DNA of 47,669 nt, from positions 1-47,669 of IMG/VR virus record IMGVR_UViG_3300025011_000075. The stretch is one strand, 5' to 3'. Below are positions 1 to 47,669 of the stretch, piece after piece. The notes under the pieces were generated by a model that worked only from the letters and a program-made list of their open reading frames with translations, had not been told where the DNA came from and did not search any database. A program made the position numbers and the translations under genes. Position 1 is the stretch's first letter, and each line of letters starts with the position of its first letter. Source of the stretch: a virus.

Positions 1-99
1 TGGGAAAAGATTATTAGTTATGCAAAAATAAAATGCGAGATAAAAGGCTATTGTGAAGAGCAACATTCTTGTGGATTATATCCTAAGAAAGATGAATAG
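1..99 (+). CDS. C-terminal end of an unknown protein (5' truncated by window)
   Basis: Frame 1 is open from the first base to a TAG at 97-99 and gives the last 32 residues of a protein. The segment has three cysteines and one histidine (KIKCEIKGYCEEQHSCG), a spacing that could bind a metal, but too little is visible to assign a family. It lies on the same strand as the nucleotide-metabolism genes that follow, 37 bases before the next start, so it probably belongs to the same transcript. Confidence 0.5.
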   Translation, partial: WEKIISYAKIKCEIKGYCEEQHSCGLYPKKDE

Positions 100-136
100 A
101 TGATAAATATAATATTAGAAAGGAGGACTGATTTAC

Positions 137-712
137 ATAAACAAACTAATAGTCATCTGTGGATTTTCTTCATCAGGTAAAGATAGAATATCAAAATACA
201 TATCAGACAACCACAACTATAATATGATAATCTCACATACATCCAGACCAATACGACCAAACGAATCAGAATGTAATCCATATCATTTTATTACTAGAGA
301 AAAATTTGAAAAAATGATTAATAATAATGAATTTATTGAATGTCGTACATATAATACATTGGTAAATAATGTTTCTGATATTTGGTATTATGGGGTGCAT
401 AAAAATAGTATTGATTTATCAAAAAATAATTATGTTGTTGTATTAGATATATCTGGATTAATGGAATTTAAAAAACATTATAAAGAATATATTACATCAT
501 TTTTTATTGATGTAGATGAACAAACAAGAAGAAGTAGATGTATTGATAGAAATGATTTTGATGAAACAGAATGGAATAGAAGATATTTAGATGACAAGAA
601 AAAATTTACGGATGATGTTATTAATAGAGAAGTAGATTATGTGATAGAAAATTATGATTTTAATAAGTGTATTAGTAAGATTATTGATGTGATTAAAGGA
701 GAAAATTTATGA
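137..712 (+). CDS. Guanylate-kinase-like (d)NMP kinase, apparent ATA start
   Basis: This 191-residue protein resembles guanylate kinase: a P-loop near the start (GFSSSGKD, residues 9-16), then SHTSRPIRPNE and a YHF..REKFEKMI..NEFIE stretch typical of the GMP-binding region. It should phosphorylate a (d)NMP for phage DNA synthesis. The Walker A ends in GKD rather than GKS/GKT, as in T4 deoxynucleotide kinase. The first ATG (224) would remove the P-loop. The frame is open upstream to ATA at 137, ten bases after AGGAGG (121-126), and the peptide then begins (M)NKLIVICGF as kinases of this fold do. I therefore infer initiation at ATA. The stop overlaps the next ATG (ATGA), so the two are translationally coupled. 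The family call is good; the start is an inference. Confidence 0.75.
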   Translation: MNKLIVICGFSSSGKDRISKYISDNHNYNMIISHTSRPIRPNESECNPYHFITREKFEKMINNNEFIECRTYNTLVNNVSDIWYYGVHKNSIDLSKNNYVVVLDISGLMEFKKHYKEYITSFFIDVDEQTRRSRCIDRNDFDETEWNRRYLDDKKKFTDDVINREVDYVIENYDFNKCISKIIDVIKGENL

Positions 713-1260
713 GTAAAACAATCTATCTTGATCTTGATGAAGTAATTTGTGCATTCCTAGATCAACTATGTTTTAAATACAACGAACAATATAATAAAAA
801 TCTTAAACCAAATGATATTAAAACATACTCATTATCTAATTATTTAAATGAAGATGGTATGAAAATATTCCATAAACCAGGATTCTTCATGTCGTTAAAA
901 CCAATCAAAAACTCAATAGAAACAATAGAGAAATTAATATTAGATGGTCATATGGTATTTATTATTTCTTCACCAATGAATGAACATTCTGTATTTGAGA
1001 AATATTTATGGTGTAAACAATATTTGCCATTCTTTGATATTAGAAATTTAATCTTAGTAGGAAATAAAAGTGAATTGTTAAGTAGAATTGATGGTGAGAA
1101 TAGTGTGTTGTTTGATGATTGTCCTGCTTATTTGAGGGAATTCAATGGGATTAGAATTGTTATGGATAGAGAATATAATAAGGAATTGATTGTTGGTGTA
1201 GATGTTGATTTCAGAGTTAAGGATTGGGATGAGTTTTATGATGTTGTTAAGGGATTATAA
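709..1260 (+). CDS. 5'(3')-deoxyribonucleotidase (HAD superfamily)
   Basis: A 183-residue HAD-family phosphatase. Motif I is YLDLDEVICAF (residues 6-16) with the catalytic aspartate pair. Motif II is FIISSP, motif III contains the lysine of VGNKSEL, and motif IV is VLFDDCPAYL. This order and the length match phage and bacterial 5'(3')-deoxyribonucleotidases, which remove phosphate from dNMPs. It overlaps the kinase by four bases. The pair could tune the dNMP pool in opposite directions, or act on different bases, for example if the phage excludes one nucleotide. That is inference; the family assignment is firm. Confidence 0.82.
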   Translation: MSKTIYLDLDEVICAFLDQLCFKYNEQYNKNLKPNDIKTYSLSNYLNEDGMKIFHKPGFFMSLKPIKNSIETIEKLILDGHMVFIISSPMNEHSVFEKYLWCKQYLPFFDIRNLILVGNKSELLSRIDGENSVLFDDCPAYLREFNGIRIVMDREYNKELIVGVDVDFRVKDWDEFYDVVKGL

Positions 1261-1289
1261 TATAAAGGAGAATAAATAATTAACAAATA

Positions 1290-1463
1290 ATGAACATCAA
1301 CTATATTTTATACAATTTAATTGTTTGTAGTATGTTAACAAAAGTAACGTATTCATTAATTCATTTTACATTGAATGACTATATTAATGGATATAAAATG
1401 ATACCACTTATTGGATACGATTTATTTTTATTATATAAATTAGATGAATACAAATATGATTAA
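1290..1463 (+). CDS. Small hydrophobic/aromatic hypothetical protein (57 aa)
   Basis: An ATG at 1290 opens a 57-residue frame ending at TAA 1461-1463. The product is rich in Ile, Leu, Tyr and Asn, with two moderately hydrophobic stretches and no recognisable family. The nearest Shine-Dalgarno sequence (AAAGGAG at 1264-1270) is about 19 bases from the ATG, so initiation would be weak. It follows the nucleotidase gene directly on the same strand. Confidence 0.4.
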   Translation: MNINYILYNLIVCSMLTKVTYSLIHFTLNDYINGYKMIPLIGYDLFLLYKLDEYKYD

Positions 1464-1483
1464 AACATATCAAATTTTAAAAG

Positions 1484-1544
1484 AAAGGAGGATGATTAAA
1501 TATGTAAATTAAAATTGTTGAAACAGACAAATAAAATAAAATAA
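1484..1544 (+). other. RBS with start-stop mini-ORF or 14-codon leader
   Basis: A perfect AAAGGAGG (1484-1491) is followed by no ordinary gene. Ten bases on stands ATG-TAA (1502-1507), a minimal start-stop ORF. Eight bases on, in another frame, an ATA (1500) opens a 14-codon reading frame ending at 1544 with a basic product (CKLKLLKQTNKIK). The next gene has its own RBS and ATG at 1565. This may be a translated leader that loads or stalls ribosomes ahead of that gene, or a gene remnant. Confidence 0.35.
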
Positions 1545-1564
1545 ATAATAAAGGAGTAAATTTT

Positions 1565-1999
1565 ATGCTTACACTAAAAGAAATATTAGATATGCCATAT
1601 GACGAAAATAGAGCATTTAAAATGGTGGAATTAGATTTAGGAGATATATTTGATAGGTTAGTATATACTGATGAAGATGGAATATTAAGATATGAAATAA
1701 GTGAACAAGATGATCGAGAAGGTAAAATGTATGGAGATATTGTTCCAATACATAGTGAGATGCTTGAACGCAAATTTAAAATTGTAAATCAATATATTCC
1801 TTTTATGAATGCATTTAATGAATGGTATTTTAATAATAAAACTATTTGTTGTGATTGTATAGATACATCAATGTTACGATATGGAAATAAACATAAAAAC
1901 TATAGTTTTTCCCCAGAAGATATTGCAGAAAGTAAATGGTATATAGTAGAAGATGAAGATAAAGAAAATGATGAAGAAGAGGAAGATGATATTGTTTAA
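1565..1999 (+). CDS. Acidic hypothetical phage protein (144 aa)
   Basis: ATG at 1565 follows AAAGGAG with good spacing. The product is strongly acidic, ends in a run of Glu/Asp (EDKENDEEEEDDIV) and has a CCDC motif near residue 100. I do not recognise the family. The acidic tail resembles DNA-mimic or protein-binding tails of small phage early proteins, but no function can be assigned. Confidence 0.65.
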   Translation: MLTLKEILDMPYDENRAFKMVELDLGDIFDRLVYTDEDGILRYEISEQDDREGKMYGDIVPIHSEMLERKFKIVNQYIPFMNAFNEWYFNNKTICCDCIDTSMLRYGNKHKNYSFSPEDIAESKWYIVEDEDKENDEEEEDDIV

Positions 2000-2085
2000 C
2001 TAAAATAGTGGGATGAAATTCCCCTATATTAAATACAATGATTAATATTGAAATTCACATGATTAAATTATAAATATAATAGGAG

Positions 2086-2128
2086 AACTTGCAAGTTTAT
2101 GGTGTAGCTACGCCTCCTGACGAGGAGG
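2086..2128 (+). promoter_or_regulatory. RBS-sequestering hairpin with two-codon upstream ORF
   Basis: The ribosome binding site of the following endonuclease gene, AGGAGG (2123-2128), pairs perfectly with CCTCCT (2113-2118) across a GACG tetraloop. Just upstream, AGGAGA (2081-2086) precedes a 12-base palindrome AACTTGCAAGTT (2086-2097) and a two-codon ORF ATG-GTG-TAG (2099-2107). The hairpin should block translation of the downstream gene. Hairpins of this sort are known to silence T4 homing endonuclease genes on read-through transcripts. The short upstream ORF could modulate the hairpin. Confidence 0.6.
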
Positions 2129-2138
2129 ATAATTAGAA

Positions 2139-3575
2139 TTGAGAAAAGTGTTTTTAGATGAATTGCCAAAAAATAAATATGGAAATAAACAACGTATAGA
2201 TTGGGAAAATAGCATTGGATATAAAGTTAAATTTATTTATGATGATATTGAAGGAGAAGTTGAAATTATTGATTATATTAAAGAAAATCAACATCCTTCT
2301 ATCTATATATATTACAATAATAAAAGTCATCGAATATATACAGATAATTTTTTAAAATGTGCTTTAGGTGAATTATTAAATATGATTAATCGTAATTTTA
2401 AATATAAAATTGGAGAAAATTTTACTAATAATTTTAGTCAAATACAAATAATAGAGCAAATTAGGATGCCCCAGGGGAAATATACACAAAAAGGATATAA
2501 ATATAAATGTTTAAAATGCGGAAATGAAGATTAAATAAATGAATATGATTTAAATAAAAATGTAGGTTGTAATGTTTGTTGTGTTCCATCAAAGAAAATA
2601 TTAATTGGTTATAATGATTTATGGACTACTCATCCACATATTGCTAAATTATTAGATAATACAGAAATAGGTTATAAAGTAAGTCATGGAATGTCCCAAA
2701 AAATCATTTTTATTTGTCCTAAATGTGAATATAAAAAATCTTTTGATATACGTTCTATTATAAAACATAATTTTTCATGCCCTAAATGTGGAGACGGAAT
2801 TAGTTATCCTAATAAATTTGCATTTAATTTATTAGAACAGTTAAATATTGATTTTGAATATGAATATAACCCTGATTGGATTAAACCAAGGAGATATGAT
2901 TTTTATTTTGAAGTTAATAATAAACAATACATATTAGAAATGGATGGTAGTTTAGGGCATGGGAATGATAATCCGTTAAATGGTCAAACAGCAGAAGATT
3001 CTAAAGCAATAGATGATTATAAGGATAAATTAGCAAAAGAACATAATATTGAAGTGATAAGAATTGATTGTTTGAAAAGTAATTTAAAATACATAAAGAA
3101 AAATATTTTAACTAGTAAATTAGTTGATTTATTTGATTTAAACAGTATTGAGTGGGATGAAATAGAAAAATATGCTTGTAGTAATTTGGTTGAAAAAGTT
3201 AGTATATTATGGATGGATGGAATTAAAGATATAAAAGAAATAAGCAATATTATAAAAATAGCTAAAAATACAGTTATAAAATATCTCAATCAAGGTACAA
3301 AATTAAAATGGTGTAATTATAATGGAAAAGAAATTATGAAAAATAATGGTATAAAAGTTAGTAAAATAAGAAGTATCCCTATAATTCAGTTATCACTTAC
3401 AGGGAAATACATAGCGGAATTTGAAAGTGCAGCAGAAGCAGGAAGACAATTAAATATAGGAGATAGAAATATTAATAACTGCTGTAGAGGTAAAAAGAAC
3501 TCAGCAGGAAGATTTAAATGGATGTATAAAGAAGATTATGATAAATACATAAAACAACAAAATAAAAGTGCATAA
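2139..3575 (+). pseudogene. Homing-type endonuclease (zinc-ribbon/NUMOD1) split by in-frame TAA
   Basis: Two halves lie in one frame: 131 codons from TTG 2139 to TAA 2532-2534, then an open frame of 346 codons to 3575. Together they form one protein: an N-terminal domain, a zinc-ribbon (KCLKCG before the stop, GCNVCC after), a second ribbon (CPKCEYKK, CPKCGDG), a Vsr-like nuclease core (RRYDFYFE, YILEMDG) and a C-terminal NUMOD1/IENR1 repeat. This architecture is known from homing-associated phage endonucleases. From memory of that family, the residue after CxxCG-x-x is usually Trp, so the TAA replaces a conserved Trp. A shorter C-terminal product could start at ATG 2691. It is either a decayed selfish gene or one needing read-through. 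Confidence 0.72.
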
Positions 3576-3627
3576 ATTTAAAATACATAAATAATATTAT
3601 AAATATTCTATGAAAGGAGGTGTCAAC

Positions 3628-3792
3628 ATAAACTACATAAATAAAATAACCACAGAATTATCCAATGCAAACGATATTACGAAAATTAAAAAAATATTAT
3701 GTGAAATTTTTGTGAGAATTCAAATGGATTCTGACATAAGAGAAGAATTTGAAGAACTAATTATTGAAATAATTAGAATAGAAAAGGAGTAA
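3628..3792 (+). CDS. Small hypothetical protein (54 aa), apparent ATA start
   Basis: A perfect AAAGGAGG (3613-3620) is followed seven bases later by ATA (3628), opening a 54-residue frame that begins NYINKITTEL and is predicted mostly helical and acidic. The only in-frame ATG (3610) overlaps the Shine-Dalgarno sequence itself, so it cannot be the start served by it. I infer initiation at ATA. No family recognised. It ends seven bases before the ATG of the next small gene, which has its own AAAGGAG. Confidence 0.55.
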   Translation: MNYINKITTELSNANDITKIKKILCEIFVRIQMDSDIREEFEELIIEIIRIEKE

Positions 3793-3798
3793 AATATT

Positions 3799-3990
3799 AT
3801 GAACGATAAAGAATTATTCAATGAAATATTAGAAAATAAAGAAGATTATTTAATTTTTATTAATGATGATATTATACATGCAGATAATAGAATAGAAAAA
3901 ACTAGTTATACTTTCTCTAATGAAAAAGAATTGGTTTATTTATTATTTTATCAGTTGGGATTTGATGTGATAAATAGATGTGATAAGTAG
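3799..3990 (+). CDS. Small acidic hypothetical protein (63 aa)
   Basis: ATG at 3799 with AAAGGAG upstream. The product is acidic, starts MNDKELFNEILENKEDY and has no recognised domain. It sits in a row of very small early-type genes typical of phage accessory regions. Confidence 0.55.
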   Translation: MNDKELFNEILENKEDYLIFINDDIIHADNRIEKTSYTFSNEKELVYLLFYQLGFDVINRCDK

Positions 3991-4077
3991 ATGTGATTAT
4001 TATTTTTTAAAGTAATGTAATGGGAACAATTACCATGTAATATTTTATTGATTAGTTAATACATATGTATAGGGGTG

Positions 4078-4140
4078 ATGAAAATAAATTATGTGATTTT
4101 AGAGGTGGGTGATGTTTATGATAGTAAAAGAAAAAAATGA
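4078..4140 (+). CDS. Possible 20-aa ORF overlapping the next gene
   Basis: ATG at 4078 lies within AGGGGTGATG and opens a 20-codon frame (MKINYVILEVGDVYDSKRKK) that overlaps the next ORF by 23 bases. It may be a leader peptide coupling translation, or chance. Low confidence. Confidence 0.2.
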   Translation: MKINYVILEVGDVYDSKRKK

Positions 4141-4246
4141 ACCATCAGATGAAGCAATAAGAAATAGTATAAAAATATTATTAGAAATAATTAAAAATAA
4201 TAAACTGGATGAAAAATATTTACCAAAAGATATAAAAGCATCTTAA
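4118..4246 (+). CDS. Small charged hypothetical protein (42 aa)
   Basis: ATG at 4118 follows GAGGTGGGTG and opens a 42-codon frame ending exactly in the intrinsic terminator. The product is charged and helical in composition (EAIRNSIKILLEIIKNNKL). No family recognised. The good RBS and the terminator at its stop codon support a real gene that ends the leftmost plus-strand transcript. Confidence 0.5.
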   Translation: MIVKEKNEPSDEAIRNSIKILLEIIKNNKLDEKYLPKDIKAS

Positions 4247-4262
4247 GATGCTTTTATTTTTT
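4234..4262 (+). terminator. Intrinsic terminator ending the left plus-strand operon
   Basis: AAAAGCATCT (4234-4243) and AGATGCTTTT (4246-4255) form a perfect hairpin with a minimal loop, followed by ATTTTTTAT. It overlaps the stop codon of the preceding ORF. Confidence 0.75.
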
Positions 4263-4281
4263 ATAAAAATATTATTTTAAA

Positions 4282-4329
4282 TTTTACTTTAACAAACTTG
4301 TCATTGGTGTCATGTCTATTAAAGTAAAA
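4282..4329. repeat. 48-bp dyad next to serine recombinase: candidate att site or terminator
   Basis: TTTTACTTTAA (4282-4292) and TTAAAGTAAAA (4319-4329) are perfect 11-base inverted arms around a 26-base centre that is less A+T-rich than its surroundings. It ends two bases from the recombinase stop codon. Large serine integrases usually have attP beside the gene, and their sites are about 40-50 bp dyads. A weak terminator is the alternative. Confidence 0.4.
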
Positions 4330-4331
4330 AA

Positions 4332-5855
4332 TTATCTCCATTCTATATCTATAATTTCTTCGTTATTACCAATTCTTGTCCATAATATTTCTTTAATTAT
4401 TGATTTATAATATCTATTTTTTTCTTTAGAAGAAATATCTTTTTTATCTAAATTTTCTAATACTTTAGTAATAATATATATATCTTCTTCTTTATTTTTT
4501 ATTACACTGTTTTTCAACATTTGTTCATTTAACTCATTAATATCACTATTAACTTTTTCTATTTCATTTTCCCATTTACTCTTTCTTTCTATCCATTCAT
4601 CTCTAGTATAATCACCTAAATCATAAGCATCTTTAGCATTATTTAATGCTTTATTAAATTTTGCTAGTTGCTTATTTTTTTGTTTTATAATCAATTCTAT
4701 TTTACTACTATCATGGCTTGTTCCATTTTTAAGTTCTTTAAATAATCTTTCTTTTCTTTCAATAATTTTCAATTTAACAAACTTACTTACTTCTTCAACA
4801 CTTCCAGCACGATTAGGACACTTATTACCAAAATTGTCAACATACCAACAAGGTTTCATATATACTTTATCTGATTCTTTTCTGACAAAAAACGTCATCG
4901 AATGTTGACACAATGAACATTTTAGCAAACCTGAAAAATCAAATACACCCTGTTTTGCTCTTGGTGCAATTTGTTTTCTCTGTTTAAACAATTCTAATAT
5001 TCTATCATGCTCTTCTTGAGTTTTTACACAAGAATGACAATTTTCAACCACTATCCATTTATCTCTAGAATATTGTATTATTTTTTCACCTTTTTTACTA
5101 TTGCCTTTAGTTTTATTGCTAATTATCTTACCTAAATGAGTCTCACTAATAAGTATTCTTTGTATTACATTTGCATGCCATTTAGTTCCTCTGTCATAAA
5201 GTGTAGGGATACCTAATTTATTTAATTCATTTGCAATATTATCTACAGATAATAATTTATCAAGATATAAATATTTAATAAGGTTATATATAGGTAATTT
5301 TTCTTCATCTACAATTAAACCTTTAGTTTGAGGATTATATTTATATGGAATAGGTGCTGTACCATTGGTAAAATTGCCCATTTTACTTCCAATTTTCTTA
5401 CCACGAATTAACCTTTTTTTTATTAAGCGATACTCCTGCCTTGCTAAAAACGTCTGGAACTCCATATATGTTTCATCATCTTCATTTTCTAAATTATAAA
5501 TTTTATTAGGAGTAATAATTAATGTATCAGATTTTTTAAAAATACGTTTAATTTTCCCCGAATCTTCTTCTCCTCCACGTCCCAAACGATCTAGATCAAT
5601 TACTAAAACACCATCATATAATTCATTCTCAACGTCATCAAGCAATCTAATCATTTCAGGTCTATTATCAATACTATCACCTGAAACTACTTCTTGATAA
5701 ATTACATATCTAAAATCATGTTTCTTAGCAAAATCAACAAGAATTTCTTTGTGTTTATATAATGTTTCATCAGTTTCTTCTTCTTGATTTTTTGCTCTTG
5801 ATTTACGAAGATATATTGCTATATCCTTTATGATTTCTGATAATTTATTTTCCAT
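4332..5855 (-). CDS. Large serine recombinase/integrase
   Basis: A 507-residue large serine recombinase. The resolvase domain starts with YLRKSRA, whose Ser19 is the likely nucleophile, and continues with LDRLGRGG. The recombinase domain follows (about residues 165-290), then a zinc ribbon (CSLC near residue 310, paired with C..C of KPCWY and NKCPNR near 335-348), and a coiled coil from about 375 to 470. Length and order match phage integrases such as SprA of SPbeta. It should integrate and, with a directionality factor, excise the phage. ATG follows AAGGAG. It diverges from the DndB-like gene, and an 8-bp dyad lies upstream. A second recombinase (tyrosine type) is at 38591. Confidence 0.9.
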   Translation of the reverse strand: MENKLSEIIKDIAIYLRKSRAKNQEEETDETLYKHKEILVDFAKKHDFRYVIYQEVVSGDSIDNRPEMIRLLDDVENELYDGVLVIDLDRLGRGGEEDSGKIKRIFKKSDTLIITPNKIYNLENEDDETYMEFQTFLARQEYRLIKKRLIRGKKIGSKMGNFTNGTAPIPYKYNPQTKGLIVDEEKLPIYNLIKYLYLDKLLSVDNIANELNKLGIPTLYDRGTKWHANVIQRILISETHLGKIISNKTKGNSKKGEKIIQYSRDKWIVVENCHSCVKTQEEHDRILELFKQRKQIAPRAKQGVFDFSGLLKCSLCQHSMTFFVRKESDKVYMKPCWYVDNFGNKCPNRAGSVEEVSKFVKLKIIERKERLFKELKNGTSHDSSKIELIIKQKNKQLAKFNKALNNAKDAYDLGDYTRDEWIERKSKWENEIEKVNSDINELNEQMLKNSVIKNKEEDIYIITKVLENLDKKDISSKEKNRYYKSIIKEILWTRIGNNEEIIDIEWR

Positions 5856-5903
5856 GATATTTACTCCTTATAATGATGTTATGGAGAATAGGGATAGATA
5901 TAG

Positions 5904-5926
5904 TATTCTACAAAGAGTGTAGAATA
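5904..5926. promoter_or_regulatory. Operator-like dyad upstream of the serine recombinase
   Basis: TATTCTAC (5904-5911) and GTAGAATA (5919-5926) form an 8-base inverted repeat with a 7-base spacer in the divergent region between the recombinase and the DndB-like gene. Such a dyad could bind a repressor or excisionase-like regulator. Confidence 0.35.
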
Positions 5927-6000
5927 TCCTTTTAGAACTAAAAAAATTTAAAAAAAATAATATTTATTATGGATTTAGTATGTATAAAAATTAACAAAAA

Positions 6001-6009
6001 TGATATAAT
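6001..6009 (+). promoter_or_regulatory. Extended -10 promoter for the DndB-like gene
   Basis: TGATATAAT (6001-6009) is a perfect extended -10 element about 70 bases before the ATG at 6079. No good -35 is visible, which is usual for extended -10 promoters. Confidence 0.45.
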
Positions 6010-6078
6010 TAGAATAAGATGATTAAATTAATGATGTTATTAAATTAGATTTAATGAATAAGAGGAGTGATTTATAAA

Positions 6079-7233
6079 ATGAGTGTTGTTGAGAAGGAGA
6101 TTGGTATGGATTTGGTGGATGATACTGTAGAATGGGAACTTCCTCTACGTCCGTTATATAAAAATGGTGAAATAGTTAGATACACAGGAAATGTTTCACT
6201 TGGTACTTTAAGTTCTATGTATCGTGATGGTCAAATTTACTATAATCCTTTAAAACAGAGGGGAATTCGTAAAAATAAGGACGGAAGCACAGAACCATTT
6301 ATTATTAAATCTAAAATTAAGGAAATTACTACGTGTATCTTGTCTAATAAATTTTTTGGAAATTTAATTACTTTAAACATTAGAAAAGAAGAAAATCCTA
6401 TTCTACATTTTGATGAAATTTCAGGAATTCTTAGTTGTAAAAATAAAATGGAATTGATCGACGGCTGCCATCGCTTAACTAGTGGTTTATTTTTACTTAA
6501 TAGGTGGGAAAAACTTAAAGAAAAAGATAAACATTTAATTGTAAATCCTTTCCAATATGAAATGATAGTTAGTGTAGATGTGCTAAATGATATAGATTCT
6601 TCAGCTCTTTTCAATGAATACAACGGAAAGCAAACAAAAATTGGGAAAAATATTGTTAACTTTTTAGATGTTTATGATTTATCAAATACTGTAGCAAGAA
6701 AATTAATAAATGAATCAGAATTAAATGGTAAAATTAAAATTGGTTCTGGTTCAATAAGAGCAAAAACAAATAATGATATTACCACCTTTGCGGTTATTTA
6801 TGATGGTGTTAAAAACAATTTTAGTAATTTATTATTAACTAGAAATGAAGCAGATAAGATTGCAGAATATTTAATTTTATTTTGGGATGAATTAGTGAAT
6901 CTCTTATCTGAGTACATGGGCAATATCACAAATCGTCAAGAAATGAGAAATAAAGATTTAACTATACAACAAATAACATTTAATGCGTATTTTACAATTG
7001 CTAGAAAATTATATGGATTAGAAAATTGGCAGGAGAAATTAGCAAAATTAAAAGAACCAGTACAAGTTGATGGATTTAAAGGGTATATTTTCTCTAAGGA
7101 TAATCCTTGGTGGTCAGAATGTTTTAGAATTAAAAACGGTATCCCAATGGTCATCAACAGTAGTAGTACAGTTCGTGCAGTTACTAAACATGTTGTTGGT
7201 TATATTGTTCCAGATGAAAAGATTAAAAGTTAA
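6079..7233 (+). CDS. DndB/DGQHR-domain protein (orphan)
   Basis: A 384-residue protein with the DGQHR signature in the form DGCHR (about residues 128-132), preceded by a region resembling the ParB-like N-terminal half of DndB. In Dnd systems DndB regulates phosphorothioation genes. Here there is no dndA/C/D/E in the window, and the gene stands alone between its own promoter and a bidirectional terminator. The preferred start is ATG 6079 behind GAGGAG; a GTG twelve bases upstream lies too close to the RBS. Stand-alone DGQHR proteins occur in phages and mobile elements with unproven function. Roles as a transcriptional regulator or as a modifier of host DNA-modification defence are possibilities. 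Confidence 0.72.
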   Translation: MSVVEKEIGMDLVDDTVEWELPLRPLYKNGEIVRYTGNVSLGTLSSMYRDGQIYYNPLKQRGIRKNKDGSTEPFIIKSKIKEITTCILSNKFFGNLITLNIRKEENPILHFDEISGILSCKNKMELIDGCHRLTSGLFLLNRWEKLKEKDKHLIVNPFQYEMIVSVDVLNDIDSSALFNEYNGKQTKIGKNIVNFLDVYDLSNTVARKLINESELNGKIKIGSGSIRAKTNNDITTFAVIYDGVKNNFSNLLLTRNEADKIAEYLILFWDELVNLLSEYMGNITNRQEMRNKDLTIQQITFNAYFTIARKLYGLENWQEKLAKLKEPVQVDGFKGYIFSKDNPWWSECFRIKNGIPMVINSSSTVRAVTKHVVGYIVPDEKIKS

Positions 7234-7256
7234 TAGTGAGAATGAGAATGAGAAGA

Positions 7257-7293
7257 TTAACCCTACTCAAATAATAAAAATGAGTAGGGTTAA
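7257..7293. terminator. Bidirectional terminator between convergent genes
   Basis: TTAACCCTACTC (7257-7268) and GAGTAGGGTTAA (7282-7293) form a perfect 12-bp stem with an A+T-rich loop. It lies between the DndB-like gene (+) and the primase gene (-) and can serve both. Confidence 0.75.
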
Positions 7294-7311
7294 ATTATTT
7301 TATATGTATAT

Positions 7312-9252
7312 TTAATCTTTTACAACAATAATCAAAGGATAACCTAAACTATTAATATTATATTGTTCTTTTATTTCTTTATTCGCTCTTATTCTTTTAT
7401 AACCTAATTTATCTAATTGCCCTCTCATTTTTCTTAATTGAATCTCAGTTATTTCCCATAAATATTCATTAGACAAATATAATATTAATTCTTTTTCTGT
7501 TGTATATCTTTTTCTATTAATTAAGATATTAATTGATTTAACAATATTATCAACTCTTTCATTACTTATCTTACTAGTTGTTCTATCTTTAATTACTTCT
7601 AAAATTTCACCAGTTTCATTATTAATTTCTTTGCCTTTAACTTTTTTATGTTGAGGATATATATTCTGAGCAACTTCTAATCCTTCGCCTCTATAAAACA
7701 TTTCATAAGATGCACCTTTAATTGTATAACCATTACTTTTCCATTTTACACCTTGTAATTCTACATTACTTAAATGTTCTAATATCCATGAAGGTATTGC
7801 ATAAAAATTAACTCTTTTAGGAAATTTATTATCAATAGAAATTGCTTGTGCTTTTTTAAGCATTAATTCTGGAATTTTGTCATCGTCTAATTTACGAACA
7901 AGATCATGATAAATTAATACAGATAGTCTTTGACTAATTCTATTAAGATGATTTAAAGATACATTCATTTGCTTTGCTAAATCAGTTAATGAAACAAAGA
8001 AAATAATATCACCATCTGAATTAGTATAATTTTCACCATATACATTATCTTTAGCAGTGTGAACCATTACAGAAAATAATTCTTTTACATATCTTATATT
8101 TTTATTTGTTTGAGGACATAATTCAGAAAATATATTCATATCTAATTTATAAATAATACCATCTAAATTTGCTTTTTGCTCAATACTCCATTCTGTTTCT
8201 TTTATAGATAAATTATAAATATCTTTTATAAATTTTATTGCTTTATATTCACTTTTATAATTACCTAATTTTTCAATTAATTGTTTATTATTTAATGTTA
8301 ATGATTTACCATTTGGCATTTTACATTTGCTATGACATTTATAAAGCCAAACTCCATCATCATTTTGAAAAACACTAGCAGAAGGATTATGATCATTATG
8401 AAATAAACATTTAAAAGATTTAGGATGTTTTAATTCTAACAATTCAATCATATTAATACGATAAATATAGTGCCAAAATTCTGCATCATTATCAAATTCA
8501 ATAGGAATATTATTTATTTTATCCTTCAAATATTTTACATCTCTATTTGATATTGCTTTTATATTATAATTTTCTTTACTAATTGAAGGAGTGGGAGTTT
8601 CCGAAGAAAGGGTGGACATAATATTAAGTGAATTATAATTATATTCAATACCATTTAATATATTATCCACCCTTTCTGAATCTTTCTTACTTTTATTGAC
8701 CTTTGAAGATACATTATCTAAATTAATAACCTTAGACAATTCTATAATATTATCTCTATTTAATACATTCCCACTATTAAATACAATATTTTTACCTGCG
8801 TAATAAAATCTATTGATATTTTTACATTGTTCATCTGAATATTCCATAATATTCATTAAATATAGTTGTATCTTTTTAGCAGTATCATATTCATCAACTT
8901 CTTTGTCTAAAATAAATACTAATCTAAATTTATGATGTTCTTCTGTATGAGAAAATGAAGTATAAATAAAATTAGGAATTATATTTACTTCCTTACATTT
9001 ATCTATTGCTTGATTAATTGTCAAATTATTATCAATATCTATCATAAACATTTGTTGAGATTTCCATGTTTCTTCTCTGCCTCCACAATATGAAGGTCTA
9101 ACTGTTTTGCCAATTAGAATACTCTCTTTAATTTCATCAATAGAATATTCTTTTGCTGTATTAAGTGTCATTCTTAAAGTTATTCCTCCACCACTTTTAC
9201 CTTGTGGTTTTGATAAAAATTCTTTAGTATCAATAATACATTTAATTTTCAT
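7312..9252 (-). CDS. AEP-type primase with CHC2-like zinc finger (first copy)
   Basis: A 646-residue replication protein. The N-terminal third looks like an archaeo-eukaryotic-type primase/polymerase: the acidic MIDIDNNL motif near residue 70, FRLVF near 105 and RFYYAGK near 147. A CHC2-like zinc motif follows (CLFHNDHNPSA near 282 and CHSKC near 305). The C-terminal part is probably a winged-helix region. It should prime DNA synthesis and perhaps recognise an origin. A clear paralogue with the same motif order lies at 42797-44614. ATG has an AAAGGAG site upstream. The preceding gene (9309-9503) ends 57 bases away across a terminator. Confidence 0.72.
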   Translation of the reverse strand: MKIKCIIDTKEFLSKPQGKSGGGITLRMTLNTAKEYSIDEIKESILIGKTVRPSYCGGREETWKSQQMFMIDIDNNLTINQAIDKCKEVNIIPNFIYTSFSHTEEHHKFRLVFILDKEVDEYDTAKKIQLYLMNIMEYSDEQCKNINRFYYAGKNIVFNSGNVLNRDNIIELSKVINLDNVSSKVNKSKKDSERVDNILNGIEYNYNSLNIMSTLSSETPTPSISKENYNIKAISNRDVKYLKDKINNIPIEFDNDAEFWHYIYRINMIELLELKHPKSFKCLFHNDHNPSASVFQNDDGVWLYKCHSKCKMPNGKSLTLNNKQLIEKLGNYKSEYKAIKFIKDIYNLSIKETEWSIEQKANLDGIIYKLDMNIFSELCPQTNKNIRYVKELFSVMVHTAKDNVYGENYTNSDGDIIFFVSLTDLAKQMNVSLNHLNRISQRLSVLIYHDLVRKLDDDKIPELMLKKAQAISIDNKFPKRVNFYAIPSWILEHLSNVELQGVKWKSNGYTIKGASYEMFYRGEGLEVAQNIYPQHKKVKGKEINNETGEILEVIKDRTTSKISNERVDNIVKSINILINRKRYTTEKELILYLSNEYLWEITEIQLRKMRGQLDKLGYKRIRANKEIKEQYNINSLGYPLIIVVKD

Positions 9253-9300
9253 TTCAACATCTCCTTTTTCTATAAAATAAATTTTTTAATAAAATAAAAA

Positions 9301-9324
9301 TACTAACCTCAATATGGGTTAGTA
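9301..9324 (-). terminator. Terminator/attenuator ahead of the primase gene
   Basis: TACTAACC (9301-9308) and GGTTAGTA (9317-9324) form an 8-bp stem that includes the stop codon of the small upstream gene. On the minus strand it is followed by TTTTTATTTTATT, so it should terminate or attenuate transcription into the primase gene. Confidence 0.6.
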
Positions 9325-9503
9325 TCAGTCCATTCTTTTAAATTATTTGATAAATTTTGATTAATTTCATATAACCAAAAAGTTTTATTTGTGTAGAAAT
9401 CTTTTGCCCTTAAAATATATTTAATTTTATTCTCTGATAAATATTTTTTTAATTTACCACTAAAACATCTATAATATTTACTATTATTTTTCATATCTAT
9501 CAT
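9309..9503 (-). CDS. Small basic protein (64 aa), DUF5659-like
   Basis: ATG after AAGGAG. The product (YYRCFSGKLKKYLSENKIKY then KTFWLYE..NLSNNLKEW) resembles the small DUF5659-type proteins often found next to phage replication genes: a hydrophobic core, a conserved FWLYE and a basic surface. The function of that family is unknown. It is transcribed just ahead of the primase gene. Confidence 0.55.
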   Translation of the reverse strand: MIDMKNNSKYYRCFSGKLKKYLSENKIKYILRAKDFYTNKTFWLYEINQNLSNNLKEWTDTNPY

Positions 9504-10029
9504 ATTTAAGATCTCCTTAAAAATTTCTCTTTATTAATCAACAAAAAACACATTTCCTCACAAATTTCACTCCAAATCCACCATTAAAATCACTCATACC
9601 TAAACTTATACCTAATCAAATTTATCTCTTAAAATAGCCTTAAAATTTCGCAATATTTAAAATATGGTAAAATAATACAACCTACAAACCATTGTAAATA
9701 GTAGGTTTGTAGGTTGTATGGATTTAAGGTGTTTTTATTAAATTTTACTATCAATATGTAAAAATTAACACCAAACAACAAATTTATTTAGATATTTTTT
9801 TATATCTATAATTTAATTATTAAACTTTGATAATTTAGGTATAAAAATATTAGAAATTATTTCTTTTAATTTATTTTTATATTTTAAAATAAAAATTCTC
9901 CTTTGTATTAAATTATTATTCTCCTAGTCAAATTTAACTCCTCTATCTTTCCAAATAATTACCAAATAAAATCACATTATGAAAGTGGGGGAAGGAGCGA
10001 GAGGAAGCATTGTGTAAAGAGGGAGGAGG
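9504..10029. other. Intergenic region with a 16-bp perfect hairpin and a polypurine tract
   Basis: No gene is visible in this 526-base gap between the lysis cassette and the replication gene. ATACAACCTACAAACC (9675-9690) and GGTTTGTAGGTTGTAT (9704-9719) form a perfect 16-bp stem with a 13-base loop. It is followed on the minus strand by ATTTTACCATATTTT, so it could end lysis transcripts. From about 9980 to 10029 the plus strand is a purine-rich, G-rich tract, striking in this genome. TTTGATTAGGTATAAG on the minus strand (about 9600-9625) resembles two other pre-gene sites. Confidence 0.5.
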
Positions 10030-10386
10030 TTATTTTACTTCTCCACTAATATTACCATTGGATTTAACATTATTATTAACATTATTACTATTTTTATTCA
10101 TCAATGTTTCGACACTTTTCATTGCTACACTCGCCAAAATTACTCCATTTATAAAATTTATAAATATTGCTTCACCATTGAATATATTTTCTCCTAAGAA
10201 ATGTTTAGAAGTAAATAATAAAAACTCAGAAATCATGAAAACTAGGTATTTTGTAGACAATGTTTTTCCAAACGCTTTTTTATAGATGTTATCTACAATT
10301 TCTTTAAAATTTTGTACAATTAAAATTACTACTAAAATTAATCCTCCGATAGTAGATAGATTTTGAATTGTTATAAATTGTTCCAT
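10030..10386 (-). CDS. Holin-like membrane protein
   Basis: A 118-residue protein with an N-terminal hydrophobic segment (LSTIGGLILVVILIV, about residues 10-26), a second near 50-65 and a third near 75-92, then a hydrophilic Asn/Lys-rich tail. The size, segments and position directly after the amidase gene fit a phage holin. The start is ATG 10386; the GTG twelve bases upstream overlaps the RBS (AAGGAG). It would release the amidase through the membrane at lysis. Confidence 0.7.
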   Translation of the reverse strand: MEQFITIQNLSTIGGLILVVILIVQNFKEIVDNIYKKAFGKTLSTKYLVFMISEFLLFTSKHFLGENIFNGEAIFINFINGVILASVAMKSVETLMNKNSNNVNNNVKSNGNISGEVK

Positions 10387-10430
10387 AATAGAATACACTC
10401 CTTAAAATTTAATTATTTATTAATTTTATC

Positions 10431-11228
10431 TTACTTATTATTTATTTTTTCTAACAATCTTGCCATCATAGTAAATAACAGCCAATTTTCAGTTTTTTCA
10501 TCCATTTTATTACTCCATAAATTGCCATCATTAATAATCCCGTTTTTAACTAAACTATTTAATGAATTAATTCCTGCGTCTTTCATCCATTTTTCAATTG
10601 CCATATCAATTAATTCCTCCTTGTTGTTAATTATTTTTTCTACTTTTTCTTTACTATCTTTATATTTAATCCCAAAATACTCACAGATAGCCTTGCAGTG
10701 TGCGATAGATAATATCTCTAGTTTATCATCATCTTTTGCCCATACATACTCAATAGGATTGTCAACAAATGCATTCTCACTTAAAACAGTTGGAAAATTA
10801 GTCCTTTTTATTATGCCCACTCCAGAATTTACTTTCTTGATTCCTCTATTTATTAATCCTGTATCGTTTACTAAATGTTTTAATAATATATTTGCAAACT
10901 TTAATGTAGTAGATGAATGGTATCCTGGTGCTATATCTGAATACAACACTTCCGTACCAGATGTTTTTTCATTGAAAGCATTAAAATGTAATGCTACTGC
11001 TAAATCACATTTATTATTATTTACAAAGTTAATTTGTGTATTTACATCTCTATCATTTAATAGATTAACCTTAAAACCATTAAATTCTAATTTAGATTTT
11101 AATTTATTTGCTAATATTTTTGTTCCAGTTGCTTCTTGAGTACCATTTTTGTTCGTTGCTCCAGGATCATAGGGTATTCCTTTAATATTACTAATTCCAT
11201 GACCAGGGAGTAAGTTTATTGTTAACAT
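10431..11228 (-). CDS. Endolysin: N-acetylmuramoyl-L-alanine amidase (Amidase_3)
   Basis: A zinc amidase of 265 residues. Catalytic/zinc motifs are LLPGHG (His near residue 9), the acidic residue before DPGATN, ALHFNA (His near 88) and SENAFVDN (Glu near 150), in the order of the Amidase_3 family. The C-terminal 70 residues (from KDSKEKVEK) contain a probable small wall-binding or helical domain with MAIEKWMKDAGI. It cleaves the amide bond between muramic acid and peptide. Two starts are possible: GTG 11240 touches the RBS, so ATG 11228 is preferred though its spacing is long. It sits between the XhlA-like gene and the holin. Confidence 0.85.
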   Translation of the reverse strand: MLTINLLPGHGISNIKGIPYDPGATNKNGTQEATGTKILANKLKSKLEFNGFKVNLLNDRDVNTQINFVNNNKCDLAVALHFNAFNEKTSGTEVLYSDIAPGYHSSTTLKFANILLKHLVNDTGLINRGIKKVNSGVGIIKRTNFPTVLSENAFVDNPIEYVWAKDDDKLEILSIAHCKAICEYFGIKYKDSKEKVEKIINNKEELIDMAIEKWMKDAGINSLNSLVKNGIINDGNLWSNKMDEKTENWLLFTMMARLLEKINNK

Positions 11229-11276
11229 ATTATTATTCACACTCCTTTATTATATTAATAATTTAATTAAACAATT

Positions 11277-11699
11277 TTATTTCATTGCCATATAAATACT
11301 TCCACCAATAGTTGCCAAACCTCCAAAAAATAGAATTATTTGTATGTATATCTTACTTTTACCATCTATCTTAGCCACCTCAACTTTAGTAGAATTGTCA
11401 TTCTTATTTATTATTAGTGAATTTAATCCTGATAACATGGCATTATGGTTGGTTAACATTTGCCCCTCAATCTTGTCCATACTTTTTTTTAGAGATTCCT
11501 GACCTTGTTTAACATTATTTAATGTTTCGTTATTCTTGGCAAATTCAATTTCAAGCACCCTTATTCTTGTATCAAATTTATCTAATTGTTTTCCATGCTG
11601 ATCTAAAATCACATCCACAGTATCTAAATCAATCGCCATATTCTCAACATCTCCTTCTAAAAATTTATCAACTCCATTACAATTATTTTCACATTCCAT
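11277..11699 (-). CDS. XhlA-like holin/haemolysin accessory protein
   Basis: A 140-residue protein with a long coiled coil (residues 30-110) and one C-terminal transmembrane helix (IYIQIILFFGGLATIGGSIY). This layout matches XhlA-type membrane proteins of Gram-positive phage lysis cassettes. ATG 11699 follows GGGAGG. A second RBS and ATG (AAGGAGATG...ATGGCGATT, Met 21) lies inside, so two products like dual-start holins are possible. It is the first gene of the lysis cassette. Confidence 0.65.
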   Translation of the reverse strand: MECENNCNGVDKFLEGDVENMAIDLDTVDVILDQHGKQLDKFDTRIRVLEIEFAKNNETLNNVKQGQESLKKSMDKIEGQMLTNHNAMLSGLNSLIINKNDNSTKVEVAKIDGKSKIYIQIILFFGGLATIGGSIYMAMK

Positions 11700-11737
11700 A
11701 TTGACATAAACCTCCCTTAATGATATAATTCAAATAA

Positions 11738-11766
11738 TTATCAATAATCACCAACATTATTGATAA
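11738..11766. promoter_or_regulatory. Perfect 11-bp dyad upstream of the lysis genes
   Basis: TTATCAATAAT (11738-11748) and ATTATTGATAA (11756-11766) are separated by seven bases and lie 40 bases before the first lysis gene. It has no U-tract in the minus direction, so an operator or leader hairpin is more likely than a terminator. Confidence 0.4.
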
Positions 11767-11773
11767 AACAAAT

Positions 11774-11805
11774 AAGAGAGAAGAAGGGAGTATTTCTTCT
11801 CTCTT
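11774..11805 (-). terminator. Hairpin terminator before the lysis cassette
   Basis: AAGAGAGAAGAA (11774-11785) and TTCTTCTCTCTT (11794-11805) form a perfect 12-bp stem, followed on the minus strand by ATTTGTTTTAT. Confidence 0.6.
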
Positions 11806-11968
11806 CATATACATAGATAAAAAAATAATTAACTAAAAACTAAATACCAAAAACTAAAAATCAAAAAATATCAAAATCCTCACATGCCCTAAACCCTTAT
11901 AAATCAACACTTTCTAAAATTAGAAATCATGATAAAAGGTTTATTTTATTTTAAGTTATTTTAAGTTA

Positions 11969-12008
11969 AAAAATAGTAGTTACTTTTTATTAAGTAACTA
12001 CTATTTTT
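11969..12008. terminator. Strong bidirectional terminator after the tail-fibre operon
   Basis: AAAAATAGTAGTTACTT (11969-11985) and AAGTAACTACTATTTTT (11992-12008) form a perfect 17-bp stem with A and T runs on both sides. It ends the tail-fibre transcript that reads leftward. Confidence 0.8.
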
Positions 12009-12114
12009 ATTTTTGTTTAATTTAGAAAATACAATATTAAGTTTTGTTATGTATTATTAAATCAATATTCAATTGTAAGTTACCGTACTAACGCACCCCA
12101 GTTAGTTGGGTAAA

Positions 12115-13602
12115 CTATGCACTATAAAACTTGTAATATCCTCTTAAACTCAAAACATCACCAGCAGAAAAACCACTCTGGTAGTCGATTAGGTTAAAAT
12201 ACGACTTATCATAATTTGTCCTAAAAGCATTGTAAGCTGCTGTATGAAGGTTTACGGAATTAGCTAGTCCAAAAGAAATATCTAGTCCTAAATCTGCAAA
12301 ATCAGTATTAAGTTTATGTGTGACAAGATTACAGGTCTTACTTCCTGAGTTACAGTTAACATTTCCTGCATTCCATTGTTTGTTGGTAGCAGAATGGAAT
12401 AACAAATATCCATTCCAAGAAGTACAACTTAATTGCAAACCATAATAAGTTTCTACATTACATGCTTCTAAAAACTCGATAATATTTCTAACTTCCCAAT
12501 TTAACCCATCAAATGACATTCGATAGGTTTTTTTTATAACCTCACGCCCACCACCAGATGCCTTTTTGGTGTTATATGCCTGAATATAGTTAATCCATTC
12601 AATTTCAACGAAAGAAGCAAATCCAGAAAATGAAGTAACTTTTCTTCCGTCCACAAAAAAGCTGATTGAAGATGTTCTTCCTGTTGCACTGCCTGTTGCA
12701 TCACCATTATAACCGTGATTGCCACCAGTAAATGCAGAAGTGCCAGGATTGTCGCCATCAGCATTACTTACCGCTGCTACGGTAAATGGTCCGAACGAGT
12801 CTGTTCCATTTGACCAACAAGAAGTACCTGCTGATATGTTATTTGATACTGAATTTGCATTATTAGTTACCTTGTAAATACTTCCAAAATCAAAAATAGA
12901 ATTTGGGCCTTTTTTATTTAGAACAAATCTTAAATCTTGTGTAGCATTATACTTTGCAATTACATTTAATATGTTATTAGTAATATTAACAAATAAAGGT
13001 AGTGTACTCCTTGTGATAACTGCTTTTACTGCAAGAGTTGTTTGGACAAACAAGGATTGATTATTATACAATTGGATAACAGATTTATAGTCAGATACAG
13101 AAGATTCATAGCCGGCTCCATACTCTACAGTTAGACTCGTTAACATTACTTCTGCAACTCTAATTTCTGCAAAATTAGCTGAATTATAATCAATAATTTT
13201 AAATTGTATCGCTGCACTTGCTGTAGCAATAAAAGTACCTTCGAGAATGGCATACTGCCCATTTCCGCTATGTGCTACTTCTGTGATTATGCTGCCATCA
13301 GACGTCCATGCCATACTTAAATTAACATTACTAGAAGATGATTTTACTTTTGCCCTAAAGTAGTATTTTTTACCTACCACAACATTTTCAGCAACACCTT
13401 GTCTTAATTGTCCATACAGTGCTGTGGCTGTAAATATTGCTTCATTATTAGACACACTACCATTCGACAATACAAATGACCAGTTTGTAGCACTAGCAAA
13501 ATTTGAATTTGATAATTTATTTGTGATTGTTACATCAGAAAAAAGAGGTAGTGTTTTTGTGTTTGTATAATTCTTAGCAGATTTTAGAGTGACTAAATCC
13601 AT
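12115..13602 (-). CDS. Tail fibre / receptor-binding protein
   Basis: A 495-residue beta-rich protein. Residues about 30-155 resemble a carbohydrate-binding jelly-roll (LSNSNFASATNWSF start, then KKYYFRAKVKSSS). The C-terminal half is Gly/Ser/Asn-rich with FFVDGRKV and WNGYLLFHSATN. Being last in the tail-fibre cluster, it probably carries the receptor-binding tip; this is inferred from position and composition. This gene and the next one use noticeably more G and C than their neighbours, suggesting recent acquisition. ATG is preceded by GGTGGTGAT and is nearly contiguous with the upstream gene. Confidence 0.6.
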   Translation of the reverse strand: MDLVTLKSAKNYTNTKTLPLFSDVTITNKLSNSNFASATNWSFVLSNGSVSNNEAIFTATALYGQLRQGVAENVVVGKKYYFRAKVKSSSSNVNLSMAWTSDGSIITEVAHSGNGQYAILEGTFIATASAAIQFKIIDYNSANFAEIRVAEVMLTSLTVEYGAGYESSVSDYKSVIQLYNNQSLFVQTTLAVKAVITRSTLPLFVNITNNILNVIAKYNATQDLRFVLNKKGPNSIFDFGSIYKVTNNANSVSNNISAGTSCWSNGTDSFGPFTVAAVSNADGDNPGTSAFTGGNHGYNGDATGSATGRTSSISFFVDGRKVTSFSGFASFVEIEWINYIQAYNTKKASGGGREVIKKTYRMSFDGLNWEVRNIIEFLEACNVETYYGLQLSCTSWNGYLLFHSATNKQWNAGNVNCNSGSKTCNLVTHKLNTDFADLGLDISFGLANSVNLHTAAYNAFRTNYDKSYFNLIDYQSGFSAGDVLSLRGYYKFYSA

Positions 13603-13603
13603 G

Positions 13604-13936
13604 CTATATCACCACCCAATTAACGCCATCTGTAACCTCAACAACTCCAGTATCAACACTAAAATAATAACAAAATGGTATAACAGCATGTGTAGTAGCC
13701 GCATCTGGTTTATTGGCAACAGTATTACGTAATGTATCACCACCTGATACTGCAAAGGTTACGCCACCTATTACAACTATACTACCAGTTAGTTGCATAG
13801 TGCCATCAACTTTCATAGCACCTGCATCATTAGTTTTAATTGTTTCCATTGTTACTCCATCAGATTTAACACCTTGTAATCCAACATATAATCTCTTAAT
13901 CCCTTGGAGTAGATCGGAAATAGGATTTAAAGCCAT
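13604..13936 (-). CDS. Small tail-fibre-associated protein (110 aa)
   Basis: ATG 13936 follows AAAAGGAGG. It begins MALNPISDLLQGIKRLYVG and contains beta-rich, Gly/Val-rich segments. The end of the gene lies one base before the next ATG, so it is probably cotranslated with the receptor-binding protein. The family is not recognised; it may be a fibre connector or chaperone. It shares the higher G+C of its partner. Confidence 0.55.
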   Translation of the reverse strand: MALNPISDLLQGIKRLYVGLQGVKSDGVTMETIKTNDAGAMKVDGTMQLTGSIVVIGGVTFAVSGGDTLRNTVANKPDAATTHAVIPFCYYFSVDTGVVEVTDGVNWVVI

Positions 13937-13964
13937 ATAAAAACCTCCTTTTTAAAATAAATAA

Positions 13965-13989
13965 AAGAGAGTAGTATTAATACTCCCTT
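13965..13989 (-). terminator. Hairpin upstream of the G+C-richer tail pair
   Basis: A stem of nine positions with one mismatch (AAGAGAGTA / TACTCCCTT, 13965-13973 and 13981-13989), followed on the minus strand by TATTTATTTT. Confidence 0.5.
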
Positions 13990-14069
13990 AAAAACAAATT
14001 ATTATATTTTATAAATCATAATAAAAACTTCCTTTTATATTAATATATTTATATTAATATTTTAATCTA

Positions 14070-14366
14070 CTAACTACCACCTAAATACTCAATATCTAAT
14101 GCATCTGTTTCTATATTATTTTTTAATCTATAATTACCCATAGTCATAGTTTCATAATCAAAATTATCTAACTGATTAACTTTATTATTTGCATTTTGTG
14201 TTGCTGTATTAGCATTAATAGTTGCTGTATTAGCATTAATAGTTGCTGTATTAGCTGTGGTAGTTGCATTATTAGCATTTTGTATAGATGTATTAGTATT
14301 AGCAATTGCCGTATCTATATCTGTTAATTTTTGTTGTAATAAAAAATTATTATTAAATAAAGACAA
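14070..14366 (-). CDS. Short coiled-coil tail protein with Asn/Thr repeats (98 aa)
   Basis: TTG start behind AAAGGAGGTG. The central part is a tandem seven-residue repeat (ANTATIN) three times, encoded by a 21-bp DNA repeat (14200-14262). This looks like a trimeric coiled-coil shaft. The C-terminus ends in MGNYRLKNNIETDALDIEY, similar to the end of the larger fibre gene upstream (DFEF/IDFEF type), so the two may share an adaptor motif. Confidence 0.5.
   Translation of the reverse strand: MSLFNNNFLLQQKLTDIDTAIANTNTSIQNANNATTTANTATINANTATINANTATQNANNKVNQLDNFDYETMTMGNYRLKNNIETDALDIEYLGGS
14200..14262. repeat. 21-bp tandem repeat, three copies, in a tail gene
   Basis: Units of 21 bases beginning GTTGCTGTATTAGC at 14200, 14221 and 14242. 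The first two are identical and the third differs in its last bases. Length change by whole units keeps the frame. Confidence 0.75.
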
Positions 14367-14383
14367 AATATTTCACCTCCTTT

Positions 14384-14671
14384 TTAATAACATCCAATCC
14401 AATAGTAAGAAATATTATTTTCTTGTATTCTAAAGGAAAATATAGGTAAATCTACATAATCTGTATTTATCCCTATAAAACTTGCTAAATAAATCCAATC
14501 TCCATTATTGATAGAAACATGACATGCATTATTTAAATTCATAAAACTAAATTTATAAAAATTATATTTACCTAACCAATTACTAGGTGGACTAGGTAAA
14601 ATTTCTTGCTCTGCTACACTTATTTGGATATCTGAACTTCCAAGATAACCAGATCCTACACGAACACCCAT
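14384..14671 (-). CDS. Hypothetical tail protein (95 aa)
   Basis: The start at ATG 14671 follows AAAGGAGATG; an upstream in-frame ATG overlaps the preceding gene and lacks an RBS. The product is aromatic- and beta-rich (NWLGKYNFYKFSF, GDWIYLASFIG). It is likely a small baseplate or fibre component by position. Family not recognised. Confidence 0.5.
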   Translation of the reverse strand: MGVRVGSGYLGSSDIQISVAEQEILPSPPSNWLGKYNFYKFSFMNLNNACHVSINNGDWIYLASFIGINTDYVDLPIFSFRIQENNISYYWIGCY

Positions 14672-14684
14672 ATTATCATCTCCT

Positions 14685-15620
14685 TTAAAATTCAAAATCA
14701 ATACTATTTAAATTTGCATTATGCTTAATTTTAAATCCACCTAAATTAATTTCATTTTCTCCCATATTTATATTTCCTGTCATATCACCCCCAGACAATG
14801 GCAATTTAGTATCTGTATATTGTTTAGTTGAAGCATGGTATGGATTGGTTGGATCTGCATGTAAAGTTAGGTAATCACTCATTGTATCGCCTAATTTTGA
14901 TACTTTTGTATCAATCTGTGATAATTGTATTTGTTGAATATAAATCCATTCTGAATTTTCATCATATCTATAATATTTAGAATCATCTAATGTTTGTACT
15001 ACCCAACTTAATTCTGGTGTGGGGTAAGTAGTAATAATGTCATTAAATGTTGCTACAGGACTCTTATAAATTAATTGACTAGTATCAACTGCATCATTTA
15101 AATTATTTATTGCGTTTGTAGTATTTGTTTGTCTATCTGATTCTTGAGATTGTCTAGTATTTTCATTTGAAACTCTAATTGATTCTTCTTCCTGAATATC
15201 TGTATTTGTTTGTATCGCATCATCTCTTGCTATTATTGTAGAATCTGTGATAGATTGAAGTGTTTCAATTACATCACCATTAGAATCCACTAAAACAAAA
15301 ATTCTTTTTACATTTAAATAGTACCCACCAGTTCCTTTATAAGAGAATGTTAAGGATTCATTATTCCTATTTGAATGAAATTCAACATATCCGTAATCAT
15401 AACTTACTCTATATTGATTTTCACTAGGCACGCTAGTAGTTTCAATCCAAGTAACACCTAATCCTGATACAGTTACTTTTGTAAAACTATCTGGAATTTC
15501 AGAAATTACGGCTTTATTTTGAATTATTTGTTGTGATTCTGATATATCTATATAAGGATCAGATACATCACCTTTTCTACGTCTTGAAATTACGGCAGTT
15601 TGATAATCAAAAATTGAAAT
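14685..15620 (-). CDS. Tail fibre protein, apparent ATT start
   Basis: A 311-residue fibre protein. The N-terminal ~100 residues form a baseplate-attachment domain (SIFDYQTAVISRRRKGDV...), followed by a coiled coil (about 135-180, rich in Glu/Gln/Asn), and a C-terminal KLPLSGGDMTGNINMGENEI motif common in phage fibres. The frame is open 63 codons beyond the nearest GTG (15431). At its upstream limit ATT (15620) stands nine bases after AAAGGAGG (15630-15637). No ATG, GTG or TTG in that stretch fits the RBS, so ATT initiation is inferred. Confidence 0.65.
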   Translation of the reverse strand: MSIFDYQTAVISRRRKGDVSDPYIDISESQQIIQNKAVISEIPDSFTKVTVSGLGVTWIETTSVPSENQYRVSYDYGYVEFHSNRNNESLTFSYKGTGGYYLNVKRIFVLVDSNGDVIETLQSITDSTIIARDDAIQTNTDIQEEESIRVSNENTRQSQESDRQTNTTNAINNLNDAVDTSQLIYKSPVATFNDIITTYPTPELSWVVQTLDDSKYYRYDENSEWIYIQQIQLSQIDTKVSKLGDTMSDYLTLHADPTNPYHASTKQYTDTKLPLSGGDMTGNINMGENEINLGGFKIKHNANLNSIDFEF

Positions 15621-15669
15621 ATTAATCCACCTCCTTTTTATATAATAAAAAAATCATAAGGTATTTCTT

Positions 15670-15747
15670 TTAATTATTATCTTCTTTTTCTTTTACAGGA
15701 CTACTCAACACACTCATTATCTCATTAATAAAATCAATTATCTTCAT
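15670..15747 (-). CDS. Possible 25-aa peptide
   Basis: ATG 15747 overlaps the end of the 15734 gene and opens a 25-codon frame (MKIIDFINEIMSVLSSPVK...). No clear RBS; it could be translated by coupling. Weak evidence. Confidence 0.2.
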   Translation of the reverse strand: MKIIDFINEIMSVLSSPVKEKEDNN

Positions 15748-16123
15748 TAAATAAAAAATCTAAATTTAATAAATCTCTAGGAGATATCATCACATCATTT
15801 AAATCATCTAATTTAATTTTATCAAATTCAAGTTCTATTTCAATATTTACTAATTCGATAAATTCATTATTAAATTTATCTCTATTACCATTTAATATCA
15901 TAATAGTATTATCTTCTTTATTAATTTTAATATTACCATTTTCATCTTTTTCTGCATATTTATTGATTAACTTCATTCTATTATCTTCATATATTTTATA
16001 TTCATTCATTAAATTTCTAGTTAATTTGCTTAATTTATATGATGTTTTTATAGGAATCTCTTTATCTATTAATTTATTTAAACTTCCTATAATTGTACTT
16101 AATTCACCAAGTTTTATTTTCAA
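15734..16123 (-). CDS. Hypothetical charged helical protein (129 aa)
   Basis: TTG start behind TAGGAGG with eight-base spacing. The product is charged and helical, with a predicted coiled coil. It lies between the protease and the fibre gene, so it may be an assembly chaperone or capping factor. Family not recognised. Confidence 0.5.
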   Translation of the reverse strand: MKIKLGELSTIIGSLNKLIDKEIPIKTSYKLSKLTRNLMNEYKIYEDNRMKLINKYAEKDENGNIKINKEDNTIMILNGNRDKFNNEFIELVNIEIELEFDKIKLDDLNDVMISPRDLLNLDFLFNEDN

Positions 16124-16144
16124 TTTAATTGCCTCCTAAATTAT

Positions 16145-18118
16145 TTAACTAATCTCATTCAACTTATTACACAACGTCACAAAATAATTCCCATATACTG
16201 TATCACCTGAAACTTTATTTGTAATTCCAGTTGAATTAATTTCACCAATTGCTAATCTAATAGCATTAAATCTTGTGGCATATAGTATCTTATCACTACT
16301 TGTCATTTTTACTGTTCTTCCAGCACTATCATTAACAATAGGTGAATATCCTTTATATACTCTCACTAAATTTATATTATCAACAAATTCATTCCATCTT
16401 AAATATGTTAATGTATTTATATTTCCATTATTATTGAATGCATCTAATTCTGTCTGTGTCCAATTAAATAAACTTGGTCTACTAGTTGTTGTAACATATA
16501 AATCATTACTCCAATACACACTATCTAATGCTACAGTATTATATGTATAATATGTTCTTGCATTGAATCTATATTGCAATCCAGCAGATAGATTTGTCCA
16601 TGTAACAATCCTAGTTCCACTTTGATAACTAGCATAACTAATATCTTTATAAGATGGAGATATACCATTATTGTAAGCATAAACTCTTATATAATCCCAA
16701 TTACCACTCATTCCATCTGCAATTCTAACATCAATTGTATTATATGTTTTTGCTGGATTTGTTAAATTTCCTGGTGATTTTGCAGTAGTTGTACCTGGAT
16801 TATCTAAATCGTTAATAGGAGTATATTCTGAACTACCAGAAGCATTATCTCCTTTAACAGATAAGAAATGTGTAACACCATATTGCAAACCTGTTAATGT
16901 ATATGTTGTACCAGATACAGGAATAGTATGATAAATCCCATCATAATTTTTATATCTTAATGTATAAGATGTAGCATATGTTGATGTTCCCCAAGATAAA
17001 TTAAAGCCACCTTCTATTCTTGATGTAATAGTAGGGGGAGAAGAAGGTGTACTTGGCAATGCCAATTCAGCCATTACTAATCCTGCACCATATTGATATG
17101 AATCACCTAATGACTTACAATTGCTTAATAGTTTACTAACTAATTGTGAACGAGAATATGAAGGATATTTTTCTTTTAATATCGCTAAGTGACCAGTTAC
17201 ATAAGCGGTAGCAAAAGATGTTCCTGACCATCCTGCATAACTTGTGTAACTACTATTATATGTACTACTAATATATTCTCCAGGTGCAACCAAATCTAAT
17301 CCATCACCATAATTGGAGAAACTTGATCTTTCTTCATAAAAATCAATTGAACCAACTGAAACACAAGAATAATCTATTGCCGGACAAGACAAAGTATTTT
17401 TTGCAATCATATCCCATCCAGTTTGACTATTCCATGTTCCATTACCACTACATGCCACTACAATAATTCCAGCATCATACGCTCTACGAGTTGCGTTTAC
17501 TAAATATTGATCATATATTTCAGATACTATAGAAAAGTTTATAATATCAACATCATGTGATATTGCCCAGTCTATCCCTGCTATAAAATCATCTACATAA
17601 CCAAAATTATTTTCATCTAATACTTTTGCGACATATAATGTTACGTTTGGTGCAACTCCAATATAACCAACAGTATTATCTTGTCCTGAAATTATACCTG
17701 CAATAAAAGTACCATGCCCATAATCATCATACCTGAAGAAAACATTATTTACATAATCTATCCATTCATAAGGATCAATTAAGTCTTCATGATGTTCTAT
17801 ACCACTATCAATTATTGCAACTTTTACATTATTTCCTGTATAAATTCCTCTATATCTCGTATTTACTTTAGTTTCAGTATAACCCCAATCCATATATTGA
17901 GAAGAACCCTTACACATTCCTACAAGTTTAATATTTTTTATTTTATTGTGTTTAATTAATTTTTCTACTTGTTCTAAAGTTAATTCTGCTGACATTAATT
18001 CTGAAACGTTATTAAAATCATGTTTAACTATTCCACCAAATGACTTTACTAATTCCTTATCTGAAGAATCATAAAATTCTATGAAATATCTTTTTGTTTG
18101 ATTGGTTTTATTTGACGT
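16145..18118 (-). CDS. Virion-type subtilisin-like serine protease with FN3 domains, apparent ACG start
   Basis: A 657-residue S8 protease. Residues 1-75 resemble an I9 propeptide (KRYFIEFYDSSDKELVKSFG). The catalytic triad is visible: Asp in AIIDSGIEHHED (~103), His in YGHGTFIAGI (~132) and Ser in SGTSFATAYVTG (~301). Two fibronectin-III-like domains follow (about 360-450 and 455-545), then a C-terminal domain. There is no signal peptide. Within the tail cluster this suggests a tail-mounted protease that digests cell-surface protein such as an S-layer; that role is inference. The first ATG (17995) would delete half the propeptide. The frame extends to ACG 18118, placed ideally behind GAGGTGAT, so ACG is the probable start. 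Confidence 0.8.
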   Translation of the reverse strand, partial: TSNKTNQTKRYFIEFYDSSDKELVKSFGGIVKHDFNNVSELMSAELTLEQVEKLIKHNKIKNIKLVGMCKGSSQYMDWGYTETKVNTRYRGIYTGNNVKVAIIDSGIEHHEDLIDPYEWIDYVNNVFFRYDDYGHGTFIAGIISGQDNTVGYIGVAPNVTLYVAKVLDENNFGYVDDFIAGIDWAISHDVDIINFSIVSEIYDQYLVNATRRAYDAGIIVVACSGNGTWNSQTGWDMIAKNTLSCPAIDYSCVSVGSIDFYEERSSFSNYGDGLDLVAPGEYISSTYNSSYTSYAGWSGTSFATAYVTGHLAILKEKYPSYSRSQLVSKLLSNCKSLGDSYQYGAGLVMAELALPSTPSSPPTITSRIEGGFNLSWGTSTYATSYTLRYKNYDGIYHTIPVSGTTYTLTGLQYGVTHFLSVKGDNASGSSEYTPINDLDNPGTTTAKSPGNLTNPAKTYNTIDVRIADGMSGNWDYIRVYAYNNGISPSYKDISYASYQSGTRIVTWTNLSAGLQYRFNARTYYTYNTVALDSVYWSNDLYVTTTSRPSLFNWTQTELDAFNNNGNINTLTYLRWNEFVDNINLVRVYKGYSPIVNDSAGRTVKMTSSDKILYATRFNAIRLAIGEINSTGITNKVSGDTVYGNYFVTLCNKLNEIS

Positions 18119-18148
18119 AAAATCACCTCAATTTTTTGTACAAAATAT

Positions 18149-18170
18149 AAAAGAGGTATAAACCTCTTTT
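18149..18170. terminator. Terminator hairpin upstream of the protease gene
   Basis: AAAAGAGGT (18149-18157) and ACCTCTTTT (18162-18170) form a 9-bp stem with a four-base loop; the A and T flanks allow use on either strand. An A+T-only dyad (18171-18208) follows immediately. Confidence 0.6.
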
Positions 18171-18335
18171 AATAATAATAATATAAGAATTATGTTATTA
18201 TTATTATTTTGTTGTTATGTTGATTGAACTAAATAATTCACATATTTGACATTAGTAGTCATATATCAACATTCTTTATCAAAGGAATCACTTCTCAACT
18301 ATCGAATAGTATCAATAGAAGGAGGTGATAGTTAT

Positions 18336-18548
18336 ATGTCTCAATTAAATGGTGATTGGATAATTAAAGCACCTGCGGATATTGCAAAAAGAGAAATAAT
18401 ATTAGAAAATGAAAGTATAATCTGTGTAATAACTTATACTGATAATACTATTATTAGATCTGAAATTTACAATAATGGTTCCGTTAAAATTAATATTAAT
18501 AAAGATTATATTATTAATAATGACGGAACCATTGAAATTAAGAAATAG
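18336..18548 (+). CDS. Small plus-strand protein (70 aa), moron
   Basis: ATG 18336 follows GAAGGAGGTGATAG. The 70-residue product (MSQLNGDWIIKAPADIAKRE...) contains beta-type repeats with NNGS and NNDG turns. It runs opposite to the tail genes and its end overlaps the converging 41-aa gene by 11 bases. The RBS lies in the loop of a dyad (AACTATC 18297-18303 / GATAGTT 18327-18333). Family not recognised; an independently expressed accessory gene is likely. Confidence 0.5.
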   Translation: MSQLNGDWIIKAPADIAKREIILENESIICVITYTDNTIIRSEIYNNGSVKININKDYIINNDGTIEIKK

Positions 18549-18663
18549 AAACACTACCAGTAAATACTAAATCACCGTTTTCCATAATTATTACTTTATT
18601 ATTTTTATTATTAATTGACTGAATTGAAATTAGTTCAGTCTCTTTTTTTATTTGTTTTGCCAT
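18538..18663 (-). CDS. Small hypothetical protein (41 aa)
   Basis: ATG 18663 behind AAAGGAGGTG opens a 41-codon frame (MAKQIKKETELISIQS... MENGDLVFTGS). The strong RBS supports a real gene. It overlaps the 3' end of the plus-strand 70-aa gene, with both stop codons inside the overlap. Both products end in short beta-hairpin-like NGD/NDG segments. Confidence 0.5.
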   Translation of the reverse strand: MAKQIKKETELISIQSINNKNNKVIIMENGDLVFTGSVSIS

Positions 18664-18706
18664 TTTTAATTTTCACCTCCTTTTAATTTTTTATTTTGCA
18701 AAATAA

Positions 18707-18730
18707 AAAGACCTCTTTGATGAGGTCTTT
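18707..18730 (-). terminator. Intrinsic terminator with the shared TGCAAAATAAAAAGACCTC arm
   Basis: AAAGACCTC (18707-18715) and GAGGTCTTT (18722-18730) form a 9-bp stem, followed on the minus strand by TTATTTTGCA. The 19 bases at 18697-18715 recur exactly at 28296-28314. Confidence 0.7.
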
Positions 18731-18778
18731 ATTGTTAATATAATCTATTATACTCCTACAAACTCCTGCGTCATATTT

Positions 18779-19246
18779 TTATTCTTCATCCATCAAAACT
18801 TCAACACATCTGTCGCACAGTTTTTTAACCAACCAATCTCCATCATATATACTTCCATACTGTCCCTGCTGGTTAATTTCCCAAACTTGCTCACCATCTT
18901 CAAACACATATCCGCATTTATTACACCTAATCGGAATAGGCTTACGCTCTGCACAACAAATAGAGATTATCTTATTACCAAATTTATCTCTGTACTTAAT
19001 ATCTACAACAGTAGTATATAAATCATCTGTAAGATTAGTTACTGAAGTTATTTCTTCGATAGGTATGTATACTCTACAATCTTTATCTGACACATCCATT
19101 AATATTAGATCATTGTCACAAATATCATAGTTAAAGTCATAATAATTAAATGTAATTCTTGATTCCCTGGTAGTTACTTCTACCTTATGATTGACAAATT
19201 GATTGATGTGATTGAGGTTTGTGAGATTTGAAATTAAGTTTAACAT
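18779..19246 (-). CDS. Hypothetical zinc-ribbon protein (155 aa)
   Basis: ATG 19246 behind AGGAGAG. The C-terminal third has a four-cysteine zinc ribbon (RCNKCGYVFEDGEQVWE then LCDRC), and the N-terminal part is beta-rich. It lies directly downstream of a perfect promoter (19301-19330) and next to an HTH repressor gene, so it is probably expressed in the lysogen. Function unknown. Confidence 0.55.
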   Translation of the reverse strand: MLNLISNLTNLNHINQFVNHKVEVTTRESRITFNYYDFNYDICDNDLILMDVSDKDCRVYIPIEEITSVTNLTDDLYTTVVDIKYRDKFGNKIISICCAERKPIPIRCNKCGYVFEDGEQVWEINQQGQYGSIYDGDWLVKKLCDRCVEVLMDEE

Positions 19247-19284
19247 AATTGGCACTCTCCTTTAAATTATAGTTAATGTTTGAC

Positions 19285-19330
19285 CTGCTTTACATCTATA
19301 ATTATAAAGGAGAGCAGTCTTATATGTCAA
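19285..19330 (-). promoter_or_regulatory. Consensus promoter with flanking dyad for the zinc-ribbon gene
   Basis: TTGACA (minus strand, 19330-19325), an 18-base spacer and TATAAT (19306-19301) form a near-perfect sigma-A promoter. CTGCT (19285-19289) and AGCAG (19313-19317) lie on either side of the -10 as an inverted pair and could be an operator for the neighbouring HTH protein. Confidence 0.7.
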
Positions 19331-19365
19331 GACTTTATTTAATATATTTTTCCTTATTTAATGAT

Positions 19366-19575
19366 TTAATTTTCTTGTTTATCTAACTTAAAAATATCAT
19401 CAACTTTTATTTCTAATATTTCAGCTATTTTTAACGCTACTTCAAGGCTTGTATTATATCTATTAGATATGATATTGCTCATAGTGCGTTTATCTATCCC
19501 AACTTGTTCAGCTAACCATTTTTGTTTTAAGCCTCTTTTTTCTAAAATTTCTTTTAAAGAATTTTTAACTGTCAT
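19366..19575 (-). CDS. Cro/CI-family HTH repressor (first copy)
   Basis: A 69-residue HTH_3 protein: LKEILEKRGLKQKWLAEQVG, then the recognition helix in DKRTMSNIISNR and the typical SLEVALKIAEILEIKVDDIF ending. The ATG start at 19575 is better spaced from GGGAG than the TTG six bases upstream. It resembles the second copy at 30045 throughout. With the BRO protein upstream it forms a repressor/antirepressor cassette. Confidence 0.8.
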   Translation of the reverse strand: MTVKNSLKEILEKRGLKQKWLAEQVGIDKRTMSNIISNRYNTSLEVALKIAEILEIKVDDIFKLDKQEN

Positions 19576-19728
19576 ATACAAATCACTCCCTATAATATTA
19601 TATCACAAATATGTATTTATCAAAAATATAAGGAGGACTACAGGTATTCATTTTCATTATATCTATTAATAGTATATTGTTTCACTTACTAACAACATAC
19701 TATTAATATAAATTATATTATTATTCTA

Positions 19729-20487
19729 TTATAAACTATAACATTCACCTTGTCTAAGTTTATTAATTGTCTTTGTTTGCGAACTTTTTATTCCACCATT
19801 CCTTTTATTTTGTAAATATGCTTTATCTTGCAAAACTTTATTCTGTAATAAAGAAACATCATAACATTTACCAATATTTTTTACAGCATTATAAGATAAT
19901 TTTAAATTTAATTCATTTAGTCCATTATAAACACTTTGTAACATTTTTATTCTTTCTTTAGCACTATATTCTTCTGAAATATAATCCATAAAATCATCAT
20001 ATAATTTTTCCACTTTATGGATTTCAGCATTAGCAAATGTATTCTTTATTCTACGTTTACCAAATAATTTTTCCTTGTCTATAATTTCTTCTTTTGCATG
20101 TTCCATTATATAGATACCACGCTTACGGAGAGAAGGAAGAATATCTGAAGTTACCCATTTACGAAATGCTCTTGCACCATTAGTTTTACTTTCTAATGCT
20201 AAATCATAAAATGACTCTTCAGATATGTATGTGTTCTCAAAATCAGTATCTTTTGTGATATTTATATTTGTGTCCGTTGTGGTCACAGCTTTTATATCAA
20301 GATTTTTACATATATTCTCTATTCTATCTTTTCTTAAATATTCAATTCCATTAGCATTTGATCTAATATGACCTAATCCAAAACACACATCGCTCAAATT
20401 AAATACATCTTCATCATTTATCTTTATAACTTTTAATTTACCTAAACCTACTTGTTCGAACACTATTAACTCATTTTTATTTTCCAT
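19729..20487 (-). CDS. BRO-N family phage antirepressor (first copy)
   Basis: A 252-residue protein with an N-terminal BRO-N domain (about residues 1-125: KVIKINDEDVFNLSDVC, then ARAFRKWVTSDILPSLRKRG). The C-terminal half is charged and helical, without a KilAC domain. BRO-N proteins bind DNA or repressors and act as antirepressors. ATG 20487 has better spacing to AAAGGAG than the ATG nine bases upstream. It has its own promoter (20620-20648) and lies upstream of an HTH repressor gene on the same strand. Confidence 0.8.
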   Translation of the reverse strand: MENKNELIVFEQVGLGKLKVIKINDEDVFNLSDVCFGLGHIRSNANGIEYLRKDRIENICKNLDIKAVTTTDTNINITKDTDFENTYISEESFYDLALESKTNGARAFRKWVTSDILPSLRKRGIYIMEHAKEEIIDKEKLFGKRRIKNTFANAEIHKVEKLYDDFMDYISEEYSAKERIKMLQSVYNGLNELNLKLSYNAVKNIGKCYDVSLLQNKVLQDKAYLQNKRNGGIKSSQTKTINKLRQGECYSL

Positions 20488-20619
20488 AATTATCATTTCT
20501 CCTTTAAAATTTTTAATTTTACCTAATTAATTATATTACCAATCTATAAATATATTAAAACAAAATATCTAACCTCCAATCAATATTTATTTTTTATTAA
20601 ACCTTTTAATTCTATTGAT

Positions 20620-20648
20620 ATATTATCATAATATAAATAGGAAGTCAA
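20620..20648 (-). promoter_or_regulatory. Promoter of the first BRO antirepressor
   Basis: TTGACT (20648-20643), 17-base spacer, TAATAT (20625-20620) on the minus strand, about 130 bases before the gene. It is back to back with the plus-strand promoter at 20715. Confidence 0.55.
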
Positions 20649-20714
20649 TATAATTATTTTAATATTCTATAAAATAATTAATAAAAATTAATTTTTATTT
20701 TACTATTTTAACAC

Positions 20715-20743
20715 TTGCAATATTTTATTGACTATGGTAAAAT
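20715..20743 (+). promoter_or_regulatory. Promoter of the secreted-protein moron
   Basis: TTGCAA (20715-20720), 17-base spacer, TAAAAT (20738-20743), 36 bases before the ATG of the secreted protein. Confidence 0.6.
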
Positions 20744-20779
20744 GAAACAAAATACAAAACTAAAAAGGAGAGTGAACAC

Positions 20780-21376
20780 ATGAGAAAACTAAAGAAACTA
20801 TTAATGCTCGCTATAATTCCAACAACTATTCTATTTAACACTTCATTTGCTTTTGCGGATACTACCACAACTTTACCTTCAATAAATAATTTACAATTAA
20901 TGTTTGACCAGTTAAAAACTAATCCTGAATTCCAAAATGGCCAATTATATGTTAGTGCAAAGTTTGTTACGAAATCAGGGTTGATGTTGCAATGGAATAG
21001 TGAGACTGGGAGTTTTGTTGTTGGTGGTAGCAGTGGAGCAAGTGATCCTATCGTAATTACACCTTCCGCTACACCAATTATTAATCCTGTACCTGCACAA
21101 CCTATTACCGTAAATAGTGATGGAATAGCAAAAACTTCCTATAAAGGATTAAATGCAATAATAGTTGATGGAGAAACCTATTTTAAAGGAAGAGATTATT
21201 ATGCTCAATATAGGGAAATAGGGGATATATATTCTCCATCTTATATATATGATAAATCTAGTAATAGTTTAAAATATCAAGATCGTACAGGTAAAACTAC
21301 AATTATTACAAATGACGTTAATGCTATAAATTTATACATGGAAACTGTATGGATTAATAGTAAATATTACAAATAA
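20780..21376 (+). CDS. Secreted protein, lysogenic-conversion moron
   Basis: A 198-residue protein with a clear signal peptide: MRKLKK, a hydrophobic core to about residue 24 and a likely cut after AFA. The mature part has a Ser/Pro/Thr linker (about 90-115) and a C-terminal region (GLNAIIVDGETYFKGRDYYAQY) similar in style to copper-amine-oxidase stalk-type surface repeats. No catalytic motif is seen. It has its own promoter and AAAGGAG, faces opposite to the tail genes and ends base-to-base against the Tal gene. This is the classic layout of a gene expressed from the prophage that alters the host surface. Function inferred only. Confidence 0.65.
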   Translation: MRKLKKLLMLAIIPTTILFNTSFAFADTTTTLPSINNLQLMFDQLKTNPEFQNGQLYVSAKFVTKSGLMLQWNSETGSFVVGGSSGASDPIVITPSATPIINPVPAQPITVNSDGIAKTSYKGLNAIIVDGETYFKGRDYYAQYREIGDIYSPSYIYDKSSNSLKYQDRTGKTTIITNDVNAINLYMETVWINSKYYK

Positions 21377-24300
21377 TTAACCAAATGTTGCTATAGGTGT
21401 TTGGTCTATTCTTATACCATTAGCATAAATACCATGACCAGGATTTACTAAATGCATACCACCAGCGTCTGGGGTTGAATCAACATAAATTACTGGTGTG
21501 TTTATACCTTCTCCCCATTGTACACCACTATAAGATGATGGACTAAGAATCAAGTTATTCCCTATCTTTGCGTCTGTATCAACGTCAATAGTTACACTAG
21601 TTAATATACCAGTATTTATATAATTTGCATTTATATATAATTGTCCATTGTTCATAAATAATCCTGGAAGAGTAGCATTATTTGTTAATGTATTAAATAC
21701 TGCTGTTTGATTATTTGCTACAGCTCCAACATCACTAGCAGTAGGTGTCCATGTGTCAGGTCTTGCACCTACATCACTAGCTGTAGCACCAGTAGTATCT
21801 ACTTTATCCCAAGTAATACTTGCCAAATGACTCATAATTAAATTTCCATTTGAATCAAAATAACTTCTTGCAGTTTTACCTTGATTTATATCTGAATTAA
21901 CTGTACTATTTAATCCAGCAGAAGTTATTTTCCCATCAATTGTATCTAATATATTTGTGCCAGCAATTTTTAATGTTCCTGTAATATCAACATTACCAGC
22001 AATCGTTGCTCCTGTGGCATTTAAAACACCTGTTGGAGTTACTGAAAATGTATCTCCAATTTGTATTTTACCTGATAAAAGTAAATTGCCGTCTGTATCA
22101 ATTTTTAATTGGTCTACAGCATTACTCCAAGCATTACCTAATACTTCTTCGCCTGACAAAATTGTTGGGCGATTTTGAATTTTAATACCTTCAGTGGCAT
22201 TAAAAATACTCCTTATTTTATTTGAATATGTTCCTGTACCACCTAAAGTTACACTTAAACCTGTTCCATTAGCACTAGGATCAAATTTAAAACCATTACT
22301 ATATGCTATTCCTTGTTGTACACTATTATTTGCTGTTACTTGTGCATTATAAGATTCTGTAATATCAAAAAAATCTAATCCATCAATTTGTGCTGTACCA
22401 TTTCCGTCAGTAGCATTTACTAAAAAAAATGGACGAACATATACAGTATTGGTAGGAAATACATTTACTGTATTAGGACTTACAATATTTTCTATTGTTT
22501 GCCAACTTGTGTTATTTGCTGCGATATTAGGACAAATAGCAGCTATACTAATATAATTATAATTACTATCAAGATATATTAACCCTGATTGCATAAATCT
22601 TCCACCTACTGTTGGTAAAACAGTCTGTCTTGTTTTAAATCTTATTTTATATGTTCTATTAATATCTATAGGAATTGCTTTAGAATAATATAATCTTTTT
22701 TCTCCTGTAATCTCTAATACATTAGTTCCCCAACTACCTACTCCGCTTACTATAGTGCCTACATTAGTATTTGGAATATCCATTCCTACATAACTATCAG
22801 ACCAAAATAATTTATCTTTTTCAAAATATGGATTATTTGAATTTATTATTAAAGAATTTATTGTTGTAGCAGGTACTCCATTTATATTTCCTGTGACATT
22901 TCCATCAAAAACAATAGTAGAAGTAGCACTAACACTATCTGTAAATTCTGATGCATTACCCCATTGATCAGAAACTTTTAATTTATAATACCATGTACTT
23001 GCTGTATTTGTAGGAGGATCGTAATCTATGAACATTAGTTTACCTAAGTCTCCTGTTGAACCAGGAATTGTTATTATCTTTGTATATTCTAATTCATCTT
23101 CAGGTAATAATTTTAATCTATAAATATCATATAAAGCACCTTTTTCTGTTTCTGTCCATAATAATTTTATTGCTCCCAAATCTCCTGTTGCTGATAAATC
23201 ATTTGGTAAAGGCGGTGCATCATTATCAATTGCATATAATATATTTGTAGATTCTGTTTTATCAATACTTTCCATTCCACTATAATCAACACAAGATAAT
23301 TTGTAATAATAACCTTGACCATTATTTAATCCTGTATTTGTGTAATTTGTTGTAAAATTATCTACTTCTGCAATATTATAAAAATTAGTACCATCTTCAC
23401 TTCTAAATATCTTATATTTTGCTAAATCACCATCAGGATTTTCATTTGGTATCCATGTAATTGTAATACTACCATTATAATTACATTTTGTATTAATATT
23501 ATCAATTGTAGGCAATTGAGAAGGAGGAGCACCATCTCCAGGAATAGCAGTTTGACCACTACCTGAAATATAACCAGTTGAAGGTACAGTAATTTCATCC
23601 CATGATTTATTACCTGCTCTATCTATTGTATATATTCTGTAATATCTATTATTAAATGTATCTCTATTTGTATCTGTATAACTTGTTTGTGACGTATTTA
23701 CTATATCATATATATTAAAATCTGAATAATCACTAACCCATATTCTGTAATTTGCTATATCTAAATCTTCTGGTTTAGTCCAATTTAACATTATTGTTCC
23801 TATACCACCTGATATAATCAAATCACTTGGGGCAGAAGGATCAATAATATCATTAGCAGTTATTTGTTTCCAATTAGCTAAATTTTCCTCTATTGCAGTT
23901 TGATTGCCAGCATTATCAAAACAAGTAATTGTGTATTTATATGTTGTATTATGTATTGTAGTAGTATCTGTATATGAAGTAATATTATAATTTCTAACAC
24001 TATATATTAATTCTTTATCATCGAAAGTTTGAGTTGATAAAATTCTCCATATATTATATCCACCAACACCAGATAATTCATCTGTATATCCTGACCATGA
24101 TAATGTAATAGAACCATCATCATTTGCAATTGGATCATTTATAGTCCCAATTGTTGGAGCAGTTGTATCACTAGCTGTATATGGTGTCATTGATGAAAAA
24201 CTTCCAGATAAATTACTTTTACCACTTATATTACCCCAAGAATCTACTGCGGATATCTTATATTGATATGAATTACTAACATTTATTGACATAGAATTAT

Positions 24301-27300
24301 CTGTAAATTGCAATTGTGATACGTTTGCCATATACATTTCATTGCTTACACCATCAGAGTCATATCTATATACGTTATACGATACTGCATCAGTAACACT
24401 ATTCCAATATATAGTGATACCACCAATTTTAGATTCTCCACCTGATATTGTTGGTATATTTGGAGGAGTATTATCTACTGCTTGTATTGTACCTGTTGTT
24501 GGAATCGTTAATGCAGTAGATGAAGACATTCCAGAATTATCAATAGTATATACTTGATAATAATAATATTTAATTTTATCTAAATAACTATCAATATATT
24601 TATGTGTTATACCTCCTAAATGGTTAATTATACCAATATCAATTCCATTGTCATCACCAGTTTTATCAGAAGAATTACAAGTATGTCTTATAATTCTATA
24701 TCTTGAAGCATCAGAAGAACCAGAGCCTTTAAATGTTATTATTAATCTTCCATTGCTATCAGATGTAATCGTTGGTACTGAAGGTGCATTAGGTGGTGTA
24801 TTATCTCCAGCTATTACAGCTTGACCATTCCCTGATAAAAAATCAATTGATATATTATTATTAATATCTATAGAATATATCCTATAATATCTTATGCTAA
24901 TATATGTTCTATCAAAATCAGTATAACCAGTAATATTAGTATCTATTGTAGATGCTATTACACTAAAGTCACTAAAATTACTAATTTGTATTCTATATTT
25001 TGCTATGTCTTTATCTATAGGTGCTGTCCAAGATAGATCAATTCTTCCCCAACCACCTTTAATTATTAAATTTGTTGGTCTAGATGGACGAATTGTATCT
25101 AATGCGGTAATAGATATTGGAGTAGTTGCTATTTTATTAGTTTCATTACTTTGAGTGTCATAAGCAGATACCCAATAATAATATGGTGTATTACTAATAG
25201 TATTAGTATCAATATATTCTAATAAACTTGGACAAGTTATAGAAGTTGTAGTTAAACTTTTTATTAATGTTGCTGTTGTTGAGTTATTAGTAGGAGTATT
25301 TCTCCAAATATTAAATCCTGATAAATCTGTATCAATAGGTTTAGCGATAGATATTTTTATTGTTCCGTCATTTATCGCTGTTAATGTTGGTGTTGATAAG
25401 TCAGGTGGTTGTTTATCTGTTTGTAATGCATTAGTTATTAATGATTGAGTAGAATCAGATAATTGATCTTGTGGTATACCTCCGTTTGTAATAGTTAATG
25501 CTAAACCTGAAATTTCTATACCGTTTTGGTCTACTGTAAATGTTTTATTGCCTTGAGTGTCAGAAGCATCGATTTGAAGATTTACACCACACAGAAGTTT
25601 TCCAAAAATTACCTCTGCTATCAAACCTAAAGGTGTCAGAGCATTTTTATAAGTATTCCCACCATCATTTGTAAACGCTAAAATATTATGTAATGCACGT
25701 AGAAAATTTAATTCATCTATAGGTGATTTAAGAGTTAATCCGTGTCTATCAAGAGTATAATTTTCGTTTGTTCCTGATATTATCGCATTTTTATTGGCAT
25801 TCCATTTATTGTTAATAATCTGATTTATTTCACTTGTTAACTGTGGTATTTCACTAATATTATATTTATTCATATCAACTGTAGTAGAAGTAGATATTGC
25901 TTTATTTAAATTTTCAATAAATTTTTGTTTATCATCAGATATTTTTTTACTATTAGATATGCTCAAAGTGCATTCTTGTTCTTCGAAGTTAAAGTTAAAT
26001 TCTACAATCTTTGCTTCTATCTCAATATCCATTTTTTCATAGTATATCTTAATTATGTCACCTAAATTAGTTGGCAAAAATTTATCCCATTTATCTTGTT
26101 CTTCAAATAAGGCAAGCAAATTTACTGTGTTAATTTTTATATTTAATATAGGAGCAATTATTTTAATAAACTCTTTCTTGCCGTATTCGATCAAATCTTT
26201 ACTATTAGTAATACTATCATTAGATAATTCTTTTACAATTATATAATTATTGATTTCCGTTATCTGATCTACTGTAAAATTATTCTCCATAGACAATACA
26301 CTTCTTAATGAAGCAATTTGTAAATCAATATTATCTATTTCAATTTGTTTATTATCTATTTCAATTTGTTTATTATCTATTTCAATTTGTTTATTTTGTT
26401 TTTCTATTAATAAAGCAGAAGTATCATCACCATTGGCTTGAGCAATATCGAAATTATCTTGTATCACATCAAGTTCCGTAAGTAGTGTATTTAAACTATT
26501 ATCTAATATAGTTAATTCATCTTGTTTTACTTCTTTTTGTTCTATTAATGTTGTAAATTCTGTATCTTTACTATTTACTAAATCTTGATAATCCAAAATA
26601 GTGTTTGATAACGAATCTGTGAAATATAAACTAGATTTTAACACATTTTTATTTTCATCACGTTCAAATGGATATAAAAATAGAGAATAATTAGTTAAGA
26701 AATTTGTACCTGTGGAATTGTATTCATTGATCGTTATATCATCTTTGCCAAATAATTTTAAATGTGTACAAACATTATCATAATCTGGTTCGTAGTCCAT
26801 ATTTTGTAAATAAAGCCCATATGAAAATGTTAAACCTTTGTAAGTTCCTAATTTCAATGGATCATAGAAATTTATTACTTTATTTTTGTTATCAAAAATA
26901 ATAATACAACTAAATGTTTCTGCAATCTCAAATAAAAAATCAAGTAATGTTTTGCTAGATACAGAAAATCCTCTATAAAGTATTTGTGCATCAACATCGG
27001 TATACCCTAAGACCCAATTTGTTTCTGATAAAATAGAAGAATAAGTAATACCATCTTCAGTAAATCCATTAAATAATTGATTAATTGATTTTGCTTCAAC
27101 AACATAATTTCTTATATTTTTATCTTTTAACTCATAAGCAAGAGAATAACAAGTTATATTCTTTACATCATCAGAATCACTCATATTATCTTTTGGTTTA
27201 TCAATAATAAAATAATCTTCATATGAATCTAACTTTATTTTTATAATATATTTATAAAGCAATTTATTTATATTTGGATTTTTAATTAATTCATTATTTG

Positions 27301-27478
27301 AATCAATTTGAAATGGTACACTGAAATTTAATTCTGAAACTCCTCCGAATTTTAAATTTAACTCAATATTAAATGCTTCACTTAGATTGGCAATAGTAGT
27401 ACGTTCTATATTATTTTTACAAAGAAATAATTGTGGTTGTGGAATAGGTTTACTAAAATCAATATCTTCTAAAAACAT
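21377..27478 (-). CDS. Tail hub/Tal-type protein with eight FN3 domains
   Basis: A 2033-residue tail-tip protein. Residues ~1-550 are a Tal/gp27-like hub (FLEDIDFSKPIP..., GGVSELNFSVP, YYEKMDIEIEAKIVEF). A coiled coil near 370-395 includes KQIEIDN three times. From about 690 to 1520 there are eight fibronectin-III domains, each opening with a D(N/T)xxP motif. A jelly-roll-like segment (about 1560-1760) and a fibre-like end follow. Domains 2-3 resemble 6-7, so a multi-domain block was duplicated. It probably forms the tail hub and contacts cell-wall sugars. ATG 27478 behind AGAGGTG is preferred over the GTG inside the RBS. It directly follows dit. Confidence 0.8.
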   Translation of the reverse strand: MFLEDIDFSKPIPQPQLFLCKNNIERTTIANLSEAFNIELNLKFGGVSELNFSVPFQIDSNNELIKNPNINKLLYKYIIKIKLDSYEDYFIIDKPKDNMSDSDDVKNITCYSLAYELKDKNIRNYVVEAKSINQLFNGFTEDGITYSSILSETNWVLGYTDVDAQILYRGFSVSSKTLLDFLFEIAETFSCIIIFDNKNKVINFYDPLKLGTYKGLTFSYGLYLQNMDYEPDYDNVCTHLKLFGKDDITINEYNSTGTNFLTNYSLFLYPFERDENKNVLKSSLYFTDSLSNTILDYQDLVNSKDTEFTTLIEQKEVKQDELTILDNSLNTLLTELDVIQDNFDIAQANGDDTSALLIEKQNKQIEIDNKQIEIDNKQIEIDNIDLQIASLRSVLSMENNFTVDQITEINNYIIVKELSNDSITNSKDLIEYGKKEFIKIIAPILNIKINTVNLLALFEEQDKWDKFLPTNLGDIIKIYYEKMDIEIEAKIVEFNFNFEEQECTLSISNSKKISDDKQKFIENLNKAISTSTTVDMNKYNISEIPQLTSEINQIINNKWNANKNAIISGTNENYTLDRHGLTLKSPIDELNFLRALHNILAFTNDGGNTYKNALTPLGLIAEVIFGKLLCGVNLQIDASDTQGNKTFTVDQNGIEISGLALTITNGGIPQDQLSDSTQSLITNALQTDKQPPDLSTPTLTAINDGTIKISIAKPIDTDLSGFNIWRNTPTNNSTTATLIKSLTTTSITCPSLLEYIDTNTISNTPYYYWVSAYDTQSNETNKIATTPISITALDTIRPSRPTNLIIKGGWGRIDLSWTAPIDKDIAKYRIQISNFSDFSVIASTIDTNITGYTDFDRTYISIRYYRIYSIDINNNISIDFLSGNGQAVIAGDNTPPNAPSVPTITSDSNGRLIITFKGSGSSDASRYRIIRHTCNSSDKTGDDNGIDIGIINHLGGITHKYIDSYLDKIKYYYYQVYTIDNSGMSSSTALTIPTTGTIQAVDNTPPNIPTISGGESKIGGITIYWNSVTDAVSYNVYRYDSDGVSNEMYMANVSQLQFTDNSMSINVSNSYQYKISAVDSWGNISGKSNLSGSFSSMTPYTASDTTAPTIGTINDPIANDDGSITLSWSGYTDELSGVGGYNIWRILSTQTFDDKELIYSVRNYNITSYTDTTTIHNTTYKYTITCFDNAGNQTAIEENLANWKQITANDIIDPSAPSDLIISGGIGTIMLNWTKPEDLDIANYRIWVSDYSDFNIYDIVNTSQTSYTDTNRDTFNNRYYRIYTIDRAGNKSWDEITVPSTGYISGSGQTAIPGDGAPPSQLPTIDNINTKCNYNGSITITWIPNENPDGDLAKYKIFRSEDGTNFYNIAEVDNFTTNYTNTGLNNGQGYYYKLSCVDYSGMESIDKTESTNILYAIDNDAPPLPNDLSATGDLGAIKLLWTETEKGALYDIYRLKLLPEDELEYTKIITIPGSTGDLGKLMFIDYDPPTNTASTWYYKLKVSDQWGNASEFTDSVSATSTIVFDGNVTGNINGVPATTINSLIINSNNPYFEKDKLFWSDSYVGMDIPNTNVGTIVSGVGSWGTNVLEITGEKRLYYSKAIPIDINRTYKIRFKTRQTVLPTVGGRFMQSGLIYLDSNYNYISIAAICPNIAANNTSWQTIENIVSPNTVNVFPTNTVYVRPFFLVNATDGNGTAQIDGLDFFDITESYNAQVTANNSVQQGIAYSNGFKFDPSANGTGLSVTLGGTGTYSNKIRSIFNATEGIKIQNRPTILSGEEVLGNAWSNAVDQLKIDTDGNLLLSGKIQIGDTFSVTPTGVLNATGATIAGNVDITGTLKIAGTNILDTIDGKITSAGLNSTVNSDINQGKTARSYFDSNGNLIMSHLASITWDKVDTTGATASDVGARPDTWTPTASDVGAVANNQTAVFNTLTNNATLPGLFMNNGQLYINANYINTGILTSVTIDVDTDAKIGNNLILSPSSYSGVQWGEGINTPVIYVDSTPDAGGMHLVNPGHGIYANGIRIDQTPIATFG
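26330..26392. repeat. 21-bp tandem repeat, three copies, in the Tal gene
   Basis: ATTATCTATTTCAATTTGTTT occurs three times in a row (26330, 26351, 26372) and encodes the KQIEIDN heptad repeats of a coiled coil. Confidence 0.85.
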
Positions 27479-27502
27479 TCTTATTTCCACCTCTTTCTTA
27501 AA

Positions 27503-28276
27503 TTAAAATACAACACATTGATATTTGAATTTTATTTTACACTTTCCTACTACTTTTAAATAATTTACTCCCCTGGATAACTCTAAAAATACATTGTTAA
27601 AATTATCATATCTATATAAATTAGATTGATCTGTTGTAATTGTTCCAGTTTTATTATCTATAAAAACTATTTCTTCTGGTAATAAACTAGTAAATGCAAA
27701 TTCTTTATTAGCATTAGAAAGATTAAAAATTGATACATTGCCTAACGTATTAGTTGAATCTATTTCAATATACAATTGAGGGAAAACATTCATATATCCA
27801 TTATTAGTAAATATAATATTAGTTTCATTATTAGATGTACAATCATATATTTGTTCATATATTGGTGATAATGCCCAGGGATATTTGCATCTAAAATTTA
27901 ATTGAATATATCCTTGTTTTAGTCCAGTATGCATGAGAGTAGGATTATCAATAGGCAAACAATAAAATATTTTACTTAGATTCTCACTAAATTGTAATGG
28001 TTTATAATATGATGGTGTTAACCAATATAATATTTGTGCAAGTTTATCATTATCAAAAGTATCTTTAAAGCAAAAATTTACCGAAATAGTCAAAGGTTCA
28101 TATTGTATTTCTTTAAAATAAGTAGATGGATTACCACGAACTTGAGTTTCAAGTATTGTTCTATTGCCTTGTAAAGACTCTTCTAACATACCACTATCTA
28201 AATTAACATTATATAAATTCATCTCTTCACTTGTTTTATTATCATAAATAAAATACAAACTATCTCTAATTGTCAA
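27503..28276 (-). CDS. Distal tail protein (Dit)
   Basis: A 257-residue protein of the Siphovirus distal tail family: N-terminal IRDSLYFIYDNKTSEEMN, GMLEESLQGNRTI, the central WLTPSYYKPLQF block and the C-terminal galectin-like half (FPQLYIEI, YLKVVGKCKIKFKY). It forms the ring joining tail tube and tip. TTG start behind GAGGTGATG. It is immediately followed by Tal, as expected, but separated from the tape measure by about 2.7 kb of accessory genes, which is unusual. Confidence 0.82.
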   Translation of the reverse strand: MTIRDSLYFIYDNKTSEEMNLYNVNLDSGMLEESLQGNRTILETQVRGNPSTYFKEIQYEPLTISVNFCFKDTFDNDKLAQILYWLTPSYYKPLQFSENLSKIFYCLPIDNPTLMHTGLKQGYIQLNFRCKYPWALSPIYEQIYDCTSNNETNIIFTNNGYMNVFPQLYIEIDSTNTLGNVSIFNLSNANKEFAFTSLLPEEIVFIDNKTGTITTDQSNLYRYDNFNNVFLELSRGVNYLKVVGKCKIKFKYQCVVF

Positions 28277-28306
28277 ATCACATCACCTCACTTTCTGCAA
28301 AATAAA

Positions 28307-28328
28307 AAGACCTCATTTAAGAGATCTT
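28307..28328 (-). terminator. Terminator between antirepressor and dit
   Basis: AAGACCTC (28307-28314) and GAGATCTT (28321-28328) pair with one G-U wobble and are followed on the minus strand by TTTATTTTGCA. It shares a 19-base arm with the terminator at 18707. Confidence 0.6.
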
Positions 28329-28352
28329 AAAATAATACTATTATATTATTGA

Positions 28353-29159
28353 TTAATTAGCTTGCTCAAATTGATTTTCTTTTTCTCTCTTTTTATCTAA
28401 AACTTTCTTTATTAAAGGCAACGATTTAGTTTTGCACAAAGTCGTTGCTATATTCAGCATACCTTCCTTTGTTTTCCTTGGTCTAACTACAACCTCGAAA
28501 AATCCATTTTCTCCTAAATATTGAGAGTAAGGGACGTTTCTTGTGAATTCACCATCCATTAAGATCTTTGATTCTCGCAATTCCTTCATCAATGTATTGC
28601 GCCCACATTCACCGAATATACCAGCAACTTGAATAAAATTTAATAAACCATTATCATCCATTACAGCATCATATAAATCTATTTTTGGTTGCTGTTCTAT
28701 TAATTTATTTTCTGCTTCGATTCTTTTATCTTTTTCTTCTTTTAATTCTGTAAGCAATCTAATACCAAAATCTGGTGACATAATCATTTTTTCTAAAGTC
28801 TCTGGGCTTATGTATGCACCATGCTTACGAATGCTAGGAAGAACTTCGTCAAAAACCCATTTCTTAAATCTTGCTGCTTTAATTTTTATATCAGGATTCT
28901 TAGATTGTTTTGCAGCTTCAAAAATCAAACTATAAATATCACTTTCAGGAATAACTTTAGTATCCTGTAATCTACCTAATTTATCGGTGACACGGTAAGT
29001 TACCGCCCCATCACAGTGTGCTGTGACCGCATCATGTGGTCTTGAATAACCTAATGCTTTAGCAACATCATTTGCTACTGCATATGGTTTATCATCAATT
29101 TTTATACATCTTACTTGCCCAAACTCTTCATTGTTAAAAATCATTAAATTATTTTCCAT
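28353..29159 (-). CDS. BRO-N/KilAC phage antirepressor (second copy)
   Basis: A 268-residue antirepressor. The BRO-N domain covers about residues 1-120 (VRCIKIDDKPYAVANDVAKA, ALGYSRPHDAV, ARFKKWVFDEVLPSIRKHG). A KilAC/ANT-type domain covers about 140-255 (LLNFIQVAGIFGECGRNTLM, LMDGEFTRNVPYSQY). Unlike the first copy it has the complete two-domain form. The C-terminal KilAC domain is known to bind DNA or a repressor. ATG behind AAAGGAG. It sits between a dit 5' remnant and the true dit gene, so it appears inserted. Confidence 0.85.
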   Translation of the reverse strand: MENNLMIFNNEEFGQVRCIKIDDKPYAVANDVAKALGYSRPHDAVTAHCDGAVTYRVTDKLGRLQDTKVIPESDIYSLIFEAAKQSKNPDIKIKAARFKKWVFDEVLPSIRKHGAYISPETLEKMIMSPDFGIRLLTELKEEKDKRIEAENKLIEQQPKIDLYDAVMDDNGLLNFIQVAGIFGECGRNTLMKELRESKILMDGEFTRNVPYSQYLGENGFFEVVVRPRKTKEGMLNIATTLCKTKSLPLIKKVLDKKREKENQFEQAN

Positions 29160-29232
29160 ATGATTATCACATTCTCCTTTTATTTTATATTCCTTTAATT
29201 TTAAATTTATTATTTTTTATAAAATTTATTAA

Positions 29233-29274
29233 CTAATTATAAACCATAATTAAAAGACTATCTCTAATTCTCAT
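29233..29274 (-). pseudogene. 13-codon remnant resembling the dit start
   Basis: Behind AAAGGTGGTG an ATG (29274) opens MRIRDSLLIMVYN followed by TAG. The Dit protein at 27503 begins MTIRDSLYFIYDN, and both DNA segments share ATTAGAGATAGT. I infer the left-over 5' end of a dit gene separated from its body by the antirepressor insertion. It could also now serve as a leader peptide for the promoter just upstream. Confidence 0.5.
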
Positions 29275-29300
29275 ATTAACACCACCTTTAAATTAACAAT

Positions 29301-29359
29301 ATAATAGTACAAGTTACCTATTTGCATACTATTATACAATATAAAAATAAATGTGTCAA
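29301..29359 (-). promoter_or_regulatory. Perfect consensus promoter with operator dyad (antirepressor)
   Basis: TTGACA (29359-29354), 17-base spacer, TATAAT (29336-29331) on the minus strand: a perfect sigma-A promoter. ATAATAGTA (29301-29309) and TACTATTAT (29327-29335) form a 9-bp dyad overlapping the -10 and start region, the expected place for a repressor operator. Confidence 0.8.
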
Positions 29360-29380
29360 GAAAAATTAGACATAAAAAGA

Positions 29381-29584
29381 TCAAAACCTACCAGTCATCT
29401 CAAACTTTTCAATCTGTTGACTATTAAATCCAACGTCTAAAAATTTACAGAATTGTTTATAACTAAGATCAGTATAGAATAAAATCGGCACATTCCATGC
29501 ATATCCAACAAATTTATGCTTATAAGTAAACAGCGTTAAACTTTCTGAACCTTCAGCACAAATAATCGGTTTTCTAATTAACAT
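29381..29584 (-). CDS. Small hypothetical protein (67 aa)
   Basis: ATG 29584 behind GGGAGGG. The product (MLIRKPIICAEGSESLTLFT...) has no recognised family. It is cotranscribed with the 105-aa gene from promoter 29978-30006, starting 14 bases after that gene's stop codon. Confidence 0.45.
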   Translation of the reverse strand: MLIRKPIICAEGSESLTLFTYKHKFVGYAWNVPILFYTDLSYKQFCKFLDVGFNSQQIEKFEMTGRF

Positions 29585-29597
29585 TTTAATACCCTCC

Positions 29598-29915
29598 CTA
29601 ACAACCAAATTCTAAAATCAATTGTATTCCATCAATTAATGTCAAGATTATCTGTTCTCCAAAAAACATAGAATATTCATTTCTATATATTTCAGCAACA
29701 CAATCTATATCAATTATTAAATTCTGATAATTATTTTCTTCATCGTATTCTGCATGTCCAAATTGATATTTACCAGAATTAAATACTAAGAATTCAAAAT
29801 TTGGATATTGGATAGGGATTGATACTGTATCACTTACTGCATCCAACCAAATAGATTTGTTAATTGATTGATCCATAATTTCTTCAAATTCGTTATTAGT
29901 AATTTGTTTATACAT
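29598..29915 (-). CDS. Hypothetical protein (105 aa)
   Basis: ATG 29915 behind TGGAGG. An acidic, beta-rich protein (MYKQITNNEFEEIMDQSINK...). It follows a strong promoter with a 10-bp leader dyad, so expression appears regulated. Family not recognised; it is a moron by position. Confidence 0.5.
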   Translation of the reverse strand: MYKQITNNEFEEIMDQSINKSIWLDAVSDTVSIPIQYPNFEFLVFNSGKYQFGHAEYDEENNYQNLIIDIDCVAEIYRNEYSMFFGEQIILTLIDGIQLILEFGC

Positions 29916-29938
29916 TAATAAAACCTCCATTTAATATA

Positions 29939-30006
29939 ATTTATAAGGGCGACTAACTTCAACTACCTTATAAATATATTATAGAGGTTTTTATTATAAA
30001 AGTCAA
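29939..30006 (-). promoter_or_regulatory. Consensus promoter plus 10-bp leader dyad
   Basis: TTGACT (30006-30001), 17-base spacer, TATAAT (29983-29978) on the minus strand. Just downstream CCTTATAAAT (29966-29975) and ATTTATAAGG (29939-29948) form a perfect 10-bp dyad with a 17-base centre, either an operator or a leader hairpin next to the RBS. Confidence 0.75.
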
Positions 30007-30044
30007 CACTTTTTTAACAATATTAATTAAAATAATGAAGATAT

Positions 30045-30248
30045 TTATAAATCGTCTACTTCCCATATATCTTCTACTTTCATATCTAAGGCTTTGGCAA
30101 TTCTTATTGCTACTTCAACATTTGGATTATGTCTATTTTTAATTATATTACCAACAGTAGAATTATTAATTTTTGCTTTATCTGCTAACCATACATTTTT
30201 TGTTCCACGCTCATCCAATATCTCTTTCAATCTATTTTTCACGCTCAT
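30045..30248 (-). CDS. Cro/CI-family HTH repressor (second copy)
   Basis: A 67-residue HTH_3 protein (LKEILDERGTKNVWLADKAK, recognition helix INNSTVGNIIKNR, then VEVAIRIAKALDMKVEDIW). It is clearly related to the 19366 protein. ATG follows AAGGAG, and its promoter has a dyad suggesting autoregulation. It is upstream of small genes and the second BRO antirepressor on the same strand. Confidence 0.8.
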   Translation of the reverse strand: MSVKNRLKEILDERGTKNVWLADKAKINNSTVGNIIKNRHNPNVEVAIRIAKALDMKVEDIWEVDDL

Positions 30249-30273
30249 TTAATTCACTCCTTATCCACAATAT

Positions 30274-30302
30274 ATTATACACCATGTATATGTAATTTAC
30301 AA
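30274..30302 (-). promoter_or_regulatory. Promoter of the second HTH repressor with dyad
   Basis: TTGTAA (30302-30297), 17-base spacer, TATAAT (30279-30274) on the minus strand. TATACACCATGTATA within it is a near-perfect dyad between -10 and -35, suited to autorepression. Confidence 0.65.
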
Positions 30303-30425
30303 AAGTATAGGAATGAATCTATAATTATATTAACATAACTGTTTCATAAAGTCAATAATATTTATTTTTATATTCTAATACTAAAAAATATTTAATAAAT
30401 CTTATAAATATAAGTAAAGTAAAGT

Positions 30426-30447
30426 AAGAGAGTTACACAACTCTCTT
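30426..30447 (-). terminator. Terminator after the 69-aa membrane protein gene
   Basis: AAGAGAGTT (30426-30434) and AACTCTCTT (30439-30447) form a perfect 9-bp stem with a four-base loop, directly after the stop codon. Confidence 0.65.
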
Positions 30448-30451
30448 AACC

Positions 30452-30661
30452 TCAACCTTTAATATAGTAAACTTTATTATTATTTCTAAACATACTAAAA
30501 TTAATAATAGTTGCACCAAAAAAACAAATAAAACTAATCCATGCTGCCCAAAATACTGAAGAAAAACCACCTTTAAAAATAGAAATTAAAATAGATGTTA
30601 ACCATACTAAACTAAGAAAAGCATTGATTCCTACACTAAACATACTTCCTGGTTTTGGCAT
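30452..30661 (-). CDS. Small two-TM membrane protein (69 aa)
   Basis: ATG behind AAAGGAGG. Two hydrophobic segments (VGINAFLSLVWLTSILISIF and FWAAWISFICFFGATIINF) separated by a short Gly/Ser turn, then a basic tail. It looks like a small phage membrane protein (superinfection exclusion or holin-like), but no family is recognised. It is transcribed back to back with the plus-strand 29-aa peptide. Confidence 0.6.
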   Translation of the reverse strand: MPKPGSMFSVGINAFLSLVWLTSILISIFKGGFSSVFWAAWISFICFFGATIINFSMFRNNNKVYYIKG

Positions 30662-30680
30662 AATAATTCCTCCTTTTTTG

Positions 30681-30709
30681 TTTACAAAATAAATAAAACA
30701 TGATAATAT
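30681..30709 (+). promoter_or_regulatory. Promoter of the 29-aa peptide
   Basis: TTTACA (30681-30686), 17-base spacer, TAATAT (30704-30709). Transcription would start near 30715-30717, putting the sequestering arm at the very 5' end of the RNA. Confidence 0.6.
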
Positions 30710-30722
30710 TAACTTACGTGGT

Positions 30723-30788
30723 TAATATCGCCTAGTAGTTGCTAGAATCAAGCTCTCCGTTGATTCTTCAATTAAGGGGGTGATATTA
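30723..30788 (+). promoter_or_regulatory. Structured leader whose 5' end sequesters the RBS
   Basis: TAATATCGCC (30723-30732) pairs over ten positions (one G-U) with GGTGATATTA (30779-30788), which includes the Shine-Dalgarno bases and the A of the start codon. Inside is a perfect 8-bp hairpin AGAATCAA/TTGATTCT (30744-30751, 30760-30767) and a CTAG..CTAG dyad. The GTTAATAT of the 5' arm could also pair with ATATTAAC (30706-30713) in transcripts starting further upstream, which would free the RBS. Confidence 0.6.
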
Positions 30789-30877
30789 TGAAAAAACTTG
30801 CAGATGTGCTGTTAACGACACTATATGTCTTGGGAGCAATCTCTAGTATTTGGGGATGGATACATCCTTTAGTTTAG
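30788..30877 (+). CDS. 29-aa hydrophobic peptide, type I toxin-like
   Basis: ATG 30788 behind GGGGGTG encodes 29 residues: a basic start (MKKLADVLLT), one hydrophobic helix (TLYVLGAISSIWGWI) and a short end. It has its own promoter, a leader that hides the RBS and a strong terminator (30911). Small single-helix peptides with this expression layout are typical of type I toxins on Gram-positive prophages. No antisense RNA can be proven from the sequence. A holin-like or regulatory peptide is the alternative. Confidence 0.6.
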   Translation: MKKLADVLLTTLYVLGAISSIWGWIHPLV

Positions 30878-30910
30878 TTACATATATACATATTTGTAAG
30901 TAAGCACATA

Positions 30911-30941
30911 ATAGGGAGAGTAGTACGATTACTCTCCCTAT
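30911..30941. terminator. Strong 12-bp hairpin terminator between peptide and tape measure genes
   Basis: ATAGGGAGAGTA (30911-30922) and TACTCTCCCTAT (30930-30941) form a perfect 12-bp stem. It lies between the converging peptide gene (+) and tape measure gene (-), and could end both, or mark the shared end of an antisense RNA. Confidence 0.7.
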
Positions 30942-30984
30942 ATAAATTATTATTTAATTAATTTATATATTTAAATCTACAAAA

Positions 30985-33900
30985 CTATTTACCCATTCTT
31001 TTCAAACCACTAACAATTTCAGTAAATACCATATTAGCATCTTTTCTTGTTCCATTTAAATTATCTATATTCAATGTTAAATTATAATTAACATTCCCTG
31101 CACCAGCAACTTGTGGTTGTAAATTAAAACTAGGAGTAATACTAGATATAAAATTCTGCATATTAGGCATAAAATTTTTCATCACATTATTTTCTGGAAT
31201 AGCAAGTTCTCCTTTAAGCATTTTAACAACACTTTCGTTAGATTTAGTATTAAATAATTTATTTACTATATCCATTATTTTAGAAGGTTTGCTATTTGAA
31301 ATAAAACCTCCTTCATGATATACTTGTGTTTTATACCAATCATATGCAGTATCATAATCCATTGAATGTAATAAATTTTTTGTATTATCATCATCTATTT
31401 GATTATAATAACCTTCTGCTGCTTTTGCTGCCCATGCCATTTTTGTTTGATCTCCAGATTCACTACCTTTTTCCCATTCACCTTTCAAATAAACTATTTC
31501 GTTAATTTGAGATTTCCAAGGATAATACTGACTATGTACAGTTGAATTATCACTACCAGAATCATTGCTACCATTTCCACTACTACTAGAATCACCTATA
31601 CTAACACCATTTGCATCGTTAAAACTTTTTATCATTGATAAAGCATTACTAACTTGATTTATAAAATTAGTTTGAATATTATCTCCTAAAGATTTAAACT
31701 TAGAACCTGCAGTAGATTGAAATTTAGTTAATTCATTCTGAATATTAGTAAAATTACCTTTAATAATATCTTCTCTAATTTTTGAAAACTTCTGTTCATC
31801 ATTAATTAGATTGTCATAATATTTTTCAGTAATATCCTTTTGGTCATCCAAACTATCTTTTACAGTATCATACTTATCATCTTCTGCATCTTTTTTTGCT
31901 TCATTATCTTTCTTATAAGCATCTAATTGATCATTAAGATTATCTTTTCTTAATTCTCTGGAACGATCTGTTTGTAATTTTTCAATTTCCTCTTGTTTTG
32001 CTGTTAATTCTTTTTGTAAATCAAATCTTTTAGCATTTGCTTCATATGAATCATCTAATGATAATTTATTTATTTGTTTTTGGATGTCAGATTCTTCTTT
32101 TTGTAGTTTATTTAAATTTTGAGTATAATCTTCTTGATTTTCTTGGTCATTTAATAAGTCTAATTTTTCATTAATAAAATCTTCATATTGCTTCATTTCT
32201 GATTCAATATTTTTAGTTGCTTGATCATGTCTTTTATCTTCTGCATCCATTTGTTTATCAATAGCATCTAAAGCATAATCTTTTTGTTTCTCATACATAT
32301 CTTTATAAATTGATATAATATCATCTGCTAAAGACATTTTTTTGTCGTATAGTGCTTTATTAAGGTCTAATTCAGCAGAAGTTACTTCTTGAAGTTTTTG
32401 CTTTAATTCCTCATAAGCAACAGTCCCTTTTTCTACAAGCATTAATTGTGCTTCAAGATAAGTGCGTTTATTTTGTAATATTATTTGTTCTTGTTTATGA
32501 GATATAACAACTTCTTTAAATTTATCATTATATTCAGTAGTACCATTTTCTAACATTGATAATTCTTTTTCTAGGTTAGAAGTATTATTATTTAAATCAG
32601 ATATAGTATTATCGAATTCTGTTAATTGAGAATTAATTTTTTCAAAATTAGTATCATTAATTTCTTTTTGCAAATTCCACCAAGCTGTAGAATATTTTTC
32701 AACTCTATCTTGTAATTCTTTTAATGCTCTTTGATTATCTTTATAAACAGGAGAATTCATTGCCAACCTTGCCAATTCTGCTGCTTCATGTAGTTTATCT
32801 TGTTCTTCTTTTAATGAATCAGTTTCTAAATCTAAATTATCACGATATTCTTGTGATACTGGACTTAAAGTATTTGATTTTTCTTTTATAAAATTACGTT
32901 TATCTTGTATATCTTGCATATCAGCATCATATTTAATCCAATGTGCTTCCCACCATTGGAGAGAATTTTTTTCTCTATCTTCTGCTAATTTTTGTTGCTC
33001 TGCAATCATATCATTTGTTAGAGCATCTTGTGCGTTTTGTACATCAGTTGATGAAGAGGTAGATACTGTTACAGGAGATAGACCATAATTTTTATAACTG
33101 TTTATAACTTTATTATAATACTCTTCTGTTCCTTCACCATATCCTTTAATACCTTCTTTTAAATTACCTGCTTGTTTTACACGTTTAATTAAATATGCCA
33201 CACCAGCATTAATATTTGTTTCTGGATCAAATACATCTCCACCTTTACCTTCTTCTCTCCATGTTGAAGGTAAAAATTGCATAAGACCACTAGCACCAGA
33301 ACTTGCATTTTTTGCTTTTGGATTAAAACCAGATTCAATATTTATCATTCCAGCAATTAAAGCGGGAGTTATTCCTAATTTTTCAGCATCAATATTATTT
33401 ATTACTGCTTTATTTATTAAGTCTGCAAATTTAACATCTGATGATACACCATTAATATTTACTGTTGTAGGAGTGGTAGTATTATATTTACCCCATTGTG
33501 AAGTATCAAAATTATTTCCTCCACCATACATCTTATAAAATTGTTCCCTTGTCATTTTGCCAGAAACAATATCTTGATATTCAGAAGTTTCAATATGCCA
33601 AGGTTCATTTACTTTTCCAGTTAATCTTCTAACTAAACCATATTTAGATAAAATTTCATTAGTAATTTTACCATTTGCTATTAAATCTTTTATTGCACCT
33701 GAAATATCTACTGCTTGACCTGTATGATGAGGACTACTACCAGGATGTGCTATATAACCACCATTTGACCCACCACGACTAGTCCATATTGCTTGTTGTT
33801 CAGCTAATGAACGATAACCAGAAGTTATATTAATTTTAGTATTATAATCTTTTGCTAATGCACCTAATCTTTCAAGTATCATAGGATTAACATTAGTTTT

Positions 33901-36900
33901 CCCTGTTAAATAGTTTTGATAATCAGAAGTAGATTTATATGAATTAGATGAATTAGATGATACACCAGATGTTGTATAAGTAGGTTGACTACCAATTTGA
34001 TTTTTTAATAATTTTTCTCTTTCTCTTATTTTTTCATTTTCTTCTTCTAATGATTTAAGATATTCTTTTGAGCCTATAATCATTTTTTCTCTATCATTGC
34101 GAAGTCTATTGAGAGTGTTATTAAGAGAATCTACTGAGTTTTTGTATGTTTTTGTTGCGTCTGTGAGATCATCTAATGCTTCTTTGTTCTTTTCATTTTC
34201 TTTAGTATTATCACTTGTAGATTGTGTTAAATCTGGCAAAGAACTATTTAAACTGTCATCAATACTTGCTATACTATCATATAATTCTTTTAATTTTTTA
34301 TCTTCTTCTTTATATTTTTTATTTAATGCATTTATTTTAGTAGAATTAGGACTTCTTATTCCTGCTAACAATATATCTAAATCACTGGAATATGGTGTAT
34401 CTTTTCCTTGTGATCTATCTAAAGTATTTTGTGTTTGTGCTTCAGATAACCATTTTTGATCTATTTTTGCATTGTTTAATGAATATAATATTGCAATTTC
34501 TCCACCAAGAGATTTTATTACTCCTAAACTTGTTTTAACTTGATCTTGTAATTTTATTTTATTATTTATTAATTGTTGTTTTGTGGCACTCTCATTTTCA
34601 TCTGCTAATTCTTTTTGTTCTTTTGCTTCTTTCTTCATTGCTTCAATAACTTTATTAGATATAGTTATTGTATCGCCTTTTACATCTATTAAATGTGGAT
34701 AACTTTGAGTTAATATTGCAGTTATATCATTTAATTTTCTCTGCTCTTCTGCTGTTAAATTACTTTTATTACTTAATTCTGTATAAGTATCAATTAATTT
34801 AACATTATTATCAGCAACTTTTGTTTGATTATTAGCTTGATCTATTAATGTTTTTTGATATTCTGTGGAATTATCTTTTGCGATACCTAAAGTTTCTGAT
34901 AATATATTTTGCTTTTCATTTATTGCTTCTAATACTTCATTTACTGTATGATATTGTGTAATATTTATTCCCATTTGTACTGCTAAATCTTTTAATTCTT
35001 TAGATAAATATTTTACAGATGTTGATTGAAATCCAAAAGTCCCAGATTTATGTTCTTGGTCTATTTCTTCAATCTTACCTTTTAATTCACCTAATTTTTT
35101 AATTGTAGCATCAATATCATTAACATCTTGTAACTCTGGACTACCTACTTTATTCGATCTTTCAATAATATCATCTAATTTTTGTTTTGTTTCTTCATAA
35201 GTTTTATTTAGCTGTTCTTGCTCTTCTCTTACTTGTTTAAAATGCCCTAACACCATAGGAATAGCTGTTAAAGCAAATAATACCCATGTTAAAGGATTTT
35301 TTAGCATTGCTTTAGAAAAAGCTAATAAACTTACAGTAGCAGTTTTTATAGTTGTACTAAGTGTAGCATATGATATTGCTAATTTTTGATTTATTGGGAT
35401 AGCAGTTGTTGCAATTCCATTTCTTATAGCAAAATCTTTAATCTCTGTTTTTATTGCAGGTAATAATTTAAGTAAAATTACACTTCCTAAAATAATAATA
35501 GAATTTACTAATAAACCATTAAATTTAGTCATTTCAGTTAACCCATTAATATATTGCGAAGCAACACTTAAAACAGAACTCATTGCTTTTTTTACGCCTG
35601 ATTCTCCCATTGTATAAGCCAATTCTTGAAATGCTGCTTTGTTGCGATTTATTTGACTTTCTAAAGAATGTAAATGTTTATAATTTTCTTCAATTGCAGA
35701 TCCTAATGATGTTTGTGCTGTAGAAGTAGCATCTAAAGATATTTGAAAATTGTCGAATAATGCCATAAGTCTCGTTATATGATGTTTCCCTGCTAAACTT
35801 TCTGCAATATATGTTTTTTCTGCTCTAGTCATAGAATCCCATTTATTAGCAACTTCACCATATATTTGACCTAATGGCAATAACTCACCAGTAATATCTT
35901 TAACTGCTATACCCATAGAAGCAAGTGCTTCTTGTGCTTTATCTGTATTTATTCTAGCAAATGAAAATTTTAACATATTTCCAATTTGGTTTCCAGATTC
36001 TCGCGTGGCAGTACCGATACTTGTCGTAAAACCAATTAATTCGTCGAGTGTTACACCAAATTGTTGTGCAGATTCTCCAGCCTTATTTATACTTTGTGCT
36101 AGACCTATACTCGTAATTGCAAAATTATTATCAACTTCGTTTAATTTGTCGATAATTGTCGAACTTTTTTCAGCTTCAACATTAAACTGTGCTAAAATTC
36201 CGGTAAGATACGATGCCATCTGTCCAGTTTCTAATCCGGTTACATTAGATCCAAGCATACTAGTACGTGCTAATGCTACTGATTGTTCTGCGTTATATCC
36301 TTGTTTAGCGAATTCTATTTCGGCATCTAATGCTTGTGTTATAGATTTTGCCATCATATTAGCAGATTCAGCAGTATCACGCATCAATTTAACCCAATTA
36401 GTATTATTATCTAAAACTTTACTTAATTCTGTTAATTTAGTATCAACATCTATAATTTCTCTTCCTATTTGCTGGATGCTATTGGCAACTGAGTAAAATA
36501 TTCCCGTAGCTCCCGCCCAAAGACTTATCTTCTCAAAAGCCGTCTTAAATGCAGAACCTAAATCCCATGTTCTTGTCATTAAATCTCTTATAGACTCACT
36601 AAATTTATGTGTTTCACCAGTTAATTTATTGACATAAGCAGTTACACTTGTTATTTTAGAACCTTCTCTTAATCTTTGTGTTACTTTTATGTATTTTTCT
36701 GTTTCTTGTATATTGGCCTCTAATAATTTCTTCCCATGCATTAAACTATTATTATAATATTCATGTGCATGAGTAACATTACGAACAGCATTCTCCATTT
36801 TAGGATACTGTTGAAAATTAAAACCTTGCGAATCTTTACTAGCAATCCTAGTTTGATCATATACTCTTTTAATTGCATTTTCTAATCTCTGTAATCTTTC

Positions 36901-38397
36901 TATATCTTTATCAGAAACTATTTGACCAGATATATTTTTTTGTTGCATATTGCTTATTAATGTTTTATATCTTAATAATGCTTTTTCTAATGGTGCAAAT
37001 TGTTCAGGAGATAAATTATTAAACTTAACACCTAGATTTAAAGCATTTTGTGATTTTGTGTTAAGTTGTTTATTTATTCTTTCTTGATTAGCAATAAATT
37101 TTTGTTGTTCTTGTTCTCTTAATTTCATTCCTCTTAAAAATTCAGCGTTTTCTTGATCTATTAATTTAATACTTGTTTGATGTGCTTTTAATTTTTGTTC
37201 TGCTGTTTGTCTTAGAGATTTAATGTAATTTTGCTCATTCTTTTCTCTTTGACTTTGTTCTTGTTGCATTTGTTTTACAGAATCTTGAATTTGTTTTTGT
37301 TTTAATTTTTGTGCATCTTGTTCTAATTTCTCACGAAGTCTTATTCCACGCAAAAATTCCTTATTTTCTGCATCAAAATCTTTACCTTGTATTTTATTAC
37401 TATTAACATAACCTTTTAATTTTTCTTCTTTTTCTTTTCTTAATAATTTAATACTATCTTGCAATAATTTTTCTTTATCTTTTTGTTCTTGTTTTAATTG
37501 CTTAACTCTTATATTTGCTTCTTTATAAAAATCTTTAGATTCTTTTGCCAGTATTTTTTGTTGTGTTAAATGTGCATCGAGTTTTTGTTTTGCGGTTTGT
37601 CTTAATAATTTTATATAATCGTTTTCATTTTTTATTCTTTCTTTTTGTTCTAATTGTAATTGCTTAACTGCTTCATTTATATTTATTTGTTTTATTTTTT
37701 TAGCATCTGCTTCTGCTTTCTGTTGTACTTTATAATATTTTTGATGATAATCATTAGATTCTTTCGCTAACTTAGCAGATTCCCTTGCTAATTTCATCTG
37801 TTCTTTTAATGCATCTGCATTTTTCTTAACACCATAGTCATTGTCTGATCTATATACATTATCTTGTCCTGGTTTTGAAGTGACAGTAGTTTTAATGCCA
37901 GTTTGAGAATTTAAATATGTTTGATCTTGTCTTAATGTATCTCCATTAGCTTTCTTTAATTTAATGGTTCTAATTAAATTTCCATATTCATTATTTAATT
38001 TTTTAATTGCTTCTGTTTCTTTGCTAATACTATTCGATACCTGTGCATTTTGCTGTTTTGCAATTTTATTTTTATCTATTATTTCCGTAGTTTTCTGTAT
38101 TATTTCACCATTTGCTTTTATTGTTTCAGAATATTTTTTTACACTTCCATCTAATTCCTTTGTTATCTGTGTGTATTGAGTGGAAGATTTATTAGCTTGT
38201 TGTGTTACTACATTCATACTTTCCATTACTTTTGAAATATTATTAATTGTAGAAATTATTTTATCATCTATCTTTATCTCAATATTTAATTTGCTCAAAT
38301 TTTTAACTAAATTTTCTACTTCAGTTTTTAGATTAGTAACACTAGTAGATTGTAGTATTGTCTTGATCATGATAGAGAGATCGTTGTTATTTGGCAT
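30985..38397 (-). CDS. Tape measure protein with M15 peptidase and lytic transglycosylase domains
   Basis: A 2470-residue tape measure protein. Residues ~30-480 are coiled coil with degenerate repeats (KEFLRGIRLREKLEQDA, AEFLRGMKLREQEQQ). The conserved TMP core spans about 670-900 (ASYLTGILAQFN, ESGNQIGNMLKF). Hydrophobic segments follow near 960-1050 (VNSIIILGSVILLKLL; PLTWVLFALTAIPMVL). A D,D-carboxypeptidase-type M15 domain lies at about 1490-1610 (SPHHTGQAVDIS, EPWHIE) and a lytic transglycosylase at about 1650-1770 (NIESGFNP, SSGASGLMQFLPSTW). The rest is coiled coil. It sets tail length and should cut peptidoglycan during DNA entry; at about 1.5 angstrom per residue (family rule) the tail would be several hundred nm. 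ATG behind AAAGGAG. Confidence 0.92.
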   Translation of the reverse strand: MPNNNDLSIMIKTILQSTSVTNLKTEVENLVKNLSKLNIEIKIDDKIISTINNISKVMESMNVVTQQANKSSTQYTQITKELDGSVKKYSETIKANGEIIQKTTEIIDKNKIAKQQNAQVSNSISKETEAIKKLNNEYGNLIRTIKLKKANGDTLRQDQTYLNSQTGIKTTVTSKPGQDNVYRSDNDYGVKKNADALKEQMKLARESAKLAKESNDYHQKYYKVQQKAEADAKKIKQININEAVKQLQLEQKERIKNENDYIKLLRQTAKQKLDAHLTQQKILAKESKDFYKEANIRVKQLKQEQKDKEKLLQDSIKLLRKEKEEKLKGYVNSNKIQGKDFDAENKEFLRGIRLREKLEQDAQKLKQKQIQDSVKQMQQEQSQREKNEQNYIKSLRQTAEQKLKAHQTSIKLIDQENAEFLRGMKLREQEQQKFIANQERINKQLNTKSQNALNLGVKFNNLSPEQFAPLEKALLRYKTLISNMQQKNISGQIVSDKDIERLQRLENAIKRVYDQTRIASKDSQGFNFQQYPKMENAVRNVTHAHEYYNNSLMHGKKLLEANIQETEKYIKVTQRLREGSKITSVTAYVNKLTGETHKFSESIRDLMTRTWDLGSAFKTAFEKISLWAGATGIFYSVANSIQQIGREIIDVDTKLTELSKVLDNNTNWVKLMRDTAESANMMAKSITQALDAEIEFAKQGYNAEQSVALARTSMLGSNVTGLETGQMASYLTGILAQFNVEAEKSSTIIDKLNEVDNNFAITSIGLAQSINKAGESAQQFGVTLDELIGFTTSIGTATRESGNQIGNMLKFSFARINTDKAQEALASMGIAVKDITGELLPLGQIYGEVANKWDSMTRAEKTYIAESLAGKHHITRLMALFDNFQISLDATSTAQTSLGSAIEENYKHLHSLESQINRNKAAFQELAYTMGESGVKKAMSSVLSVASQYINGLTEMTKFNGLLVNSIIILGSVILLKLLPAIKTEIKDFAIRNGIATTAIPINQKLAISYATLSTTIKTATVSLLAFSKAMLKNPLTWVLFALTAIPMVLGHFKQVREEQEQLNKTYEETKQKLDDIIERSNKVGSPELQDVNDIDATIKKLGELKGKIEEIDQEHKSGTFGFQSTSVKYLSKELKDLAVQMGINITQYHTVNEVLEAINEKQNILSETLGIAKDNSTEYQKTLIDQANNQTKVADNNVKLIDTYTELSNKSNLTAEEQRKLNDITAILTQSYPHLIDVKGDTITISNKVIEAMKKEAKEQKELADENESATKQQLINNKIKLQDQVKTSLGVIKSLGGEIAILYSLNNAKIDQKWLSEAQTQNTLDRSQGKDTPYSSDLDILLAGIRSPNSTKINALNKKYKEEDKKLKELYDSIASIDDSLNSSLPDLTQSTSDNTKENEKNKEALDDLTDATKTYKNSVDSLNNTLNRLRNDREKMIIGSKEYLKSLEEENEKIREREKLLKNQIGSQPTYTTSGVSSNSSNSYKSTSDYQNYLTGKTNVNPMILERLGALAKDYNTKINITSGYRSLAEQQAIWTSRGGSNGGYIAHPGSSPHHTGQAVDISGAIKDLIANGKITNEILSKYGLVRRLTGKVNEPWHIETSEYQDIVSGKMTREQFYKMYGGGNNFDTSQWGKYNTTTPTTVNINGVSSDVKFADLINKAVINNIDAEKLGITPALIAGMINIESGFNPKAKNASSGASGLMQFLPSTWREEGKGGDVFDPETNINAGVAYLIKRVKQAGNLKEGIKGYGEGTEEYYNKVINSYKNYGLSPVTVSTSSSTDVQNAQDALTNDMIAEQQKLAEDREKNSLQWWEAHWIKYDADMQDIQDKRNFIKEKSNTLSPVSQEYRDNLDLETDSLKEEQDKLHEAAELARLAMNSPVYKDNQRALKELQDRVEKYSTAWWNLQKEINDTNFEKINSQLTEFDNTISDLNNNTSNLEKELSMLENGTTEYNDKFKEVVISHKQEQIILQNKRTYLEAQLMLVEKGTVAYEELKQKLQEVTSAELDLNKALYDKKMSLADDIISIYKDMYEKQKDYALDAIDKQMDAEDKRHDQATKNIESEMKQYEDFINEKLDLLNDQENQEDYTQNLNKLQKEESDIQKQINKLSLDDSYEANAKRFDLQKELTAKQEEIEKLQTDRSRELRKDNLNDQLDAYKKDNEAKKDAEDDKYDTVKDSLDDQKDITEKYYDNLINDEQKFSKIREDIIKGNFTNIQNELTKFQSTAGSKFKSLGDNIQTNFINQVSNALSMIKSFNDANGVSIGDSSSSGNGSNDSGSDNSTVHSQYYPWKSQINEIVYLKGEWEKGSESGDQTKMAWAAKAAEGYYNQIDDDNTKNLLHSMDYDTAYDWYKTQVYHEGGFISNSKPSKIMDIVNKLFNTKSNESVVKMLKGELAIPENNVMKNFMPNMQNFISSITPSFNLQPQVAGAGNVNYNLTLNIDNLNGTRKDANMVFTEIVSGLKRMGK

Positions 38398-38438
38398 TAT
38401 TTCACACTCCTTTGTATTAGTAGAGGTATAATAAAAAT

Positions 38439-38463
38439 ACCCCTACATTTGGAGAGTAGGGGT
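38439..38463 (-). terminator. Terminator between recombinase and tape measure genes
   Basis: ACCCCTAC (38439-38446) and GTAGGGGT (38456-38463) form a perfect 8-bp stem, followed on the minus strand by ATTTTTATTATAC. It stands just upstream of the tape measure RBS, so tail transcription must read through it or start after it. Confidence 0.75.
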
Positions 38464-38590
38464 TTGTTTTGGATTTGTTTTTGATTGTTGTTTTGGTTAT
38501 TGTATTATTTTTTTATGTACGATAATTTATGTAAATAATTATATTTGTAATATGTAGAATTATTAATTAAAATGAGGATTTTATAACGAA

Positions 38591-39619
38591 TTACAAATCA
38601 CCTAATGATTTATTTTCAACTTGTTTAATTCCAGAAGAATCAAAATATTTACCTAATTCATCATCAACTTCTTGGTCATTATATATTGATATCATCGAGG
38701 TAGACTGCCATCCAATCACATCCTTAATTACATCTGCTGGAATATTTGCTTTACATAAATCCGTACAAAATTTGTGACGGGCTGAATGAAAGTAATAGAA
38801 GATACCAAGTATGTTAGAGAATGTATTTGCCCAAGAATTAAGTAATGAAATATCTCCTGGTTTCCAAACACCATTTCTTTTATTCCAAAATAATTCTTCT
38901 CCTTGAATACCTAATTCTTCACGTTGTTTCATCCATAAATCAAAATATGGTTTAAATTTACTAACCAAAACGTAACGATAGAGCATCTTACCCCTAGAAC
39001 TACGTCCTTTAGTTTTGATCTTTTCAGGTGTTTTATATAAAGCACCATATTTAATATTTTCATCAGTAAAAAAACTTACTTTAAATCTCAATAATTCTTG
39101 TTTTCTTGAACCACTTGCAACAGCCAAAGCTAATGCACATGCTTGTTGATATTTTTCTTTTTTAACTAAATAATCTAATAAATAATCAACTTGTTCATCA
39201 CTTAATACTGTTTTATCTCTAACTTCTTGCTTTGGTGGAGCAGGGATTTTATTTACTATATTACGATATCCTTCATAAACGTCATCTAGTATTGATTCTA
39301 TGTAGTTTGACATACTACTAATAGCAGCTTTTAATCTTCTAACTCTATTAGAACTTAGATTTTGAGTATTGACAAGCCAATTTTGATATTTAAGAATGTC
39401 TCTTTTATTAAAATCAACATAAAATTTATTCTTATTATATTGTAAATTCCAAACTAAACAAATTTCAATATCATTGCAGTATCCTTTTATACTACCAGAT
39501 GCCATGTCTTTACCTCTACAGTAATCCAAAAATTCATTCATTAATTCCTTATTTTCATTTGAAACTTGTTCCCATAATTCAGGTGTAACTATACTATGTT
39601 GTTCTGTTTTTCTACCCAT
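38591..39619 (-). CDS. Tyrosine recombinase/integrase
   Basis: A 342-residue tyrosine recombinase. The SAM-like core-binding domain lies at about 20-125 (CRGKDMASGSIKGYCNDIEI) and the catalytic domain from about 135. Catalytic residues: Arg in ASGSRKQELLRF (~169), Lys in TKGRSSRGK (~203), His-x-x-Arg in HSARHKF (~278), Trp in IGWQS (in place of the second His, as in some relatives) and Tyr in SMISIYND (~312). All parts appear present. Its ATG shares a base with the stop of the preceding repeat nuclease (TAATG), so the two are translationally coupled. It may resolve multimers or integrate a second element, since a serine integrase is also present. Confidence 0.88.
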   Translation of the reverse strand: MGRKTEQHSIVTPELWEQVSNENKELMNEFLDYCRGKDMASGSIKGYCNDIEICLVWNLQYNKNKFYVDFNKRDILKYQNWLVNTQNLSSNRVRRLKAAISSMSNYIESILDDVYEGYRNIVNKIPAPPKQEVRDKTVLSDEQVDYLLDYLVKKEKYQQACALALAVASGSRKQELLRFKVSFFTDENIKYGALYKTPEKIKTKGRSSRGKMLYRYVLVSKFKPYFDLWMKQREELGIQGEELFWNKRNGVWKPGDISLLNSWANTFSNILGIFYYFHSARHKFCTDLCKANIPADVIKDVIGWQSTSMISIYNDQEVDDELGKYFDSSGIKQVENKSLGDL

Positions 39620-41394
39620 TAAGACACATCCTTTAAATTATTATTTATATTATCAATCTTATTTAACAACAAATTATACAATGTTTCTATATCACTTTTC
39701 TTAAAGTCATTTTTATATAAATCAATCAAAATTAAATTATTATCTTCACATAATTTAATTTTATAATCTGCTTTATCACTATACCATTTATGCTCCATCA
39801 TACCGAATATTTCTATAAAATAATCAATATTATTTATATTAACAATGTAATCAAATCTAAATCTTCTAGTAAAATCTTTTATGTATTTTGAATAATGATC
39901 TTCTTGTCTAAAACTTAATCCTTTATTTTCTAACATTATACAAAAATCAAATTCATATGATGATCTACAATAATTGCCTTGTGGAGTAATACTACATTTA
40001 CTGTTTTGTTTTCCATTTATAATACCAGAAATTTTCAATGATTCAATAAATCCACCAAATTCTATATTATAACTAGAACTAGATGCCATCCATTCACACA
40101 TATTAACATCTTTTTGAGTAGGAATTCTACCTAATCTTTCATATAATTCTTGCAAATCTTCTATTAAATCACTCCTTGATTTATGTCTTCCAATTACAGT
40201 AGGTATAAAATCACAATAAACTTGAAGTTGATAAACACTTCCAAAATGAAATTCATATGCACCCATTGAATAAAATTCTTCTTTATTTCTAGAATAATAC
40301 TCAATATCTCTACTATGTGGTGTTCTACCTAATATTGAATATAATTCTTTATATTTTTTAATCATATCTAATTTTATAGCATGATTATTATGTTTATAAT
40401 AATCTACATTTATTTGACTATATAATTCTTGAATACTATAAAATTTTTTAAATAAAACTGATTGACTTGGAATATCACATAAAATAAATAATTCTTTCAT
40501 TCCAGGTAATATATCTTTTTCTGTATAATTATTATAAATAAATTCTTTTAAATTTTTTAATATAATATCCGTATCCATACTTTCTCTATTATATAACCAT
40601 TCTTTATCTTGCGGAATTTCAATATTGGCAATTAATAATGCATTCTCAAAACTACCAAATCTTTCTCTATAAATATAATCACTTGGATAATCATTATTAT
40701 TTTTTAAATCTCTAGTAGTTGGTAATCCATATTTATCATAGTAATCTTGTAGATAAATTATTAATTCTTCATTTGATTTATTTTTAAATTTAGAAAAATA
40801 TTTACTTTCTATATCTTCTGGTATATGTATATTTAACATATTTAAGATTTCTTTATATGTTCCAAATCTATTTCTATATACAACCATACTATATAAACCA
40901 TATTCTTTAAATTTAGAAATTGGAATAATACCATGTGTTGTTAAAACTTGTTTAAGTTGTTCTAATAAAATATCATCTTCTAAATATACTTTATTATTTT
41001 TTAAACTATTTTCTTTATTTTTAGGTATTGGGATATTTGCTTTAATTATTGCATCTTTAAAACTTCCAAATCTAATACGATATACTTCTGCATTTGGCAT
41101 ATCTTCATCTTTATTAATTTCTTTTTTAATAGGGAAACCATTTTTATCATAAAAGTTTTTAAGTTTATCTAATAATTCATTATCAGTAAAATATATATGA
41201 TTTAATTTTAAACCACATACCTCATCAAGTTTTGTTTTACCACCAAATCTACTAAACAAAACTTTACCACTTGGAAAATATTTGTTACTTTTTGATTCAT
41301 TGTTTACATCATCTTGTGTTGGAGTTTTACCTAATCTACTTGCAAAATCTTTATACTTTTCAATTATCTCTTCATCTGTATACTTTATTGCCAT
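39619..41394 (-). CDS. Modular repeat DNA-binding nuclease (HNH_repeat-like array + PD-ExK/Vsr-like domain)
   Basis: A 591-residue protein made of seven repeats of about 65 residues. Each has the pattern (ELLxxLxxxYxxxG..P...) then (Y..RFGSFxxAL), as in the homing-endonuclease-associated repeat. The C-terminal ~120 residues are a nuclease-like domain (SSYEFDFCIMLENKG, RFRFDYIV, YFIEIFG). Repeats 2, 3 and 4 are closest to consensus (RIRFGSF, RNRFGTY, RERFGSF); 1, 5, 6 and 7 are more diverged. I infer a modular DNA reader that guides cleavage. It is coupled by TAATG to the tyrosine recombinase. ATG 41394 behind AAAGGAG. Confidence 0.75.
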   Translation of the reverse strand: MAIKYTDEEIIEKYKDFASRLGKTPTQDDVNNESKSNKYFPSGKVLFSRFGGKTKLDEVCGLKLNHIYFTDNELLDKLKNFYDKNGFPIKKEINKDEDMPNAEVYRIRFGSFKDAIIKANIPIPKNKENSLKNNKVYLEDDILLEQLKQVLTTHGIIPISKFKEYGLYSMVVYRNRFGTYKEILNMLNIHIPEDIESKYFSKFKNKSNEELIIYLQDYYDKYGLPTTRDLKNNNDYPSDYIYRERFGSFENALLIANIEIPQDKEWLYNRESMDTDIILKNLKEFIYNNYTEKDILPGMKELFILCDIPSQSVLFKKFYSIQELYSQINVDYYKHNNHAIKLDMIKKYKELYSILGRTPHSRDIEYYSRNKEEFYSMGAYEFHFGSVYQLQVYCDFIPTVIGRHKSRSDLIEDLQELYERLGRIPTQKDVNMCEWMASSSSYNIEFGGFIESLKISGIINGKQNSKCSITPQGNYCRSSYEFDFCIMLENKGLSFRQEDHYSKYIKDFTRRFRFDYIVNINNIDYFIEIFGMMEHKWYSDKADYKIKLCEDNNLILIDLYKNDFKKSDIETLYNLLLNKIDNINNNLKDVS

Positions 41395-41442
41395 CAAAAC
41401 ATCTCCTTTAATATTTTATTTTGTTTCCTTATCCATCTCATC

Positions 41443-41470
41443 CTTATAAAAAGAGTGATAAAACAGTCAA
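41443..41470 (-). promoter_or_regulatory. Promoter for the repeat nuclease-recombinase pair
   Basis: TTGACT (41470-41465), 16-base spacer, TATAAG (41448-41443) on the minus strand, about 45 bases before the ATG. The -35 overlaps the closing arm of the structured element at 41460-41513. Confidence 0.55.
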
Positions 41471-41513
41471 TAGTTAAGGATTACTACTTTCGGGAGCGAC
41501 CCTAGACTGTTTT
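41460..41513 (-). terminator. Three-way-junction hairpin (terminator-like) ahead of the repeat nuclease
   Basis: An outer stem AAAACAGTC (41460-41468) / GACTGTTTT (41505-41513) encloses two short hairpins, TAGT/ACTA and GGG/CCC. On the minus strand it ends in TTTT. It is one of several such nested structures in this genome. Confidence 0.55.
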
Positions 41514-41623
41514 TATATCATCACACAAAAATGACCACCACAAATAAATGTGATAGTCATTGTTCTGTAATAAATTATGTAATAAACTAAACTTTATATA
41601 TTAATCTACAATAAAATAAAAAG

Positions 41624-41645
41624 AGAGCAGATTTATGTCTGCTCT
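41624..41645 (-). terminator. Terminator after the HU gene
   Basis: AGAGCAGA (41624-41631) and TCTGCTCT (41638-41645) form an 8-bp stem followed on the minus strand by TTTTTATTTTATTG. Confidence 0.65.
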
Positions 41646-41687
41646 TTTAAATATTTCTATTCAATTGTAAATTAAAATCCCAACATA

Positions 41688-41774
41688 CCAATCACCAATC
41701 ACCAATCAATATTTAGTTAAACTATTATATATTTAATGATTATATAATTATATTAACCCAATAAACTAAATATT
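41688..41774. repeat. Iteron-like triple CCAATCA repeat and long dyad
   Basis: CCAATCA occurs three times in tandem (41688-41708). Next to it AATATTTAGTT (41708-41718) and AACTAAATATT (41764-41774) form a perfect 11-bp inverted pair around a 45-base, almost pure A+T centre. Iterons beside an easily melted dyad suggest a replication origin or an HU/recombinase binding site. Confidence 0.4.
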
Positions 41775-41845
41775 TTTATTAATATGAAATAGAATCTCTT
41801 AGTCTATACTAAGTATGTATTAATTATTCTTCCATATTCATATTC

Positions 41846-42175
41846 CTACTCAACAACATCTTTCTTCTTCCTTGTTTTCTTAATCTTCTCCGCAATCTCA
41901 ATACCTACAACTGCATCTTTCCATTTCTTACCTAACTTTACTTTTACTACGTTTTTAGGAGCAATTTCAATTTCAGTCATATCTTGCGGATTATGACCTT
42001 TCCTACCTTTCCTTAAAGTTGGAGTAAGAATTATGTAGTTATTTAATTTTACTTCTTCTCCATTACTTAATGCTTTCTCAACACTTAGTAAAAATGCATC
42101 TAATGCTTGTTCTGCTAACTTTTTAGTCATTTCCCCTAATTCGGACATACTTGTGATCATTTCTTCTCTTTTCAT
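41846..42175 (-). CDS. HU/IHF-family DNA-bending protein
   Basis: A 109-residue HU-like protein. The helical N-terminus is followed by the beta-arm region with the family signature (LTPTLRKGRKGHNPQDMTEI, then VVKVKLGKKWKDAV) and a basic tail (KKTRKKKDVVE). It bends DNA and may assist the adjacent recombinase or replication. ATG behind AAAAGGAG. It lies between a head-tail-type gene and the recombinase/nuclease pair, separated from the latter by 450 bases containing iterons and terminators. Confidence 0.85.
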   Translation of the reverse strand: MKREEMITSMSELGEMTKKLAEQALDAFLLSVEKALSNGEEVKLNNYIILTPTLRKGRKGHNPQDMTEIEIAPKNVVKVKLGKKWKDAVVGIEIAEKIKKTRKKKDVVE

Positions 42176-42357
42176 AATAAAATCATTTCTCCTTTTAATT
42201 TATATTATTTTTATTTCCTCAGTTGTTTGTTTTCTGAGGTTATTTGTAGTATACAATTATATTTACAATTTGTCAAGGAATTTGTGAAAATATTTTTGAG
42301 ATTTATAAAATTTATTTTTTGATTATATTTTATTTTAAAAAGTAGGAAGGTAAGATG

Positions 42358-42795
42358 CTATTTTACATTTAATCCTTCCCTGATAAGACCACGTTTTAAT
42401 GCATCTCTAGCCTTGCCTTTTCTTAATTCTTCTGCTGTTGCTTTTATAAACGGTCTTTCACCAATAAGTTCATCCAACCACTCAGTATAATAACCTTTTC
42501 CTGTCTCCACGATGGGAGTTACTAATCTTCCCGATTCTTCATCTTTTCTAATATTTTCTATTCTCAAAGTAGTATCATCAATCATTTTTGTTTCTATATT
42601 TTTTTCATCTGCTAAACCTCCATCATCATAAGACCTTGAATATTGAGTAGGTGTATATTGAGAATAAACTACACTATCTAATTTATCTACCATAATATCT
42701 TTACTCGTTTCTGATACTTCCTTTTTTAATGAGGATTGTATTTTCTTTTTTATCTGTGCTTCAATATTTTTTAATTGGTCTGCTAAAGAGGCGAT
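42358..42795 (-). CDS. HK97-gp10-like head-tail/tail component, apparent ATC start
   Basis: A 145-residue protein: (M)ASLADQLKNIEAQIKKKIQ at the N-terminus, a charged middle and a C-terminal GERPFIKATAEEL motif as in HK97 gp10-type tail completion proteins. The frame is open upstream, but the upstream ATG codons lie inside the previous gene and have no RBS. The perfect AAAGGAGGTG (end of the primase gene) points to ATC 42795, eight bases downstream and one base after the preceding stop. I infer an ATC start. The neighbouring genes are replication and recombination genes, so this is a scattered morphogenesis gene. Confidence 0.6.
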   Translation of the reverse strand: MASLADQLKNIEAQIKKKIQSSLKKEVSETSKDIMVDKLDSVVYSQYTPTQYSRSYDDGGLADEKNIETKMIDDTTLRIENIRKDEESGRLVTPIVETGKGYYTEWLDELIGERPFIKATAEELRKGKARDALKRGLIREGLNVK

Positions 42796-42796
42796 T

Positions 42797-44614
42797 TTAT
42801 TCACCTCCTTTAACAATAATCTTAGGATAACTTCTTTCTGCAACATCAATATTATATTTCAACTTTATTTCTTTATTGGCAGTTATTTTAATTAATCCAT
42901 AGCCATCCAATATTTCTTGAATACTACGTTTCCATTGTGTTTCTGTTATATTATCAATTTTTAATTCTTTTTCTAAAACATAACCTTTTTTCTCTATTTC
43001 ATCTAAAATATAAGATGCTATTTTACTACTATTTTCATTAGATTTTTCAGAAGTGCCTAATTCATTCTCATAAATATATTGAGGATATATTTTATTTGTT
43101 AATTCTTTACCAAATGTTCTTAATAAATATTCCCTAGAAATACCTTTTAAAGATATATTGTTATCTTTTAATGTTTTAGCAATTTTATTGCTTTCTTCTA
43201 AAGAATCCACTCCATATTGATCAATACTATAAAAATTAACTAATTTAGTAAGACCATATTTTGCTGCAATATGTTTTGCTTTGTTAAAAGTTTCTTCAGG
43301 TAATTTCTCATGTGGTATTTTATTTAATAAACTTAATAAAGCAAATAATGTAATACTCTGTGATACTTTAGTTCTATCTTTTGAACCAAAAATATCCATA
43401 ATTTTAGTCAGAGAAGCAAAAAATAATGGATTTTCATCTACACAAAAATCTTCATCTTTAATATTAATTTTTGCATAGTTATTTAATGCAATAAGATTAT
43501 TTTTTCTTGTTCTTATTAAAGAATGGAGTTGAGGATATATTTCTTTAAATTCATCAGATAATAATAATTCAATATTTATATCAAGTATTTCTAATTGTTG
43601 TTTTTGCCATTCTGTTTGTTGTAATTCGATATTATATACTTTTTTTATAAATTCAATTGCTTTAATTCTTTTACATTTTGCTAGTTTTTCTACTAAAGAT
43701 ATTATTGTATATTTCGCATCGCAACCAAAACATTTATATATTTGTGTTCCACTATCAGTTGTATAAATATGTGCCGAAGGAGTATCATCTTGATGATCAG
43801 GTAATATACAATTTACCATACTATGTATATTTGTAAATTCACATAAATCTATTCCATTAATAAAATCATAAACTTCTTGTTTATTTACACAAATAACTTT
43901 ATCACCATTTATTTGAAGAAGATGTTTCATTAAAATTACATCTAAATTTTTTATTGCATTAAAATGGGAAAACTCCTCGTAAACCCTTACAGGACGGGGA
44001 TTCTGAGCTTTCTGCATACTAATAGAAGAAGAGTTTATTGTATTAGTATTGATTAACCTCAAAGTAGATGAATCAACTATACTTTTTAATATATCTTTAA
44101 ATTTAATCATAATATTATTAATATTTATTCTATTATTATAATCACAATTAATTAATTCTTTTCCACCAAAGAATAACCTTGTAGGATCAAATGTTACAGA
44201 GTCACTAGTAGGAAATAATGCAATTAATAATTTTTGAAATTTATTTCTTGTTTCTACATTAGTTATTACTATATTACTACAAAATACTAATCTAAATTTC
44301 TCTTTATATTGAGTATAAGAAAATGTTTTATATCCAAAAATAGGCAATATATTTAATTCTCTACAATTATTTAATTCTTTTTCAATAGTAGTACCACCAT
44401 CAAAATCTAAAGCAAATAATTGTTGAGTAAGCCAATCTATACTTTTTCTACCATTGAGTAATGCAGGTTTAAAAGTTGCTCCATTACTTAATAAATTAGC
44501 TAATTCTTCAATTTCAATTTCTGTTTGTGCCATTCTAAATTGGATACCTTTAGATTGATCTCCACTTGGTTTGTTTTCAAAAGTTTTTCTGTCAACCATA
44601 CATTTCACTAACAT
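42797..44614 (-). CDS. AEP-type primase with CHC2-like zinc finger (second copy)
   Basis: A 605-residue paralogue of the 7312-9252 protein. The same motifs appear in order: ALDFDGG near residue 70, FRLVF near 107, RLFFGGK near 148, a zinc motif CILPDHQDDTPSA near 266 and CFGCD near 294, then a C-terminal winged-helix-like region. The first residues also match (VKCMVDRKTFENKP versus IKCIIDTKEFLSKP), supporting ATG 44614 rather than the upstream ATG 44635. It probably primes replication or acts as an initiator. The leader carries three stem-loops (44693-44812). Its end overlaps the RBS of the gp10-like gene. Confidence 0.7.
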   Translation of the reverse strand: MLVKCMVDRKTFENKPSGDQSKGIQFRMAQTEIEIEELANLLSNGATFKPALLNGRKSIDWLTQQLFALDFDGGTTIEKELNNCRELNILPIFGYKTFSYTQYKEKFRLVFCSNIVITNVETRNKFQKLLIALFPTSDSVTFDPTRLFFGGKELINCDYNNRININNIMIKFKDILKSIVDSSTLRLINTNTINSSSISMQKAQNPRPVRVYEEFSHFNAIKNLDVILMKHLLQINGDKVICVNKQEVYDFINGIDLCEFTNIHSMVNCILPDHQDDTPSAHIYTTDSGTQIYKCFGCDAKYTIISLVEKLAKCKRIKAIEFIKKVYNIELQQTEWQKQQLEILDINIELLLSDEFKEIYPQLHSLIRTRKNNLIALNNYAKINIKDEDFCVDENPLFFASLTKIMDIFGSKDRTKVSQSITLFALLSLLNKIPHEKLPEETFNKAKHIAAKYGLTKLVNFYSIDQYGVDSLEESNKIAKTLKDNNISLKGISREYLLRTFGKELTNKIYPQYIYENELGTSEKSNENSSKIASYILDEIEKKGYVLEKELKIDNITETQWKRSIQEILDGYGLIKITANKEIKLKYNIDVAERSYPKIIVKGGE

Positions 44615-44692
44615 TTCATACCACGTCCTTTTCATTTTATTTTAAATCACTAACATTCATCCTTTTTTATTTTGTTTTATAAAATATAAAAA

Positions 44693-44812
44693 CTAGATGC
44701 AGAGAGAAAGGACAACTCTCTTTTTTAATGGGTAATTACTCCATTAAGCATCTAGTAAAATTTGTGTTGTATTTCAACACAAGAAAAGACACCTCTTTAT
44801 TTATGAGATGCC
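44693..44812 (-). ncRNA. Structured leader of the second primase: three stems, one a three-way junction
   Basis: In minus-strand order: GGCATCTC/GAGGTGTC (44812-44788, two wobble pairs), TTGTGTTG/CAACACAA (44782-44762), and CTAGATGC/GCATCTAG (44755-44693) enclosing the hairpins AATGG/CCATT and AGAGAG/CTCTCT, followed by TTTTTATATTTT. This may be a processed leader RNA, an attenuator or a plain terminator. It fills the 391-base gap before the gene, where no ORF is visible. Confidence 0.5.
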
Positions 44813-45005
44813 TTTAATCTATTGAAAATATTTAATTCTAATAAATTCATATCAATCTGTGAAATTTATAATTAAATAGAGCAGGAGAAATATGATAGCA
44901 AACAAAATATAAAATATATGGTATACATATAAATCCTAACTCTATTAATTATAATTAATTATCAATTATATTTACAATCTGTTATTGTATTATTCTATAG
45001 TTTTA

Positions 45006-45647
45006 CTATTCAGTATCAGTAATCTCTATTTTATTAACTAATTCATCAGTTTCTTCTGTAGATTCATTATTTATATCATCACCTAAATTATCATCAATCT
45101 TATTAATTATATCCATCATTTCAGTATCTTCGTTTAATTTCAAATCCACATTCTCACCTAATTCTAACAATTTCTGTTTTTCAATTTCTTCATTCAATAT
45201 CTTCATAAATTCTTCCTGTTGACTCATTGCATCTAATCTTTTTTGTAAAATTAAAAAAGTTTGTTTATTAAAATATTCAATTTGTTCTTTACAATTCTCA
45301 TCAAATTTTAATATAATTTCTTCTAGTAATTCATTATCTACTAATAAATTCATTACTACTAATTCTTCTTGTAAAGAATTTAACTCTAAACTCTTTAATG
45401 AAGTAAAATTAAGAATTAGTAGCAATTGAGTGAATTTCTCTAAATCTAAATTCTCTAATGATTTATCATTTTGAACAATTTTATGTATTTCTGATAATCT
45501 GTTTAATATTAATTCTATAGTAGTTTTTCTAAACTTTTTGTCTAGGAGTAGAGTAGAACCATCTGATAAAAAAATTTGAATTGTTTCATTGAAATTTTTA
45601 GAATCTAAACTTTTGAGAGATGAGAGTGTTAAAAGTTTGTTTGACAT
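45006..45647 (-). CDS. Hypothetical acidic helical protein (213 aa)
   Basis: ATG behind GGAGGAATATATTAC. The protein contains Leu/Ser repeats (SLKSLDSKNF, SLENLDLEKF, SLKSLELNSL), a helical middle and an acidic C-terminus. It could be a tail assembly chaperone upstream of the tape measure or a regulator, but no family is recognised and the intervening genes argue against the classic G/GT position. Confidence 0.5.
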   Translation of the reverse strand: MSNKLLTLSSLKSLDSKNFNETIQIFLSDGSTLLLDKKFRKTTIELILNRLSEIHKIVQNDKSLENLDLEKFTQLLLILNFTSLKSLELNSLQEELVVMNLLVDNELLEEIILKFDENCKEQIEYFNKQTFLILQKRLDAMSQQEEFMKILNEEIEKQKLLELGENVDLKLNEDTEMMDIINKIDDNLGDDINNESTEETDELVNKIEITDTE

Positions 45648-45725
45648 GTAATATATTCCTCCGTTTTATTTTTGTTTTATTGTTAAAATAGTATATTAAT
45701 TATATTTACATTTTGTTACTAAATT

Positions 45726-45808
45726 TTAATACTCCAGTAACATTTCTACTCTAGGGTTTAATTTATCATACTGAAATGGTGCAAATGCTAACTTTAATCT
45801 TTCTCCAT
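45726..45808 (-). pseudogene. C-terminal fragment of an unidentified gene
   Basis: In a frame different from the nuclease, the minus strand encodes SNGERLKLAFAPFQYDK then LNPRVEMLLEY and a TAA (45728-45726). The composition is unlike random A+T-rich sequence, yet there is no start codon or RBS. It looks like the surviving 3' end of a gene disrupted by the endonuclease insertion. Confidence 0.3.
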
Positions 45809-45810
45809 TG

Positions 45811-46769
45811 CTAACTTGCTTTATTATTGTTTTTATTATTTTTAAATTCCCATTCAGTAATTTTATATTTAAATTCTTTTTCCAATTTTATATATAGTTT
45901 TTCTTCAATAATTACTAAATTATCATATTCTTTAGGATAATATTTCTTAAATTTTTCTAATCTTTTAATATCTACTTCTTTCATCCAACCTTTCACTTCT
46001 ATCCAAACATTTAATTTTGGAAGATAAAAATCTGGTAAGTAACTTTCTATTCCATTACTTTATCATCAAATTCAAATCTTTTTGGTTCAAATTCCCATAT
46101 AATATTTGAATAATTAAAAATACGTGCTATATTAGCCTCCCATTTACTTCTAAAATATTTATCCAAATCTTTCCTATAACCACCAGTTTTTGAATATTTT
46201 GATTTGACTATATTTTTAGATATTTCTCTTCCTTTTCTTAAATTAATATAAATTTTTTCTTTTTGTTCTTGTGTTTTATTTTGCCATGCTAATTTATATT
46301 TTTCAGATAATATTTGCTTTGTTTCATATGTATGTTTTTTACCTAACATTCCTTTAGGATGATTTGTTTTTACTAATTTAATAAATTGATTAACTGTACG
46401 AATATGATTTTGTTTTTTAATCTCTTTTCTTTCATTAATAATATCTTCTGTTAATACTTTTCTATTTACATTTGTTATATTAAGTCTTTTTGCTTTGCGA
46501 CAAATCTCATGTTTGTCTCTATTCATAATTGTAGATAATTCATCTAATTTTAATTCATTAGGATGTTCTTTATACCAGTTTATTATAATAATTATTTCCT
46601 CTTCTGAAAAAACATTTCTTTTACCACTTTTTAAATTCATTCTTAACTTTTTACTTCTTATCATATTTTCTGTTCTAGATAATTCCTTTGCTAATTCAAA
46701 AACACTTAAAATACTAACATTTTCTATTAAAAATTGTTCTTCTTCTTTAGACCATTTGCCATTTTTCAT
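45811..46769 (-). pseudogene. Homing endonuclease (NUMOD3 + PD-ExK) broken by a frameshift
   Basis: Frame 1 (46769-46047, 240 aa) has two SANT/Myb-like DNA-binding units (WSKEEEQFLIENV; FSEEEIIIIINWYKE), a NUMOD3 motif (NHPKGMLGKKHTYETK), and the start of a nuclease domain (FRSKWEANIARIFN, IIWEFEPKRFEF), then ends ...DDKVME and TAG. From there a second frame continues with SYLPDFYLPKLNVWIEVKG and on to 45811, supplying the PD-(x)n-ExK active site. One insertion or deletion near 46050 separates the DNA-binding part from catalysis. It is either a decayed homing gene or a programmed shift; no slippery heptamer is obvious. ATG behind TAGGAGG. Confidence 0.75.
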
Positions 46770-46818
46770 TATTTATTACCTCCTATAGTATATTTTCTTT
46801 TCCTAAATAAAAAATAAA

Positions 46819-46873
46819 TCAGAGGAAGTAGTCTAGGAAAACTACTTGTCATGTTGCAATCACTATCCTCTGA
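46819..46873 (-). terminator. Nested hairpin terminator after the RusA-like gene
   Basis: Outer stem TCAGAGGA (46819-46826) / TCCTCTGA (46866-46873) encloses AGTAGT/ACTACT (46827-46832, 46841-46846). On the minus strand it is followed by TTTATTTTTTATTT. Same nested style as the elements at 41460 and 44693. Confidence 0.6.
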
Positions 46874-46897
46874 CAATTATATTTACTATCTTAATAA

Positions 46898-47488
46898 TTA
46901 TTTTTTAGGTTTAAATTTACCACATGTTAAATCATTAATCTCTTTTTGAATTCTCCCTTCTAAACTTTTTACTAAAATACTACATCTACCATCTCTATAT
47001 CTACTACATGTGATGCAATTACTTTTAAATATTTGTAATTGTTCGTTAGTAGGGAAAATACCTACAAAATCGACAGGACGGATTTCAATTATAATTCTAG
47101 GATTTTCAGAATCATAAAATATACCTTGTGTCCTTTCACATGATTGTGTATCATCAACCCATATACATTCTGATTCTGTAAAGGAATCAAGAAGTAGTTT
47201 ATACATGTTATTACTATCCATATCTATCCTTGGAAAATAAAACGTGCAATCTACAAAATACTTCTGGAATCTATTATCTGATTTTTCCCAATCTTGAAGT
47301 TTAACTTGTTCTTTAATATGTTTAATGAATTTTTTCTTATAATCTTTTGCTTCTTTGGTTTCATACATCGTAACTTGAGGGACAGGTTTACCATTCTTAT
47401 AAATTAAGAAAGACCTTGGTTTAAGATAATGATTCACACTGACTCCGATAGGACTAACTAATTTTAATACATTTGAAATAAATATCAC
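46898..47488 (-). CDS. RusA-like Holliday junction resolvase with cysteine-rich tail
   Basis: A RusA-type protein of about 195 residues: SPIGVSVNHYLKPR at the N-terminus, the acidic core RIDMDSNNMYKLLLDSF and WVDDTQ, and EIRP near the end of the RusA fold. It then carries a C-terminal cysteine motif (CITCSRYRDGRC, LTCGKF) that may bind zinc or a cluster. It resolves recombination or replication junctions. The given start, GTG 47488, has a poor RBS. ATT 47479 sits five bases after GAGTGAT and would give (M)SNVLKLVSP, so it may be another near-cognate start. Confidence 0.72.
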   Translation of the reverse strand: MIFISNVLKLVSPIGVSVNHYLKPRSFLIYKNGKPVPQVTMYETKEAKDYKKKFIKHIKEQVKLQDWEKSDNRFQKYFVDCTFYFPRIDMDSNNMYKLLLDSFTESECIWVDDTQSCERTQGIFYDSENPRIIIEIRPVDFVGIFPTNEQLQIFKSNCITCSRYRDGRCSILVKSLEGRIQKEINDLTCGKFKPKK

Positions 47489-47669
47489 TCACTTTCTAAA
47501 TTTTATTGAAATTAATCTAAAATCATTTCTAATCTAAAATCACAAAACCTTATAAATCAATACTTTACAACACATCAAAAATCTAAAAATCTTAACAAAA
47601 TTACGTTTTTATTTTAATATTGCAAATAAAAAAGAGTAGGGAAGAGGTTTAACCAATAAACCAATTCCT
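47489..47669. other. Right-end non-coding stretch with promoter-like motif and truncated terminator
   Basis: No gene is visible. TTGATTTATAAGG (minus strand, about 47550-47563) matches the motif at about 11895-11910. GGTTTA/TAAACC (about 47646-47662) is a hairpin, and GAGTAGGGAAGAG beside it is probably the arm of a nested terminator whose partner lies beyond the window; TTTTTTATTTGC follows on the minus strand. Confidence 0.4.

Follow-up and report, generated by a model that had tools for sequence, protein, structure and literature searches.

Does a repeat nuclease that is encoded directly in front of a phage tyrosine recombinase work together with it, or is it a separate gene lodged at this position? 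The question is raised by a virus fragment from IMG/VR, whose whole stretch of 47,669 nt was analysed here and is called the window. It encodes a repeat nuclease (REP) followed by a tyrosine recombinase (REC), and the original prediction held that the start of REC overlaps the stop of REP, that this translational coupling implies a joint role, and that the repeats of REP could read DNA.

The locus and the predicted nuclease

Transcription on the minus strand runs from a tail protein gene through an HU gene, a leader RNA, REP and REC to a tape-measure-like gene, which places REC between the tail protein and the tape-measure-like gene (Table 1). The predicted overlap was confirmed and consists of one base shared by the TAA of REP and the ATG of REC (TAATG), and the HU gene was found close by, as had been stated. 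A TTG stands one codon upstream of the REP ATG. The structured leader RNA lies within the region of the original prediction (38591-41513), whose text did not include it. A large serine integrase is encoded at 4332-5855 (phrog_95), which makes REC the second recombinase of this phage; SPbeta, which has a serine integrase, is a parallel case of a phage with both a serine integrase and a tyrosine recombinase. The window also contains two phrog_25531 genes (42797-44635 and 7312-9252; 612 and 646 aa), which are possible primase-like paralogues, and the product of the former has a DnaG-type zinc ribbon.

Table 1 Coordinates of features in and around the REP/REC region of the window
Feature	Position	Strand	Basis or remark
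Second leader RNA copy	46798-46873	-	R2 65.4 bits, E 8.8e-11
240-aa protein behind second RNA copy	46047-46769	-	Myb-like, PHROG 'D5-like', weak Holliday-junction-resolvase match
Tail protein	42358-42849	-	5' flank of HU/REP/REC region
HU-like DNA-binding protein	41846-42175	-	Neighbour; HU also beside the L156 pair
Leader RNA of REP	41439-41512	-	Three-way junction and pseudoknot, int-alpA-like
REP, 591-aa repeat nuclease	39619-41394	-	ORF from ATG
REP repeat array	40018-41382	-	Own HMM, PF18780, AF2 helices
REP repeat unit 1	about 41382-41203	-	Strong
REP repeat unit 2	about 41190-41026	-	Strong
REP repeat unit 3	about 40983-40822	-	Strong
REP repeat unit 4	about 40779-40615	-	Strong
REP repeat unit 5	about 40575-40402	-	Degenerate
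REP repeat unit 6	about 40377-40201	-	Strong
REP repeat unit 7	about 40182-40018	-	Strong
REP C-terminal nuclease domain, residues 464-591	39622-40005	-	PD-(D/E)XK/Vsr-type fold in predicted model
Shine-Dalgarno-like sequence of REC (AAAGGATG)	39626-39636	-	Within REP 3' end; homologous position in relatives
REC, tyrosine recombinase, 342 aa	38591-39619	-	Pfam, PHROG integrase, tblastn
Tape-measure-like protein	30985-38397	-	Gene 3' of REC

The seven homing-associated repeats that had been read from the sequence were found again as six clear PF18780 units and one degenerate unit. Pfam matched the 'Homing endonuclease associated repeat' (PF18780) in 6 stretches (E 4.6e-50), and our repeat HMM found 7 units, of which units 1-4, 6 and 7 were strong and unit 5 (residues 275-332) was degenerate. 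The AlphaFold model, in which the relative placement of the units is uncertain (mean pLDDT 80, pTM 0.36), has seven four-helix units followed by a C-terminal alpha/beta domain. With VIA-align, this domain was aligned to I-Bth0305I (PDB 3R3P; Z 9.6, 95/97 residues, rmsd 3.0, 8% sequence identity), Vsr 1CW0 (Z 8.9) and FASTK RAP (Z 10.5); middling Z values of this kind are common, and weight was placed on the agreement of several Vsr-type nucleases. Foldseek gave weak E-values, yet the matches were consistently PD-(D/E)XK nucleases. In the predicted model the C-terminal domain has a Vsr/EDxHD-type nuclease fold, which bears out the nuclease domain of the original prediction, and E481, D515, E528, G531 and D563 were invariant in nine relatives (alignment A5). 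An HNH identity was rejected, since no HNH catalytic family matched at E<=1 and the C-terminal fold is PD-(D/E)XK/Vsr-like. The search for sequence relatives of REP among solved structures gave a single match only, with E 0.9.

REP thus combines a nuclease fold with separate DNA-binding modules and is intergenic, outside any intron or intein; no group I intron was found in the window with Rfam at gathering. The repeats and the predicted fold fit a candidate modular DNA-reading nuclease, in agreement with the proposed DNA-reading array. I-Bth0305I is likewise phage-encoded, with an EDxHD, Vsr-fold domain to which that of REP aligns, but it is intron-encoded, whereas REP is free-standing and has seven PF18780 repeats and a leader RNA. 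In the two groups of cellular genomes that were searched, PF18780 was rare (2/86 and 5/391 genomes). Several of the loci read were fusions to HNH or small single-repeat ORFs, and no recombinase was seen beside these genes in the short stretches read.

The leader RNA and its copies in other phages

The 74 nt leader of REP matched Rfam int-alpA (RF02996) over its full length (model positions 1-71) with 35.4 bits (E 1.1e-5), just below the gathering threshold of 35.8. The other REP leaders were also below the RF02996 threshold, and no Rfam family matched at gathering in the whole window, by which a group I intron or known riboswitch upstream of REP was rejected. The leader is therefore int-alpA-like and not a formal member of RF02996. 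Its P1 encloses two hairpins, and the loop AUCCUUA forms a pseudoknot with UAAGGAU 3' of the junction; topology and conserved positions (UAG, CGA-AAG, CCU loop, downstream AGG) are those of int-alpA.

Copies of the leader were searched with RNA models R1 and then R2 and aligned on the model (A8). They were found before REP in L006, L088, L090 and L089 and before other nucleases in L008 and L003 (L numbers denote loci). Among 11 copies, 93.7% of cells were paired and 11/16 pairs had changed on both sides, and the covariation score was 0.693 compared with 0.248±0.033 after shuffling and no more than 0.145 in slid controls, the last of which matter most in an alignment that is small and fitted to the structure. 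The pseudoknot between the CCU loop and the AGG strand just 5' of the ribosome-binding site was present in 10/11 copies, in which the letters differ yet still match. The second copy in the window has the pseudoknot UUUCCUAG/UUAGGAAA and lies 28 nt upstream of the gene for a 240-aa protein, which is probably a truncated homing-type nuclease.

We then scanned viral DNA with two exact core patterns, which gave 59 and 116 stretches; for the second pattern, the first 80 loci from its 116 stretches were examined. R2 matched at E <= 0.05 in 55 cases for the first pattern and in at least 59 among the first 80 loci for the second, with matches near E 0.01 being the least certain. The copies in L116, L108, L153 and L112 pass the RF02996 gathering threshold (36.8-43.3 bits). 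Among the matches listed, a pseudoknot of at least 5 bp was found in 91/125 copies, where about 30 would be expected by shuffling, and the ORF started a median of 17.5 nt after the RNA. Strong copies (R2 >=40 bits) were grouped by similar downstream genes, and about 30 of the 38 groups among the matches listed precede homing-type nucleases, which include HNH (phrog_374 among them), NUMOD4-HNH, NUMOD3, GIY-YIG, endonuclease-I-like and repeat nucleases; this count is descriptive, because it was made by hand, with the help of motif reading, once the copies were known, and the seeds were nuclease leaders. The other 8 groups precede AntA, KilA-N, DnaD-like, methyltransferase, helicase or unknown genes. 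The genes upstream of the RNA were ordinary phage genes, with HNH in 3/66 of the matches listed.

Several single loci are worth recording here. The same RNA with homologous flanks occurs at L089:5691-5760, before a primase-like gene, and at L090:8888-8958, before a GIY-YIG nuclease gene, and the homology ends at the ORF start. At L092:2691-4338, four group I intron matches in a row (56-85 bits) interrupt an apparent tape-measure gene. L009:3559-3645 has a RAGATH-27 RNA match of 53.1 bits (gathering 76.1) about 320 bp upstream of a truncated REP.

The int-alpA motif was reportedly described by Weinberg et al. in 2017, and it was named after an integrase-alpA context, whereas the copies examined here mostly lead homing-type nuclease genes. 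We found no literature linking PF18780 or int-alpA with homing endonucleases in a search that did not include the original int-alpA description, and the novelty of the link between the RNA and homing nucleases is only as good as this search.

Phage T4 offers the closest comparison. It has twelve free-standing homing nucleases, whose cut sites lie hundreds to thousands of bp away and which cause co-conversion and marker exclusion; their leaders contain hairpins that sequester the ribosome-binding site, several T4 ORFs have upstream RNA structure, and SegA adjoins uvsX (PMC2988022). Like SegA-G and MobA-E, REP is intergenic, stands beside a conserved phage gene and is patchily distributed. The T4 genes differ in their GIY-YIG or HNH catalytic domains and in their proven activity, and the REP leader has a pseudoknotted three-way junction instead of their simple hairpins. 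Because a strand of its pseudoknot is placed shortly before the ribosome-binding site, the leader would most likely control translation of the nuclease, by analogy with the T4 homing endonuclease hairpins.

Recombinases beside repeat nucleases

REC contains Phage_integrase (PF00589, E 2.1e-14) and Phage_int_SAM_4 (PF13495, E 6.9e-10) and keeps the catalytic R..HxxR..W..Y pattern (HSARH/GW/Y), with R172, H278 and Y313 invariant in recombinase alignment A1. Its relatives by tblastn to phages, SPbeta YomM and Geobacillus virus E3 GP28, are 27-32% identical and the same kind of phage tyrosine recombinase, and REC is thus a YomM / E3 GP28-like, widespread phage core gene. E3 GP28 differs from REC in that its listed adjoining genes are not repeat nucleases. 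A 61% relative of REC (L085) was found on a contig binned into a bacterial MAG of a group with very small genomes, and this is possibly a mis-binned phage contig.

Viral contigs contained 371 relatives of REC, and the loci of the best 80 were fetched. REP was absent from most of the 86 loci examined around REC relatives, and screening with REP and the repeat HMM found repeat-nuclease genes in a handful only. The relatives often lie between a tail protein and a tape-measure gene and carry their own Shine-Dalgarno-like sequences, and their upstream neighbour varies: many phages have a metallophosphatase-like gene (about 400 aa) there, others a RuvC-like gene, a DUF1064 gene or nothing coupled. 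As the recombinase is mostly without REP and has a variable upstream neighbour, REC does not need REP, and it probably does its own job with or without it.

From the nuclease side the picture is different. REP-type queries gave 12 distinct loci, and in 10 of them (L006, L009, L088, L089, L090, L156, L285, L008, L048 and L289) a tyrosine recombinase is the next gene on the same strand, directly 3' of the query match; these counts were based on ORF calls and alignments and not on annotation. Further pairs are those of the window and of L002/L003, the latter found from the recombinase side. The exceptions are E3, where 2.2 kb separate the recombinase from a REP relative downstream of it, and L092/L093, which have no neighbouring recombinase. 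The paired recombinases form five groups (window/L003/L006/L008/L048; L009/L090; L088/L089; L156/L285; L289/E3), with 39-99% identity within and 16-39% between groups. The neighbourhood therefore recurs with unrelated recombinases, which chance does not explain. So the co-occurrence suggested as a check on the original prediction was found on the nuclease side, but not around most REC relatives, and a dedicated partnership of REP with a YomM-like recombinase was rejected because of the REC-only relatives and of REP beside four other recombinase groups.

The recurrent 5' adjacency across five recombinase groups is what a functional pair would predict. In such a pair, the co-transcribed recombinase would act at long DNA sites that REP has bound and cut (or marked), and the two might serve, for instance, to resolve or re-circularise the phage genome or to integrate it. 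The start/stop overlaps in the window, L156, L285 and L088 also speak for such a pair, as does the lack of a recombinase beside the cellular PF18780 genes looked at, by which the link would be special to these phages. Yet relatives do not keep the overlap as such (their junctions vary between a 4-base overlap and a gap of 36 bp, with the one-base overlap of the window recurring in L156 and L285), a recombinase without REP is the rule, the exceptions above separate the two genes, and five unrelated recombinases with one kind of specific partner are hard to explain. We consider a functional pair unlikely.

GIY-YIG, zinc-finger PD-(D/E)XK and DUF1064 nuclease genes also crowd both sides of REC, which would fit a tolerated, often exchanged spot where any nuclease cassettes gather without specific target or function. 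A published survey of exchange boundaries supports this thought, having found homing nucleases with repetitive DNA-binding modules near essential genes and at the edges of exchanged blocks (PMC10448857). That survey centres on T5orf172 and IPA-HNH nucleases, unlike the Vsr-type REP, and we found neither Vsr/EDxHD nucleases nor RNA structure mentioned in it. A merely tolerated spot is decidedly doubtful, however, since repeat nucleases stand specifically directly 5' of REC and since the L088, L089 and L090 pairs show this placement next to different recombinases and elsewhere in the genome.

Separate exchange and the origin of the neighbourhood

Alignments of the paired loci showed that REP and REC exchange separately. 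L006 and L088 are 83% identical over a block that opens 19 bp before the RNA and closes 7 bp short of the REP stop, beyond which the recombinases are unrelated, and L088 and L090 are 87% identical from the first RNA bases to 29 bp into the recombinase. Conversely, L088 and L089 agree at 87% in the final 376 bp of REP and throughout the recombinase, and the rest of REP differs, while L006 and L008 have the same left and right flanks and 97% identical recombinases with different nuclease ORFs exactly between. Near-identical REP genes thus precede unrelated recombinases, the same recombinase follows different REP genes, and the common block runs from the start of the leader RNA to about the REP stop codon. 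Judged from these alignments, the pattern is the behaviour of homing-type genes exchanging at one site, and it stands, together with the usual absence of the nuclease, against the joint role that had been drawn from the coupling. A simple selfish gene had been the stated alternative, with the recombinase alone in relatives and the repeat gene at random places; recombinases alone were found, but random placement of the repeat gene was not.

Decay was seen as well. REP of L009 is N-terminally truncated, and a second repeat nuclease gene downstream of the recombinase (L006:10748-11575) is split by one in-frame stop codon, as is typical of homing genes. Such copies, together with the patchy presence (REC occurs with and without a repeat nuclease, and the nuclease ORF is swapped between the homologous flanks of L006 and L008), make it very improbable that REP is a domesticated nuclease-derived regulator or exclusion factor kept to block rivals, even though long intact ORFs with conserved acidic residues occur and marker exclusion by T4 homing nucleases is established (PMC2988022).

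The explanation we favour, and hold to be fairly likely, makes REP a free-standing homing-type nuclease cassette that carries a leader RNA and is lodged at the edge of a recombinase gene; this cassette is most likely selfish and not part of the machinery of the recombinase. It would consist of the structured, pseudoknotted leader RNA and one nuclease ORF travelling together. We infer that a long DNA target is read by the helical repeats, and that in a co-infecting phage without the cassette the Vsr/EDxHD-type domain cuts the equivalent locus. Repair from the REP-bearing genome would then copy the cassette and flanking DNA across, so that neighbouring markers would be converted or excluded. The cassette would occupy the 5' border of a core tyrosine recombinase gene that retains a ribosome-binding site of its own.

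Several findings count against this cassette. REP-type genes stand beside five recombinase groups with almost no common DNA, and near-identical REPs before unrelated recombinases are not easily accounted for by one DNA target within the recombinase gene; the repeated company of tyrosine recombinases is explained only in part. Some genes behind the leader RNA are not nucleases (AntA, KilA-N, DnaD-like, helicase). A homing target at the very start of REC was rejected, since conservation of the DNA there does not exceed that of the remaining gene (pairwise identity 0.56 in the 24 nt that follow the start codon, mean 0.56), and no REP target was found at the REP/REC junction from the conservation of REC 5' DNA. 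Because the REC start is not unusually conserved and no target was found, the functional pair stays a live rival. Leader RNA, repeat nuclease and tyrosine recombinase could also form a three-part mobile module, in which the array picks the opening site and a docked recombinase completes the exchange. We regard this as quite unlikely; if true, it would account for the nuclease being found before five unrelated recombinase groups.

The REP-type nuclease beside phage recombinases is thus a candidate for a nuclease that reads DNA module by module, and it comes with natural loci on which targets can be tried. An RNA resembling the uncharacterised int-alpA motif mostly precedes homing-type nuclease genes of unrelated families, and if it controls their translation, it would be a control element common to selfish genes of phages, and one by which they could be found.
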